Origin: Buchnera aphidicola (Brevicoryne brassicae)
GTDB lineage: Bacteria > Pseudomonadota > Gammaproteobacteria > Enterobacterales > Enterobacteriaceae
NCBI RefSeq assembly: GCF_005082825.1
Contig: NZ_CP034882.1
Coordinates: 281,932-345,931 of the forward strand
Length of the DNA stretch: 64,000 bases
Reading direction: 5' to 3'
Shown: in pieces, positions 1 to 64,000 of the stretch
Position numbering within the stretch: position 1 is the first letter of the stretch
How the letters are laid out: the number at the start of each line of letters is the position of its first letter
Made by a program: the position numbers and the translations under genes
Notes under the pieces: model-generated
Seen by the model: only the letters and a program-made list of their open reading frames with translations
Told to the model about the DNA's origin: nothing
Databases searched by the model: none

Positions 1-609
1 AACAATTTTCATGTGTATATTCAACCTAATAGATTAATAGATACCGCAGCATTTAAGATACATGGTATTAGTAATAATTTTTTATTAGACAAACCCTCTT
101 TTAAAGATATTTCTGATACATTTTTAAAATATATTAACGGTTCTGAATTAGTTATTCATAATGCCTCATTTGATGTTGGATTTATTAATCAAGAATTAGA
201 GATATTAAAAAATAATATAAATATAGAAAAAATTGATACTATTTGTTCTATAATTGATACATTAAAAATAGCACGAAAATTATTTCCTGGAAAAAAGAAT
301 ACTTTAGATGCTCTTTGTAAACGTTATAAAATAAATAAATCTCAGAGAAATTTACATAGTGCAATTATAGATGCTAACCTTTTAGGTAGATTATATCTTT
401 TAATGACTGGTGGTCAAGAGTCTATGTTTTTCGATAACAAAAATAATAATAAAAATTTTTTTCAGAAAATAAAACATTCTGTTGTGACAACAAAAACTTT
501 AAAAATATTGAATAGTACACAAAAAGAAATACTCTTACACAAAGAGTATCTTAAATATATGGAAAAAAATAGTATATGTTTATGGAATAAATTTTTTCAT
601 AAATCTTAA
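1..609 (+). CDS. dnaQ: DNA polymerase III epsilon subunit, 3'-5' exonuclease (5' end outside window)
   Basis: This is the proofreading exonuclease of the replicative polymerase, which acts with the alpha and theta subunits. The reading frame is open from base 1, so the gene enters from the left. The first visible residues (NNFHVYIQPNRLID) align with about residue 45 of the E. coli protein, which means the Exo I motif (DTET) lies outside the window. Exo II is visible as HNASFDVGF and Exo III as HSAIIDANLLG, which supplies the catalytic His and Asp. About 202 residues are visible. The C-terminal part that binds the alpha subunit is present but diverged, ending in a SICLW motif like the E. coli end. 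The GTG at base 13 is an internal codon, not the start. Confidence 0.95.
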   Translation, partial: NNFHVYIQPNRLIDTAAFKIHGISNNFLLDKPSFKDISDTFLKYINGSELVIHNASFDVGFINQELEILKNNINIEKIDTICSIIDTLKIARKLFPGKKNTLDALCKRYKINKSQRNLHSAIIDANLLGRLYLLMTGGQESMFFDNKNNNKNFFQKIKHSVVTTKTLKILNSTQKEILLHKEYLKYMEKNSICLWNKFFHKS

Positions 610-617
610 AAAGATTA

Positions 618-656
618 TTGACTGCTTTTTTAAAATATGTAAAATAGTAGTATACT
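618..656 (+). promoter_or_regulatory. Candidate promoter for tRNA-Asp
   Basis: A good -10 box, TATACT, lies at 651-656, ten bases before the tRNA begins. A TTGACT sits at 618-623, but its 27-base spacing is too long for a standard sigma-70 pair. If the -10 is used, the -35 must be the weak TTTTAA at 628-633. The position between dnaQ and the tRNA fits a promoter, but AT-rich sequence gives many chance matches. Confidence 0.3.
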
Positions 657-665
657 AAAAAATAA

Positions 666-739
666 GGTGCGGTAGTTCAGTTGGTTAGAATATCGGCCTG
701 TCACGCCGGAGGTCACGGGTTCGAGTCCCGTCCGCACCG
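666..739 (+). tRNA. tRNA-Asp (anticodon GTC)
   Basis: A complete cloverleaf can be read. The acceptor stem pairs GGTGCGG (666-672) with CCGCACC (732-738), followed by discriminator G73. The D-arm contains AGTTGGTTAGA, and the anticodon GTC is at 700-702 within CTGTCAC. The T-arm carries GGTTCGAGTCC. It matches E. coli tRNA-Asp at most positions. The CCA end is not encoded, since A bases follow G73, so nucleotidyltransferase must add it. G34 is the position normally modified to queuosine, which is relevant to queF further along the window. Confidence 0.97.
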
Positions 740-806
740 AAAAAATAAAGTATTTTTTTATAAAAAACAATAAATTTAGATTTTTTAGAACTAAGATGTT
801 TAAATT

Positions 807-1388
807 ATGTATAAAAAAACAATTTTTTCAGAATTAACTATTGCATCAAAGGTATTACAAAAATTTTTAAAAGATAAAAATCAAATATATAACATTCAAA
901 AATCTGCTATATTAATTTCAAAATCATTTAAAAATGGGAAAAAAGTTATATCATGTGGAAATGGAGGTTCTCATTGTGATGCAGTACACTTTTCAGAAGA
1001 ATTGACTAGTCTATATCGAGAAAAAAGATTAGGATATCCTGCAATATCTATCTCTGAAAGTAGCTATATGTCTGCAGTAAGTAACGATTTCGGATACGAT
1101 CAGGTATTTTCACGATTTATTCAAAGCATAGGATGTTCAGGTGATACTCTTTTAGCTATCTCTACTTCCGGAAATTCCTTAAATGTTATTAAAGCAATAA
1201 AAGAAGCTAAGAAAAAAAATATTAAAACAATAGCATTAACAGGAAATAAAGGAGGACAAATTAAGGGATTATCTGATATAGAAATTTGTATTCCCTATTC
1301 TGGATATTCAGATCGAATACAAGAAATGCATATTAAAATTATTCACATAATGATATTAATTATTGAAACAGAAATGAAAAAAAAATAA
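807..1388 (+). CDS. gmhA: Sedoheptulose-7-phosphate isomerase
   Basis: GmhA converts sedoheptulose 7-phosphate to D-glycero-D-manno-heptose 7-phosphate, the first step of ADP-heptose synthesis for the lipopolysaccharide core. The protein has 193 residues against 192 in E. coli, and it is a single SIS domain. GNGGSH (51-56), the Glu64-Glu65 pair and the STSGNS phosphate-binding loop (119-124) are intact, and His180, the second catalytic residue, is present. The start is ATG with no strong ribosome binding site. Its retention is puzzling because Buchnera is generally thought to lack a full lipopolysaccharide pathway, and no other heptose gene lies in this window. Confidence 0.95.
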
Positions 1389-1497
1389 TTTATTTTAAGT
1401 ATTAAATTCTTTTTTTTAAAACTAAAATCCTATAATAATTACAACTTATTTCCACTTTCTTAATAAATACTATTTTATAGTTTCGGAATTTCTTTAT

Positions 1498-1980
1498 ATG
1501 AGTGAGAAATACATTGTCACCTGGGATATGCTTCAAATTCATACTAGAAAACTAGCTAATCGATTACTAAAAATAAAATATTGTAATGGAATTATTGCTG
1601 TAAGCCGAGGCGGTCTTGTTCCATCTGCTTTATTAGCAAGAGAATTAGGCGTTCGATGTGTAGACACTGTATGCATTTCAAGTTACAATTATGATTGTCT
1701 AAAAAAAAATAGAAAAATTATCAAAAAAGCAGAAGGTAATGGAGAAAAAATTATTGTAATAGATGACTTAGTAGATACAGGTGGTACTGCAAGAATTATT
1801 AGAAATTTATATCCAAAAGCATATTTCGTTACTATTTTTGCAAAACCCATGGGTCGTTTATTAGTTGATGATTACGTTATAGACATTCCTCAAAATGTAT
1901 GGATCGAACAACCATGGGATATGTCAATTTCTTATATTCCTCCTCTAATTCAAAACTATAAAATTCAACAAACATCTTAA
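1498..1980 (+). CDS. gpt: Xanthine-guanine phosphoribosyltransferase
   Basis: Gpt salvages guanine, xanthine and hypoxanthine by joining them to PRPP. The 160-residue protein is nearly identical to the E. coli enzyme (152 residues) in its first 150 residues. Visible elements are AVSRGGLVP (34-42), the PRPP loop [12 protein letters not shown] (about 87-98) with the conserved acidic pair, and the purine-contacting IEQPWD near residue 136. The C-terminus is a few residues longer than in E. coli. It stands alone, with non-coding spacers of about 110 and 100 bases on either side. In a symbiont it may recycle host purines. Confidence 0.96.
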
Positions 1981-2086
1981 AAATAAATCATATAATATTT
2001 TCTAATAGATTTTTAAAAAAATTAAAAATAACATTGAAAAATATTTTTTTTTATAAAATAAACACATAGTGAAAAGAGATATGTTT

Positions 2087-2647
2087 ATGATAAATAAAGA
2101 AGAAAAAAAAGCAGAAAATATTAAAAATGAAGAATGCAAGCATGAAAATGATGATTTTGTGCAAACTAATTTAGTTAAATTTTTAGAAATTCAATTAAAA
2201 GAATCTAAAGAAAAAATACTAGAAAAAAAAATTTCTTCTGAAAAAGAAATAGTAATTATCACAAATAGATTAAATAAAGAAATTGATCAAACTAAAAAAT
2301 TCGCATTAGAAAAGTTAATTATAAATTTTCTTCCTATCTTTGATAATATTGAACGCGCATTAAATTTAATAGAAAATAATAAATCCAACAAAGTCTTTAA
2401 TAAGATTAAAGATAAATTAGAAGTTATATTAAATTTATTCAAAGAATGTTGCAAATTATTTCATATAAAAAAAATAGATAATATAAACGTATCTTTTAAT
2501 CCAAGTATTCATGAAGCTATGTCCGTTCATTATACAAATGATATGGAACCTAATAAAATAGTAAATATTATGCAAACTGGTTATATTTTATATAATACGC
2601 GTTTATTACGTCCAGCGATGGTTATAGTTTCAAAACAAAAAATATAA
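2087..2647 (+). CDS. grpE: Nucleotide exchange factor for DnaK
   Basis: GrpE is the DnaK co-chaperone that speeds ADP release. The protein shows the family layout: a Lys/Glu-rich N-terminal tail, a long coiled coil (about residues 30-85), and a C-terminal beta domain with the signature NPSIHEAMSV ... MQTGYILYNTRLLRPAMVIVS. GTG 2069, ATG 2081 and ATG 2087 are all in frame. ATG 2087 is chosen because an AGAG (2075-2078) lies 8 bases before it, which gives 186 residues (E. coli 197). Proximity to rnfH and smpB matches the E. coli grpE locus. Published Buchnera genomes carry a second grpE; only this copy is in the window. Confidence 0.92.
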   Translation: MINKEEKKAENIKNEECKHENDDFVQTNLVKFLEIQLKESKEKILEKKISSEKEIVIITNRLNKEIDQTKKFALEKLIINFLPIFDNIERALNLIENNKSNKVFNKIKDKLEVILNLFKECCKLFHIKKIDNINVSFNPSIHEAMSVHYTNDMEPNKIVNIMQTGYILYNTRLLRPAMVIVSKQKI

Positions 2648-2657
2648 ATATAATATT

Positions 2658-2708
2658 TTTTAGATTTAATAATTTTATAAATATTTATAATTTTTATTAA
2701 ATCTAAAA
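2658..2708. terminator. Bidirectional hairpin between convergent grpE and rnfH
   Basis: A perfect 15-base inverted repeat (TTTTAGATTTAATAA at 2658-2672 and its complement at 2694-2708) encloses a loop that itself contains the 16-base palindrome TTATAAATATTTATAA (2675-2690). It lies exactly between the 3' ends of two converging genes, which suggests a shared terminator. Its low GC makes strength uncertain. Confidence 0.6.
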
Positions 2709-2729
2709 TTAATATTTTTACTTTAAAAT

Positions 2730-3017
2730 TTATTGTTTTTTAAATAATTTATGTTTTTTTATTCTTCTTTCTTTTGGATCAATTATTAAATTTCTATAGA
2801 TTTCAATTCGATCTCCATCTTGTATTGTTGAATTTAAACTTACTAATTTGTTATAAATTCCAACTTTTAAACTGTATAATGAAAGATTATTTACTGAAAT
2901 TAATACATTTGATTTTAATATAACATCTTTTACAGTTGCTCCTATTTTTGTATTAACCTTAAAAAAATATTGAATATCTGGTAGAGCGTATACAACTATT
3001 ACTTGAATAATATTCAT
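2730..3017 (-). CDS. rnfH: RnfH family protein (YfjF, ubiquitin-like fold)
   Basis: This small protein of 95 residues matches E. coli RnfH/YfjF (96 residues), a beta-grasp family protein of uncertain role. Diagnostic stretches are [11 protein letters not shown] near the start, [15 protein letters not shown], and [19 protein letters not shown] near the end. The C-terminus is very basic. In E. coli the gene sits next to smpB and the ratA toxin gene; here ratA and bamE are absent and rnfH is divergent from smpB, with about 106 bases between. The Rnf electron-transfer complex link is only by name and by gene context in other bacteria. Confidence 0.9.
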
Positions 3018-3123
3018 ATTTTACTTATCTTTTATATTTTATAAATTATAATTATTTTTTAATAAATAATATTTTTGAGTTTTAATATTTATTAAAACTT
3101 ATTATTTTGGAATACATTTAGTT

Positions 3124-3597
3124 ATGTTAAATAAAAAAAAATATCATGTAAAATCTTTTAAGATTGTTAATAAAAAAGCTTATTATAATTATTTTATAGA
3201 AGAAAAATTTCAATCTGGTTTAGTGTTAGAAGGATGGGAAGTAAAATCTATTAGATCAGGTAAAGTTAACATTACAGAAAGCTATATAATTAGTTATCTT
3301 AATGAAATGTATCTTTGCAATTCTTTAATTCAACCATTAAAGGTATCTTCGACACATATTTTATACAATCCCATACGAAAAAGAAAATTATTATTAAACA
3401 AAAATGAAATAAATTTTTTATCTAATAAAAAAAAATATGTAGGATATACTCTAGTTTCATTATCTTTATTTTGGAAGAACTCTTGGTGTAAATTAGAATT
3501 CGGATTAGCAAAAGGAAAAAGTATTCAAGATAAAAGAATAGATGCAAAAACTAAAGAATGGAAAAAAGAAAGACTTAATATAATTAAAAAAAAATGA
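3124..3597 (+). CDS. smpB: SsrA-binding protein
   Basis: SmpB binds tmRNA and delivers it to stalled ribosomes for trans-translation. The protein has 157 residues (E. coli 160). Typical features are KAYYNYFIEEKFQSGLVLEGWEVK-type sequence early in the beta barrel, NITESYI, and the basic C-terminal tail GLAKGKSIQDKRIDAKTKEWKKE, which enters the decoding centre. The tmRNA gene, next to smpB in E. coli, is not present in the flanking spacers. The stop overlaps the leader of tadA, which begins 18 bases downstream, so the two are probably co-transcribed. Confidence 0.96.
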   Translation: MLNKKKYHVKSFKIVNKKAYYNYFIEEKFQSGLVLEGWEVKSIRSGKVNITESYIISYLNEMYLCNSLIQPLKVSSTHILYNPIRKRKLLLNKNEINFLSNKKKYVGYTLVSLSLFWKNSWCKLEFGLAKGKSIQDKRIDAKTKEWKKERLNIIKKK

Positions 3598-3614
3598 GGT
3601 GTTAAAAACATTTT

Positions 3615-4078
3615 ATGATACATCATAATAAAGATGAAAAATGGATGAAAGTTGCTTTGAAATATGCATATTATGCAGAAAAACAAGGTGAAATTCCTAT
3701 CGGTGCTGTATTAATTTTTAATGAACGTATTATAGGAATAGGTTGGAATAGTTCTATTTCTCAAAACGATCCTACTGCACATGCAGAAATTATGGCATTG
3801 CGCTATGCAGGAAAAAGAATAAAAAATTATCGATTAGTTGATAGTACATTATATGTTACTTTACAACCTTGCATAATGTGTTGTGGAGCAATTATACAAA
3901 GTCGTATCAGACGTTTAGTGTTTGGTGCAAAATCTAAAAAATTAGATGATCAATATCATTTAAAAAATATTTTTTTAAAAATTCAAAAAAAAACAAATTG
4001 AATATTACAAAAAACGTTATGAAAAAAGAATGTTCTAGTATTTTAACAAACTTTTTTCAAAAAAAAAGAAACAAATAA
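3615..4078 (+). CDS. tadA: tRNA-specific adenosine deaminase, frameshifted near its C-terminus
   Basis: TadA converts A34 to inosine in tRNA-Arg(ACG) and is essential in E. coli. The zero frame (3615-4001) gives 128 residues holding the whole deaminase core: zinc and proton-relay motif HAEIMA (about 56-61) and PCIMCC (about 86-91). E. coli TadA has 167 residues. After the stop at 3999-4001, the missing C-terminal helix can still be read in another frame ([20 protein letters not shown], ending at 4078), matching the E. coli tail. The break is at the A9 run 3985-3993; one extra A joins the frames into a 153-residue protein. Either polymerase slippage makes the full product or the core alone suffices. 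Confidence 0.9.
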
Positions 4079-4110
4079 TATTAAAATATATAAATAAATT
4101 TTAAATAATA

Positions 4111-4491
4111 TTAATTTTCTAGAATAACTAGGGCACATGCATATAATTTTTGATCAGATATACTTACATGTATAGACGTACATTGTATTTCTTTAGATTT
4201 TTTTAAAGCACGTTTTAAAAAACGTAGTTGAGGTTTTCCCAATTTATTATTATATAATTCTAATTGATTAAATGTTATTCCATGATTTATTCCTACCCCT
4301 AAAGCTTTGGAAGCGGCTTCTTTAACTGCAAATTTTTTTGCAAGAAAAGTAATTTTATTTTTACTTAAAATATACCTTTTCAATTCTTTTAAAGATAAAA
4401 TTTTTTTAGCAAAAATATCTCCATAATTAAAAAAAATTTTTTTTATACGTAAAACTTCTACTATATCTATACCTACACCTACAATTGACAT
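4111..4491 (-). CDS. acpS: Holo-[acyl-carrier-protein] synthase
   Basis: AcpS transfers the 4'-phosphopantetheine arm from coenzyme A to acyl carrier protein and so activates fatty-acid synthesis. The 126 residues match E. coli AcpS along the full length. The magnesium-binding residues are visible as Asp9 in VGIDIVEV and Glu58 in FAVKEAASKALG. In E. coli it follows era, recO and pdxJ in one operon. Here recO and pdxJ are gone, and a 126-base non-coding spacer separates it from era, so the order of the survivors is unchanged. Confidence 0.96.
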   Translation of the reverse strand: MSIVGVGIDIVEVLRIKKIFFNYGDIFAKKILSLKELKRYILSKNKITFLAKKFAVKEAASKALGVGINHGITFNQLELYNNKLGKPQLRFLKRALKKSKEIQCTSIHVSISDQKLYACALVILEN

Positions 4492-4617
4492 TATAATAAT
4501 ACTCTATAAGATAAAAACTACTTTTTTAGATATAATTATTTTTTTAAAATTAGTTAAATATTCAAGTTTTTAACTAATTTTGAAAAATTAGCAATGTGTT
4601 TAGATTTTTTGTTTTTA

Positions 4618-5481
4618 TCACATTTTATTTTTTTTAAAATTTACTTTCACCCATAAAGCAAGATGAGTTTTTATAGAAAATTCTTTTTCTATATTATATC
4701 TTGATATAATACTAATTTTTTTTATTTTTTCTGCATTATTACCAATAACAATTTTTTTTTGTCTTGTATTTTGTACTAAAATAATTGCTCTAATATATAA
4801 TTCCTTATTTTTTCTTTGAAAATATTCAATTTTTACTTTTACTATAGAAGGTAATTCATCAGCTAAAAATGATATTAATTTTTCCCTAATGATTTCAGAA
4901 GTTGTAAAAAAATGAGAATTTTCTGTAATATAATCTTTAGGATATATATGAGTATTTTTTGGTAAATAAGATTGAATTATCTTATTTAATAAAACAATAT
5001 TTTTTGTTTTTTTTGCAGAAATAGGTACAATTTCTGTAGTAATATTTTTTGTTTTTAAAAAATCAATAAAGGGTAATAAAATATTTTTATTTTGGATTTT
5101 ATCAATTTTGTTAATTATGATAATAATAGGAATTTGAATTTTTTTTATTTTATATAAAATATGTTCATCATTTTCTGTCCAAAATAATCTATCTATAACA
5201 AGTATTATCAAAGCAGAACTTTTTATTATTTTATAAAAATAATTTTCTTTATATGTAATTTCTTTACCTTTTTTGTCAAAAATTATTCCGGGTGTATCAA
5301 TATAAATACTTTGATAAGACGTTTGTGTTTTCACACCTATGATATTGTTTTGTGTTGTATTTTTTTTTCTTGATACAATAGAAATTTTTTTTCCAATTAT
5401 TTTATTAATTAATGTTGATTTACCAACATTTGCTTTTCCTATAATTGTTATGTATCCGCAATATTTTTGTTTTATATTCAC
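4618..5481 (-). CDS. era: GTPase Era, 16S rRNA maturation factor
   Basis: Era is a GTPase that binds the 3' end of 16S rRNA and aids 30S assembly. The GTPase motifs are intact: G1 GKANVGKS (15-22), G3 DTPG (62-65) and G4 NKID (124-127). The KH RNA-binding domain follows from about residue 200. Its GxxG loop, GNKG in E. coli, reads GNNA (247-250), and the protein ends about 14 residues short (287 against 301). The start is a GTG whose last two bases begin the rnc stop (GTGA overlap, 5478-5481), so translation is coupled to rnc. There is no recO downstream. Confidence 0.95.
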
Positions 5482-6158
5482 TCTACACCTAATTTAATTA
5501 ACGCTTTTTTTGCTGCATCTTGTTCAGCTTTTCTTCTACTTGAACCAGTTCCAATTAAAAATTCTGAGATGATGCTAATTTTACAATGAATAGTAAATAA
5601 TTGATTATGAGCTTCTCCAAAAATTTCAACTATAAAATATGTAGGTAAAGACAAATGTTTTGATTGTAAGTATTCTTGCAATCGTGTTTTGGGATCTTTT
5701 TGTGTATCTCCAGGACTTATTTTTTCTAAACGTTTTTCATACCATTTTAATATTAATTCTTCTACTGTTTTAATATTACTGTCTAAATAAATACTTCCAA
5801 TTAATGCCTCTACAGTATTTGCTAAAATGGATTCACGACGGAAACCTCCACTTTTTAGTTCACCTTGTCCTAATTTTAAATATTCTCCTAAATCGAATTC
5901 ATATGCAATTTCAGCTAAGGTATTACCACGTACTAAAGTAGCTCGCATTCGACTCATATCTCCTTCATTGATATACGGAAAATGTTGATATAAAGCATTA
6001 GCAATTACAAAACTCAAAATAGAATCACCTAAAAATTCTAATCTTTCATTATGTTTACTACTAGCACTTCTATGTGTTAATGCTTGTCTTAAAAGATCTT
6101 TATGAGTAAAAGTATATCCTAGTACTTTTTGTATTTTTTTTGTTACGATATAGTTCAT
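5478..6158 (-). CDS. rnc: Ribonuclease III
   Basis: RNase III cuts double-stranded RNA and processes the rRNA precursor. The protein has 226 residues, the same as E. coli, and aligns without gaps. The endonuclease signature [11 protein letters not shown] (36-46) supplies Glu38, Glu41 and Asp45, and Glu117 is present. Position 114, Asp in E. coli and a metal ligand, is Asn here (ILANTVEAL). The double-stranded RNA-binding domain (about 155-225) ends with [18 protein letters not shown]. It is the third gene of lepA-lepB-rnc-era and overlaps era by four bases. Confidence 0.97.
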
Positions 6159-6282
6159 GTTATACCAGTTTTAATGATATTTTAATTAATTTTACATATA
6201 TAACAGGAAAAACAGAAAAATTTGATAAATTTGAAGATATACATCAATATTTATCTTAAAAAACTAATCAAATAAAAAATTT

Positions 6283-7224
6283 CTAATATATATTTCCAAT
6301 TCTATTGATACGTATGCCAGTAGGCCATTCGTTTTCATTTTTATCAAAACTCATCCATATTTTAATAGCTTTTCCTACTAAGTTTTTTTCAGGTACAAAA
6401 CCCCAATAGCGACTGTCTAAACTATTATCACGATTATCTCCCATCATAAAGTAATGATTCTCAGGTACAATCCAATTTAATTTTTTCATGTTTTTTTGTT
6501 GATAAAAATCTTTTTGAGAGTTTTTAATTATATTCAAAAATAGTATATTATGTTTTATATTATTAATATTTTCCTCTACAAGATCAAAATTAAATGAATT
6601 ATATATTTTTTCTTGTGGTATTGAATTTTTTCTATCAATGAAATATATTTTTTGAATAAATTCACTTGATTGAGGATTTGAATATTTAATAGATAATTTT
6701 TCTTGACAATGATTCTTAATTAAATAATTTTGACAAATTTTTATATGCTTAGTTTTTGTATCATATTCAATTTTATCTCCAGGTAATCCTATTACACGTT
6801 TAATATAGTCGGTATTGTAATCGATAGGATGTTTAAACACTACAATATCACCACGTTTAGGAAGATTCATTTTTATCAGTGTTTTATGTGTAATAGGATC
6901 TTTAATACCATATGAGAATTTTTCTACTAAAATAAAATCACCAACTAAAAGTGTGGGCATCATAGAACCCGAAGGAATTTGAAAAGGCTCATAAATAAAA
7001 GAACGTATAATAAATATTATAAAAAAGATTGGAAAAAATGAGGCTAAAGATTTAAAAATTTTTTTTTTATCTTTTGTTTCTATTACACATTTTTTATTTA
7101 AATTATCTTTAAAAAATTTTTTTTCTAAATAATAATTTTTAATCTTTTTAAGATTATAATAAACCCAGAATACACCAGTAACTAATGTACTAATTAATAA
7201 AAAAATAGTTAATATATTAGCCAT
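6283..7224 (-). CDS. lepB: Signal peptidase I
   Basis: LepB is the membrane protease that removes signal peptides from secreted proteins. The 313 residues (E. coli 324) begin with a transmembrane segment (about 4-22). A second follows at about 60-78, after a basic cytoplasmic loop. The catalytic serine is Ser87 in the motif PSGSMMPTL, and the general-base lysine is Lys142 in YIKRVIGLPGD. The box GDNRDNSLDSRYWG near residue 270 is the conserved C-terminal signature. The middle of the periplasmic domain (about 180-240) is lysine- and asparagine-rich and diverged. It lies 14 bases downstream of lepA. Confidence 0.96.
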   Translation of the reverse strand: MANILTIFLLISTLVTGVFWVYYNLKKIKNYYLEKKFFKDNLNKKCVIETKDKKKIFKSLASFFPIFFIIFIIRSFIYEPFQIPSGSMMPTLLVGDFILVEKFSYGIKDPITHKTLIKMNLPKRGDIVVFKHPIDYNTDYIKRVIGLPGDKIEYDTKTKHIKICQNYLIKNHCQEKLSIKYSNPQSSEFIQKIYFIDRKNSIPQEKIYNSFNFDLVEENINNIKHNILFLNIIKNSQKDFYQQKNMKKLNWIVPENHYFMMGDNRDNSLDSRYWGFVPEKNLVGKAIKIWMSFDKNENEWPTGIRINRIGNIY

Positions 7225-7238
7225 TTTAATTCCTTATA

Positions 7239-9032
7239 TTATTTTTTACTAATATTTAAAATTTGAAGAAAAGCCGTTTTAGGCATGTTAACATTACCTA
7301 TTTTTTTCATTCTTTTTTTTCCATCTTTTTGTTTTTTCAATAATTTCTTTTTTCTACTGATGTCACCACCATAGCATTTCGATAGTACATTTTTTCTTAA
7401 TTGTTTAATAGTTGATCGTGCTACAATAGAATTATTAACAGTAGCTTGAATAGAAATATCAAATTGATGTCGGGGTATTAATTCTTTCATTTTATCTACT
7501 ATTTCTCGTGCATGATATTGTGCTTTTTCTTGATGAGTTAAAGTTGTCAATGCATCTATTCTTTCTGAGTTAATCAAAATATCAATTCGTACCATTTTTG
7601 CAGATTTAAAGTATTTAAAATCATATTCTAATGATGCATATCCACTAGAAACAGATTTTAATTCATCAAAAAAATTTAATACCACTTCATTCATAGGTAT
7701 ATGATATTTTAATAAAACTTGATGAGTATGATAAACCATATTAGTTTGATAACCTCTTTTTTTTATGCATAATTTTATTACTGCGCCAAGAAACTGCGGT
7801 GGCGATAAAATATTACATTCAACTATAGGTTCTCGAATTTTTTTTATAGTATTCATCATAGGAAAATTAGAAGGCGTATCCAAATAAACTATTTTCCCGT
7901 TTATTAATTCTATTTCATAAATTACTGTTGGTGCTGTTGAAATTAAATCAATTGAATATTCTCTTTCTAAACGTGCTTGAACAATTTCCATATGTAATAA
8001 ACCTAAAAATCCACATCTAAAACCAAATCCAAGAGCACTAGAATTTTCTGGTTCATAAAACAATGAAGAATCATTCAAACTTAACTTTCCTAACGCATCT
8101 CGAAATGTTTCATATTGATCAGATGATACAGGAAATAAACCAGCATATATTTGAGGTTTAACTTTTTTAAATCCAGTTAGTATATTTTTTGATGGATTTA
8201 TTGTTGTTGTCAATGTATCACCAACTCGTGCTGCAGAAATATTTTTAATTCCACAAATAATCCAACCTACTTCACCACATTTCAATTCTTTTCGTTTAAT
8301 TTTTTTAGGAGTAAAAATTCCCATTTGTTCAACAAAGTAATCTTTTTTTGTACTCATAACTTGAATTTTATCTTTTTCAAATAAAATTCCATTTTTAATT
8401 CTTACTAAGCATACTACACCTAAATAATTATCGAACCATGAATCGATAATTAAAGCTTGTAAAGGTGCTTCTCTTGAACCATTGGGAGAAGGGAATCGTT
8501 CAATAATATGTTCTATAAGATCCTCTATACCTTCACCTGTTTTAGCTGAACATCTAATTATATTTGATGTAGATATACCTATAACGTCTTCAATTTCTTT
8601 AGATACTCTTTCTGGGTTTGAATTAGGTAGATCTATTTTATTTAATACTGGAATAATTTCTAAGTTCATATCTAATGCAGTATAACAATTTGATAATGTT
8701 TGTGCTTCTACGCCTTGAGTAGAATCAACAATTAATAATGCTCCTTCACAGGCTGATAATGATCGAGATACTTCATATGAAAAATCTACATGACCTGGTG
8801 TATCAATAAAATTTAAATTAAAAATATTACCTTCTTTGTTTTTGTAATTAATCATAACACTTTGAGCTTTAATGGTAATTCCTCTTTCCCTTTCTAAATC
8901 CATTGAATCTAAAACTTGATTGAACATTTCTCTTTCAGATAACCCGTTACATATTTGTATTAATCGATCAGACAAAGTGGATTTTCCATGATCAATATGA
9001 GCTATAATAGAAAAATTCCTTATATTTTTCAT
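7239..9032 (-). CDS. lepA: Elongation factor 4 (ribosomal back-translocase)
   Basis: LepA is a ribosome-binding GTPase implicated in translation fidelity and 30S biogenesis. ATG 9032 is chosen, giving [19 protein letters not shown] exactly as in E. coli and 597 residues (E. coli 599); an in-frame start further upstream would add an unconserved tail. GTPase motifs are [17 protein letters not shown] and NKIDLP. The EF-G-like domains follow, then the LepA-specific C-terminal domain with [29 protein letters not shown] sequence. It heads the lepA-lepB-rnc-era unit and is divergent from mnmA. Confidence 0.97.
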
Positions 9033-9251
9033 ATTTAATATTATACCGTATTTATTTTTTATATATTTTAACACGCACTAAAAATATTTTTTGTGATTTT
9101 TTTTTGAGTTTTTAATTAAAATTTTTTTTAAAAAGAATTTATAATATTTTTTAAGATTTTTAATATATAATGTATTTATTTTTTTTATAATATATAATAT
9201 ATTTTCTTATTAAAAAAATATACGTTAAAAAGATAATATAATCAGCAATTT

Positions 9252-10358
9252 ATGAGTCTAAATAAAAACAAAAAAGTAATTGTTGCTATGTCTGGAGGTG
9301 TAGATTCATCAGTTTCTGCTTGGATTTTAAAAAAACAAAATTATCAAGTAGAAGGTTTATTTATGAAAAATTGGGAGGAAGATGATAAAGAACAACATTG
9401 TAACTCAGCTCAAGATTTATTTGATGTTGAAAATGTATGTAAAAAGTTAAATATATATCTTCATAAGATAAACTTTTCTGTAGAGTTTTGGGAAAACGTT
9501 TTTAAAAAATTTTTAAATGATTATAAAAATGGTAAAACACCCAATCCCGATATATTATGTAATAAAGAAATTAAATTTAATGTTTTTTTAAAATATGCTA
9601 TTACAAATCTTCAAGCAGACTATATTGCAACAGGTCATTATGCACGTATAAAAAAAATTTCTGGGGAATATTTTCTTTTAAAAGGTATAGATCTTCATAA
9701 AGATCAGACTTATTTTCTATATACATTAAATAGTTTTCAACTTAAAAAAATTTTATTTCCGATTGGATCTTTAAAAAAAAGTAAAGTTCGTAATATTGCT
9801 AAAAAATTAAATTTAACAGTCGCTGAAAAAAAAGATTCCACTGGAATTTGTTTTATTGGACCTAGAAAATTAAGAAATTTTCTTAATCGATATATTTCTG
9901 AAAAACAAGGTGATATAATCACTACTTATGGAAGAGTTATTGGAAAACATTATGGTGCTTTTTATTATACATTAGGTCAAAGAAAGGGATTGGGGATTGG
10001 TGGAATTAAAGGAGAATATAATATTCCATGGTATGTAGTAGATAAAAATATTAAAAAAAACATATTAATTGTTGCTCAAGGATCTTATAATAAATATCTT
10101 ATGTCTATTGGTTTAATTGCTAAAAATATTCATTGGATAAATAAAAAAAATTTATCTTTTCCAATGTCATGTATGATAAAAACACGATATCGTCAAAAAA
10201 ATATCAGTTGTAATATAGAATATATAAATGATATTTATGTAAAAATTTTATTTGATGTACCAGTTTCAGCAGTTACACCAGGACAATCAGTTGTATTCTA
10301 TTTGTCAGAAATATGCATAGGTGGTGGAACTATTAAATCTAGATTACCATTATTATAA
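9252..10358 (+). CDS. mnmA: tRNA-uridine 2-sulfurtransferase
   Basis: MnmA (TrmU) puts sulfur on uridine 34 of tRNA-Lys, -Glu and -Gln. The protein has 368 residues, the same length as E. coli. The PP-loop SGGVDSSV (14-21) binds ATP. The two catalytic cysteines are Cys103 (NPDILCNKEIKF) and Cys200 (DSTGICFIG). The C-terminal barrel ends VSAVTPGQSVVFY. It starts a plus-strand group with hflD and purB in the same order as E. coli. The 219-base divergent spacer before it is almost pure A/T and must hold promoters for both mnmA and lepA. Confidence 0.97.
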   Translation: MSLNKNKKVIVAMSGGVDSSVSAWILKKQNYQVEGLFMKNWEEDDKEQHCNSAQDLFDVENVCKKLNIYLHKINFSVEFWENVFKKFLNDYKNGKTPNPDILCNKEIKFNVFLKYAITNLQADYIATGHYARIKKISGEYFLLKGIDLHKDQTYFLYTLNSFQLKKILFPIGSLKKSKVRNIAKKLNLTVAEKKDSTGICFIGPRKLRNFLNRYISEKQGDIITTYGRVIGKHYGAFYYTLGQRKGLGIGGIKGEYNIPWYVVDKNIKKNILIVAQGSYNKYLMSIGLIAKNIHWINKKNLSFPMSCMIKTRYRQKNISCNIEYINDIYVKILFDVPVSAVTPGQSVVFYLSEICIGGGTIKSRLPLL

Positions 10359-10393
10359 TTTTTTAATAATTTGAAAATAGTAAGGAGATAATT

Positions 10394-11017
10394 GTGATTA
10401 AAAAAATACATTCAATTACATTATCACTTGCAGGTATATGTCAATCAGTTTATTTAGTACAACAGTTAGCTCATTCAGGAAAATGTAATAATCATGCATT
10501 TAAAGCATGTTTAGAAAGTACTTTAGAAATAAATCCTACCTCCGTGATTGCAATATACGGGAATGATGAAAAAAATCTTAATTTAGGATTAAAAATTTTA
10601 ATATCCATTTTAACGTTTTCTAGTTTTTCTTATTCATATTCTGAATTTATTAAATACATTTTTAACATGATAATTCTTGAAAAAAAGTTCAAAAAAAATC
10701 GTATAGCCATCTATGCATCAAAAAAAAAATTGTCAATTATATCTAGAGAATATTATGTTCATCGTAATATCAATTGTTTAATAAATCATTTAGCAAATTT
10801 ATACGTTGAAATTATTAGTCCCTTAGGTTCTAGAATTTCAGTGAATGGAACAAAAATGTTTTTACAGGATAGTGAAATACAAAAAAAAATCCGATGTTTA
10901 TTATTATCAGGAATTCGTTCTATAGTATTATGGAAACAATTTGGTGGGAATGAATTAAAGTTAATACTTTTTAGATGCTATATTATTAAAAAAGCAAAGA
11001 AAATATTATATAATTAA
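10394..11017 (+). CDS. hflD: High-frequency lysogenization protein HflD homologue
   Basis: HflD (YcfC) is a membrane-associated protein named for its effect on phage lambda CII; its housekeeping role is unclear. The 207 residues (E. coli 213) share ITLSLAGICQSVYLVQQLAH at the start and YVEIISPLGSRISVNG plus SGIRSIVLWKQFGG towards the end. The start is GTG 10394, preceded by a strong AAGGAG. The position between mnmA and purB is the conserved gammaproteobacterial arrangement. Keeping it in a phage-free symbiont suggests a function other than the lambda phenotype. Confidence 0.93.
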   Translation: MIKKIHSITLSLAGICQSVYLVQQLAHSGKCNNHAFKACLESTLEINPTSVIAIYGNDEKNLNLGLKILISILTFSSFSYSYSEFIKYIFNMIILEKKFKKNRIAIYASKKKLSIISREYYVHRNINCLINHLANLYVEIISPLGSRISVNGTKMFLQDSEIQKKIRCLLLSGIRSIVLWKQFGGNELKLILFRCYIIKKAKKILYN

Positions 11018-11059
11018 AAAAAATATAAGTTAAATCTTTAAAAAATCAGGATATAACAT

Positions 11060-12430
11060 ATGAAGTTAACTTCATTAACAGCTATTTCACCGATTGATGG
11101 TCGATATAGTAATTCTACTATATTACTAAGAGACATTTTTAGTGAATTTGGTTTTTTAAAATATCGAATTAATGTAGAAATTCAGTGGTTTAAAAAAATA
11201 ATAAGTATGTCTAATATTTTAAAAATTGAGTGTATCAATTATAAAGAAACATATTTACTTGATGATATTGTTAAAAATTTTAATGAAAAAGATGCAATTT
11301 CAATTAAAAATATAGAAAAAACAACTAACCATGATATAAAATCATTAGAATATTTTTTAAAAAATAAAATTTCTAAATTAAATATTTTTTCATCAATTTT
11401 AGAGTTTATACATTTTGGTTGTACTTCAGAAGATATTAATAATATAGCTTATGCATTAATGTTAAAAGATGCTCGTGATAAAATAATTTTACCATTATGG
11501 CACAAAATAATTAAATGTTTAAAGGAAATAGTTTTTAAGTATCAACATATTACCTTATTATCTTTAACTCATGGACAACCAGCTACTCCATCAACTATGG
11601 GAAAAGAAATAGCTAATTTTTATTACCGAATGAAACGTTGTTGTATAAAAATCACAAATATAGAAATTTTAGGAAAAATGAATGGAACTACTGGTAATTA
11701 TAATGCACATTTAGCTGCATATCCTAAAGTTAACTGGCATGAAATAAGCAAAAATTTTATAACATCATTAGGAATTTCTTGGAATCCATATACTACACAA
11801 ATTGAACCTCATGATTATATTGCAGAATTTTTTGGCTGTATGTCATTGTTTAATACCATACTAATTGATTTTAATCGCGATATGTGGGGATATATTTCTC
11901 TTAAATATTTCAAACAAAAACTAGTAGATGATGAAATAGGTTCTTCAATTATGCCTCATAAAATCAATCCTATTGATTTTGAAAACTCTGAAGGCAATTT
12001 AGGCTTATCAAATGCTTTAATGAATCATATGATCAATAAACTACCTATTTCTAGATGGCAACGTGATCTAAGTGATTCTACAGTATTACGTAATTTAGGT
12101 GTAGTTATATCCTACTCTGTTATTGCATATAATTCTCTTTTATCAGGAATAAAAAAATTACAAATCAATGAATCGGAAATATTGAAAAAATTAGATGAAA
12201 ATTGGTCTGTTTTGTCTGAACCTATACAAACGATTATGCGTCGTTATGGTATTAAAAATGCATATGAAAAATTAAAGAAATTAACTCGTGGAAAAAAAAT
12301 AAATAAAAATATTATGCATATGTTTATTTCTAGTTTAGATATACCAGAAGAAGAAAAACAACGTTTAAAAAAAATGACACCTTATAATTATATTGGTTAT
12401 GCAAGCCAAATTATCAATGAATTGAAATAA
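11060..12430 (+). CDS. purB: Adenylosuccinate lyase
   Basis: PurB cleaves SAICAR to AICAR in purine synthesis and adenylosuccinate to AMP. AICAR is also made by histidine synthesis, so in Buchnera the enzyme can serve nucleotide supply from that side product. The 456 residues match E. coli (456). Visible signatures are GRYSNST near the start, GCTSEDINN (about 116-124), the His in LTHGQPATPSTMGKE, and the fumarase-family serine loop GSSIMPHKINP (about 293-303). It follows hflD by 42 bases and is probably co-transcribed. Confidence 0.97.
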   Translation: MKLTSLTAISPIDGRYSNSTILLRDIFSEFGFLKYRINVEIQWFKKIISMSNILKIECINYKETYLLDDIVKNFNEKDAISIKNIEKTTNHDIKSLEYFLKNKISKLNIFSSILEFIHFGCTSEDINNIAYALMLKDARDKIILPLWHKIIKCLKEIVFKYQHITLLSLTHGQPATPSTMGKEIANFYYRMKRCCIKITNIEILGKMNGTTGNYNAHLAAYPKVNWHEISKNFITSLGISWNPYTTQIEPHDYIAEFFGCMSLFNTILIDFNRDMWGYISLKYFKQKLVDDEIGSSIMPHKINPIDFENSEGNLGLSNALMNHMINKLPISRWQRDLSDSTVLRNLGVVISYSVIAYNSLLSGIKKLQINESEILKKLDENWSVLSEPIQTIMRRYGIKNAYEKLKKLTRGKKINKNIMHMFISSLDIPEEEKQRLKKMTPYNYIGYASQIINELK

Positions 12431-12513
12431 ACAATTGATTATTTATTTTATGATACTTTATTTAAGTAATTATTTTAAATAATTTAATAAAAAAAACTAA
12501 GGAAAATTTTCTT

Positions 12514-13138
12514 GTGATATCGGTAATGTTAATTATCTCTCTTATTTTTTTAACTGGATATAATAATTTTATTCATGTAGAAAAAAAATTAAAAATTAAT
12601 TATTTTTTAAATAAAAATATTATAGAAAAGAAGATACATAATTGGAAGAGTTTTATAAAAACTTCATCATATAAATACAATGTTGATGATAAATTAATCA
12701 AATCTGTTATTTATGCTGAATCTTCTGGTAATCCTTATGCTAAAAGCAATTCGAATGCAATCGGCTTAATGCAAATAAAACCATCTTCTGCAGGTGTTGA
12801 AATATATCGTTTAAATGGGAAAAAGGGTCAACCTTCTATTCAAGAATTATACAATCCAAAAATAAATATTGATATAGGTACTGCTTATATTAGTTTATTG
12901 CAAAAAAAAAACTTTTTGGTATCAAAAACAAAGATATAATGAGATGTGCTACTATTGTTTCGTATGTTAACGGTACTAACGCACTTCTTAAAATATTTTC
13001 TAAGAACAGAAAAGAAGCAATATCTATAATAAATAGTATGACAATAAAATCTTTTTGTGCATATATAAAAAAAAACATCCAGCAAAACAAGCATCTCATT
13101 ATTTAATGAAAGTTATAATGATTTATAATTTGCTTTAA
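12514..13138 (+). pseudogene. emtA: Membrane-bound lytic transglycosylase E, broken by two poly(A) frameshifts
   Basis: EmtA (MltE) cuts peptidoglycan glycan strands. The first frame (GTG 12514 to 12939) holds the lysozyme-like core with catalytic Glu69 in YAESSGNP and NAIGLMQIKPSS. After the A10 run at 12902-12911 homology continues in a second frame (IVSYVNGTNALLKIF, NRKEAISIIN). After the A9 run at 13067-13075 it moves to a third frame (HPAKQASHYLMK) and stops at 13138. One added A at each run restores a 208-residue protein (E. coli 203). The signal peptide has LTGY where a lipobox needs a Cys, so lipid anchoring is lost. A strong AAGGAA precedes the GTG. The gene is either a pseudogene or depends on slippage. 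Confidence 0.88.
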
Positions 13139-13228
13139 AGTGTTTTTTAGATATTTCTTAATAATAAAAAACATTATAAATTAATAGATTAATATATAAA
13201 AGATAATATCTTTTTTAGAGATTTAAAA

Positions 13229-14002
13229 ATGGGATTTTTAAAAGACAAAAAAATTTTGATAACCGGAATTTCTAGTACAAAATCAATTGCTTTTAACATA
13301 GCAAAATCTATGTATAGTCAAAAAGCAGAATTAGGATTTGTATGTCAAAATGAAAAAATTAGCAATAGAATAAAAAAAATAGCAGCATCAATGAAATCTA
13401 ATATTGTACTTTCATGTGATTTTAGTGATGATAAAAATATAAGAAAAATGTGTTCAAATTTATTTAAGGTGTGGAAAAAGTTTGATGGATTAGTTCATTC
13501 TATTGCTTATTGTCCTAAAAATTTTTTTTATGGAGATTTTATTGATAATATTACTAGAGAGGGTTTTAATATTTCTCATGAAATTAGTTGCTATAGTTTT
13601 TTAGGATTAGTAAAAGAATGCAGAACAATGTTAAATGATTTTTCTTCTTTATTAACTTTATCTTATCTAGGGTCACAACGTGTAATACCTAATTACAACA
13701 TCATGGGTTTAGCTAAAGCTTCATTAGAAGCAAATGTTCGTTATATGGCTTATACACTAGGTAAAAAAAATATTCGTGTTAATGCTATTTCATCCGGTCC
13801 CATTAAAACTGTTTCTTCTTATAGTATTAAGGATTTTAGTAAAATACAAGAATATCATCATTCATGTTCATTGATAAAAAATCCTATTACTGGTAAAAAT
13901 ATAGGAAATGTTGCATCTTTTTTATTGTCTGATTTATCTATTGGTATTACTGGTTCAGTTATTTATGTTGATAATGGTTTTAATGTTAGTGCTATAAAAT
14001 AA
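13229..14002 (+). CDS. fabI: Enoyl-[acyl-carrier-protein] reductase (NADH)
   Basis: FabI carries out the last reduction in each round of fatty-acid elongation. The 257 residues (E. coli 262) form a short-chain dehydrogenase fold. The NAD-binding start is KILITGISSTKSIAFNIA, the catalytic pair is Tyr156 and Lys163 (NYNIMGLAKAS), and Tyr146 is kept. E. coli Gly93, a residue where changes give resistance to diazaborine or triclosan, is Ala93 here (HSIAYCP). The C-terminal five or so residues of E. coli are missing. It stands alone between the broken emtA and rnb. Confidence 0.96.
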   Translation: MGFLKDKKILITGISSTKSIAFNIAKSMYSQKAELGFVCQNEKISNRIKKIAASMKSNIVLSCDFSDDKNIRKMCSNLFKVWKKFDGLVHSIAYCPKNFFYGDFIDNITREGFNISHEISCYSFLGLVKECRTMLNDFSSLLTLSYLGSQRVIPNYNIMGLAKASLEANVRYMAYTLGKKNIRVNAISSGPIKTVSSYSIKDFSKIQEYHHSCSLIKNPITGKNIGNVASFLLSDLSIGITGSVIYVDNGFNVSAIK

Positions 14003-14256
14003 TATATTTTATTGTTTACATATATAAAAAAAATCATATATTTTTTAAAATTAAAAAATGTATATGTTTAAATAAAAAATTTATAATTTTTTATTTTTTA
14101 AAAATAAGTTATTATATAAAATCAATAATTAAAATTTTTTATAAATTTTATCTAAAAAAATATCTATGCTATTTTACAAATAAGTTATATATTTAAATCA
14201 ATTTTTAAATTTATAAAATTATTAATTTTTTACTATGACAATTAGGTTTTACTATT

Positions 14257-16194
14257 ATGTTCCAAAACAATCCATTACTTGCACAGTTAAAAAAAAATAT
14301 ACATGCTAAAATACCTCGTGTTGAAGGCATAGTAAAAAGCACTGAAAGAGGATTTGGATTTTTAGAAATTGATACCCAAAAAAGTTATTTTATCCCTCCT
14401 AAAAATATGAAAAAAGTTATGCATGGAGATCGAATAATCGCTTTATTAAAAATAGAAAAAGATAGGGAAATAATTGAACCTGAGAAATTAATTGAACCTT
14501 TTTTAAATAGATTTGTAGGGAAAATAGAAAAAAAAGATAAAAAAATATTTATTTTGCCCGACTACCCATTTTTAAAAAATCTGATTATATGTCAAAATGA
14601 AAAAAACTGTACAAATATTTTTCAAGATGGAGATTGGGCTATAGCGAGACTAACAAAACATAAACTTAATGGAGATCATTTTTTTTATGCCGAATTAATT
14701 GAAAAAATAATAAAAAAAGATGATCCTTTTATACCATGGTGGGTAACTTTAGCACGTCATAATCTTGCAAGAAATGAACCTTTAGTAAATACAAAAAATT
14801 TTGAACTAAGAGAAGATTTTGATAGAAAAGATTTAACAAATTTAGATTTTATTACTATAGACAATAGTAACACAAAAGATATTGATGATGCTCTTTTTAT
14901 TGATGAAACTCCTAATGGAGAATTTTGTTTAACTGTAGCAATAGCTGATCCCACTGCTTATATAAGAAATGGTAGTAAATTAGATCTCATTGCATATAAC
15001 AGAAGTTTTACAAATTATTTACCTGGATTTAATATTCCTATGTTACCTAGAAACTTATCAGAAGACATATGTTCATTAAATCCAAATGAACGTCGTCCAG
15101 TATTAGCATGTCATATCAATATTTTAAAAGATGGAAGTATATCAAATAACATTAAATTTTTTTTAGCATGGATAAAATCCAAATCGAAATTATCTTATGA
15201 ACATGTTTCAGATTGGATCGAAAAATCTGGACCATGGATACCACCTACAAAATCTATAGAAAATCAAATAAAACGCTTATATCATCTGTGTTTACTACGA
15301 ATAAAGTGGCGTTCAAAACATGCTGTATTATTTAAAGATAGTCTAGAATACCGTTTTCATCTATCTGAAAACGGGAAAGTTATAGATGTTTTTGTAGAAA
15401 AAAGACGTATTGCTCATAAAATTGTTGAAGAATCTATGATTATTGCAAATATGTCTGCAGCTAATTTTTTATCTAAAAATCTTGGTTTTGGTATATATAA
15501 TGTACATTCTGGATTTGATCTTACTAATGCTGAAAATGCAGTTGCTTTTTTAAAAAATTACGATTTAAACTTTACTGTTCAAGAAATTACTACACTAAAA
15601 GGTTTCTGTAAACTTAGACGTATTTTAAATATGTTATCTAATAGATATATTGATAGTCGAATTCGTCGTTTTCAATCTTTTGGTGATTTTAGTACAGTAC
15701 CAGGACCTCATTTTGCACTTGGTTTTTCAGAATATGCAACTTGGACTTCTCCTATCCGTAAATATAGTGATATGATTAATCATCGCTTATTAAAATCTAT
15801 TATTAAAAAAGAAAAATCAATTAAACCCAGTGAAGAAATTAAATTAAAAATAAGCGAACAAAAAAGACGTAATAGAATTGCTGAACGAGATGTTTCAGAT
15901 TGGCTCTATACTATATTGTTACAAAAAAAAGAGCATAGAAATAAAAAGTTTAATGCTGAAATTATTGATATTTCAAAAAATGGAATGAGAGCTCGTTTAA
16001 TAGAAAATGGTGCTAATGTTTTTATTCCCGGTGCTTTCTTACATACAATTAGAGATGAATTAATATTTAATCAAGAAATGGGGAAAGTTTTTATCAATGG
16101 TGTTATGAACTATAAAGTTTCTGACTTAATCCCTGTGACTTTATCAGATATTCGATTAGAAACTCGCAGTATTATTGCTAAACCTGAAAATTAA
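14257..16194 (+). CDS. rnb: Exoribonuclease II
   Basis: RNase II degrades single-stranded RNA from the 3' end. The 645 residues match E. coli (644). An N-terminal pair of cold-shock-like domains (GFGFLEIDTQKSYFIPP near residue 30) is followed by the RNB catalytic domain, whose acidic cluster reads DNSNTKDIDDALFID (about 206-220). A C-terminal S1 domain starts near residue 560 with FNAEIIDISKNGMRARL. The 254-base spacer from fabI is nearly all A/T with no recognisable gene and presumably holds the promoter. Confidence 0.97.
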   Translation: MFQNNPLLAQLKKNIHAKIPRVEGIVKSTERGFGFLEIDTQKSYFIPPKNMKKVMHGDRIIALLKIEKDREIIEPEKLIEPFLNRFVGKIEKKDKKIFILPDYPFLKNLIICQNEKNCTNIFQDGDWAIARLTKHKLNGDHFFYAELIEKIIKKDDPFIPWWVTLARHNLARNEPLVNTKNFELREDFDRKDLTNLDFITIDNSNTKDIDDALFIDETPNGEFCLTVAIADPTAYIRNGSKLDLIAYNRSFTNYLPGFNIPMLPRNLSEDICSLNPNERRPVLACHINILKDGSISNNIKFFLAWIKSKSKLSYEHVSDWIEKSGPWIPPTKSIENQIKRLYHLCLLRIKWRSKHAVLFKDSLEYRFHLSENGKVIDVFVEKRRIAHKIVEESMIIANMSAANFLSKNLGFGIYNVHSGFDLTNAENAVAFLKNYDLNFTVQEITTLKGFCKLRRILNMLSNRYIDSRIRRFQSFGDFSTVPGPHFALGFSEYATWTSPIRKYSDMINHRLLKSIIKKEKSIKPSEEIKLKISEQKRRNRIAERDVSDWLYTILLQKKEHRNKKFNAEIIDISKNGMRARLIENGANVFIPGAFLHTIRDELIFNQEMGKVFINGVMNYKVSDLIPVTLSDIRLETRSIIAKPEN

Positions 16195-16295
16195 TTTATA
16201 TATTAAAAGATATTATACACATAAAAATTTTTTTAAATAAAAAAAATATTTTCAAAAAAGTTATAAAAATTTAACATACATTAGGAGTATGATAT

Positions 16296-16934
16296 ATGAA
16301 TATTTCTATTTTTGATTTATCTATATATATAAAGTTTTTTATAGGATTATGTGCTTTAGTTAATCCAATTGGAATGATTCCTATTTTTACAACTATGACT
16401 CATGGTCAATCTGTTCTAGAAAAACAAAGAACTAATTTAGTTGCCAACTTCTCAGCATCATTAATTTTAATTATATCATTATTTTTTGGAAGTAGTATTT
16501 TAAATGCATTTGGCATATCTATTAGTTCTTTTCGCATTGCAGGAGGAATTCTTATTATTAGTATAGCTTTTTCTATGATTACTGGAGAATTTATAAATCA
16601 AATAAAAAAAATAAAAGAAAATAAAATATCACAAAACATAAGTGTAGTTCCATTAGCTATGCCTTTAATTGCAGGACCTGGAGCAATTAGTTCAACTATT
16701 GTCTGGAGTACTTATTATTCTACTTGGATAAATTTATTTGGATGTAGCCTAGCGATTTTTTTATTTTCATTAGTATGTTGGTTATGTTTTCAAGCAGCTC
16801 CATGTGTAGTAAAAATTTTAGGCCAAACAGGAATTAATATTATTACTCGTATTATGGGTTTATTATTAATGTCTCTAGGAATAGAATTTATTACTATTGG
16901 TATTAGTACTGTTTTTCCTGGGTTATTAAATTAA
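16296..16934 (+). CDS. ychE: MarC-family integral membrane protein (YchE)
   Basis: This 212-residue protein matches E. coli YchE (215 residues) of the MarC/UPF0056 family. It shows six hydrophobic segments, beginning around residues 10-28 with the conserved FIGLCALVNPIGMIPIF. Another family block is PLAMPLIAGPGAISSTIVW (about 125-143), and the last helix contains TRIMGLLLMSLGIEFI. The family function is not established; the old idea that MarC drives multidrug resistance was not supported. AGGAG six bases before ATG is a clear ribosome binding site. It is followed by lipB after 20 bases. Confidence 0.92.
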   Translation: MNISIFDLSIYIKFFIGLCALVNPIGMIPIFTTMTHGQSVLEKQRTNLVANFSASLILIISLFFGSSILNAFGISISSFRIAGGILIISIAFSMITGEFINQIKKIKENKISQNISVVPLAMPLIAGPGAISSTIVWSTYYSTWINLFGCSLAIFLFSLVCWLCFQAAPCVVKILGQTGINIITRIMGLLLMSLGIEFITIGISTVFPGLLN

Positions 16935-16954
16935 TTATTTTTTATATAAATCTT

Positions 16955-17614
16955 ATGAATGATTTTTTACAAAATAAAATTATTTTTTTTCGTAATTTAG
17001 GAATAGAGAATTGGTCAACAACTTTTAAAAAAATGCATGATTTTACGATATTACGTAATGTTTATACATTTGATGAAATATGGTTTGTAGAGCATTATCC
17101 AATTTTCACACAAGGTCAATCATATAATAATGAAAAAGAAAAAAATTTAATTCATATTAATAATATACCTTTGATAAAAACTAACAGAGGGGGGAAAATC
17201 ACTTATCATGGACCTGGTCAACAGATAGTATACTTTTTAATTGATCTTAAACGTCGACATCTTACTATTCGTCAATTAATAAATATAATGGAAAAAACGA
17301 TAGTAACTGCTTTAGAGAAACTGTATATAAAAGCATATACTAAAAAACAATCACCCGGTGTATACATAAATAAAAAAAAAATATGCTCTTTAGGATTAAG
17401 AGTAAAAAAAAATTTTACACTTCATGGTTTAGCGATTAATGTAAATATGGATTTGACACCTTTTAATTATATTTATCCTTGTGGAGATATAAATATAAAA
17501 ATGACACAAATAAAAGATTTTAATAAAGAAATTAAATTAGAAGATTTAAAAATTATTTTAATTAAAACATTATCTGAATTTTTTCAAGTTTTTATGATAA
17601 AAAAGGGTAAATAA
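16955..17614 (+). CDS. lipB: Octanoyltransferase
   Basis: LipB moves the octanoyl group from acyl carrier protein to the lipoyl domains of enzymes such as SucB. The 219 residues (E. coli 213) include the family signature NRGGKITYHGPGQQIVYF (about 77-94), the catalytic lysine region SPGVYINKKKICSLGLR and the catalytic Cys176 in NYIYPCGD. There is no clear ribosome binding site before ATG 16955, so translation may depend on the closely spaced ychE. lipA follows 114 bases downstream. Confidence 0.96.
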   Translation: MNDFLQNKIIFFRNLGIENWSTTFKKMHDFTILRNVYTFDEIWFVEHYPIFTQGQSYNNEKEKNLIHINNIPLIKTNRGGKITYHGPGQQIVYFLIDLKRRHLTIRQLINIMEKTIVTALEKLYIKAYTKKQSPGVYINKKKICSLGLRVKKNFTLHGLAINVNMDLTPFNYIYPCGDINIKMTQIKDFNKEIKLEDLKIILIKTLSEFFQVFMIKKGK

Positions 17615-17728
17615 TGAAATTTTTATAAGTAAATATCATAATATGTAAATATAAATTTTGTTAAAAAAAATCTTATACATTATCATATAATATATATTTT
17701 AATACTCGTAATTGAGATAATAAATTTT

Positions 17729-18682
17729 ATGAAGATAAATAAAGATATTTTATTAAAAAAGAATATATCAAAAAAATTAAATATTATTCCAACTAAAAAA
17801 ATTTATAATTTTACAAAAAAATTAAAAAAACCTAATTGGATAAAAGTCAAAATACCGATTAATACATCTCGTATAAATCAAATAAAAAATGCTTTACGTA
17901 AAAATAATTTACATTCTGTTTGTGAAGAAGCACATTGTCCTAATCTATCTGAATGTTTTAATAAAGGAACTGCAACATTTATGATTCTTGGATCAATATG
18001 CACACGAAATTGTCCGTTTTGTGCAGTCTTTCATGGAACACCAAATCCTGTAAATATAGAAGAGCCTGAAAAATTATCTAATACAATTTTTGACATGGGT
18101 ATTGATTATGTTGTAATAACATCAGTAGTACGTGATGATTTATATGATGGAGGAGCTCAACATTTTGTTAATTGTATTCAATCTATTAGAAATAAAAATC
18201 AGGTAAAAATTGAAATACTAGTTCCTGACTTTCGTGGAAAACTAAAATTAGTTTTAAATATATTTAATACATCGTTACCTGATGTTTTTAATCATAATAT
18301 AGAAAGTATTCCTAGAATATATAAAATAATTCGTCCTGGAGCAAATTATAAAAAGTCATTGTCTTTATTAGAAGAATTTAAAAAAAAATATATTAATATT
18401 CCTACAAAATCAGGTTTAATGTTAGGACTTGGTGAAAAAGATTGGGAAATCACTCAAGTTATGAAAGATCTTTATTCAAGTGGGGTTACTTTATTAACAG
18501 TAGGACAATATCTCCAACCCAGTATTCGTCATTTTCCAGTACAACGTTATATACCACTTGAAGAATTTGAAAATATAAAAAAAGAAGCCTTGTCTATTGG
18601 TTTTTCTAATGCTTTTTGTGGTCCTTTTGTTCGTTCATCATATCACGCTAGTTTTCAATCGCTTTTGTCTGTTAAGAAATAA
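17729..18682 (+). CDS. lipA: Lipoyl synthase
   Basis: LipA is a radical-SAM enzyme that inserts two sulfur atoms into protein-bound octanoyl groups. It has 317 residues (E. coli 321). The auxiliary 4Fe-4S cluster ligands are Cys65, Cys70 and Cys76 ([12 protein letters not shown]), and the SAM cluster ligands are Cys91, Cys95 and Cys98 (CTRNCPFC). The C-terminal RSSYHA gives the serine ligand of the auxiliary cluster. The N-terminal 40 residues are lysine-rich and unconserved. Together with lipB it completes lipoate assembly in this window. Confidence 0.97.
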
Positions 18683-18813
18683 TATTGATATCATTTCAAG
18701 ATGAATTTTTATAAATATTTTTATACATTATGCAATTAGTATTTTTGCATAAAAAATGTATAGAAAATAATATATTTTTATTGATGTATATTATATATAT
18801 TAGAGGTTATATA

Positions 18814-19524
18814 GTGTTAAATCCTATTTTTTTCAAAATGCCTAAAATTATCATTGCACTAGATTTTTCTGATAAAAAATCAGCTATGAAGTTAATTGAT
18901 CTTTTAAATCCATCTATTTATTTTTTAAAAATTGGTAAAGAAATGTTTACAATTTTAGGTTGTAAATTTATACAAGAATTACATCGACTAGGATTTAGTA
19001 TATTTCTTGATTTAAAATTCCATGATATCCCTAATACTGTTTTTAATGCTACAAAAGCAGCTGCAGATTTAGGGATATGGATGTTAAGTGTTCATGCATC
19101 TGGAGGTAAAAAAATGATGATTTCAGCAAAAAAAGCATTAAAATCTTTTAAAAAACCACCTTTATTAATAGCTATAACAGCTTTAACTAGTTTAAAAGAA
19201 GAAGATTTAAAAGAAATTGGAGTTAAAATGTCATTAACAGAATATATTTTAACTTTATCAAAGTTATCCAATGATTGTGGTTTAGATGGAATTGTATGTC
19301 CAGGAGAAGAAGCAAAGAAAATAAAATTTTTATTTGGTAATAAATATAAAATTATTACACCGGGGATTAGATTTTCTAAAGATTTGTTATATGATCAAAA
19401 TAACATAATCACTCCTAAAAAAGCTAAAGAATATAAAATAGATTATATAGTCGTAGGACGCTCTATCACCAAGTCAAAAAATCCAATTAAAAAATTAGAT
19501 TTGATAATAAAATCTATGCAATAA
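18814..19524 (+). CDS. pyrF: Orotidine-5'-phosphate decarboxylase
   Basis: PyrF makes UMP from OMP, the last step of pyrimidine synthesis. The frame is open well upstream, but GTG 18814 is chosen because AGAGG (18802-18806) sits 7 bases before it and the similarity to E. coli starts just after. That gives 236 residues (E. coli 245). The catalytic tetrad motif is Asp66-x-Lys68-x-x-Asp71 in LDLKFHDIPNT. TPGIRF and VVGRSIT near the C-terminus bind the phosphate. ribA follows after 35 bases. Confidence 0.95.
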   Translation: MLNPIFFKMPKIIIALDFSDKKSAMKLIDLLNPSIYFLKIGKEMFTILGCKFIQELHRLGFSIFLDLKFHDIPNTVFNATKAAADLGIWMLSVHASGGKKMMISAKKALKSFKKPPLLIAITALTSLKEEDLKEIGVKMSLTEYILTLSKLSNDCGLDGIVCPGEEAKKIKFLFGNKYKIITPGIRFSKDLLYDQNNIITPKKAKEYKIDYIVVGRSITKSKNPIKKLDLIIKSMQ

Positions 19525-19559
19525 AAAAACAAATGTGTCATTCTTGATTAGGAGTTTTT

Positions 19560-20150
19560 ATGCAATTAATAAAAATAGAAAAAGCAATGTTGCCTACTCC
19601 TTGGGGTAATTTTTTTATTTTTGGTTTTGAAGAAAAGAAAAATGGTAAAAATCATGTTGCTCTTGTATATGGAAATATCAAAAAAAATACTCCTATTCTT
19701 TCTAGAGTACATTCAGAATGTCTTACAGGAGATGCACTTTTTAGCTTAAGATGTGATTGTGGTACTCAATTAGAAATGGCAATGAAGATAATTTCTAAAG
19801 AAGGAACAGGTGTGTTGATTTATCATCGTCAAGAAGGAAGAAATATTGGTTTACTAAACAAAATAAAGGCATACGCCTTACAAGATCAAGGGTTAGATAC
19901 TGTTGAAGCTAATGAAAAATTAGGTTTTTCTGCAGATGAAAGAGATTTTTCATTATGTGCCGATATATTTAAAATATTAAATATTAAAAAAATTCGCTTA
20001 TTAACAAACAATCCATTTAAAGTAAAAATGCTTACTAACGCAGGAATAAATATTGTAGAACGTGTACCTATTATAGCAGAAAAAAATTCAAAAAATTCTT
20101 TTTATTTAAAAACCAAAGCTAAAAAAATGGGTCATTTATTATATGAATAA
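19560..20150 (+). CDS. ribA: GTP cyclohydrolase II
   Basis: RibA opens the GTP ring in the first step of riboflavin synthesis. The protein has 196 residues, the same as E. coli. Zinc ligands are Cys54, Cys65 and Cys67 ([19 protein letters not shown]), and the GTP-binding block [14 protein letters not shown] follows near residue 92. LLTNNPFK marks the C-terminal part. A clear TAGGAG precedes the ATG. Riboflavin is one of the vitamins aphids may receive from symbionts; the other rib genes are not in the window. No FMN riboswitch is visible upstream. Confidence 0.97.
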
Positions 20151-20255
20151 TTGTTTTTATGTAAATTTTAAACCCTTAGTTATTTTAAAGTATTTTACTA
20201 AATTAAAAAAAAATAAAGTTTTAAAAAAAGCAACTATGAATTTTGACTTATAAAA

Positions 20256-20289
20256 AAAAATATTAATATTGTTATATATTAATATTTTT
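20256..20289. terminator. Candidate bidirectional terminator between ribA and cls
   Basis: A perfect 13-base inverted repeat (AAAAATATTAATA at 20256-20268 and its complement at 20277-20289) encloses an 8-base loop, with an A tract on the left arm and a T tract on the right arm. It sits between the converging ends of ribA and cls, as expected for a two-way terminator. The stem has only A-T pairs, so it would be weak. Confidence 0.45.
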
Positions 20290-20344
20290 AATATAAAAAG
20301 TCATATTATTTTTAATAATCAAATCTTTATTAAAAACTATATAA

Positions 20345-21808
20345 TTATAATAAGGGACTTAAAAAATAAAATATTTTCTCTAATATTCTTGTCCAATATG
20401 CTCGCATAGACCAAACTTTTTTATCTAATAGAACAGAATCAGAAATATATTGTTTTTGTATACAAAACAAGTTTTTTCCAAAATGACTATCATCAATAAC
20501 TAAGGTGATTTCAAAATTCAACCAAAGGCTTCTCATATCTAAATTTGCAGTGCCAATTAAACTTAATTGTTGATCTACTAAAATACTTTTACTATGTAAT
20601 AAACCTTTTTTAAATTGATAAATTTTTACACCTGCTTCTAATAATTCAGTAAAAAAAACTCTACTTGCCCATTTAACTAAGATAGAATCATGATATAAAG
20701 GTATGATAATACTCACTTTAACACCTCTTTGAGCCGCAGTGCAAATAGCATACAATAAATCTTCACTAGGCACTAGATAAGGTGTAGTCATAATTAATTC
20801 ATGTTTAGCAGAATAAATAGCAGTTAATAAAGCTTGATGAATCATATTTTCAGGAAAACCTGGACCAGATGCAATAACTTGAATACTAGAATTTTTATTA
20901 GAATTATCTTTTAAAATTGTTTTATTTGGTAATGGAGGTAAAATTTTTAAACCAGTTTCAATTTCCCAATCACATGAATAAATAATTCCCATGGTTGCTG
21001 CTATAGGTCCTTCTATTCTTGTCATCAAGTCGATCCATTGACCAATACCAGAAGATTTTTTAAATAAAAAAGGATCAACAAGATTCATACTTCCAGAATA
21101 TACAATATAATTATCAATTAATATAATTTTTCTATGTTGTCTAACATCTAATCTTCTTAGAAAAACTCGTAATAAACTAACTTTTAACGCTTCTACTACT
21201 TGGATTCCAGATTTTCTCATAATGTCAACCCAAGGACTTCGAAAAAACGCTATACTTCCTGCAGAATCTAACATTAATCTACAATGTATTCCGCGTTTTG
21301 CAGATTTAATTAAAGCCATTGCTACATCATCTGCTATTCCACCAGGTTTCCAAATATAAAATACCATTTCAATATTTTTACGGGCTAAGGAAATATCACG
21401 TATTAGAGTTTCTATAATTTTATTAGTGTTAGTTAAAAGTTTTAATTTATTACTTTTTATTCCAGAAATTCCTTGTCTATGTTTACATAATTGAAATAAA
21501 GAAGTCGCTACTTCACTATTTTTTATTTGAAAAATATATGTACGAGACTTTAGTTCATTAAGCCATGTGTTAGACATAGACCAAATTCTATTTGCTATTT
21601 TTTTTTGTCTTTTATCTAAATATAATTCACCAAAGAAAAACCAAATAAAAATTCCAATAAATGGAATAATATAAACACTTAGCAACCAAGACAAAGAAGA
21701 AGCTATACTACGTCTTTTTTTAATTAAAACACGAAAAGTAATATTAGCAATTAACAACCAATATATTAGAAAAATTAAACATTTTATTAAACTAAAAAAA
21801 ATATTCAT
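20345..21808 (-). CDS. cls: Cardiolipin synthase A
   Basis: Cls joins two phosphatidylglycerol molecules to make cardiolipin in the inner membrane. The 487 residues match E. coli ClsA (486). Two transmembrane segments lie at about 3-23 and 40-60. The two phospholipase-D HKD motifs are present: HRKIILID starting at His225 and HSKSILVD starting at His405. The C-terminal LSPLL matches the E. coli end. It is the last gene of the minus-strand set trpDCBA-yciC-yciB-yciA-cls, an order kept from the E. coli trp region with tonB and yciI missing. Confidence 0.96.
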
Positions 21809-21946
21809 TCATTAAAAATCCTATTTATACTTGTTAAAAAAGAATTTTTATTCTAAATTTAATTATGTAAATACTTTTAAAATATTTTATATCAGATAAT
21901 AAGTTTTATTAAATTTATTTTATACTAAAAATTAAAAAATATTTTT

Positions 21947-22354
21947 TTAAATAATACTCATTGGTAACAATTCGCAAGATTTTCCTTGTTTGTCAATTGC
22001 TACATAAATAAATTCAGACTCTGCTGCACAGTAATATTGACCTAATGGTTTTGAATAAATTTTTTTAATCCAAGTTTCTACATTAATTTTCATAGAACTT
22101 TTCCCAATTTTAATACATTGTGCGTAACAACTAACAATATCTCCCACTGATACAGATTTTAAAAAAGTAATATTAATTACTCTTACAGTAACCACTTTAC
22201 CACATGCGATTTCTTTTGCTAATATTGCCCCACCCATATCCATTTGAGACATGATCCAACCACCAAAAATATCACCATTAGAATTGGTATCTTTAGGCAT
22301 TGCAAGTGTTTTTAGTACTATTTTTCCTTTTGGTAATACTTTTTTTTCTAACAT
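21947..22354 (-). CDS. yciA: Acyl-CoA thioesterase YciA
   Basis: YciA is a hotdog-fold thioesterase that hydrolyses a wide range of acyl-CoAs. The 135 residues (E. coli 132) contain the family core NSNGDIFGGWIMSQMDMGGAILA-type block near residues 25-47, with the catalytic Asp, and SVGDIVSCYAQ near residue 70. The neighbours yciB, yciC and cls are also membrane-lipid genes or of unknown membrane role, as in E. coli. The gene ends 138 bases upstream of cls. Confidence 0.94.
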   Translation of the reverse strand: MLEKKVLPKGKIVLKTLAMPKDTNSNGDIFGGWIMSQMDMGGAILAKEIACGKVVTVRVINITFLKSVSVGDIVSCYAQCIKIGKSSMKINVETWIKKIYSKPLGQYYCAAESEFIYVAIDKQGKSCELLPMSII

Positions 22355-22393
22355 TATTAAAATATTCGCTCTATTGTTATGATATAAAAAAAA

Positions 22394-22927
22394 TTATTTT
22401 TCTTTTAATATTTTATAATTTATGTAAATACCAGTTATTAAAATTAGAAGAAATGTTAAAGTTGTAAATCCAAAAACTTTAAAAATCACCCAAGTTTTTT
22501 CTGAAAACCAAAATGCTATATAAATATTTAAAATACTGCAAAGTAAAAAAAATAAAGACCATGCTAAATTAATTTTACGCCAACAAATTTTAGATATATT
22601 TATATCTTTTTCTAAGAATCTTTGTATAATTGGTTTACTTGTGAAAAATTGACTAATTAATAAAAGTATAGAAAAAACCATATAAACTATTGTGATTTTC
22701 CATTTAATAAATTGACTATTATGAAAAAATATTGTAAGAAAACCAAAAAAAGCAATTGTAAAAAAACTAAATAAATTAATTTTGTCTATTTCATTATATA
22801 AAATCCAATAAAATACACATATTAATCCTGATGTAATAATTAAAGCTCCAGAAGCTATAAAAATATCATAAAGATTATAAAAAATAAAAAAAACAATCAT
22901 TGGTAAAATATTTAATACTTGTTTCAT
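22394..22927 (-). CDS. yciB: Inner membrane protein YciB (intracellular septation protein A family)
   Basis: This 177-residue protein (E. coli YciB 179) has five or six hydrophobic helices. It starts with MKQVLNILPMIVFFIFYNLYDI, close to the E. coli start, and contains PIIQRFLEKDINI in the middle and WVIFKVFGFTTLTF near the end. In E. coli YciB is reported to affect septation and the cell envelope, interacting with elongation and division proteins. The exact function is unsettled. It lies 9 bases downstream of yciC and is surely co-transcribed. Confidence 0.93.
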   Translation of the reverse strand: MKQVLNILPMIVFFIFYNLYDIFIASGALIITSGLICVFYWILYNEIDKINLFSFFTIAFFGFLTIFFHNSQFIKWKITIVYMVFSILLLISQFFTSKPIIQRFLEKDINISKICWRKINLAWSLFFLLCSILNIYIAFWFSEKTWVIFKVFGFTTLTFLLILITGIYINYKILKEK

Positions 22928-22936
22928 AATACAAAC

Positions 22937-23698
22937 CTAAATTATATTTAAATTTGGAGAACGCAAAAAAATCATATAAAAACGAAATAAATATATAATT
23001 AAAAGTGAATATAATATATTTACACTCATATTTAAAATTAAAAACATAATATTTTTGTTGATAAAATAAATATTAGAAAGTATTGTTGTTGCAATAAACT
23101 TATTACACATCCACAATAAAACACCTGATCCTATTATTTTTATATATTTCCACGAAATAGACATACTAAAACGAATCGATTCTATTAAATTATGTTTTTT
23201 AAAAGAAAAAATAATAGGTGCTAAAGATAATATTATTGATAACAATATACCTGGAATTATAAAAAACATAAAACCTAATTGAATAAGAAAAGTTGTAAGA
23301 AAATTTAATAAAAACAAATTAGGTAAGAATGTAAATAAAGAAGATATTGAAGATATAATTGATTCTTTTTTAGAATTTGATAAATTAGAAATTAAAGTAA
23401 TCATACTTCCTAATAATAAAGTTTTACTTAATAATAACTCTATAATTTTAAAAATAGAATATTTTAATAGTTCATTTTTTTCTTCTAAATTCATATTATT
23501 AATTAAATCTAATAATGAATGTGCGTTGATAAATTTTTTGTTTTCAATAACAGAAATAATATGCATATCTGGTTTTATAAACATATCAGTTAATATGCTA
23601 ACAAATGTAATAAAAAATGATATAAAAAAAATAGCCCCCATTTGTTTAGAAAAAAAATGATATGTATCACTACGTATTTCACTTGCCGTAATAATCAC
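22937..23698 (-). CDS. yciC: Inner membrane protein YciC (UPF0259 family)
   Basis: YciC is a multi-pass membrane protein of unknown function. GTG 23698 is chosen because AAGGAA lies 7 bases upstream and the sequence then begins VIITASEIRSDTYHFF, lining up with the E. coli start MSITAQSVYRDT. That gives 253 residues (E. coli 247). An ATG 21 bases further upstream is also in frame. About six hydrophobic segments are visible, with the conserved blocks SLLDLINNM, LFLLNFLTTFLIQLG and LLIIYLFRFYMI. It precedes yciB. Confidence 0.88.
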   Translation of the reverse strand: MIITASEIRSDTYHFFSKQMGAIFFISFFITFVSILTDMFIKPDMHIISVIENKKFINAHSLLDLINNMNLEEKNELLKYSIFKIIELLLSKTLLLGSMITLISNLSNSKKESIISSISSLFTFLPNLFLLNFLTTFLIQLGFMFFIIPGILLSIILSLAPIIFSFKKHNLIESIRFSMSISWKYIKIIGSGVLLWMCNKFIATTILSNIYFINKNIMFLILNMSVNILYSLLIIYLFRFYMIFLRSPNLNII

Positions 23699-23783
23699 AT
23701 GTATATTCCTTATAAACATTATATATAATTTAAAGATTATACGTATTATTTTTAGAGAAATATATTTTTTATATAAAAAAAAT

Positions 23784-24593
23784 TTATACTAATTTAGTAG
23801 AAATTTTTAAACTTTTAATAAAATTTTTTATTTTAATAAGCATTATATCTTCTTTAGTTAAATATTTTTCAATAATATTTATTATTGCAGAACCACATAT
23901 TACACCAGAAAGCCCTGATAACATGGCTTCCTTTATTTGAATTACATCTGAAATACCAAAACCTTGCAATAAGGGTAGAGAATTATATTTTTTGATTTTT
24001 TTTATAAAATTTTTAGATATTAATATATTGTTATTTTCTGTTCCTGTTACTCCAGAGCGAGATAGTACATAAATATATCCTTGTGCATATAAAGAAATTT
24101 TATTTAAAAAATCATCATCTGCATTAGGAGGGCATATATAAATAGAATTAATTTTATATTTATTTGCAGTTTGATAAAAAATTTTTGATTCTTCAATAGG
24201 TACGTCCGCTATTAATACTGAATCTACACCAGAATTACGACATTGCAAATAAAAATTATCAATACCTTGATTATATATAAGATTAGCATATATTAAAATA
24301 CCAATAGGTAATTTTGTATTTTTTTCTCGTAAATTTTTTAATACTTTAAAATATTGAAAAAAATTATTTTTTTGAGATAATGCACGTAAATTAGCTTTTT
24401 GAATAGTTGGTCCATCAGCTAATGGATCTGAAAAAGGGATTCCAATTTCTAAAGCATCTGCTCCATTTTTTATCAAAACTTCAATTATTTTTACCGATTG
24501 TTCTAAGGAAGGATCTCCTAAAACTACAAAGGGTACAAAACATCCTTCTTTTATTTTAGATAATTGTTCAAAAACTTTTTGATATCGATTCAT
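23784..24593 (-). CDS. trpA: Tryptophan synthase alpha chain
   Basis: TrpA splits indole-3-glycerol phosphate, passing indole through a tunnel to TrpB. The 269 residues match E. coli (268). The catalytic Glu49 and Asp60 are visible in [28 protein letters not shown] (about 181-189) and the phosphate loop QGFGIS follow. Its ATG lies inside the end of trpB, with a 26-base overlap (24568-24593). E. coli overlaps by one base. This implies strong translational coupling. Confidence 0.97.
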
Positions 24594-25782
24594 GTTTTTT
24601 TTCCATTTTTTTTAAAATATCATCCACTATAAAAATATCCTTATCACCTCGTCCAGAAAGATTAACAACAAAAATTTGTTCTTTTTCTGGAGACATATTC
24701 ATTAATTTTAATGCATATGCTAATGCATGAGAAGATTCTAAAGCAGGTATTATACCTTCTTTTTTACACAGTATTTTAAATGCATCAAGTGCTTCTGCAT
24801 CTGTAATAGAAACGTATTGAGCACGATTAATGCTTTTTAGCCAAGCGTGTTCTGGGCCTACAGATGGAAAATCTAATCCGGCTGAAATCGACCAAGATTC
24901 TTGAATTTGACCTTCTTCATTTTGCATTAACTGAGATTTCATACCAAAAAAAATTCCGGTTCTACCATATTGCAAAGGTGATCCATGCTTTCCTGTTTTT
25001 ATACCGTAACCACCTGGTTCTACACCAATTAAATTTACTTTTTTATCATGAATAAATTCCGAAAAAATACCAATGGCATTAGAACCACCACCAACACAAG
25101 CAATTATTGAATCTGGCAATTTATTTTCTTGTTCTAAAATTTGTTTTTTAGTTTCTTCTCCAATCATTTTTTGAAATTCTCGAACAATAGTAGGATAAGG
25201 ATGAGGTCCTGCTGCGGTTCCAATCATATAGTGAGAATTTTCATAATTATTAGACCAATCACGTAGTGCTTCATTACAAGCATCTTTTAAAGTTCCAGAT
25301 CCGTTTTTTACTGATATAACTTCTGCTCCCATCAATTTCATTCGAAAAACGTTAGGATGTTGTCTTTTGATATCTTTAATTCCCATATAAATTCTACATT
25401 TTAAATTCAATAATGCACAAACCATTGCAGTAGCTACACCGTGTTGACCAGCTCCTGTTTCAGCAATTATTTGTTTTTTGTTCATTCTAATTGCTAGTAT
25501 AGCTTGTCCTAAAACTTGATTAGTTTTATGAGCACCACCATGTAATAAATCTTCTCTTTTAAGGTAAATACGTGTTTTTGTATTTTGAGTTAAATTATTA
25601 CATAAAGTTAATGGCGTCGGTCTTCCTGCATAATTTTTAAGCAAATTAAAAAATGTTTTATGAAAATTAATATCTTTTTGTGCATCAACAAAATTTTTCT
25701 CTAATTCTAACAAAGCTGGCATTAATATTTGAGGAACATACATACCACCAAATTCACCAAAATAAGGATTTAGTAAAGTCAT
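24568..25782 (-). CDS. trpB: Tryptophan synthase beta chain
   Basis: TrpB joins indole and serine using pyridoxal phosphate. The 404 residues (E. coli 397) include the Schiff-base lysine Lys86 in HGGAHKTNQ, the glycine-rich phosphate site [10 protein letters not shown] (about 229-238) and the C-terminal NLSGRGDKD. The last seven or so residues (KHESISKSF) run past the E. coli end and overlap trpA. Tryptophan is a main nutrient that Buchnera supplies to aphids. Confidence 0.97.
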
Positions 25783-25815
25783 GTGATTATTTCCTGTTTT
25801 TTATTAAAAAAAGCA

Positions 25816-27177
25816 TTAATAATATCTTAATTTTTGAAAAACTAACTTTATCTTCTTATGATCTTTAATACCAGGAGAAATTTCTACACCAGAATTAAAA
25901 TCTAATCCTGAACAATTAAATTTTGATGCTTGAATACAATTATCAGGATTAATTCCTCCAGCTAAAATTACATTATCTAAAACATGTTCTTTTAAAATAG
26001 ACCAATTAAAAGACGTATTACTTCCTCCAAAACGAGAATCAAATACATACATATTTACATTTTTCCAATTGAGATTTGGTAATGTTGCATTAATAGAAAA
26101 AGCTTTCCAAATTTTAATATTTATAGGTAGTGTTTTCCTGAGTTTTTCAATATACATTAAATTTTCGTGTCCATGTAATTGAACTGCGTATAAAGAAAGT
26201 GATTCGGCAATTTTTGTAATAATATTTATATCTTCATTTTGAAAGATACCTACATATCTTAATACGTTATTTATCATAATGTTTTTTGCTATTGTTTGAC
26301 TTATATTTCTAATAGAATGTTTTATAAAAATCAATCCTCCGTAAATAGCTCCATGTTTTTCAACAATTTCTACATCACAACTTCTAGTTAATCCACAAAC
26401 TTTATTTATTCCTAAAATTAAAGAACGTGTACCTATCTCTAAATTTTCTTTAGACATTAAATGTGAACCAATTAAAAAACCGTGTACACATTGACTTAAT
26501 TCTTTTATCTGACTATATTTTTTTATACCAGATTCACTAATTATTATTGTATGTTTAGGAATTAAAGAAGATAGTATACGAGTACGATTTAAATCAATTG
26601 ATAAGTCATGTAAATTACGATTGTTAATTCCAATAATATTTGCATTTAATTTAATAGCTCTTTTTAATTCTGTGATATTATTTACTTCAGTTAATATTCC
26701 CATATTTAATTTTTTTGCTATTTTAGATAATTTTTCGTATTGTAAATCATCTAAAATCGATAACATTAATAAAACAGCATCTGCATTATAATATCTTGCT
26801 AAATATATTTGATATGGATCAATAAAAAAATCTTTGCATAAAATTGGTTGTAATACATGTTGTCGTACTATATTTATAAATTCTAAATTTCCATCAAAAT
26901 ATTGTTCATCTGTAAGCACCGAGATAGCAGAAGCATATTTTTTATACACGTTAGCAATCTTAATTAAATCAAAATTTTTTCTAATAACTCCTAAAGAAGG
27001 AGATTTTCTTTTACATTCTAATATAAAAACGGGATTTTTCTCTTGTAAAGAATTATAAAAATTACGTGTTTTCTTATTTATATGATATTTAAAACTAGTT
27101 AAGGGTTGTTTTTTTTTTCTAAATGTAATCCATTCATTTTTATTTCGTACGATTTTTTCAAGTATTGTTTCTTTCAT
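25816..27177 (-). CDS. trpCF: Indole-3-glycerol phosphate synthase / phosphoribosylanthranilate isomerase (fused)
   Basis: This bifunctional protein does two consecutive steps of tryptophan synthesis. ATG 27177 is chosen: AAGAAG lies 6 bases upstream and the length becomes 453, the same as E. coli. An ATG two codons earlier is possible. The N-terminal synthase has FILECKRKSPS, ILCKDFFIDPYQIYLARYY and VISESGI-like IISESGI. The C-terminal isomerase begins near residue 257 with VCGLTRSCDVE and has the Asp in YVFDSRFGGSN. Both active sites look whole. The start overlaps the end of trpD by 20 bases. Confidence 0.96.
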   Translation of the reverse strand: MKETILEKIVRNKNEWITFRKKKQPLTSFKYHINKKTRNFYNSLQEKNPVFILECKRKSPSLGVIRKNFDLIKIANVYKKYASAISVLTDEQYFDGNLEFINIVRQHVLQPILCKDFFIDPYQIYLARYYNADAVLLMLSILDDLQYEKLSKIAKKLNMGILTEVNNITELKRAIKLNANIIGINNRNLHDLSIDLNRTRILSSLIPKHTIIISESGIKKYSQIKELSQCVHGFLIGSHLMSKENLEIGTRSLILGINKVCGLTRSCDVEIVEKHGAIYGGLIFIKHSIRNISQTIAKNIMINNVLRYVGIFQNEDINIITKIAESLSLYAVQLHGHENLMYIEKLRKTLPINIKIWKAFSINATLPNLNWKNVNMYVFDSRFGGSNTSFNWSILKEHVLDNVILAGGINPDNCIQASKFNCSGLDFNSGVEISPGIKDHKKIKLVFQKLRYY

Positions 27178-28186
27178 GTTCATCTTCTTTTAACATATTA
27201 GCAACATTGATTATATGTTTATATACATCTCCGCTACGAATTTTATTTAATGCTAATTTAGTATTTTCTTTTAAATCTTCATAACCAAATATTTTTAATA
27301 ACATAGCTACATTGACCGCTATTAATTCCTCATTCAATCTATCACCTTTTCCTTTCATGATTTCACTAATAATGTGATAATTTTCTTTCGATGAACGTTC
27401 TATAAATATTTTTTTATCATGTATTTCTAAACCAAAATCTTTTGGTTGTAATTTATATGATGAAATTTTTTCATTAAATAATTCAGCAACATATGTAGTT
27501 CCATGTAATGTTACTTCATCAGTATCATGACCATGTAAAACTATACCTCGTTTGTATTTTAAATTTTTTAAAATTTCAATTGAGGAATTTACTAAATTTT
27601 TACTATATACACCAATTACAGAAAAAGGTGGTATTGCAGGATTAAGAAAAGGTCCTAATAAATTAAAAATAGTTCTAGTTTTTAAAATTTTACGAACGTT
27701 TCTAGAATAGTGAAAACTATCATGATATTTAGGAGCAAATAAAAAACAAATATTTAATTTATCTAACGTTTGACGAGATTTTTGTGAAGATGCATATAAA
27801 TTTATATTAAATCTTTTTAATAAATCAGAAGAACCTGATTTACTAGAAACTCCTTGATTACAATGTTTTACAATTTTTAAACCACAACTCGAAGCAACAA
27901 AAGCACTTGCAGTAGAAATATTCATAGTATTTTTAATATCTCCACCTGTGCCTACTATATCAGCAAAAAGATAGTCAGGTCTTGGAAAATATTTTATATT
28001 TTCTGAAAATGCGAGTATTGCTCCTATTATTTCTTCTTTTGATTCACCTCTTATTTTCATTGCTGTTAAAATAGATGATAATTTTATATCTGTTATTTTT
28101 CCAAAAGAAATGAGTTTGAACAATTGATAACTTTCTTCTTGATTTAAATATTTCGATTCATAAATTTTATTCAAAATATTTTGCAT
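27158..28186 (-). CDS. trpD: Anthranilate phosphoribosyltransferase
   Basis: TrpD joins anthranilate and PRPP. The 342 residues correspond only to the C-terminal transferase part of E. coli TrpD (531 residues), which has a fused TrpG amidotransferase. The PRPP site GTGGDIKNTMNIST (about 80-93) and KHCNQGVSSKSGSSDLL (about 110-126) are intact. It heads the minus-strand trpDCBA operon, with AAAGG before the ATG. trpE and trpG, which make anthranilate, are not in the window. In many Buchnera they are amplified on a plasmid, so the upstream step is controlled separately. Confidence 0.96.
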   Translation of the reverse strand: MQNILNKIYESKYLNQEESYQLFKLISFGKITDIKLSSILTAMKIRGESKEEIIGAILAFSENIKYFPRPDYLFADIVGTGGDIKNTMNISTASAFVASSCGLKIVKHCNQGVSSKSGSSDLLKRFNINLYASSQKSRQTLDKLNICFLFAPKYHDSFHYSRNVRKILKTRTIFNLLGPFLNPAIPPFSVIGVYSKNLVNSSIEILKNLKYKRGIVLHGHDTDEVTLHGTTYVAELFNEKISSYKLQPKDFGLEIHDKKIFIERSSKENYHIISEIMKGKGDRLNEELIAVNVAMLLKIFGYEDLKENTKLALNKIRSGDVYKHIINVANMLKEDEHERNNT

Positions 28187-28411
28187 TTTTTACCTTTTAA
28201 GTTTTTCTGTAAAAATTTATATTTATATATAAAATATTTTGATACATATTATTTTTTATTTTCAACAATAATCTATTGATATAAACAATTCAATTTAAAT
28301 TTTTAAAACTTTTTATTAAAATTTTTTAAAATAAATATAAAACTAAAAAATAATATGACAATACTATTTTAATGAATTATATATCATAACTTTACTTTTG
28401 GAGTTTTTAAA

Positions 28412-29308
28412 ATGAACAAATTCATAATATTATTATTGTTTTCTTTAGTATCTATTACTTGGGGCACAACTTGGATTGCAATGAAAATTGTAACGGAAAC
28501 AATACCTCCATTTTTTGCTACTGGAATACGTTTTTTAGTGGCTTCTCCTTTGTTAATTATGCTTGCTTTTTATACAAAAACACCTCTTTTGTTTCCATTA
28601 GGACAAAGATGGTTTCAATTTATTATTTCAATTTTTTATTTTTCTATACCATTTACATTAATGTTATATGGAGGTATTCATGTGAGTTCTTCTATAGCTT
28701 CTATTATATTTTCAAATATGCCTGTAGCTGTATTAATAATATCTTTTTTATATTTAAAACAAAAATTATTTTTAACTCAGAAAATTGGACTAATAATTTC
28801 TTCAATTACATTACTAATTGTTTTATTGATAGAATTAGAATCAAAATGTTTTGTACAATGGAAAGCTATTTTAGCTTTACTTTTTGCTTTAATTAGTCAT
28901 GCTATAATTTATGCTGAATGTCAAAAAAAATCTTGTAATGTATCTGTTATTACTTTTAATGCCTTACCATCATTAATATCTGGAATATTATTATCTACTA
29001 TATCTTGGTTTTTGGAATCTCCTAATATCGATAACTTTTCTAATAAATCTATTTTAGCTCTATTTTATCTAGGAGATTTTTCTGGTATTTTTGGCATTTT
29101 ATCATATTTCTACTTACAACAAAAAGTAAGTGCTTTTTACGCTTCTACTGTATTTTTAATTTTTCCAGTAATTGCAGGTTTTTTAGAAAATTATATTTAT
29201 AAAAATACGATTTTATCATGTGAAATATGGTTTATTTTTCCACTTTTGATAGGAATATTACTAACTTTAATACCAGTTAATATATTTAAAACACAAAATA
29301 AAATATAA
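28412..29308 (+). CDS. EamA/DMT-family membrane transporter, substrate unknown
   Basis: The 298 residues contain about ten hydrophobic helices in two repeats, as expected for the drug/metabolite transporter superfamily. The EamA hallmark at the start reads [29 protein letters not shown], and the second half holds [26 protein letters not shown], the matching signature of the second repeat. A TTTTGGAG precedes the ATG. The family includes exporters of aromatic and other amino acids (YddG, RhtA, EamA). The gene is divergent from trpDCBA and shares a 225-base spacer with it. Function in amino-acid export is inference; no specific E. coli orthologue could be named with confidence. Confidence 0.85.
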
Positions 29309-29347
29309 ATTTTAATATATTCTCAAGATTTTAAGGAATTTTTATAT

Positions 29348-30103
29348 ATGTGTGAAAAAATACAAAAAATTTTATCTTTTTTTGGACATAGTTCTCGTCG
29401 TGAAATTGAAAAAATGATTAAATCTGAAAACATATTAATTAATGATAAAAAAGCATTTATTGGTCAACGTTTCGATAAAAATAAAATTGATAAAATTACA
29501 ATTAAAGGAGAAGTAGTTTCTATTAAAAAAAAAGAATTCAATACTAAAGTGTTAATTTACAATAAACCTGAAGGAGAAATTTGTACTAGATATGATTTTA
29601 AAAAACGTCCTACAGTATTTGATAAATTACCAATTTTAAGAATGCAAAGATGGATAAGTATTGGACGATTAGATCTTAATACTAGAGGTTTGTTATTGTT
29701 TACAAATGATGGATATTTAGCTAATGAACTCATGCATCCTCGAAATCAAATAGAACGAGAATACTATATTCGCGTTTTTGGAAAAATTGATAAAAATACA
29801 ATGAATATTTTAAAAAATGGAGTTAGAATTAAGGATGGTTACGCGTCATTTAAAGAAATTCAATCTATTGATCTTAAAAAATCATCAAAAAATCAATGGT
29901 TCAAAGGTATAATATGTGAAGGAAGAAATCGTGAAATTAGATTTATGTGGAAAAAAATGAAATGTCAAGTTAGTCGATTAATTAGAATACGTTATGGTAA
30001 TGTTATTTTACCTAAAACTTTAAAATTGGGTAAATATTTGGAATTAAATTCTGTATTAATCAATAAATTATATAATTTAATTCCTAAAAAATCATTTTTA
30101 TAA
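29348..30103 (+). CDS. rluB: 23S rRNA pseudouridine 2605 synthase
   Basis: RluB makes pseudouridine 2605 in 23S rRNA. The 251 residues hold an S4-like RNA-binding domain (residues 3-45, SSRREIEKMI) and the synthase domain. The catalytic Asp is in WISIGRLDLNTRGLLLF. EGRNREIRFMWKKM and VSRLIRIRYG are further family blocks. The E. coli protein has 291 residues; the missing part is its basic, low-complexity tail. RluE and RluF are related, but the resemblance to RluB is clearest, and E. coli also has rluB near the trp operon. Confidence 0.93.
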   Translation: MCEKIQKILSFFGHSSRREIEKMIKSENILINDKKAFIGQRFDKNKIDKITIKGEVVSIKKKEFNTKVLIYNKPEGEICTRYDFKKRPTVFDKLPILRMQRWISIGRLDLNTRGLLLFTNDGYLANELMHPRNQIEREYYIRVFGKIDKNTMNILKNGVRIKDGYASFKEIQSIDLKKSSKNQWFKGIICEGRNREIRFMWKKMKCQVSRLIRIRYGNVILPKTLKLGKYLELNSVLINKLYNLIPKKSFL

Positions 30104-30136
30104 TCATTTTTTATCTATTTTAAAAAGGATAAATTT

Positions 30137-31186
30137 ATGGATCTACTTGTTAATTACGGATTGTTTTTAGCAAAAATTATTACTTTTCTTATAATTAGTG
30201 TAAGTTCAATTACATTGTTTTTTACCATTATGAAAAGAAAGAAAAACAATCATAATAAATTAAAAATTACTTTACTAAAAGATCATTATAAAAAAATAAA
30301 AAATAACGTTTTGTTGTCTAAAATGAATAATTTTGAAAAAAAAGAATGGCTAAATAGAGAAAAAATAAAAAACAAAGAAATAATGAAAGAAAGAAAAAAG
30401 AACATGTTAAGAAACAAAGAAAAACACTTTACTAATCAAAAGAAAACATTATATGTACTAGATTTTAAAGGTGGTGTTTATGCAAATGAAGTAGTAGGAT
30501 TAAGAGAAGAAATATCAGCTATACTTTCAGTTGCAAATAAAAATGATGAAGTTTTATTACGTTTAGAAAGCTCTGGAGGAGTTATTCATGGATATGGATT
30601 AGCAGCTTCTCAATTAAAGAGATTACGAGAAAAAGGAATACGATTAATTGTATCTGTAGATAAAATAGCCGCTAGTGGAGGATATATGATGGCATGTGTT
30701 GCAGATTACATTGTTTCAGCACCATTTGCTATAATAGGATCAATTGGTGTAGTAGGTCAAATACCTAATTTTAATAAATTATTAAAAAAATGTAATATAG
30801 ATATTGAACTTCATACCGCAGGAGATTATAAACGTACTTTGACAGTGTTAGGTCATAACACCGATTCAACACGTAAAAAATTTTGTGAAGAATTGAATAC
30901 AATTCATCAACTTTTTAAAAATTTCATTAAAGAAATGAGACCTTGTTTAGATATTGAAAGTGTATCTAATGGAGAACACTGGTTTGGAACAATGGCTTTA
31001 GAAAAGAAATTAGTAGATAAAATTAGTACAAGTGATGATCTTTTAATTTCTAAAATGGAAGAATATACTTTATTAAGTATTCAATACGTTTATAGTAAAA
31101 AAATATTGGAACGTTTTACTTCTTCTATAATAGATAGTTTTAGCAAAGCTTTACTTAAATTATTTTTTTATAAAAATTATTTTTAG
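30137..31186 (+). CDS. sohB: Inner membrane peptidase SohB
   Basis: SohB is a membrane serine protease of the SppA/S49 family. Its 349 residues equal the E. coli length. An N-terminal transmembrane segment (about 10-30) is followed by a lysine-rich linker of about 60 residues and then the S49 domain. The nucleophilic Ser is in KIAASGGYMMA, and the general-base Lys is in HTAGDYKRTLT. AAAAGGA precedes the ATG. The order rluB-sohB-topA preserves the E. coli neighbourhood. Confidence 0.95.
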   Translation: MDLLVNYGLFLAKIITFLIISVSSITLFFTIMKRKKNNHNKLKITLLKDHYKKIKNNVLLSKMNNFEKKEWLNREKIKNKEIMKERKKNMLRNKEKHFTNQKKTLYVLDFKGGVYANEVVGLREEISAILSVANKNDEVLLRLESSGGVIHGYGLAASQLKRLREKGIRLIVSVDKIAASGGYMMACVADYIVSAPFAIIGSIGVVGQIPNFNKLLKKCNIDIELHTAGDYKRTLTVLGHNTDSTRKKFCEELNTIHQLFKNFIKEMRPCLDIESVSNGEHWFGTMALEKKLVDKISTSDDLLISKMEEYTLLSIQYVYSKKILERFTSSIIDSFSKALLKLFFYKNYF

Positions 31187-31270
31187 TTTTTAAAAATCAA
31201 AAATATTTTAATAGTTTTTTTCATTATTAAATAAATTAATACAATTAAATATGATTTACTGGATAAAAAT

Positions 31271-33832
31271 ATGCAAAAATCTCTTGTTATAGTTGAGTCT
31301 CCAGCAAAAGCAAAAACTATAAATCAATATTTAGGTTGTAAATATATAGTTAAATCTAGCATAGGACACGTACGAGATTTACTTACTAAAAAAAACAAAA
31401 AAAAAGATAAAACTAAAAAATCTACTTCTAATTCTACTGAACAAGATACTTTAATACATCAGATAGGAATAGATCCTTATCAAAACTGGAAAGCTGAATA
31501 TCATATTTTACCTGGTAAAGAAAAAATAGTTTCTGAATTAAAAAATATTGCTAAAAAAGTTGATTGTATATATCTAGCTACAGATCTAGATCGAGAAGGA
31601 GAAGCGATAGCTTGGCATTTAAAGAAAGTCATTGGAGGCGATTCTTCTAAATTTAGACGTGTGGTGTTTAATGAAATAACGAAACGTGCGATAAAAAATG
31701 CATTTAAAAATGTAAGTCATATAAACATGAATCGAGTAAATGCTCAGCAAGCACGTCGATTTATGGATCGTATTGTAGGTTATATGATATCACCTTTGTT
31801 ATGGAAAAAAATTTCGAGAGGTTTATCTGCAGGACGTGTTCAATCTGTAGCAGTTCGTATAATATCAGAACGCGAACATGTAATAAAAAATTTTATACCA
31901 GAAGAATATTGGAAATTAAGTATATCTCTTATTTTTGAAGAGAAAAAAAATATTATTGTAGATGTGACTCATTATAAAAATAAAATATTTCGTCCAACAA
32001 ACAAAAAAGAATTAGATATCGCTATAGAAAAAATTAAAAAATCATGTTTTATTGTTAAAAATCGTGAAGATAAAATATTGTATAGAACATCACCACCTCC
32101 TTTTATAACTTCTACTTTACAGCAATCATCTAGTCTACGTTTAGGATTTAGTGTAAAAAAAACAATGTTTTTAGCACAAAAATTATATGAAGAAGGTTAT
32201 ATAACTTACATGAGAACTGATTCTACTTTTCTCAGTAAACATGCTGTTAAAAAAGTTCGAACATATATAAAAAATTTTTATGGAGATCATTATCTACCTA
32301 AAGAACCTAACATTTATTCTAATATACAAAATTCTCAAGAAGCTCATGAAGCTATTCGACCATCTGATGTTAAGATAAAAAATGTAAATTCAAGTAATTT
32401 AAATTCAGATGCTCAAAAATTATATAGACTTATTTGGAATCAATTTATAGCATCTCAAATGTCATCAGCAAGATATCAATCTACTGCTATTATAATTATA
32501 GCTAACGAATTTAAATTACAAAAAAATGAAAAAATAGTAATATTTGAAGGTTGGACAAAAATTTTAAAAGAAGAAAAAAGTATAATTTCTGACATTGCTT
32601 CACTAAAAATAGGAAGTTTATTATTGTATAATAAAATTATACCTATTCAAAAATTTACTAAACCTTTACCTCGCTTTAATGAAGCCTCTTTAGTACGTCA
32701 ATTAGAAAAAAAAGGTATAGGAAGACCTTCTACTTATGCGGCAATTACATCAAAAATACAAGAAAAAGGATATATAAAAATAAAAAAAAATCAATTATAT
32801 GCAGAAAAAATGGGTCAGATTATTACTGTTCGATTGAAAAAAAATTTCAGTAATTTGCTTGATTATAATTTTACGGCTCATATGGAAAAGAAACTTGATC
32901 AAATAGCTGAAAATAAAATTCAATGGAAACATGTTCTTAATTCTTTTTTTGAAGATTTTTCTAAAAAATTAGAACAAGCAAAAAAAAGTCCAGAAGAAGG
33001 AGGAATGGAACCAAATATTATTGTTATGACATCATTTGAGTGTCCTGTGTGTTATAAAAACATGGGAATAAAAAATGCCATAACTGGTGTTTTTCTGAGT
33101 TGTTCAGGATATAATTCTGAACCAAAACAGCGTTGTAAACAAACTATAAATCTTATACCATTAAATGAGTTTAATCAAAATCAAAAAGAAGAAAAAACAA
33201 AAAAAATTAATCGATGTGAAAAATGCAAAATGGCTATGGATAGTTATTTTATTAATAAAACACTAAAGTTACATATTTGTATTAACAATCCTAGCTGTAT
33301 TGGTTATAAAATTGAAAAAGGAGATTTTAATAGTCCTGTTTATTTGTCTAAAATAATTCAATGTGAAAAATGTGATAGTAATATGATATTAAAAACTGGT
33401 CGATTTGGAAAATTTTTTCTTTGTATAAACAAAGAATGTAAAAATACAAGAAAAATTTTATCTAATGGGGAAATATCAGATCCGAAATTAGAACCTATTC
33501 CCTTTCCAGAGTTATTATGTGAAAAATCTAATGCATGGTTTGTTTTACGAGAAGGAGTATCTGGTATTTTTTTTGCTGCAAATACTTTTCCCAAATCTCG
33601 TGAAACTAGATCTCCTTTTGTAGAAGAACTTGCTAAATTTCAACATTTGTTACCACAAAAAATACTCTATTTAGCGAGTGCTCCTCTAATTGATGATAAA
33701 GGAAATAAAACTATAGTTTGTTTTAATAGAAATATTAAACAATATTATATTGGTTCTAAAAAAGAAGGAAAATTTACAGGTTGGTCAGCTGTTTTTATTA
33801 ATCAAAAATGGTGTATTTTAAAAAAAAACTAA
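31271..33832 (+). CDS. topA: DNA topoisomerase I
   Basis: TopA relaxes negative supercoils. The 853 residues (E. coli 865) contain the Toprim domain with VESPAKAKTI and DLDREGEAIAWHL (about 105-117). The active-site tyrosine is Tyr313 in GYITYMRTDST. Three C-terminal zinc-binding segments keep their cysteine pairs (CPVC, CEKC ... CINNPSC, CEKC ... CINKEC) and are followed by the zinc-free ribbon domain (AWFVLREGVSGIFFAANTFP-like). The gene ends 10 bases before the convergent suhB with no room for a terminator. Confidence 0.97.
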   Translation: MQKSLVIVESPAKAKTINQYLGCKYIVKSSIGHVRDLLTKKNKKKDKTKKSTSNSTEQDTLIHQIGIDPYQNWKAEYHILPGKEKIVSELKNIAKKVDCIYLATDLDREGEAIAWHLKKVIGGDSSKFRRVVFNEITKRAIKNAFKNVSHINMNRVNAQQARRFMDRIVGYMISPLLWKKISRGLSAGRVQSVAVRIISEREHVIKNFIPEEYWKLSISLIFEEKKNIIVDVTHYKNKIFRPTNKKELDIAIEKIKKSCFIVKNREDKILYRTSPPPFITSTLQQSSSLRLGFSVKKTMFLAQKLYEEGYITYMRTDSTFLSKHAVKKVRTYIKNFYGDHYLPKEPNIYSNIQNSQEAHEAIRPSDVKIKNVNSSNLNSDAQKLYRLIWNQFIASQMSSARYQSTAIIIIANEFKLQKNEKIVIFEGWTKILKEEKSIISDIASLKIGSLLLYNKIIPIQKFTKPLPRFNEASLVRQLEKKGIGRPSTYAAITSKIQEKGYIKIKKNQLYAEKMGQIITVRLKKNFSNLLDYNFTAHMEKKLDQIAENKIQWKHVLNSFFEDFSKKLEQAKKSPEEGGMEPNIIVMTSFECPVCYKNMGIKNAITGVFLSCSGYNSEPKQRCKQTINLIPLNEFNQNQKEEKTKKINRCEKCKMAMDSYFINKTLKLHICINNPSCIGYKIEKGDFNSPVYLSKIIQCEKCDSNMILKTGRFGKFFLCINKECKNTRKILSNGEISDPKLEPIPFPELLCEKSNAWFVLREGVSGIFFAANTFPKSRETRSPFVEELAKFQHLLPQKILYLASAPLIDDKGNKTIVCFNRNIKQYYIGSKKEGKFTGWSAVFINQKWCILKKN

Positions 33833-33842
33833 TAAACTTATA

Positions 33843-34637
33843 TTAAACATAGCATTCGCGTATTTTTTCAGTAATTAACCTAATGATTTTTGGGCTGCTA
33901 GTTAGATTTCCAGAATGACAATTATTGTTTTCATGTCCTCCTGTAAAATCACTAATTAAGCAACCCGCTTCTCTTACTTGTAACTTTCCTGCTATAAAAT
34001 TACTAGGATTTAGATTAAAGTCAAATAAACAATCTATTCTTCCGGCTGCGACATAAGCCAAATCAAGTACTGTAGAACCAGTGGATCTAAAAGAAATTCC
34101 ACATAAAATTAATTTTTTATATATTTCAAAATAGTAAAATGATTGATCATAAATATGATTAGGTAGATTAACGGCAACTGTAGTATATTTTAAAGTGTTA
34201 ATACTACTGCATCTTGTTCTATATCCATTTAACTGAGATCCTTGTCCTTTTACGGCAGTAAACAAATCATTTCTCAAAGGATCATATATTACGGAAATTT
34301 CCGTCTTTTTTTTTACAATTACAGCAATAGAAATACAGAAATGTGGAAAATTTTTAATAAAATTTTTCTTTCCATCTAGTTCATTAATAATCCAGATAGT
34401 AGTTTTTTCATTTTTTTTAAAAATTATATTTTCATTTTTATTTAAAATAATATGACGAGGATAAGATTTGTAAATAATTTCACTAATTATTTTATATGTT
34501 TTATACATGATATTTTTTATAAATATTTTGTTTTTTTCTATATCTTCTTTCATGAATTTTTGTGTATCATAGTTTTGAATAATAATGTTTCCTCCTTTTC
34601 GTACTGCACGAATCGCAATATTTAACATCGGATGCAT
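33843..34637 (-). CDS. suhB: SuhB family protein (inositol monophosphatase fold) with lost metal ligands
   Basis: E. coli SuhB has inositol monophosphatase activity and also acts as a Nus factor in rRNA transcription antitermination. The 264 residues (E. coli 267) align along their full length: GQGSQLNGYR, FRSTGSTVLDLAYVAAGR and VREAGCLISDFTGGH are clear. The metal ligands are mostly replaced. TEES is NKNE (66-69), IDPLDGTTNF is INELDGKKNF (Asn85; only Asp88 is kept), and WDFAAGEL is SNFIAGKL (Asn213). Phosphatase activity is therefore unlikely, and retention probably reflects the RNA polymerase/NusA role. Confidence 0.93.
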   Translation of the reverse strand: MHPMLNIAIRAVRKGGNIIIQNYDTQKFMKEDIEKNKIFIKNIMYKTYKIISEIIYKSYPRHIILNKNENIIFKKNEKTTIWIINELDGKKNFIKNFPHFCISIAVIVKKKTEISVIYDPLRNDLFTAVKGQGSQLNGYRTRCSSINTLKYTTVAVNLPNHIYDQSFYYFEIYKKLILCGISFRSTGSTVLDLAYVAAGRIDCLFDFNLNPSNFIAGKLQVREAGCLISDFTGGHENNNCHSGNLTSSPKIIRLITEKIRECYV

Positions 34638-34788
34638 TTAAATCTCCTAAATTTTTAAATTTATCAAAATAATATCATAATTTAAATATCTTTAATATTT
34701 TAATCATAAAAAAACGATTAATTTACTTTAATAAGTATACTTGAAAAGTAGTAAAATAATTTTTACTAAATTTATTTAGGATTTTCTT

Positions 34789-35880
34789 ATGAAAAACAAC
34801 GTGAAGATATTAAATACTCCAAATGATAAAATTAATTTATTAAATTTAAATCCTCAAGATTTATATTTTTTTCTTGATTCTTTAGGAGAAAAAAAATTTT
34901 CTGTAAAACAAATTATGAATTGGATTTATAAACATTATTGTAATGATTTTAATAAGATGCTTAATCTTAGTATAAAAACAAGAAAAAAGTTAAATGAAAA
35001 ATCTTATATTTTTGCATCTGAATTTCTAGAAGAAAAAATTTCTTCTGATGGTACTATAAAATGGATTACAGAAATTAATGATCAAAAAATTGAAACAGTT
35101 TATATTCCAGAAAAAAAACGTTCTACACTTTGTATTTCTTCACAAATAGGCTGTGCTTTAAAATGTGATTTTTGTGCTACTGGAAAACAAGGTTTTAATC
35201 GAAATTTAAAAGTTTCTGAAATTATTGCTCAAATTTGGCAAGCAAATAAAAAATTAAAACAAAAAAATATCAAAAATTGTATTACTAATATAGTTTTTAT
35301 GGGTATGGGTGAACCTTTATTAAATTTAAATAATGTTGTCTCTGCTTTAAAAATAATATTAGATGAATATGGTTTTGCTTTATCTAAACGTCGTATTACT
35401 GTATCTACTTCTGGTATAGTACCGGCTTTAGATAAAATGAAAAATATGATTGATGTCTCTTTAGCTATTTCTCTGCACGCATCTAATGATGCCATTCGTA
35501 ATACTATTATGCCAATCAATAAAAAATATAATATAAAATCAATTTTAAATTCAGCATTAAAATATTTAAAACATTCAAAAGCTAATCGGGGTGGAATAAC
35601 AATAGAATATGTTATGTTAAAAGGAGTTAATGATTCTAATAAAAATGCAAATGAGTTAAGTTTTTTACTACATAAAATACCTAGTAAAATTAATCTTATC
35701 CCTTTAAATCCTTTTTTAGGTTCATCTTTTTTATCTAGTGATATTAATAGAATTAATATCTTTGCAGATATTTTAAGAAGAAAAGGATTTACGACTGTAA
35801 TTCGAAAAAACAGGGGAGAAGATATTAATGCGGCATGTGGTCAGTTAACTGGAAATATAACTAATCGTTTTAAAAATTAG
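34789..35880 (+). CDS. rlmN: 23S rRNA/tRNA adenine C2-methyltransferase
   Basis: RlmN methylates A2503 of 23S rRNA and A37 of several tRNAs by a radical-SAM mechanism. The 363 residues (E. coli 384) contain the cluster cysteines Cys122, Cys126 and Cys129 (CALKCDFC), the conserved Cys115 in STLCISSQ, and the second catalytic Cys in INAACGQL near residue 352. GEPLLNLNNV and KRRITVSTSGIVP are further family blocks. ispG and hisS follow in the E. coli order, with rodZ missing from the 154-base gap. Confidence 0.96.
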   Translation: MKNNVKILNTPNDKINLLNLNPQDLYFFLDSLGEKKFSVKQIMNWIYKHYCNDFNKMLNLSIKTRKKLNEKSYIFASEFLEEKISSDGTIKWITEINDQKIETVYIPEKKRSTLCISSQIGCALKCDFCATGKQGFNRNLKVSEIIAQIWQANKKLKQKNIKNCITNIVFMGMGEPLLNLNNVVSALKIILDEYGFALSKRRITVSTSGIVPALDKMKNMIDVSLAISLHASNDAIRNTIMPINKKYNIKSILNSALKYLKHSKANRGGITIEYVMLKGVNDSNKNANELSFLLHKIPSKINLIPLNPFLGSSFLSSDINRINIFADILRRKGFTTVIRKNRGEDINAACGQLTGNITNRFKN

Positions 35881-36034
35881 AGTATTATTATATTAATTAA
35901 AATAATACTTGAAAAAAAATATATCTATTTTATATTACATAAGTCTTTTATTATTTAAGTTTTAAATTATTGACGTTTATTTAAAAAAATATATTTTCTA
36001 TATATATGCAATATGAAATGTAAAAAAATACAAT

Positions 36035-37129
36035 ATGAAAAAATGTAAAATTATTACTCGAAGAAAATCTAATCGTATTTATGTTGGAAAAGTTCCGATT
36101 GGGAAAAATGCGCCTATTTCAGTACAGTCAATGACTAATACTCATACAGAAAATATTCCAGAAACTGTTAAACAAATTTTAGATTTAAAAAAAGTAGGTG
36201 TTGATATTGTCCGTGTTTCTATACCTAATTTAGAATCTGCTAAATCATTTAGAGAAATTAGAAAGCAGGTAAAAATTCCATTAATTGCAGACATACATTT
36301 TGATTACAGATTAGCTCTAAAATCAATAAAATATGGTGCAGACTGTTTAAGAATAAATCCTGGTAATATTGGAAATAAAAAAAGAGTATCAGAAATTGTA
36401 AATGCTGCAAAGGACAAAAACATACCAATTCGTATAGGTGTTAACTCGGGATCATTAGAAAAAGACATATTAAATAAATATGGAACTCCTACTCCAGAGG
36501 CTTTAGTAGAATCAGCTATAAGACATGTTGAATACTTTGATTCTTTAAATTTTAATACATTCAAAGTAAGTGTTAAATCCTCTGATGTTTTTTTAGCTGT
36601 TGAAGCATATCGAATATTAGCACAAAAAATTATACAACCTTTACATATTGGAATAACAGAAGCTGGTGGTTTAAGAACTGGAACAGTAAAATCTTCTATT
36701 GGACTTTCATGTTTATTATTACAAGGTATTGGTGATACAATACGGATTTCATTAGCAGCAAACCCAATTGAAGAAGTAAAAGTAGGTTATGATATTTTAA
36801 AAACTTTGTCCATACGATCTAGAGGAGTTAATTTTATTGCTTGTCCTACTTGTTCTAGACAAGAATTTGATGTGATTAATACAGTTAATCAATTAGAAAA
36901 AAAATTAGAAGATATTTCTACTCCTATAGATGTGTCAATTATTGGGTGTATTGTTAATGGTATAGGAGAAGCTAAAATAGCAACATTAGGATTAACAGGA
37001 GGACATAAAAAAAGTGCGTTATATAAAGATGGAATACGTCAAAAAAATAAAATAAAAAATGAAGAAATTATTGAACAAATGGAAATGCAAATTAGAAAAA
37101 TAGCAAAAAATAAATTTTTAAAAAAATAA
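36035..37129 (+). CDS. ispG: 4-hydroxy-3-methylbut-2-enyl diphosphate synthase
   Basis: IspG (GcpE) is the 4Fe-4S enzyme of the sixth step of the non-mevalonate isoprenoid pathway, and in E. coli it takes electrons from flavodoxin. The 364 residues (E. coli 372) begin [20 protein letters not shown] and contain [14 protein letters not shown]. The cluster ligands are in [11 protein letters not shown] (two Cys) and [12 protein letters not shown] (one Cys and a conserved Glu). It lies between rlmN and hisS. There is no strong ribosome binding site before ATG 36035. Confidence 0.96.
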
Positions 37130-37178
37130 TATTTAATTAAAATTAATAAAATTGTTTTATATAATACAAGAGAATATA

Positions 37179-38462
37179 GTGAATATTAGAGAAATTACAT
37201 CGATTAGAGGTATGCATGACTACTTTCCAGAACAATTAAAATTATGGAGCTATATTGAAAATATTTTAAAAGAAGTATTAACTAGTTATTGTTATTCAGA
37301 AATTAGGTTACCTTTATTAGAAAAAACTCAAGTTTTTAAAAGAGCAATTGGAAATGTTACTGATGTAGTTGAAAAAGAAATGTATTCTTTTAAAGACCGA
37401 AAAGGTAATAGTTTAACTTTACGTCCAGAAGGAACTGTAGGATGTGTTCGAGCTATAATACAAAATGGTTTATTACAGACGAAAAAAAATCATAGATTTT
37501 GGTATCTTGGTCCTATGTTTCGATATGAAAGACCTCAAATGGGGAGATATCGTCAATTTTATCAATTAGGTGCTGAAGTATTTGGATTAAATACAGAAGA
37601 TATTGATTTAGAAATCATTTTGTTAACAAATCGTTTATGGAAAAGAATTGGTATTCATTTACATGTGACATTAGAAATTAATTCAATTGGTTCCAGAATT
37701 GATCGAATACAATATAAAAAAGCATTGGTGTTTTTTCTAAAAAAGTATGAACATTTATTAGACGAAGATTGTAAAAGACGATTACATACTAATCCTTTAA
37801 GAATTTTAGATTCTAAAAATAAAGAAATTCAAAAAATATTACAAGATGCTCCATTATTGAACGAATATATTGATGCTACCTCACAAATTTATTTTAAAAA
37901 TTTATGTAATATGATTAGTTCTCATGGAATAAAATATATACATAATCCAAAACTAGTAAGAGGATTAGATTACTATAATAACACTGTATTTGAATGGAAA
38001 AGCGATAAATTAGGTTCTCAAAATACTATTTGTGCAGGTGGACGATATGATTCTTTATTTGAAGACATGGGAGGAGAAAACACCCCTGCTATAGGATTTG
38101 CTATAGGAATAGAACGATTAATTTTATTAGTAAAATCACTTGAAGTTTTTTCTAATATTCAAGAAGAGGTTAATATTTATATTATTTTTTCAGAAGAAAA
38201 AGACAAAAATTCTGCTGTAAATTTATCTGAAGAAATAAGAAATTTATATCCAAAATTAAAAATATTTATTAATTTTTTTAATCAAAATATCAAAAAACAA
38301 CTAAAAAATGCTATAAATACTTTAGCAAGAATTGCTATTTTAATTGATAATAAAAAAATGAAAAGAGGATGTTTTTTAATGAAAGATTTGAAAAAAAGAA
38401 AAGAATATTATCTTTCAAAAAGTGAAATAATTGTAAAAATTAAAGATTTTTTTGGAAAATAA
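37179..38462 (+). CDS. hisS: Histidyl-tRNA synthetase
   Basis: HisS is a class II synthetase. GTG 37179 is chosen because AAGAGA lies shortly upstream and the sequence then reads [17 protein letters not shown], matching E. coli; this gives 427 residues (E. coli 424). Motif 1 (about 45-55), motif 2 [21 protein letters not shown] and the histidine-specific [15 protein letters not shown] are present. Motif 3 is [13 protein letters not shown]. The anticodon-binding domain occupies the last 100 residues. It is separated from ispG by 49 bases. Confidence 0.96.
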
Positions 38463-38528
38463 TTTATTTTTTATTAAAATAAATTATTTTAAACAACTTT
38501 TTAATAAAACTTAATTTTTAGGAAAAAA

Positions 38529-39782
38529 ATGTTTAATAATAAAATATTATTTTCAAAATATGATCCAGAATTATGGGCTGCAATAGAAAAAGAAAAAAAA
38601 AGACAGGAAAATCATATAGAATTAATTGCATCAGAAAATTATACCAGTAATTACGTTATGGATGCTCAAGGATCACAATTAACTAATAAATACGCAGAAG
38701 GATATCCTGGAAAACGCTATTATGGTGGTTGTAAATATATAGATATAATTGAAGAATTAGCGATTAATCGTGCAAAAAAATTATTTCATGCTGATTATGC
38801 GAATGTTCAACCTCATTCTGGTTCTCAAGCTAACTTTGCCGTTTATACAGCATTAATAAATCCTGGTGATACAATATTAGGTATGAAACTATCACATGGA
38901 GGTCATTTAACTCATGGATCTCATGTTAATTTTTCAGGAAAAATATATAATGTAATTTCATATGGAGTTGATAAATATGGTGACATTGATTATAAAGAAC
39001 TATTAGTTTTAACTAAAAAACATAAACCAAAGATAATTATTGGTGGTTTTTCAGCATATTCTGGGATTTGCGATTGGAAGAAAATACGTGAAATTGCAGA
39101 TGAAGTAAATGCTTTTTTTGTTGTAGATATGGCTCATATTGCTGGTTTAGTAGCAGCAGGAATTTATCCAAGTCCAATCAATTATGCACATGTAGTTACG
39201 AGTACCACCCATAAAACTTTAGCAGGCCCTCGAGGAGGATTGATTTTAGCTAAAAATGGGAATGATATTTTATATAAAAAATTAGATTTATCTGTTTTTC
39301 CAGGTGCACAAGGAGGGCCACTTATGCATGTAATTGCGGGAAAAGCTATAGCTTTTAAAGAAGCTTTAGAAGAAAAATTTCGAACATATCAGAAACAAAT
39401 AATAAAAAACGCTAAAATTATGGCCAAAATTTTTTTAGAAAAGGGATATAAAATAGTATCAGGAGGAACTTATAATCATTTATTTTTAATTGACTTAAGT
39501 GATAAAAAAATAACCGGAAAAGATGCTGATATTGCTTTAGGAAAAGCTAATATAACTGTTAATAAAAACACTGTTCCTAATGATTTAAAGAGTCCTTTTA
39601 TTACTTCAGGAATACGGATTGGAACACCTGCAGTTACTAGACGAGGTTTTAAAGAAAAAGAAATTTCCGAAGTATCTAATTGGATGATTAGTGTTTTAAA
39701 TAATATTCATAATTATGATAATATTTTAACTATTAAACATAAAGTGTTAAAATTATGTTCAAAATATCCTGTTTATAAATAA
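38529..39782 (+). CDS. glyA: Serine hydroxymethyltransferase
   Basis: GlyA converts serine to glycine and gives a one-carbon unit to tetrahydrofolate. The 417 residues equal the E. coli length. Signatures are [14 protein letters not shown] near residue 28, [16 protein letters not shown], and the pyridoxal-phosphate lysine in [16 protein letters not shown] (about 221-236). TAGGAA precedes the ATG. The next gene is on the opposite strand, so glyA ends the plus-strand group. Confidence 0.97.
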
Positions 39783-39865
39783 TATATATAGAAATATCCA
39801 TCTTTGTTAAAAATAATATTAAAAATTAAAGAATAATACTTTTAATATATGTTAACCTTTTAAAT

Positions 39866-40540
39866 TTATTTAGGTAATTTAATTTTTATTTTTTTTAAAT
39901 TTATTCGATCCTTATTCCTTAAATAAGGAACCACGCCTAATAGTGGAGACTTAATATATTTTAGCAAAGTTTGGATGTAATATAAATTATATTTATCTTC
40001 AGGCATGATATTATTAGCAATCCAACCTGCACATTTTAATTTCTCAGAAAGAATAGCTTTTTCTGTCAAGATAGCATGATTTATACATCCTAATTTAATT
40101 CCAACAACAATGATCACAATCAATTTTTCTTTTTTAACCCAATCTGAAAAAGTGTTTGTATAAGATAAAGGGGTATACCATCCACCAGCCCCTTCTATTA
40201 AAATCCAATTGCTTTTTTTCATAATTTTTTTTAAACCGATAGAAAGATGCTTTATCTTGATATTTTCATTATAAATTTGACTTAAAATATGAGGAGGAGC
40301 ATTTTCAAAAAAGAAAATTGGATTAACTTCTTTATAATTCAATATTACAGAACTATTTTTTTTTAATATTAATGCATCATTATTTAAAAAACCAAATGAT
40401 GTTTTTTTACATCCAGAAGATACTGGTTTATATCCAGCTGTGTTATATCCATTTTGAGTAGCTTTTTTTAATAAGATTTGACTTACAAATGTTTTTCCTA
40501 TATTTGTATCAGTTCCAGTAATAAAAAATTTTTTAATCAT
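39866..40540 (-). CDS. bioD: Dethiobiotin synthetase
   Basis: BioD closes the ureido ring of dethiobiotin from DAPA, CO2 and ATP. ATG 40540 is chosen because TAGGA lies 6 bases upstream and MIKKFFITGTDTNIGKTFVS matches the E. coli start; the length is then 224 residues (E. coli 225). The P-loop GTDTNIGKT (8-16), GYKPVSSGC and the nucleotide-site EGAGGWYTPLS are intact. It lies downstream of bioB, separated by 291 non-coding bases that contain a notable hairpin. Confidence 0.95.
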   Translation of the reverse strand: MIKKFFITGTDTNIGKTFVSQILLKKATQNGYNTAGYKPVSSGCKKTSFGFLNNDALILKKNSSVILNYKEVNPIFFFENAPPHILSQIYNENIKIKHLSIGLKKIMKKSNWILIEGAGGWYTPLSYTNTFSDWVKKEKLIVIIVVGIKLGCINHAILTEKAILSEKLKCAGWIANNIMPEDKYNLYYIQTLLKYIKSPLLGVVPYLRNKDRINLKKIKIKLPK

Positions 40541-40649
40541 AGAAATCCTATTTTCTAAAAAAAATTGTTGATTGTAAAACATTTGTATTAAAGATATACA
40601 GATATTTATTTTTAATACTCATTAAAAAAATAGTATGTTATTAATAATT

Positions 40650-40717
40650 GAGTAACTCGATATAGTTAATTTTGTGTATTTAATGCCATAACACATAACT
40701 ATAATATTGAGTTACTC
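40650..40717. other. Three-stem hairpin between bioB and bioD, role unknown
   Basis: Nested inverted repeats can be read: an outer 9-bp stem (GAGTAACTC 40650-40658 with GAGTTACTC 40709-40717), a middle 8-bp stem (TATAGTTA 40661-40668 with TAACTATA 40696-40703) and an inner 5-bp stem (TGTGT 40673-40677 with ACACA 40691-40695), closed by a 13-base loop. Its GC content exceeds that of the surrounding spacer. No adequate T tract follows on either strand, so a simple terminator is not certain. An RNA processing or stability element, or a relic, is possible. Confidence 0.5.
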
Positions 40718-40831
40718 TTATATATAAAACAAATACAATAATTTTAGTTGTAAGAAAATAATCAATTTTTTAAAGAACAAAAAATTTTTGATATATATTT
40801 TTTAAATAATTAATAATGTATTTTTAAAATA

Positions 40832-41863
40832 TTAAAATATTGCTGCATTATAGTATTGATCTTTTTTGATCTTTGATCCTTGAATAATCAAATTATCACT
40901 GTTTTTCTTTGATATAATTTCTTTTTTATATTCAGGATGTAAATTTAATTTTTGTAATAACTTTAAATCATTTTTTTCTTCTGGATTATTTGCAGTAAGT
41001 AATTTACATCCATAAAAAATAGAATTTGCACCAGCCATAAAACACATAGCTTGAGTTTGATCATTCATATTTTTACGTCCGGCAGATAATCTAATATAAG
41101 ATTTTGGCATCATAATGCGAGCAGCAGCTATAATACGAATAAAATCAAATGGTTCTATATTTTTATTGTTTTCCATCGGTGTTCCTGGAATTTTCACTAA
41201 CATGTTAATAGGAACACTTTCTGGATGAATAGAAAAATTAGAGAGTTCCATTAACAATTCCATACGATCTTGTATTTTTTCTCCTAAACCTATAATACCT
41301 CCAGAACAAATTTTCATACCAGCACTTCGAACTATATTTAATGTATCTAATCTTTCTTGATATGTACGAGTAGTAATAATACTACTGTAAAACCTAGAAG
41401 ATGTATCTAAATTATGATTGTAGAAATCTAAACCTGCAGAAGCTAATTTTTTCGCTTGTAGAGTATTTAAAGTACCTAAAGTCATACAAGTTTCCATTCC
41501 CATTGACTTAATTTTTTTAATAATCTTTTCTAAATAAGGCATATCTTTGTCTTTTGGATTTTTCCATGCAGCACCCATACAAAATCTACTAGAACCAGAA
41601 GCTTTTGCTTTTTTTGCTGCATTAAGAATTGTTTCTATTTTTAGTAAAGGTTCTTTTTTTAAACCTGTTTTATATCTAGAACTTTGTGGACAATATTTAC
41701 AATCTTCGGGACAGGCTCCTGTTTTTATCGAAAGTAATGTACTTATTTGTATAGTATTTGGATTAAAATTTTTTCTATGTTGTTTTTGAGCTTCAAAAAT
41801 AAGATCAAAAAATGGTTTATTGAAAAGTGCTTTTGTTTCATCTAGAGTCCATTTTTTTTTCAT
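40832..41863 (-). CDS. bioB: Biotin synthase
   Basis: BioB inserts sulfur into dethiobiotin by radical-SAM chemistry. The 343 residues (E. coli 346) contain the 4Fe-4S ligands Cys51, Cys55 and Cys58 (CPEDCKYC), [12 protein letters not shown] with the conserved Cys of the 2Fe-2S site, [12 protein letters not shown] and IRLSAGR with the Arg ligand. A good AGGAAAG lies before the ATG. It is divergent from bioA across an 80-base spacer. The BirA operator found there in E. coli is not recognisable. Confidence 0.97.
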
Positions 41864-41943
41864 CTTTCCTCCAAAAAATTATGATTTTATTTTACTAAAG
41901 GTTTATACTTAAATTATTTAATGTTTTTTATACATAAATAACA

Positions 41944-43230
41944 ATGAATCAATCCGATAAAAATTTTGATTATAAACATATCTGGCATCCCTATTCATCT
42001 ATGACTAATCCTCTTCCTTGTTATTCTGTTTTATCTGCTAAAGGAGTCTATTTAAAGCTAAATAACGGAAAAAAAATTATAGATGGCATGTCTTCATGGT
42101 GGTCTGCAATACATGGTTACAATCATCCTGTTTTAAATAAAGCTTTAAAAAAACAGATAAAAAAAATGTCTCATGTTATGTTCGGAGGTATCACACATCC
42201 TTCTGCAGTTTCTCTTTGTCGAAAATTAATTTATTTAACACCTAAAAAATTAGATTGTGTTTTTTTTTCTGATTCAGGTTCAGTTGCCATTGAAATAGCA
42301 ATAAAAATGTTAATACAGTATTGGCAATCATTAGGCCAAAAAAGAAAACTTTTTTTAACTATTCGTCATGGATATCACGGTGATACTTTTGCTGCAATGT
42401 CAATTTCTGATCCCGAAAATTCTATACATAAAATATATAAAAAATTTTTACCAAAAAATTTTTTTGCTAATGTACCTATTTCTTCTTTTCACAGTAAATG
42501 GAATGAAAATGATCTTATATCTTTTAAAAAAATAATAGAGAAAAATTCTTTAAAAATAGCTGGTGTTATATTAGAACCTATAGTACAAGGAGTAGGAGGG
42601 ATGAAATTTTATCATCCTACATATTTAAAAAAAATAAAAGTTTTATGTGATTATTATTGTATTCCTTTGATTTTTGATGAAATTGCTACCGGTTTCGGTC
42701 GAACTGGGAAATTATTTGCTTTTGAACACGCTAATGTTGTACCAGATATATTATGTTTAGGAAAAGCAATGACAGGTGGTACAATCACTTTTGCAGCAAC
42801 AATATCTTCAAGACATATTGCTAATACTATTAGCAATGGTAAAATAGGCTGTTTTATGCATGGTCCAACTTATATGGGCAATCCATTAGCATGCGCTGCT
42901 GCTAACGCTAATATAAAAATATTACAAAAAAATAAATGGCAAATTCAAGTATCTAATATTGAAAAGCAATTATATAAAGAATTATCACCACTACTTAAGC
43001 ACGAAAATGTCATTGATGTAAGAATATTAGGAGCTATTGGTGTAGTGGAATGTGTGCGTTTAGTTAATATGGCTTCGATACAGAATTTTTTTGTAAAAAA
43101 CGGAGTTTGGATTAGACCATTTAAAAAATTAATTTACATTGTACCACCTTATATTATTACTCCTAAAGAATTAAATATTCTTACTAATGTTATTAAAGAA
43201 GCTTTAGATAATCCTTCACTTTTCATATAA
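41944..43230 (+). CDS. bioA: Adenosylmethionine-8-amino-7-oxononanoate aminotransferase
   Basis: BioA converts KAPA to DAPA using S-adenosylmethionine as amino donor. The 428 residues (E. coli 429) include HIWHPYSSM near the start, MSSWWSAIHGYNHPVLN, the cofactor-binding DEIATGFGRTGKLFAFE and the Schiff-base lysine in CLGKAMTGG (about 270-278). With bioB and bioD it gives the last three steps of biotin synthesis. bioF, bioC and bioH are not present here, so KAPA would have to come from elsewhere. Confidence 0.97.
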   Translation: MNQSDKNFDYKHIWHPYSSMTNPLPCYSVLSAKGVYLKLNNGKKIIDGMSSWWSAIHGYNHPVLNKALKKQIKKMSHVMFGGITHPSAVSLCRKLIYLTPKKLDCVFFSDSGSVAIEIAIKMLIQYWQSLGQKRKLFLTIRHGYHGDTFAAMSISDPENSIHKIYKKFLPKNFFANVPISSFHSKWNENDLISFKKIIEKNSLKIAGVILEPIVQGVGGMKFYHPTYLKKIKVLCDYYCIPLIFDEIATGFGRTGKLFAFEHANVVPDILCLGKAMTGGTITFAATISSRHIANTISNGKIGCFMHGPTYMGNPLACAAANANIKILQKNKWQIQVSNIEKQLYKELSPLLKHENVIDVRILGAIGVVECVRLVNMASIQNFFVKNGVWIRPFKKLIYIVPPYIITPKELNILTNVIKEALDNPSLFI

Positions 43231-43268
43231 ATTATCTGATTATATAATAAGCTATGTCTATCTGTTTT

Positions 43269-44276
43269 TTAATTTAATTTATATGTAAGTATCCATGAAG
43301 GCCCTTCACTTGTATTATATATGTTTAATATTTTCAATTCTCCAGTGTTTTTTGAAATGCTATAAATAGCACATGTGTTATTTTTCTCACCCGCAACTAT
43401 TAAATATGAATTACTACAATCAATACAAAACGATCTAGGTTGTTCTACTGTCTTATAAATTTTAATAAAAGTAATTGTATTATTTTTATTAACATGAAAT
43501 AAAGAAATAATATTAAATAATCGATCAGAAACATATAAAAAACGACCGCATGATGTTATGTGAATATCAGAAGACCAATAAATTTCTGAAGAACGAACAT
43601 TTTTATTCAAAATATTAACATTTTGTATATTTTGTATATTTACTATGTTATTAATTTTCTCTATTTTCCATACATCTATAGTTCCATTTAATTCATTAAT
43701 AGTATAAACAAAATCTTGATTAGGGTGAAAAACAATATGACGTGGACCTGATTTTTCTTTAGTTTTAACTAACTTTTGTTCTGTACTTTTTAATATTCCA
43801 AAATTTGTTAAATCATATAAATAAATAGAATCTTCTTTAAGAGACATAACAAATAATATATTATATTTATCATTTACTCTAGCAGCATGGCAACCCTTTA
43901 TATTATAAACAATTTGAATTGGATTTTTAGGGATACCATATTTATTTAATGGACTTACACTAACACAATTTGAATGATATGAACTACAAAATACAAACTT
44001 ATTAGTTTTATCAAAAGAAATATAATTAGGTTTTCCTGGAATAAAACTTTCATCTTTTTTTTCAATATAGCCATTTTTTTCTATAGAGTACGTAATAATT
44101 TTATTATCAGGTCTAATTCCTGCATATAACAAATTGTTATTTTTAATAATATTTATAGGTTGAATTTGACCATTTGTTGAAATTTTCTGAAGTAAATTCA
44201 TACTTCCATGATCAGATAAATTCCATATTTCTATATTTTCACTTTTTGAATTTACAATGTATACCACTTGTTTCAT
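43269..44276 (-). CDS. pgl: 6-phosphogluconolactonase (YbhE type)
   Basis: Pgl hydrolyses 6-phosphogluconolactone in the pentose phosphate pathway. The 335 residues (E. coli 331) form the seven-bladed beta-propeller of the YbhE family. The visible repeats share the pattern of a hydrophobic strand, Gly and Asp. Conserved stretches are CHAARVNDKYN, GPRHIVFHPNQDFVYTINE and QPRSFCIDCSNSYLIVAGE. Its distance of 38 bases from convergent bioA fits the E. coli order, where ybhE and the bio operon are close neighbours. Confidence 0.94.
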   Translation of the reverse strand: MKQVVYIVNSKSENIEIWNLSDHGSMNLLQKISTNGQIQPINIIKNNNLLYAGIRPDNKIITYSIEKNGYIEKKDESFIPGKPNYISFDKTNKFVFCSSYHSNCVSVSPLNKYGIPKNPIQIVYNIKGCHAARVNDKYNILFVMSLKEDSIYLYDLTNFGILKSTEQKLVKTKEKSGPRHIVFHPNQDFVYTINELNGTIDVWKIEKINNIVNIQNIQNVNILNKNVRSSEIYWSSDIHITSCGRFLYVSDRLFNIISLFHVNKNNTITFIKIYKTVEQPRSFCIDCSNSYLIVAGEKNNTCAIYSISKNTGELKILNIYNTSEGPSWILTYKLN

Positions 44277-44372
44277 ATAATTCCCTTAACATTTTTATTA
44301 ATACCTTTATATTGTAAATAATGATTATTATAAATAGTATATATAAGAAAATATTATTTTAATAAAATTAAA

Positions 44373-46802
44373 TTATTTTTTTTCTAGATGCTGTAGTAAA
44401 TTTAAAATCCATAAAAGACGTAAATGATCATTATCTGAATTATATAAAAATTTTAATTTTATAGAATTTTCCATTTTCCAAACATCAGGTTGCTCTTTAA
44501 ATATCTGCAATAAATATCGTGTATTTACTAAATTATCGTCATTAAACTCTATAATACCCATTTTTTTATTACATTTAATAAATTTAATACCAATTCTATA
44601 TGCTATTAACCGAATTTTAGCAATAACAATTAAATTCTTAGAAAATACGGGTAATTTTCCAAAATTTTTAATTAATTCATCTTTAATTTTTTCAACTTCT
44701 TTTTCGTTTTCAGCATTTGCAAATCTTTTATAAAAGAATAGTCTTGTATTAACATTTGAAATATAATTATCTGGTAACAAAGCTGAAACATATAATTCAA
44801 TTTCTACTGAATTTTTTGATAATTCATTAAAAGATAAACTTCGTCCATCTTTTAATAACTTAATAGCATTTTTTAAAAGTTTCATATATAAAGAAAAACC
44901 TATGCTTTTTATATGTCCACTTTGTTCTTTTCCTAATATTTCACCTATACCCCTAATTTCAAGATCTTGATTAGATAAAGAAAAACCTCCTCCAAAATTA
45001 TCAACTGATGCAATAGCTTCTAATCTTTTTTTTGCATCAGAAGTTATTTTTTTAAAATCCTTAATAAGAAATAAAGCATATGATTGATGATTGGATCTAC
45101 CGATTCTTCCACGTAATTGATGAAGTTGAGATAATCCAAAATGATCAGCATTTTCAATAATAATTGTGTTTGCTCTCGGTATGTCAATACCACTTTCAAT
45201 AATAGTAGTACAAATTAAAACATTGAACTTATTTTTATAAAACTTGTTCATAACTTTTTTTAAATCAATGTCGTTCATTTGCCCATGACCTATTTTAATA
45301 TTAGCTTCAGGTATTAATTTTGATAATTTTTCAGCAATATTGATAATATTTTGTACTTTATTATATATATAATAAACTTGTCCACCTCTTGATATTTCAC
45401 GTAATATTGTCTTTCTTATTAATAAAGGATTATATTCTTGAATATAAGTTTTAATGGCTAATCTTTGAGCTGGTGGTTTTTCTATAATTGATAAGTCTTT
45501 TATACCAACCATAGTCATATTTAAAGTACGAGGTATAGGTGTAGCTGTTAAAGTTAATATATCAATGTTACAGTATCTTTTTTTAAAAATTTCTTTGTGA
45601 TTAACACCAAATCTATGTTCTTCATCAATAATTAATAAACCTAAGTCATACCATTCTATTTCTTTTAATAAAAGTTTATGAGTTCCTATTAAAATATTAA
45701 TATGACCACTTTTAGTATTTTTAAAAATTAAATTTTGTTTTGTAGTATTTTGAAATCTAGATAATATTTCAATATTAATACTCCAGTTAGAAAAGCGTTT
45801 TTTAAAATTTTCATAATGTTGTTGTGCTAATAAAGTAGTTGGTACTAAAATAACTACTTGCTTATTATTAGATACAGATATAAAAGCTGCTCGCATTGCT
45901 ACTTCTGTTTTTCCAAAACCTACATCTCCGCAAATTAAACGATCCATAGGAATAGAACTACACATGTCTTTCAATACAGATTTTATAACTTTATTTTGAT
46001 CTAACGTTATTTCGAACAAACAATCTTTACAAAAGACATGGTATTTTTTTTCATTTTTTTTAAATGAAAATCCCTTTTGAAATTTTCTTTTAGCATAAAT
46101 ATCTAACAATTGTGCAGCATGATCATAGATGGTTTTATTTATTTTTTTTTTAATTTTATTCCATTCATCACCACCTAATCTATGAAGAGGAGCGTTTTCT
46201 ATTGATGTTGTCGTATAAGGTGAAATAAGATGTAAATACGCAACAGGTACATATAATTTATCTTCTCCTGCATATGAAATAATTAAATATTCTGATTCAA
46301 TACTAGCTGTTTTTATAGTTGTCAGTCCTTGATAACGGCCAATGCCATGTTCAACGTGTATAATTGGATAATTTATAATTAATTTAGACAAATAGTTGTT
46401 TTGAACATTAGAAATATTATCCTTAGTATTTAAAGCATATTTACTATCGATTATTGGTAATAAATCTTCTGTGTAGATAAATAAAAAATTATCTTTTCTA
46501 TTTATATGTTCTTGTTTAAACTCATTTGTCATATAAAAATGATTAAGATTTTCTTCGATATCAATAGTTGTTTTTATATATTTTGGATGAATTTTATATT
46601 TCATGAGAAAAATTAAAATTTTTTTTAGAAATTGTTTCTTGTTTAAAGAAAATATTATTTTCCCTGAAAATGTATGTAAAAAAGATAAGAATTCATTAAA
46701 CTTTTCTTGATCATTAATATTATTAAATAAATTTGGTAATTTTTGATATTTACAATTAATGATTTTTTTATTTTTTAAAATTTGATTTTCTGTGATTTTC
46801 AT
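44373..46802 (-). CDS. mfd: Transcription-repair coupling factor, N-terminally truncated
   Basis: Mfd is a DNA translocase that removes stalled RNA polymerase and recruits UvrA. It has 809 residues here against 1148 in E. coli. The first 130 or so residues are diverged, and the UvrB-like module that binds UvrA is not recognisable. The RNA-polymerase-interaction domain starts with IHVEHGIGRYQGLTTI (about 150). The helicase motifs are whole: GDVGFGKTEVAMRAA, IDEEHRFG, TATPIPRT and QLRGRIGRS. The C-terminal autoregulatory domain is present. The same short form is known from other Buchnera. It may act only in clearing polymerase. Confidence 0.95.
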   Translation of the reverse strand: MKITENQILKNKKIINCKYQKLPNLFNNINDQEKFNEFLSFLHTFSGKIIFSLNKKQFLKKILIFLMKYKIHPKYIKTTIDIEENLNHFYMTNEFKQEHINRKDNFLFIYTEDLLPIIDSKYALNTKDNISNVQNNYLSKLIINYPIIHVEHGIGRYQGLTTIKTASIESEYLIISYAGEDKLYVPVAYLHLISPYTTTSIENAPLHRLGGDEWNKIKKKINKTIYDHAAQLLDIYAKRKFQKGFSFKKNEKKYHVFCKDCLFEITLDQNKVIKSVLKDMCSSIPMDRLICGDVGFGKTEVAMRAAFISVSNNKQVVILVPTTLLAQQHYENFKKRFSNWSINIEILSRFQNTTKQNLIFKNTKSGHINILIGTHKLLLKEIEWYDLGLLIIDEEHRFGVNHKEIFKKRYCNIDILTLTATPIPRTLNMTMVGIKDLSIIEKPPAQRLAIKTYIQEYNPLLIRKTILREISRGGQVYYIYNKVQNIINIAEKLSKLIPEANIKIGHGQMNDIDLKKVMNKFYKNKFNVLICTTIIESGIDIPRANTIIIENADHFGLSQLHQLRGRIGRSNHQSYALFLIKDFKKITSDAKKRLEAIASVDNFGGGFSLSNQDLEIRGIGEILGKEQSGHIKSIGFSLYMKLLKNAIKLLKDGRSLSFNELSKNSVEIELYVSALLPDNYISNVNTRLFFYKRFANAENEKEVEKIKDELIKNFGKLPVFSKNLIVIAKIRLIAYRIGIKFIKCNKKMGIIEFNDDNLVNTRYLLQIFKEQPDVWKMENSIKLKFLYNSDNDHLRLLWILNLLQHLEKK

Positions 46803-47217
46803 TAGAAGAAAGTTTATTTAAAAGAATATAATAATATTTTAGTAATAATTAATATTATTTTTCTATTTTTAGAATAGAATTTTAATTATAAATAAGAAAT
46901 TAAATCTATTTGTATATATACAAAATTTTTAACGTATTAAATGATTTTTATGTTTAATAAAAAATAAATTATTTTTTTAAAAACAAAATAATTTTATTAA
47001 ATATTAAAAAAATAATAATTAATACTAAGAATTAAATTTTCTAATTTTTAAGATTAAAAAATTTTTTTTCAATCAATTTAATATATTTATATTAGAATAA
47101 TATATATTATATATTTTAATTCATTTCATTTATATTAGATTTTTTTTAATTTTTTAAAAATAGAAACAAAATCTAAGTATTTTTATTACACATATTTTCA
47201 TATTTTAAGAAAAAATT
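46803..47217. other. 415-base AT-rich spacer between divergent mfd and lolC
   Basis: No gene or RNA could be recognised. The sequence is nearly all A and T with long T and A runs, and must hold the promoters of mfd (leftward) and lolC (rightward). One 9-base inverted repeat (TTAGATTTT at 47135-47143 and AAAATCTAA at 47168-47176) lies about 40 bases before lolC. No remnant of a lost gene was seen by eye. Confidence 0.6.
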
Positions 47218-48414
47218 ATGTATAAACCTGTATATCTATTTATTGGTTTACGTTATTTGTGGAATTCTCATTTACCAAAATTTAAAAAATTTATTACTTT
47301 ATTATCTATTATAGGTATTATTATTAGTACAGCTTCACTTATTATTGTAATATCTGTAATTAACGGTTTTGAAGAAAATTTCAAAAAAAACATTTTATCT
47401 TTTATTCCACATTTAATAATTACTAATAAAAATAAATGTATTAATAAATCAGAATTTCCTAAAAATATTGTAAATTTATACAATTTTGAAAAAGTTTCTG
47501 ATTTTATTAACCAAGAAGTGATTTTAAGAAGTAAAAATGATATAACCATAGGAGAAATAATAGGTATTGATAATACTAATAATGAAAATATTACTAATTA
47601 TAATCTAAAAAACGTTCTAAATACACTTCAACCTAAACAAAAAAATGCGATTTTAGGTATAGAATTAGCAAAAAAGTTACATGTTCATATTGGTGATAAA
47701 ATCAAATTAATTCTTTTACCGGATAAAAAATTTTTTTTTAAAGAAATTTTTAACGAAAAAACGTTTAAAATTGTAGATTTTTTTTCTACTAATAATGAAA
47801 TTGATTATTATCAAATATTAATTAATAAAGAAGATAGTTTAGAATTTTTACACTTTCCTAAAAATTTTATTACTGGTTGGCGAGTATGGTTTAAACAACC
47901 TCTATCTTTAAATCTAGATCAAATTAAAAAATCCTTAAATAACTTTGTTTTATTAGACTGGAAATCGCAAAAGGGTGAAATATTTAAAGCAATGACTATT
48001 GAAAAATATATTATACTACTTTTATTTATTTTAATTTTAATAGTGGCAATTTTAAATATATTTATTACTCTTACTGTTTATACAATAGAGAAAAAGAGTA
48101 GTATAGCGATTTTACAAACACAGGGATTGGCAAATTGGAAAATTATATTAATTTTTATTATCATTGGTTCTAGTACAGCTATTATTGGAAATATACTTGG
48201 TACAGTAATTAGTGTTTTATTAATTATGCAAAATGATTTTTTAAAATTTCTTATAAAAATATTTTTTGATGAAATTGATATTTCTATCATTATAGTACCT
48301 CATCAAATTTTTTTTATTAATATCATATCTATATTCATTACAAGTATTTCTACATTATATCCAGCTTATAATGCTATAAAATTAAAACCAGCTAAAATTT
48401 TATCTCATGAATAA
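47218..48414 (+). CDS. lolC: Lipoprotein-releasing complex membrane subunit LolC
   Basis: LolC is a subunit of the LolCDE ABC complex, which takes outer-membrane lipoproteins out of the inner membrane. The 398 residues (E. coli 399) start with LRYLWNSHLPKFKKFI. One transmembrane helix follows (about 25-48), ending in VISVINGFEENFKKNIL, then a periplasmic domain to about 255 and three C-terminal helices. The end [17 protein letters not shown] matches the family. The stop overlaps lolD by 8 bases. Confidence 0.94.
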   Translation: MYKPVYLFIGLRYLWNSHLPKFKKFITLLSIIGIIISTASLIIVISVINGFEENFKKNILSFIPHLIITNKNKCINKSEFPKNIVNLYNFEKVSDFINQEVILRSKNDITIGEIIGIDNTNNENITNYNLKNVLNTLQPKQKNAILGIELAKKLHVHIGDKIKLILLPDKKFFFKEIFNEKTFKIVDFFSTNNEIDYYQILINKEDSLEFLHFPKNFITGWRVWFKQPLSLNLDQIKKSLNNFVLLDWKSQKGEIFKAMTIEKYIILLLFILILIVAILNIFITLTVYTIEKKSSIAILQTQGLANWKIILIFIIIGSSTAIIGNILGTVISVLLIMQNDFLKFLIKIFFDEIDISIIIVPHQIFFINIISIFITSISTLYPAYNAIKLKPAKILSHE

Positions 48415-49090
48415 TATTATCAAATGTATAAAATTAACTAAATCTTACAAAGATGGCGATGTAATTGTACATATTTTAAAAGGTATATCATTTGAATTAC
48501 AACATGGAGATATATCTGCTATTATCGGAAAATCTGGTTCAGGAAAAACTACATTATTGCATTTACTTGCAGGTTTAGATGTCCCCAATTCTGGTGATAT
48601 ACTATTTGATGGAGAATCAATAACTTCTATGTCATCTAATCAAATAGCAACATTTAGAAATAAAAAATTAGGATTTATTTATCAATTTCATCATTTAATG
48701 TTAGATTTTAATATATTAGAAAATGTTGCAATGCCTCTTTTAATTAGCAATGAAGGTAAAAGAAAATCAGAAGAAAAAGCATATGAAATGCTTAAAATAG
48801 TTAATTTAGAAAAAAAAATAAAAAAATACCCCTCTGAAATTTCTGGAGGTGAAAGACAACGTGTTGCTATTGCTCGAGCTTTTGTAAACAAACCTTCTTT
48901 GATAATAGCAGATGAACCCACTGGTAATTTAGATCAATATAATGCAAATGTTATTTTTAATTTAATATTAAAATTTAATAGTTGTTATAATACTTCTTTT
49001 TTAATTGTTACACATGATTCTAGTTTAATAAAAAAAATACCTGTTTTATTCAAAATAAAAAATGGTAAATTATATAATTATAATAATTAA
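48407..49090 (+). CDS. lolD: Lipoprotein-releasing complex ATPase LolD
   Basis: LolD is the ATP-hydrolysing subunit of LolCDE. The 227 residues (E. coli 233) carry Walker [10 protein letters not shown] (about 41-49), the Q-loop IYQFHHLM, the ABC signature [14 protein letters not shown] and Walker [13 protein letters not shown], with the switch His in VTHD. Its ATG lies inside the end of lolC, which indicates coupled translation. The ATPase is fully intact although its partner lolE is frameshifted. Confidence 0.97.
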
Positions 49091-49108
49091 CAAAAAAAGA
49101 AATGATCA

Positions 49109-50334
49109 ATGAATTTTTTACCTTTCCTAATTGCAAAACGATTGTATCTTAATCAAAATAAAAAAAATAAAGTATTAATAATTTCTATATTATCTAAAAT
49201 AGGAATATCTATTTCTGTATTTGCATTAATTTTAAGCTTAAGTGCATTAAATGGTTTTCATGTTTTATTAAATAAAACACTCTTATCTAGTGTGCCTCAT
49301 GGAATTATTCAATTAACTGATAAATCTTTACTAAAATGGCAAGATATAGTTAAAAAATTAAAGTTTTTTCCAGGAATTCTCTATTGTGAACCTTATATTA
49401 TTACCAACGGATTGCTAGTAAATAAAAACATAGTAAAAATAGTTGAAATTAAAAGTTTTAAAGATATAAAATATTTTGAAAACGACTTTTTAAAATATAT
49501 AAATAATGATTTTTTAAAAAAAAAAATAATATTATTCTTTCGTCAAGTTTAGCGGAAAAATTATCAATTAAAGAAGGTGATTCAATTAATTTAATTATTT
49601 TAAATAAACAAGAAAAATTCATTAAATCCAATTTAAAATATTTTTCTTTGAATGTTATAGGAATATTTCGAGAAAATAGCATATTAAATTCAAATGTTGG
49701 ATATATACCTTTTGAATTTTTTAAAAAATTTCTTATCAAAGAAGATGTAATTAATAAAATTGAATTACATATGTCTAATCCTCTTGATGCAAATAAAATT
49801 ATTATAAATGCAGCGAAAAAAATCCATATACCTCTTCTTTTATATACTTGGATTAATGACTATAAATATATATATCATGATATTAACACAGTAAAAGCAA
49901 TTATATATTTATCTTTATTATTTCTAATAATTATGTCATGTTTTAGTATTACATCTATTTCTTTAATGACCATATCTAAAAAAACACAAGAAATTGCCAT
50001 ACTACGTAGTATGGGTGCTAATAATTTTCTTATTCAAACAATTTTTTTATATTACGGTATGAGATCTATAATTATTTCTGCTTTAATTGGTTTGTTTTTA
50101 GGAGTAATGACAATATTAAATTTTAAAAAAATAGTATTTTTTTTAGATAAATTTTTTAAGAATAATATATTATTAGATAATATCTATTACAAAAATTTTT
50201 TTCTATTAGAATTGAATTTATTAGATGTATTTATTATTTTTATAAGTACTTTAATAATGGGTATTATAATTAATTGGTATCCAGCATATTATGCTTCAAA
50301 TCTTAATCCTAGTGAAATATTAAAGGAATATTAA
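49109..50334 (+). pseudogene. lolE: Lipoprotein-releasing complex membrane subunit LolE, frameshifted at poly(A)
   Basis: The first frame (49109-49552, 147 residues) holds the N-terminal helix and start of the periplasmic domain (FLIAKRLYLNQNK, LSALNGFHVLLNKTLL). Just after the A11 run at 49516-49526 homology moves to another frame (ILSSSLAEKLSIKEGDSINLIIL) and continues to 50334, with three C-terminal helices and WYPAYYASNLNPSEILKEY. One extra A would restore 408 residues (E. coli 414). The frame after the break has no stops, so decay looks recent or slippage maintains function. It follows lolD after 18 bases. Confidence 0.9.
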
Positions 50335-50380
50335 AAGAATATTTCTTAAAAAATAAACTTTTATATGTGAAATGGTGTGA

Positions 50381-51382
<1,002 letters not shown>

Positions 51383-51477
51383 ATGTTTTACTAAAAAATT
51401 TTAAAAATCTTAAATAATATTTTATCTTTTAAATATATATAAATGATAAATATATTTTATTTTGATTTAAAATATAC

Positions 51478-51510
51478 AAGCAGTATTAAGTTTATAACTT
51501 AATACTGCTT
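51478..51510. terminator. Strong hairpin terminator between convergent gapA and queF
   Basis: A perfect 15-base stem (AAGCAGTATTAAGTT at 51478-51492 with its complement at 51496-51510) encloses a 3-base TAT loop. It is one of the most stable hairpins visible in the window and lies between two gene ends that face each other. No long T tract follows on either side, so it may instead protect the mRNA 3' ends. Confidence 0.7.
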
Positions 51511-51566
51511 TGTGATAATCAAAAATTGATTTACATTGTTTTTATTTTTAAATAACTATAATTTTT

Positions 51567-52352
51567 TTATTGTCTAGCCATTCGTACAAGACAAGGTGTA
51601 AAGATAGCGCTTGTACGCCATGGATTAATATCAATTCCACCCCTACGTGTGTACCTTGCATATACAGTAAGTTCTTGAGGTTTGCAAATATTTTGAATAT
51701 CATAAAAAATTCTTTCAATACATTCTTCATGAAATTCATTATGACATCGAAAAGAAATCAAATAAGAGAGTAATCCTGAATGATCGATTTCTTGTCCAGT
51801 GTATATAATTTGTATTGATGCCCAATCAGGTTGTTGAGTTATAGGACAATTAGATTTTAATAAATGACTATATAAAGATTCTTTTAAAATATTTTCAGAA
51901 CAATGAGTAAGTAATAGTGGATTATATTCATAAGATGAAATTTTAATATTTTGATTATCTATACAATGACCGTAAAATTCTGATATATTTTCATTTTTAA
52001 TTTCATTTAAATTAAATAATTTTATACATACTTTTCCACATACACATTTCATAAGATCATATTTTAATATTTCAAGAAGTTGTATATAACTATCAAATTT
52101 AGTTTGATTAAAACTATTAATATACATTTTTAAACTTTTAGATTCAACAATGTTTGTACTAGTTATATTAATTTCTAATTTAGCAATAGCAACTTGTGGT
52201 AAACCATTTTTATTTAGCCAAGATAATTCATATAATGTCCAAACATCTTTTCCAATAAAGGGAAGATTAAAATTATCTAATTTTAAAATATCACGATGTT
52301 TTTTTCTCGGTATACTTTTTAACAAACTAAAATTATTTATTTTTAAACTCAT
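51567..52352 (-). CDS. queF: NADPH-dependent preQ0 reductase
   Basis: QueF (YqcD) reduces the nitrile of 7-cyano-7-deazaguanine to preQ1 for queuosine, placed at G34 of tRNA-Asp, -Asn, -His and -Tyr. The 261 residues (E. coli 282) belong to the long two-domain form. The NADPH motif ESKSLKMYINSFNQTKF (70-86), the catalytic Cys169 (SNCPITQQPDW) and Asp176 are present. HNEFHEECIERIF and ARYTRRGGIDINPWR are family hallmarks. The other preQ0 genes are not in the window. Confidence 0.96.
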   Translation of the reverse strand: MSLKINNFSLLKSIPRKKHRDILKLDNFNLPFIGKDVWTLYELSWLNKNGLPQVAIAKLEINITSTNIVESKSLKMYINSFNQTKFDSYIQLLEILKYDLMKCVCGKVCIKLFNLNEIKNENISEFYGHCIDNQNIKISSYEYNPLLLTHCSENILKESLYSHLLKSNCPITQQPDWASIQIIYTGQEIDHSGLLSYLISFRCHNEFHEECIERIFYDIQNICKPQELTVYARYTRRGGIDINPWRTSAIFTPCLVRMARQ

Positions 52353-52413
52353 ATTTTGTCTTTTTTATTAGATTTTTCAAGAATAAAATTATTTTATATT
52401 TTTTTACTTGGTT

Positions 52414-52920
52414 TTAAAAGCAAGGCAGAATTTTTTTTAGCCATTTTGTAATTCTTTCTTTGGTCTTTTCTGCTTGTCTATCTTCGTCTAAAACTAATCC
52501 CATAAAATATTCTTTATTTAATAAAGCTTTGGAATTTTCAAAATTATATTCTTTTGTTGACCATTTTCCAATTATATTAGCATTATTTTTTTTAATAACT
52601 TCATATATTATACCTAATGCATCGCAAAAATATTCTCCGTAATCTTCTTGATCACCACATCCAAATAATGCTACAGTTTTATTTGAAAAATCAATTGTTT
52701 TTAAAACAGGTAAAAAATCGTCCCAATCGCATTGAACTTCACCGTAGTACCAAGTAGGAATTCCTAATATTAAACAATCAAAATTTTCAATATCTTTTTT
52801 ACTTGAATTGCTGATATCATGCAATATACAAATATTTTTACCTATAGATTCTTGAATTAATTTTGCTATATTTTCTGTGTTTCCGGTATCACTTCCAAAA
52901 AAAATACCTATTTTTTTCAT
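52414..52920 (-). CDS. fldA: Flavodoxin I
   Basis: FldA is a small FMN electron carrier that, in E. coli, reduces several Fe-S enzymes. The 168 residues (E. coli 176) start [19 protein letters not shown], the phosphate loop. The FMN-stacking regions are [16 protein letters not shown] and [19 protein letters not shown], and the long-chain insert [13 protein letters not shown] is present. BioB, LipA, RlmN and IspG in this window are all enzymes known or expected to use flavodoxin. A likely promoter lies at 52958-52987. Confidence 0.97.
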
Positions 52921-53261
52921 TTTAAATACCTATAATAAAATTATTTATCAAAAATAGATATTACATGAATATATTAATATTTATCAAAAAATATTATTAA
53001 AATTAAATATATTTATTAATGAGTATTTCATTTTTTTTAATACATATATGTTAATATTTATACTTGAAAATTTTTTTATGAAAATTATTATATAATTTTA
53101 ATACATTTTTAAGAAAAAATATTTTTACTTAGTGTTTTTATCTCTGTTATGTTGATTAAATGTTTTAACTTTATTATTTAGCAAAAAAATATTTTTTTAG
53201 ATAAAAAAATTTATATTAAAGATACATAATAAATATTTTTCTCATTTAAAAGATAAAAATT
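52921..53261. other. 341-base AT-rich spacer between divergent fldA and phrB
   Basis: No gene or RNA could be recognised. The left part holds the candidate fldA promoter and a 12-base direct repeat. The right part, rich in T and A runs, must contain the phrB promoter; several TATAAT-like boxes occur (for example 53091-53096), but none has a well-spaced -35 box. Confidence 0.6.
52958..52987 (-). promoter_or_regulatory. Candidate fldA promoter
   Basis: On the minus strand a TTGATA (52987-52982) and a TAATAT (52963-52958) are 18 bases apart, which is close to the sigma-70 arrangement. The predicted transcript start would be about 30 bases before the fldA ATG. The -35 lies in one of two copies of a 12-base direct repeat (ATTTATCAAAAA on the plus strand at 52943-52954 and 52979-52990). 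Confidence 0.4.
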
Positions 53262-54695
53262 ATGCAAAAAAATTTAATTTGGTTTCGTAATGATTTGAGA
53301 TTGTACGATAATATAGCTTTATATGAAGCATGTAGATATGAGAAAGATAAAGTTATAGCTTTATTTATTTCTACTCCTAAACAATGGTACAATTATTCTA
53401 TATCTAATAAAAAAATATCTTTTATATATCATAATTTAATTTCTTTAACACAAGAATTATTCAAATTAAATATTATTTTACATTATCATGAATCTACTGA
53501 TTTTCTAAATTCTATAGAATATTTAATATATTTTTGTGAAAAAAATAAAATTAATAATTTATTTTATAATTATCAATATGAAATAGATGAACGTAATCGA
53601 GATTGTTTAGCAAAAAAAAAATTATCTCAAAAAAATATAATTGTAAAAGGTTTTCATAGTAATATTTTAGTTTCTCATAAATATATAAAAAACCAAAAAA
53701 ATGAAACATACAAAATATATTCTTTTTTTAAAAAAAAAATAATACAAAATTTATATAGTCATATACCAAAATGCGTTCCTAACCCCCTAAAAAGAAAACC
53801 TGATAAAGATTGTTTTGCAAATTCTCTTTATTTGAAAAATTTAACTTTAAAATTTAATAAAAATATTTTTCCAATTGGAGAAAAAGCTGCTATTAGTCGA
53901 TTAAAAAACTTTTTATCTGATAAAATTAATAAATATTCATTAAATAGAAATTTTCCTTTTTTATTTAGTACTAGTATGCTATCTCCCTACTTATCTTCAG
54001 GAATATTATCATCTCGATATTGTCTTATGATGCTTTTAAAAACAAAGAAAAATTTTCCTTTAAATATTATTTTAAATTGTTCTTGGTTTAATCAATTATT
54101 ATGGCGTGAATTTTATTATCATTTATTAATTGGTTTTCCAATACTAAGTAAATTTGAATCATTAGTTAAATGGGAAAAAAATATTCACTGGAGTAATAAC
54201 GCAAAACATTTTCAAGCTTGGAAACAAGGAAATACAGGATATCCTATAGTAGATGCTGGTATGCGACAGTTAAATAAAATAGGTTGGATGCATAATCGAT
54301 TAAGAATGATCACATCAAGTTTTTTAGTAAAAAATCTTTTAATAGATTGGAGAGAGGGTGAAAAATATTTTATATCTAATTTAATCGATGGAGATTTGGC
54401 TTTAAATAATGGAGGATGGCAGTGGTCAGCATCTATTGGATGTGATTCTGTGCCTTATATAAGAACTTTTAATCCATATAATCAATCAAAAAATTTTGAT
54501 ATATCAGGTGCTTTTATAAAAAAATTTATTCCAGAATTAAAAATTGTACCAAATAATTATATTCATCAACCACATGAATGGTCTAAACAAAAAAATTGTA
54601 AATTAGATTATCCTAATCCAATTATAAATTATAATGAAAGTAGAAAAAAATTTATATTGATTTTTAATCGAGCACGTTTATTTTTTGAAAAATAG
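53262..54695 (+). CDS. phrB: Deoxyribodipyrimidine photolyase
   Basis: PhrB repairs cyclobutane pyrimidine dimers using blue light. The 477 residues (E. coli 472) contain the N-terminal antenna domain (LIWFRNDLRLYDNIAL) and the FAD domain. The class I signature TGYPIVDAGMRQLNKIGWMHNR and the block LIDGDLALNNGGWQWSASIG are complete. The tryptophans of the electron-transfer chain (in IHWSNN, IDWREGE and GGWQW) appear kept. It is followed by ybgI after 12 bases, as in E. coli, where only ybgH lies between. Confidence 0.96.
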   Translation: MQKNLIWFRNDLRLYDNIALYEACRYEKDKVIALFISTPKQWYNYSISNKKISFIYHNLISLTQELFKLNIILHYHESTDFLNSIEYLIYFCEKNKINNLFYNYQYEIDERNRDCLAKKKLSQKNIIVKGFHSNILVSHKYIKNQKNETYKIYSFFKKKIIQNLYSHIPKCVPNPLKRKPDKDCFANSLYLKNLTLKFNKNIFPIGEKAAISRLKNFLSDKINKYSLNRNFPFLFSTSMLSPYLSSGILSSRYCLMMLLKTKKNFPLNIILNCSWFNQLLWREFYYHLLIGFPILSKFESLVKWEKNIHWSNNAKHFQAWKQGNTGYPIVDAGMRQLNKIGWMHNRLRMITSSFLVKNLLIDWREGEKYFISNLIDGDLALNNGGWQWSASIGCDSVPYIRTFNPYNQSKNFDISGAFIKKFIPELKIVPNNYIHQPHEWSKQKNCKLDYPNPIINYNESRKKFILIFNRARLFFEK

Positions 54696-54707
54696 GTTTA
54701 TAAATTA

Positions 54708-55448
54708 ATGAATAATTTTTTTTTAGAAAATATTATAAATCAGAAATTACTTACTCATCAATATGCGGATGTAGTTCCTAATGGATTGCAAATTCAAGGA
54801 TCAAAAATTGTAAAAAAAATTATTACAGGTGTTACTGCATGTCAAAAACTATTAGATATATCCTTATCTTACAATGCTGATACTATAATTGTTCACCATG
54901 GTTATTTTTGGAAAAATGAATCACGATATATACATAATATACAAAGAAAAAGATTAAAAACAATACTTTCAAATAATATTAACTTATACAGCTGGCATTT
55001 GCCTTTAGATATTCATCCTCAATTAGGAAATAATGCACAAATTGCTAAAAAATTAAATATTTGCATTAAAGGTAATATTTTACCTTATGTTTTTTGGGGA
55101 GTGATAAAAAAAACTACAGGTTTTAAATTTGCAAAAAAAATAGAAAAAGCATATAAAAAACGTCCTATACACCTATATGAAAATGCTTCAATTTACATTA
55201 ATCGTATTGCTTGGTGTAGTGGTAAGGGACAAGGTTTTATCAAAAAAGCATATACATTTGGAATAGATGCTTTTTTAACAGGTGAAATTTCAGAAGAAAC
55301 CATTCATATTGCTAGAGAACTAGGAATTCATTTTTTCGCTTTAGGACATCATGCTACTGAAAAAGATGGTATTCGATATTTAGGAAAATGGTTACATAAA
55401 AAATATAATCTAGATGTTGATTTTATAGATGTTTACAATCCTGCATAA
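54708..55448 (+). CDS. ybgI: NIF3/DUF34 metal-binding protein YbgI
   Basis: YbgI belongs to the widespread NIF3-like (DUF34) family, a dinuclear-metal protein whose function is unsettled; links to GTP cyclohydrolase and to radiation resistance have been proposed. The 246 residues (E. coli 247) begin near ADVVPNGLQIQG. The metal ligands are in IIVHHGYFW (two His), SWHLPLDIH and the C-terminal FALGHHATEKDG. It follows phrB by 12 bases and is likely co-transcribed. Confidence 0.93.
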   Translation: MNNFFLENIINQKLLTHQYADVVPNGLQIQGSKIVKKIITGVTACQKLLDISLSYNADTIIVHHGYFWKNESRYIHNIQRKRLKTILSNNINLYSWHLPLDIHPQLGNNAQIAKKLNICIKGNILPYVFWGVIKKTTGFKFAKKIEKAYKKRPIHLYENASIYINRIAWCSGKGQGFIKKAYTFGIDAFLTGEISEETIHIARELGIHFFALGHHATEKDGIRYLGKWLHKKYNLDVDFIDVYNPA

Positions 55449-55510
55449 TTTTAAAAATATAAAATTTTTATAATATTTAATATTATGACAATTCCCTTAA
55501 AAAGAAAATC

Positions 55511-58231
55511 ATGAACAAAAAAAAGATAGAATACTGGTTAAATTCTTCCTGGTTATCTGGAAATAATCAACAATACATAGAAAAAATGTATCAAAAATTT
55601 TTAATAGATCCCCAGTCTATTGACATTATTTGGCATAGTAAATTTTTAAAAATGTCTAAAAAACAAAATATTATTAAGGATAACTACAAAAGAGACGATT
55701 TATATTTACTTATTTATAAAGCAGATCAGATAATTAATTCATTTCGTTCATATGGTTATAAAAAATCTTTGATTAATCCACTAGAATTAAAAAATAAACA
55801 AAATATTCAAGAATTAGAACTTGAATCATATAATCTAACCAAAAAAGAACTAGAAGAAAAGATTAAAATAAATTTTAAAAAAAGTACTAATTTTGAAACA
55901 AACATTTTAAATTTACATAAAATATTATCTAATAAATACTTAAATTCTATTGGTTTTGAATATATGTATATAGATAATCTATTAGAAAAAGAATCAATTA
56001 CTAATTATATTGAATCGTTTTTTAATGAAAATCTATTGAAGACAAGTGAAAGAATAAATTTTTTAAAAAAAATCACTTATGCTGAAACTTTAGAAAAATA
56101 TCTTGGAAAAAAATTTCCTGGTGCTAAAAGATTTTCTTTAGAAGGAGCTGAAACATTAATCCCAATGCTCCATGAAGTAATAAAATATTCAAAAAAAAAT
56201 AATATATCTGAAATAATACTAGGAATGGCTCATAGAGGTCGGTTAAATGTATTAGTAAACGTTTTAAATAAAAATCCTAAAATTTTATTTGATGAATTTT
56301 CTAATATTGATATTGTTCAAAAAAATAGTGGTGACGTTAAATATCATATGGGAGGAATTACAGAAATAAAAAATGAAAAAAAAATAATATTTAAAATGGC
56401 ATGTAACCCTTCTCATTTAGAAATAATTAATCCAGTTATTTCAGGAATAGCACGAGCATCTATTGATCAATTAAAAAATAATAGTTCTATTTTACCGATT
56501 AGTATTCATGGAGATGCTTCTATAATGGGCCAAGGTGTAGTTCAGGAAACATTAAATATGTCTCAAACAGATGGTTATAAAGTAGGAGGTACTATTCATA
56601 TTGTTATTAACAACCAAATTGGTTTTACTGCTTCTAATCCCAAATATCTTCGTTCTAGTGAATATTGTACTGATATTGCTAAAATGATTCAAGCACCTAT
56701 ATTTCACGTTAACGCGGATGATGTAGAAGCTTCTATTTTTGCTATTCAATTAGCTCTATATTTTAGAAATAAATTTAAAAAAGATGTTTTTATAGATTTA
56801 GTTTGTTATAGACGTCATGGACATAACGAAGTAGATGAACCTTCTGTTACACAACCTGTTATGTATCAAAAGATAAAAAATCATCCGACAGTAAGAGAAA
56901 TATATTCTAATCTATTAATTTTACAAAAAGTAATTACACTTACAGAAGCAAAAGAAATTATTAATCAATATTCTTACAAATTACATTTAGGTAAAAATAT
57001 ATTTTCAAAAAGTACAAACATAGATTTTCAACATGGAATAGATAAAACTTTATTAAAAAAAATAAAAACAAATAATAAAAATACTTATCATCTTAAAAAT
57101 TTATCTATTTTAATTAATAGTATTCCTAATTCGATTAATATGCATCATAGAGTTAAAAAAATTTATAAAGAAAGATTAGAAATGTCTAAAGAATTAAAAT
57201 TATTCGATTGGGGTGCAGCTGAGACTTTAGCTTATGCAACTATTCTTAATGAAGGTATTTCTTGTCGTATTTCTGGAGAAGATGTAAGTAGAGGTACTTT
57301 TTTTCATCGTCATGCTTTTATTCATGATCAAAGTGATGGTTCTATTTACATTCCACTAAATAATATTAACAAAAAACAAGGGCAATTTTACATTTGGGAT
57401 TCTGTTTTATCAGAAGAAGCAGTATTAGCTTTTGAATATGGATATTCTTTATTTCCATCTAAAACATTAACTATTTGGGAAGCTCAATTTGGTGATTTTG
57501 TTAATGGAGCTCAAATAGTGATTGATCAATTTATCATATCTGGAGAACAAAAATGGAATCAAAAATGTAATTTGATTCTTTTTTTACCTCACGGATATGA
57601 AGGACAAGGACCTGAACATTCATCTTCTAGAATTGAAAGATTTTTACAACTTTGTGCAGAAGAAAACATAAGAATATGTTTACCTACTATATCTTCTCAA
57701 ATTTTTCATCTTTTAAGAGAACAAATATTTAATAATATTTATAAACCATTAATTATATTCACACCAAAATCGCTTTTAAGAAATCCACTAGCTAGCTGCT
57801 CTTTAGAGTGTTTAGTTAATGGAAATTTTCAAAAAATTATAAATGAAATAGACAATACTATTAAGAAATCTATACGTCTTGTTTTTTGTTCTGGTAAAAT
57901 TTATTATGATCTATTAAAAAAACGTCGTGAAGATAATATAACAAATATTGTTTTAATTCGCATTGAACAATTATATCCATTCCCTAAAGATGAAATATTA
58001 AAGATACTAAAAAATTATTTTTATATAAAAGATTTCATCTGGTGTCAAGAAGAACCTTATAATCAAGGTTCATGGTTATATGTAAAAAATTATTTAAAAA
58101 AATTACTACCATTAGATTCTTCATTAAAATATATTGGTCGTTTATCTTCATCTTCACCTGCGGTTGGTCATATTTCTATTCATAAAAAACAACAAGAAAA
58201 AATACTTTATGATGCATTAAATATTAATTAA
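55511..58231 (+). CDS. sucA: 2-oxoglutarate dehydrogenase E1 component
   Basis: SucA decarboxylates 2-oxoglutarate with thiamine diphosphate and passes the succinyl group to SucB. The 906 residues (E. coli 933) include [18 protein letters not shown], the thiamine site [29 protein letters not shown] with the magnesium ligands, and [18 protein letters not shown]. The C-terminal half has [10 protein letters not shown] and [21 protein letters not shown]. The N-terminal E2-binding segment is shorter and diverged. sucC, sucD and sdh genes are absent around it. Confidence 0.97.
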
Positions 58232-58247
58232 AATAATAGGATAAAGA

Positions 58248-59486
58248 ATGAAAAAAATAAATATTCTTGTTCCAGATTTACCAGAATCAATTAATGATGC
58301 AACAGTTATAAAATGGCATAAAAAAATAGGAGACACAGTTACTTCTGATGATAACATAGTCGATATTGAAACAGATAAGGTTATGCTGGAAATATCATCA
58401 CCATGTAATGGAATATTAAATTCAATTTTAGAAAAGGAAGGAAATATAGTAAAACCTCAACAAATTCTTGGTCAAATAAAAAACATTAGTGTTATTAAGG
58501 ATAAAATATCCAATCATTTTTTTCCAGAAAAAAGTAATTTTTTATTAGAAAAAAAAGAAAACTTAACATTAAAAAATGAAAAAACAAAAGTAACTTTTGA
58601 AAAAATAAATAAATATGTAACACCGTCTATAAGACGATTAATCAAAATCAATCAAAAAAATGATTTTTCTGATAAATTTATCAAAAAAGATAATAAAATT
58701 AATAGTTTAAATAATATAGAAGAAATTAAAGAAACGTTAAATACAAATATTTCTAATCAAAATACTTTTAATAAAGAAGAAAATAAAAAATTTGAAAAAA
58801 GAATAAAAATGAGTCGGTTACGACAAAAAATTTCTGAAAGATTATTATATAGTAAAAACAATACAGCAATGTTGACAACTTTTAATGAAGTGAATATGCA
58901 ACCAATAATACTTTTACGTAAAAAGTATAGTGAAATTTTTGAAAAAGAACATGGTATTCGTATTGGTTATATGTCTTTTTTTGTAAAAGCAGTAGTTCAA
59001 GCATTAAAAAAATTTCCAGAAATAAATGCTTCAATAGATGGAAATGATATAATTTATTATAAAAATTTTGATATCAGTATAGCTATTTCTACACCGAGGG
59101 GTTTAATAACACCAGTATTAAGAAATGCAGAAATTATGACAATACCAGAAATAGAAAAACAAATAAAAGAATTTTCTATAAAAGGATCTCAAAATAAAAT
59201 TGATATAAAAGAATTAATCGGGGGTAATTTTACAATTACTAATGGAGGTGTTTTTGGTTCTTTAATGTCTACACCTATTATAAATCCTCCTCAAACAGCT
59301 ATATTGGGAATGCATGCTATACAAGATCGAGTAATGGTTATTAATGGAGAAATTAAAATTCTTCCAATGATGTATTTAGCTTTATCTTATGATCATCGCT
59401 TAATAGATGGTAAAGAATCAGTAAGTTTTTTAGTAACTATAAAAAATACATTGGAAGATTTTAATCGTATTTTAATTGATATTTAG
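58248..59486 (+). CDS. sucB: Dihydrolipoyl succinyltransferase (E2)
   Basis: SucB forms the core of the 2-oxoglutarate dehydrogenase complex. The 412 residues (E. coli 405) have an N-terminal lipoyl domain with the modified lysine in [11 protein letters not shown] (about 40-50). A lysine- and asparagine-rich linker surrounds a peripheral-subunit-binding segment ([11 protein letters not shown], about 124-134). The acetyltransferase domain ends with the catalytic [11 protein letters not shown]. LipB and LipA from this window would supply its lipoyl arm. It follows sucA after 16 bases. Confidence 0.97.
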
Positions 59487-59506
59487 ATTGTTATAGTTTT
59501 GCACTC

Positions 59507-59545
59507 TAAAAGTACAGTGGCATAATTATATAAACTGTACTTTTA
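59507..59545 (+). terminator. Hairpin terminator after sucB
   Basis: A perfect 12-base inverted repeat (TAAAAGTACAGT at 59507-59518 with its complement at 59534-59545) encloses a 15-base loop. Its right arm includes four T bases. It lies 20 bases after the sucB stop, which suits a terminator for the sucAB transcript. Confidence 0.65.
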
Positions 59546-59718
59546 TTACAAATAACATAGTTTTTTTATATAATTTTTCTTAAAAGAAATGATATAATTC
59601 GGAATATTTTAACTTTAATTAGATTAATATTATACTATAATCATAGTAATGTTTTTTTTAAAAAAATCAATGTTAAATTTTAAAAATCTGTTTCCAATAG
59701 AATAATTTCAGAGAAAAA

Positions 59719-60414
59719 ATGACAATGAATAAAATAGTTTTAATCAGACATGGTCAAAGTGAGTGGAATGAATTAAATAAATTCACTGGATGGCATGATG
59801 CAAAATTAAGTCAAAAAGGAAAAAATGAAGCCAAAAAAGCTGCTATGTTATTAAAAAAACATAAATTTTTTTTTAATTTTGCATACACCTCTATGTTAAA
59901 AAGAGCAATATATACTTTAAGATATATTTTAGATGAATTAAATCAACCTTGGTTGTCAGTAAAAAAATCTTGGCGTTTGAACGAAAGACATTATGGAGCT
60001 TTAGAAGGATTAAATAAAGATGAAGTTATCGAGAAATATGGAGAGAAAAAAGTTATTTTATGGAGAAGAAGTTTTAATATAACTCCTCCTATGATTAACA
60101 TACAAGATCAACGTTTTCCAGGAAATGATATACGTTATTCCAATTTAAATATAAATGAAATACCATTAGGAGAAAGTTTAGAAATAACTGCAAAAAGAGT
60201 AATTCCTTATTGGAAAGAAATTATTTATCCTGAGTTAAAAAAAAATAAAAAAATACTTATTGTAGCTCATGGTAATTCTTTACGAGCTTTAATACAATAT
60301 TTAAAAAAAATAGATAATAAAGAAATTTTAAATTTAGATATTCCAACTGCAACACCTATTATTTTTGATTTCAACGAAAAACATGTTCCTATTAAATGGT
60401 ATTATTTAAAATAA
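59719..60414 (+). CDS. gpmA: Phosphoglycerate mutase (2,3-bisphosphoglycerate-dependent)
   Basis: GpmA interconverts 3- and 2-phosphoglycerate. The catalytic phospho-histidine is His11 in [35 protein letters not shown] (with the catalytic Glu) and [10 protein letters not shown] with the second His follow. The 231 residues are shorter than E. coli (250) because the flexible C-terminal tail after WYYL is missing; that tail helps close the active site, so kinetic properties may differ. AGAG lies before the ATG. Confidence 0.96.
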
Positions 60415-60621
60415 TATCTATCGAAAATATATATTTTAAAACCCTAAAAAACTTCCGTGCTAATCTTATAATAAATATATTTAAAATTAGATTTACACCA
60501 TAGAATATAAATATATTTTTTCAATATATTCATATCTAAAAAAACATTTATTTAAAATAATACTATTAAATTAATAAAATATATAAATAATTTTTTATAT
60601 AAGTTGAAAAAAGAGGTTTTG

Positions 60622-61584
60622 ATGGTTAAAAAAATTGGAGTCTTAACCAGTGGTGGAGATGCTCCAGGCATGAATGCTGCGATCAGAGGAGTTGTAAGAA
60701 CAGCACTTAGTGAAAAATTAGAAGTTTTTGGAATTTATGATGGGTATTTAGGTTTATATCAAAATCGTATGATAAATTTAGATAGATATAGTGTATCTGA
60801 TATGATTAACAGAGGTGGAACATTTCTAGGATCAGCTAGATTTTCTAATTTCTGTAAAAAAGAAATACGTTCTGTTGCAGTCAATAATCTTAAAAAAAGA
60901 AATATAGATGCTCTTGTTGTAATTGGTGGTGATGGATCTTATATAGGAGCTATGAAATTAACAGAAATGGATATTCCATGCATTAGTATTCCAGGAACTA
61001 TAGATAATGATGTTGCAGGTACCGATTATACAATAGGATATTTTACGGCTTTACAAACAGTTGTAGAGGCTATAGATCGATTAAGAGACACTTCATCGTC
61101 TCATCAGCGTATTTCCATTGTAGAAGTTATGGGTCGATACTGTGGTGATTTAACATTAGCAGCAGCTATTGCTGGAGGCTGTGAATTTATTGTACTACCA
61201 GAAATTCATTATACGCAAGAAGAGTTAGTCATTGAAATAGAAGCTGGTATTGCAAAGGGTAAAAAACATGCCATTGTTGCAATAACAGAATATATTTGCG
61301 ATGTAGAGAAATTAGCTCGATATATTGAAAAAAAAACCAATCGAGAAACTAGAGCAACTATTCTTGGACATATTCAAAGAGGTGGTGCGCCAGTTGTATA
61401 TGATCGTATTTTGGCATCAAGAATGGGAGCATATGCAGTAGAATTATTAATAAAAGGTTATTCTGGAAAATGTGTTGGAGTGAAAAATGAAAAAATGGTG
61501 TTTAATGATATCACAGATGCATTAAAGAATATGAAACGTATCTTTAAAAAAGATTGGTTAATTACTGCTAAAAAGTTATACTAA
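60622..61584 (+). CDS. pfkA: 6-phosphofructokinase
   Basis: PfkA is the committing step of glycolysis. ATG 60622 is chosen because AAGAGG lies 5 bases upstream and the protein then has 320 residues, the same as E. coli. The ATP site [18 protein letters not shown] (6-23) and the catalytic Asp127 in [15 protein letters not shown] are intact, as is GRYCGDLTL. Regulatory residues such as the [11 protein letters not shown] stretch are also kept. It ends at a GC-rich terminator (61588-61624). Confidence 0.97.
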
Positions 61585-61587
61585 TGT

Positions 61588-61624
61588 AAAATTAGTGCCG
61601 GTACTTCCGGCGCTCCAATTTTTT
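61588..61624 (+). terminator. GC-rich rho-independent terminator after pfkA
   Basis: Four bases after the pfkA stop, AGTGCCGG (61594-61601) pairs with CCGGCGCT (61607-61614) through one G-T wobble around a 5-base TACTT loop. The stem is extended by AAAATT and AATTTT across a CC bulge and is followed by six T bases (61619-61624). It is the most classical terminator in the window and is strikingly GC-rich for this genome. Confidence 0.85.
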
Positions 61625-61669
61625 AATCTTATCTGTTTTTTTAGTTACGATTACACAGGTCTTTTAAAA

Positions 61670-62476
61670 ATGAATTTTTATAGGAAAAAAAATATCATAA
61701 AACAATGTTTTGTTGAGTTTTTTGGAACAGGTTTAATAATTTTTTTTGGGACAGGTTGTCTAGCAGCTTCAAAATTAACAAATGTTAATTTTAATCAATT
61801 CGAAATAAGTTGTATTTGGGGTTTAGGAGTATCTATATCAATTTATTTTAGTTCTGCAATATCTGGTGCTCACTTAAATCCAGCTATTACTATTTTTTTT
61901 TGGTTATCTTCTAAGTTTAATAAAAAAAAGGTACTTCCATATATTATATCTCAAATTCTAGGTGCTTTTTTTTTTACAATGCTAATATACTATCTTTATT
62001 ATAATTCATTGGTTTCATTTGAGATAAATAATAATATTATAAGAGGTACACAAGAAAGTATTAATTTAGCTTCTATTTTTTGTACTTATCCAAACTATAA
62101 TAATAGTTTTATTCGGAATTGTATGATAGAAATATTTACAACGGCTCTTTTTGTAATGATTTTATTACAATTTAATAATAAAAAAAATAATTCTTTTTTA
62201 CATCGTAGTTCTATAGCTCCTATTTTAATAGGAATATTAGTTTTTATGATCAATATATCTATAAGTCCCTTAAATAATATCAGTCTAAATCCAGCTCGAG
62301 ATTTAGGTCCTAAAATATTTTTAAGTCTTACTGGATGGGGTATTTTGTCTTTTACTGGCGGTAATAACAATTTCTTATATTTTTTAATTCCTACAATAGG
62401 TCCTATTTTGGGTGCAAATTTAGGTGGATGGGCACATAAGATATTAATTGATACTTCTTCTTTTAAAATGAAATAA
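61670..62476 (+). CDS. glpF: Glycerol uptake facilitator (aquaglyceroporin)
   Basis: GlpF is a membrane channel of the aquaporin family. ATG 61670 is chosen as homology starts there; the frame upstream is inside the pfkA terminator. The 268 residues (E. coli 281) show six helices and both NPA boxes, SGAHLNPAITI and SLNPARDLGP. Of the filter residues, the Trp in CIWGLG and the Arg of NPARD are kept. By alignment, E. coli Phe200 is Ile and Gly191 is Asn. No glpK or glpD is nearby, so it may serve for small polyols or other solutes. It converges on tpiA with an 11-base gap. Confidence 0.94.
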   Translation: MNFYRKKNIIKQCFVEFFGTGLIIFFGTGCLAASKLTNVNFNQFEISCIWGLGVSISIYFSSAISGAHLNPAITIFFWLSSKFNKKKVLPYIISQILGAFFFTMLIYYLYYNSLVSFEINNNIIRGTQESINLASIFCTYPNYNNSFIRNCMIEIFTTALFVMILLQFNNKKNNSFLHRSSIAPILIGILVFMINISISPLNNISLNPARDLGPKIFLSLTGWGILSFTGGNNNFLYFLIPTIGPILGANLGGWAHKILIDTSSFKMK

Positions 62477-62487
62477 AATGTTTTTCT

Positions 62488-63249
62488 TTAATCAATAGAA
62501 CAAGAAATTTTTATGATTTTTAAAAATTCTTTAGCATGCAAAGAGGCACTTCCAATTAGCAAACCATCTATATCTTCTTGTTGAATAAATTCTTTTGTAT
62601 TTAAAGAACTAACGGAACCACCATATTGAATTATAACATTTTTACTCACCGAGTCATTTTTTTGAATATAATTTCTTATAAATTTATGTATAATTTGTAC
62701 ATATTCTGGATCAGCAGATACACCTGTTCCAATAGCCCAAATAGGTTCATATGCAATTACTGCATTTCTAAATGCTTTTTCTCCTAAAATTTGAAATATA
62801 CAATTTAATTGTTTTTCAATAACTTTTTGTGTTTTACCATTCTTTTTTTCTTTTTCTGTTTCCCCTATGCATAAAATCGGTATTAAATTTGAATTTTTAA
62901 TTAAATGAAATTTTTTTGCTACAAAATTATCTGTTTCATTATGTAATATACGTCTTTCAGAATGTCCAATAATAACATATTTTACACCTATATCTTTTAA
63001 CATTAAAACAGAAACTTCACCAGTAAATGCTCCTTTTAAATTAACATCTACGTTTTGTGCTCCAAGAAAAATATTTATCTTTTTTATAGACTGGTAGGTT
63101 CGTTCTAAATATATATTAGGAGGAGCAATAACAATTATGTTTTTATTTAAATTACTCAATAAATTATTCTTTAAAAACTTTAAATAATTAGAAATCATTT
63201 CTATATTTCCATTTAATTTCCAATTTGCTACAATTAATTTTTTTTTCAT
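62488..63249 (-). CDS. tpiA: Triosephosphate isomerase
   Basis: TpiA interconverts dihydroxyacetone phosphate and glyceraldehyde 3-phosphate. The 253 residues (E. coli 255) hold Lys11 in ANWKLNG, the electrophilic His96 in IGHSERR and the base Glu168 in AYEPIWAIGTG. The phosphate loop QYGGSVSS and GLLIGSASL are near the end. It is the last of four glycolytic genes in the window and is close to pfkA, as in E. coli. The gene ends 11 bases from glpF. Confidence 0.97.
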   Translation of the reverse strand: MKKKLIVANWKLNGNIEMISNYLKFLKNNLLSNLNKNIIVIAPPNIYLERTYQSIKKINIFLGAQNVDVNLKGAFTGEVSVLMLKDIGVKYVIIGHSERRILHNETDNFVAKKFHLIKNSNLIPILCIGETEKEKKNGKTQKVIEKQLNCIFQILGEKAFRNAVIAYEPIWAIGTGVSADPEYVQIIHKFIRNYIQKNDSVSKNVIIQYGGSVSSLNTKEFIQQEDIDGLLIGSASLHAKEFLKIIKISCSID

Positions 63250-63344
63250 TCTTCAACCTTAATTATTTCTAACTATAGAAACTAAGCTTTTTTTATAAAA
63301 AGTTATATTCAGACTTAGTTTCTATCATAAAGTATTAAAATATA

Positions 63345-63629
63345 TTATTTATATATGTTAGCTCTATTACGTAATAGTTTACCTGGTTTAAAATAAGGTA
63401 TATATTTTTCATTTAATTTCACTATTTCCCCAGTTTTAGGATTTCGACCTAAGCGAGAACGACGATAATGTAAAGAAAAAGTTCCAAAACCTCTAACTTC
63501 AATTCTTCGTCCCTTTGCCAGTGATATTATCATGTGTTCTAATATTTCTTTTATAGCACACTTTATAGTCTTATTTGAAATATGAGTTTTTTTTTCAGAA
63601 ATTCTTTCAAATAATTCTGACTTAGTCAT
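63345..63629 (-). CDS. ihfB: Integration host factor beta subunit
   Basis: IHF-beta is a DNA-bending protein of the HU family. The 94 residues equal E. coli IhfB. It starts [18 protein letters not shown]; the DNA-gripping arm reads [20 protein letters not shown] and contains the proline-tipped [10 protein letters not shown]. It follows rpsA, as in E. coli. No ihfA is visible in this window. The beta subunit may act alone as a homodimer or pair with a subunit encoded elsewhere; this cannot be judged here. Confidence 0.96.
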
Positions 63630-63701
63630 AAATCCTCGATATTTATAAATCTAAAAATTCTTAATTTATTATAAAAATATTATTTTTTATAATACAAATA
63701 G

Positions 63702-64000
63702 TTATTCTGTATTTTTAGCCGCTTTAAAAGCTTCTTTCATTACATTAGAAAATATTTCATCATTTATTTTTTTATTAGACAAATCTGTTGAATCTTTTTT
63801 TTCATTTTCATCTAAGATATGAACTACAAGATAAATTATTCTATTTTTACGATCAAAACTAGATAATTTAACTAAAATTTCATCATTAATTTTAAATTTA
63901 TTCGTTAGTCCTTCGTATTCTAAACGAGATATATCAGAAAATTTTATGATACCTTCTATGTTTTCTGATAATTTTATTGTCATATTTTTTTTATCAAAAG
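63702..64000 (-). CDS. rpsA: 30S ribosomal protein S1 (C-terminal end only, 5' part outside window)
   Basis: About 99 residues of the C-terminus of S1 are visible, and the frame continues past the right edge. They cover the last S1 RNA-binding motif (IEGIIKFSDISRLEYEGL, KINDEILVKLSSFDRKNRIIYL) and the tail ending NVMKEAFKAAKNTE, close to the E. coli end NAMAEAFKAAKGE. The ATG at 63983 is an internal Met. S1 recruits mRNA to the 30S subunit. ihfB lies 72 bases downstream. Confidence 0.95.
   Translation of the reverse strand, partial: FDKKNMTIKLSENIEGIIKFSDISRLEYEGLTNKFKINDEILVKLSSFDRKNRIIYLVVHILDENEKKDSTDLSNKKINDEIFSNVMKEAFKAAKNTE

Follow-up and report, generated by a model that had tools for sequence, protein, structure and literature searches.

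SuhB of Buchnera from Brevicoryne brassicae has lost most of its metal ligands and is very probably kept as a non-catalytic Nus factor

SuhB proteins are mostly annotated as inositol phosphatases, although their vital role is the making of ribosomal RNA. The window analysed here, a whole stretch of 64,000 nucleotides from Buchnera aphidicola (Brevicoryne brassicae), contains a suhB gene whose product lacks most of the metal ligands of an inositol monophosphatase (IMPase), which raises the question of what the protein is kept for. The gene encodes an intact product of 264 amino acids; the plus strand of the same interval has many stops. The product matched the family model PF00459 (E 4e-38), and its best match among solved PDB chains was E. 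coli SuhB (2qfl, E 6.5e-69), so that the fold is retained, as the initial annotation had claimed. The best family model was the NCBIfam equivalog PRK10757 (263.5 bits, under its cut-off of 332). Across the genus, suhB adjoins rlmN and topA: among 30 flanked loci from 36 genomes, with neighbours counted only if they passed a length filter, rlmN was found in 30/30 and the 3' part of topA in 23/30. By both best match and gene place, the product is the SuhB orthologue. The mapped sites are collected in Table 1.

Table 1. Location of suhB and of selected residues in the window (E. coli SuhB numbering)
Feature	Position	Strand	Basis
suhB, IMPase-fold protein with most metal ligands gone	33843..34637	-	ORF, family and PDB matches
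Ribosome-binding site AGGAG, just before ATG	34644..34648	-	by eye
Met at the E. coli D44 position (mobile loop)	34506..34508	-	alignment
Lys (AAA) replacing metal ligand E67	34437..34439	-	alignment
Asn (AAT) replacing metal ligand D84	34383..34385	-	alignment
Asp (GAT) at D87, sole metal-ligand side chain kept	34374..34376	-	alignment
Lys-Lys replacing T89-T90	34365..34370	-	alignment
Asn at N91; kept in 55/55 reduced-set SuhB that lost ligands; Glu in 12 aligned CysQ	34362..34364	-	
Arg at R139; candidate for Nus function, present in 98% of ligand-losing SuhB	34218..34220	-	
Arg at R141; candidate for Nus function, present in 98% of ligand-losing SuhB	34212..34214	-	
Asn (AAT) replacing metal ligand D212	33999..34001	-	alignment
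Glu at E222; kept in 55/55 reduced-set SuhB that lost ligands; Ala in 11/12 aligned CysQ	33969..33971	-	
Arg at the K251 position (NusA AR2 contact in E. coli)	33879..33881	-	alignment
Thr at the L254 position (NusA AR2 contact in E. coli)	33870..33872	-	alignment

The metals of human IMPase are bound by Glu70, Asp90, Asp93, Asp220 and a backbone carbonyl (PMC2080633), in agreement with the ligand list of the initial annotation. Alignment to E. coli SuhB showed that the window protein carries M44, K67, N84, D87, K89, K90 and N212, with Ser-Asn in place of W211-D212. Three of the four carboxylate ligands (E67, D84 and D212) are thus replaced and D87 is the sole survivor. The proposal that most metal ligands had been lost is therefore borne out, and the motif changes described with it (a first Glu region without its Glu, here Lys; Asn for the first Asp; KK for TT; SN for WD) agree with the alignment. 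The loss of D44 is an additional change, absent from that earlier list. The D44 position has a role in metal site 3, and T90 corresponds to the Thr that activates water in IMPases. The inositol monophosphatases (PF00459; human IMPA1 and IMPA2, and M. tuberculosis SuhB) have the fold and many framework residues in common with the window protein; whereas of their ligands E67, D84, D87 and D212, it has D87 alone. Judged from these residues, the window SuhB would not be an active IMPase, and its Mg-dependent phosphatase activity has probably been lost. Mimicry of a metal by K67 through pairing with D87 was also considered, and inspection by eye gave no support for it.

The same changes were found throughout the genus. 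E67, D84 and D44 are kept in none of the 36 genomes and D212 in 2, whereas D87 is kept in 35. The suhB frame is open in all 36 (two stop a few residues early), and the ligand loss is therefore not the error of one strain. The replaced loop stays conserved within the genus, with N84 in 34/36 and D87 in 35/36, and K67 is found in 31/36. All of 17 named Buchnera SuhB, selected from a longer database listing, lack both E67 and D84; their hosts belong to Aphidinae and Eriosomatinae, and to Periphyllus and Anoecia. Of the 51 database proteins outside the 36 genomes that scored best, all ranked ahead of the free-living type, D84 survives in one (P0009) and E67 in another (P0024), and no protein has both.

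At the level of the family, 379 of 392 genomes have an IMPase-type match. None of the other 13 exceeds 0.5 Mb, and two of the 379 (G168 and G173) have CysQ-like matches only. Active-site residues were compared between two sets. The larger set comprised every family or order genome surveyed of at least 1.65 Mb (n = 54). The reduced set was chosen by eye as one or two genomes per genus below 2 Mb plus the larger G143, G220, G247 and G113 (59 genomes; G143 and G220 for their weak SuhB score); residue counts exclude G168 and G173 (no SuhB) as well as G385 and G220 (broken frames) and include the window genome, giving 56. At least one metal ligand was lost in 55 of these 56 mostly reduced genomes versus 5 of the 54 larger ones, Asp-to-Glu changes being scored as loss though Glu might still bind metal. 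Counted over the four ligands plus D44, the reduced set keeps none in 10 genomes, one in 22, two in 15, three in 8 and four in 1. Its sole SuhB with all four metal ligands (G110, L134) has Ala at D44. In the larger set, 48 genomes keep all five residues, G079 lacks D44 only, and G080, G062, G068, G060 and G085 have lost metal ligands.

The losses differ between lineages. The SuhB of Sodalis glossinidius has K67 as its sole change; two clusters of Malihini olakiniferum differ from each other (N44 and N84 in one, G84 and N212 in the other), and the site is intact in Symbiopectobacterium and Sodalis sp. dw_96. In Moritella, two named SuhB share N87 and E212, to which one of the two adds K67; N87, E212 and K67 were all seen in the Moritella genomes near 5 Mb (G060 and G085; L196 and L218). 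Moritella leads a free marine life, and site loss is therefore not confined to symbionts. A SuhB tree reconstructed without the active-site columns required at least nine changes between intact and dead states, at least five of them forced by starred branches; the tree was a quick build with long branches and odd composition, and the number of changes is therefore unsure. A pattern scan of genome contigs for relatives gave one distant Lentisphaerae match, which was uninformative. By residue comparison, site loss is a repeated outcome in symbiont genomes, with a few larger genomes including Moritella, and it is broader than first supposed. Some aphid subfamilies have symbionts that lost suhB altogether (PMC11188193), and the role is therefore dispensable there.

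CysQ, which has the same fold and is encoded in the same genomes, served as a control. The EE, DP(L/I)DGT and WDTAAG motifs, or a near form, are kept in 30/30 genus CysQ read, and cysQ is intact in 33 of 36 genomes. It is broken in G014, and no cysQ match exceeded the cut-off in G002 or G026; suhB is intact in all three. The CysQ of the window genome (G000:C1:598992-599738) belongs to the same superfamily and is under the same mutational pressure as SuhB; unlike SuhB, it retains EE, DPLDGT and WDTAAG. CysQ-type proteins of 19 other reduced genomes keep EE and DP(L/I/M)DGT in 20/20, these including one cut piece without a visible distal WD motif and one other IMPase-like protein.

These observations are best explained if SuhB is a pseudo-phosphatase kept for a structural role in the rRNA transcription complex, which we consider very probable. 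The E. coli SuhB (PDB 6ib8 and 6tqn) is a Nus factor of rrn antitermination with a working metal site and IMPase activity; whereas E67, D84, D212, D44 and T89-T90 are replaced in the window protein and L254 is Thr. According to PMC6614801, E. coli SuhB binds NusA AR2 via K251 and L254, enters the rrn complex by way of nut RNA, is needed for NusB/E to integrate stably and suppresses termination; it was also described as a hub in contact with NusA, S10 and NusG (PMC10250234). The initial annotation noted that catalysis is reported to be dispensable in vivo. IMPase-defective E. coli mutants are free of the cold-sensitive growth defect of suhB loss (PMC4807359), and the suhB reaction is unconnected to biomass in a Buchnera metabolic model (PMC2649895). 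Since catalysis is unneeded and the reaction unused in that model, mutation would have removed the active site while selection held the scaffold. Most likely, a dimeric SuhB hub would hold NusA, NusG and NusE(S10)-NusB near the RNA exit of RNA polymerase; the held NusE(S10)-NusB would sit on boxA of the rRNA leader, and the leader would pair with the trailer, so that the 16S rRNA may fold and be processed properly. M. tuberculosis SuhB dimerises on binding Mg (PMC2080633), whereas the window SuhB would have to dimerise without the metal site; a metal-free dimer, with working contacts to NusA and the Nus complex, is thus presumed for the symbiont protein.

The partners are present across the genus, with NusA and NusB each in 36/36 genomes and AR2 in frame in 29 of 30 NusA read (L067 in the window genome). 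In the nusA of G027 (L054), the frame stops ahead of AR2, close to nine consecutive A, and AR2 continues in another frame; this might be a sequencing error, a real frameshift, or a frameshift bridged by polymerase slippage. The 16S leaders of relatives contain boxA within one mismatch in 12/12 read and, by eye, boxC within one; no 16S leader of the window genome itself could be located in its assembly, and both boxes were thus seen in relatives only. Residue 251 is basic in 36/36 genus SuhB; whereas residue 254 is Thr in 27, including the window protein, and Ala in 5, and the AR2 contact may therefore differ in the genus. For E. coli, the combined K251A and L254A exchange costs more than three orders of AR2 affinity, although SuhB can enter the complex without AR2 (PMC6614801).

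Where SuhB is absent, the Nus set is usually damaged as well. In a wider set of 72 genomes, 15 lack SuhB; 14 of these have a short NusA or a lost or broken NusB versus 8 of the 55 with SuhB (p 2e-8; NusA was counted as whole with a frame of at least 490 aa, and G220 and G385 were omitted). With one genome per SuhB-less genus the figure is 5/6 against the same 55 genomes (p 0.001), so that genera are here compared with genomes. In a direct search, with TGA translated as Trp so that an inner TGA does not cut frames, none of the 18 short-NusA genomes read had AR2; 11 of these lack SuhB and 7 have it. AR2 was seen in G205 and G173 and in 29 of a further 30 NusA loci of reduced genomes, and the one locus without it belongs to the 18. 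Residue 251 is K or R in 40/49 genomes whose NusA is full-length versus 2/7 where it is short (p 0.008). Among leader-read genomes, boxC within three mismatches was found in 12/13 with SuhB versus 5/14 without, and boxA within one mismatch in 12/13 versus 7/14. All of these counts and p values take genomes as they stand, ignoring kinship and genome size.

Several single genomes are of note in the same survey. G168 and G173 lack SuhB, have a broken or absent NusB and an intact CysQ, and one of the two genomes is of 1.2 Mb. Within genus g91, G133, G258, G402 and G456 have neither SuhB nor the NusA AR2; G335 has lost AR2 and still has the SuhB frame, and is perhaps an intermediate stage. In genus g133 (G175, G284, G356 and G416), the NusA match of every genome contains three to four inner TGA codons but lacks any other stop, a hint that TGA may encode an amino acid in these genomes.

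The co-loss also bears on the possibility that SuhB is kept for another non-catalytic role, such as countering RNase III or binding other proteins. E. coli suhB is genetically tied to rnc (PMC4807359), and eight genomes keep SuhB despite a damaged NusA C-terminus or NusB. Conversely, G205 (95% complete, 8% contaminated) lacks SuhB though its NusA and NusB are whole; neither boxA nor boxC was recognisable in its leader. SuhB retention is therefore not strictly tied to the Nus set. However, the absence of SuhB goes with NusA or NusB damage in all but one case, and boxA and boxC persist in the leaders of the genus; another such role seems unlikely.

Selection was analysed with a codon model in seven genomes, picked for having loci of all five genes compared. 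The omega was 0.055 for suhB, 0.042 for nusA, 0.058 for the 3' part of topA, 0.076 for rlmN and 0.089 for cysQ; because synonymous sites are well diverged and AT-biased, absolute values are rough and the gene-to-gene comparison is what counts. The log likelihood for suhB was -2841.7 versus -3162.8 when omega was set to 1 and kappa kept constant, a difference of 321 log units, and 61 of 267 columns are invariant within the genus. The gene is under strong purifying selection; relaxation over the entire gene, which the initial annotation had named as a result that would overturn its reading, with dN/dS as a check, was not found. Together with the lost ligands and the activity loss that the residues imply, this supports the earlier reading of the gene as a natural separation-of-function allele.

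The conserved columns tell which residues persist once the ligands go. For 81 columns at least 90% conserved in the 48 intact larger-genome SuhB, conservation was scored in the 56 SuhB of the reduced set. The least kept are, in order, E67 (14%), D44 (18%), R184 (18%), A188 (18%), T89 (20%), E68 (21%), G70, A214, V40, D84 (23%), E205, D212 (27%), D38 and W211, which are mostly metal or substrate residues and their neighbours. The ligands plus D44 are less kept than the remaining columns (Mann-Whitney one-sided p 0.0014, columns taken as independent), D87 being the exception (27th among the least kept, 61%). W81, N91, P97 and E222 are kept at 100%. Among 16 conserved acidic columns, E222, E123, D201, D118 and D191 are kept at 84-100%, and D229, E48 and D181 at 71%, 55% and 52%; since these three are only partly kept and D87 stands at 61%, the contrast between active site and rest is not perfectly clean. 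Y59, N91, P97 and E222 are invariant in the 55 ligand-losing SuhB, with R139, R141 and G130 at 98% and H62 at 95%; at these eight positions the 12 aligned CysQ mostly carry other letters. The five ligand-losing SuhB from large genomes also keep N91, P97, R139, R141, E222 and K251.

General decay, in which a weakly selected SuhB is on its way to being lost and damage shows first in the active site, could account for part of this pattern. Nearly half of the changes at D44, E67, D84, D87 and D212 in the reduced set (95/200) are D to N or E to K, which are single G-to-A steps in the direction of mutation in these genomes, and suhB is absent or broken in some lineages. However, an omega no higher than that of the neighbours, open frames throughout the genus with many invariant columns, the acidic columns kept elsewhere and the conservation of the old loop all argue against decay, which we regard as quite improbable. 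An altered enzyme, working with other residues, another metal or another substrate, is very improbable: the D-G..N-F loop with D87 is conserved in the genus and the frequent Lys at 67 could be a new arrangement, but only one of the four carboxylate ligands and neither Thr is left, and the replacements vary by lineage (N/Y/H/I/T/E/S at 84; K/Q/N/I/A/G/D at 67) with no common new site.

The reading of SuhB as a non-catalytic Nus factor might be extended to the purpose of the site in free-living cells. There the site could mainly gate dimerisation, and hence rRNA transcription, via Mg or a phosphorylated metabolite, and lineages in a steady intracellular setting, as well as Moritella, would have repeatedly removed the gate to obtain a constitutive, metal-free Nus hub. 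The site is whole in 48 of 54 larger genomes though phosphatase-defective E. coli is free of the growth defect of suhB loss (PMC4807359), and it can go early in host restriction, the other residues read being intact in S. glossinidius. This extension is speculative and, on balance, rather doubtful. If it is true, Y59, H62, N91, P97, G130, R139, R141 and E222 would mark the Nus-function part of the protein.

The role of E. coli SuhB in rRNA transcription has already been published; for a repeated natural loss of its active site, a literature search of mostly open-access coverage found no published announcement among the entries listed. S. glossinidius and Moritella provide other natural SuhB with changed metal ligands; these have fewer changes than the window protein, and K251 and L254 are kept there. 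The separation-of-function experiment would thus have been run several times by nature, with the enzyme part dropped and the scaffold retained. These results suggest that the label inositol monophosphatase on these Buchnera proteins names an activity that may no longer be there. What the active site does in free-living cells becomes open to testing, and the residues kept without catalysis should mark the Nus-function surface.
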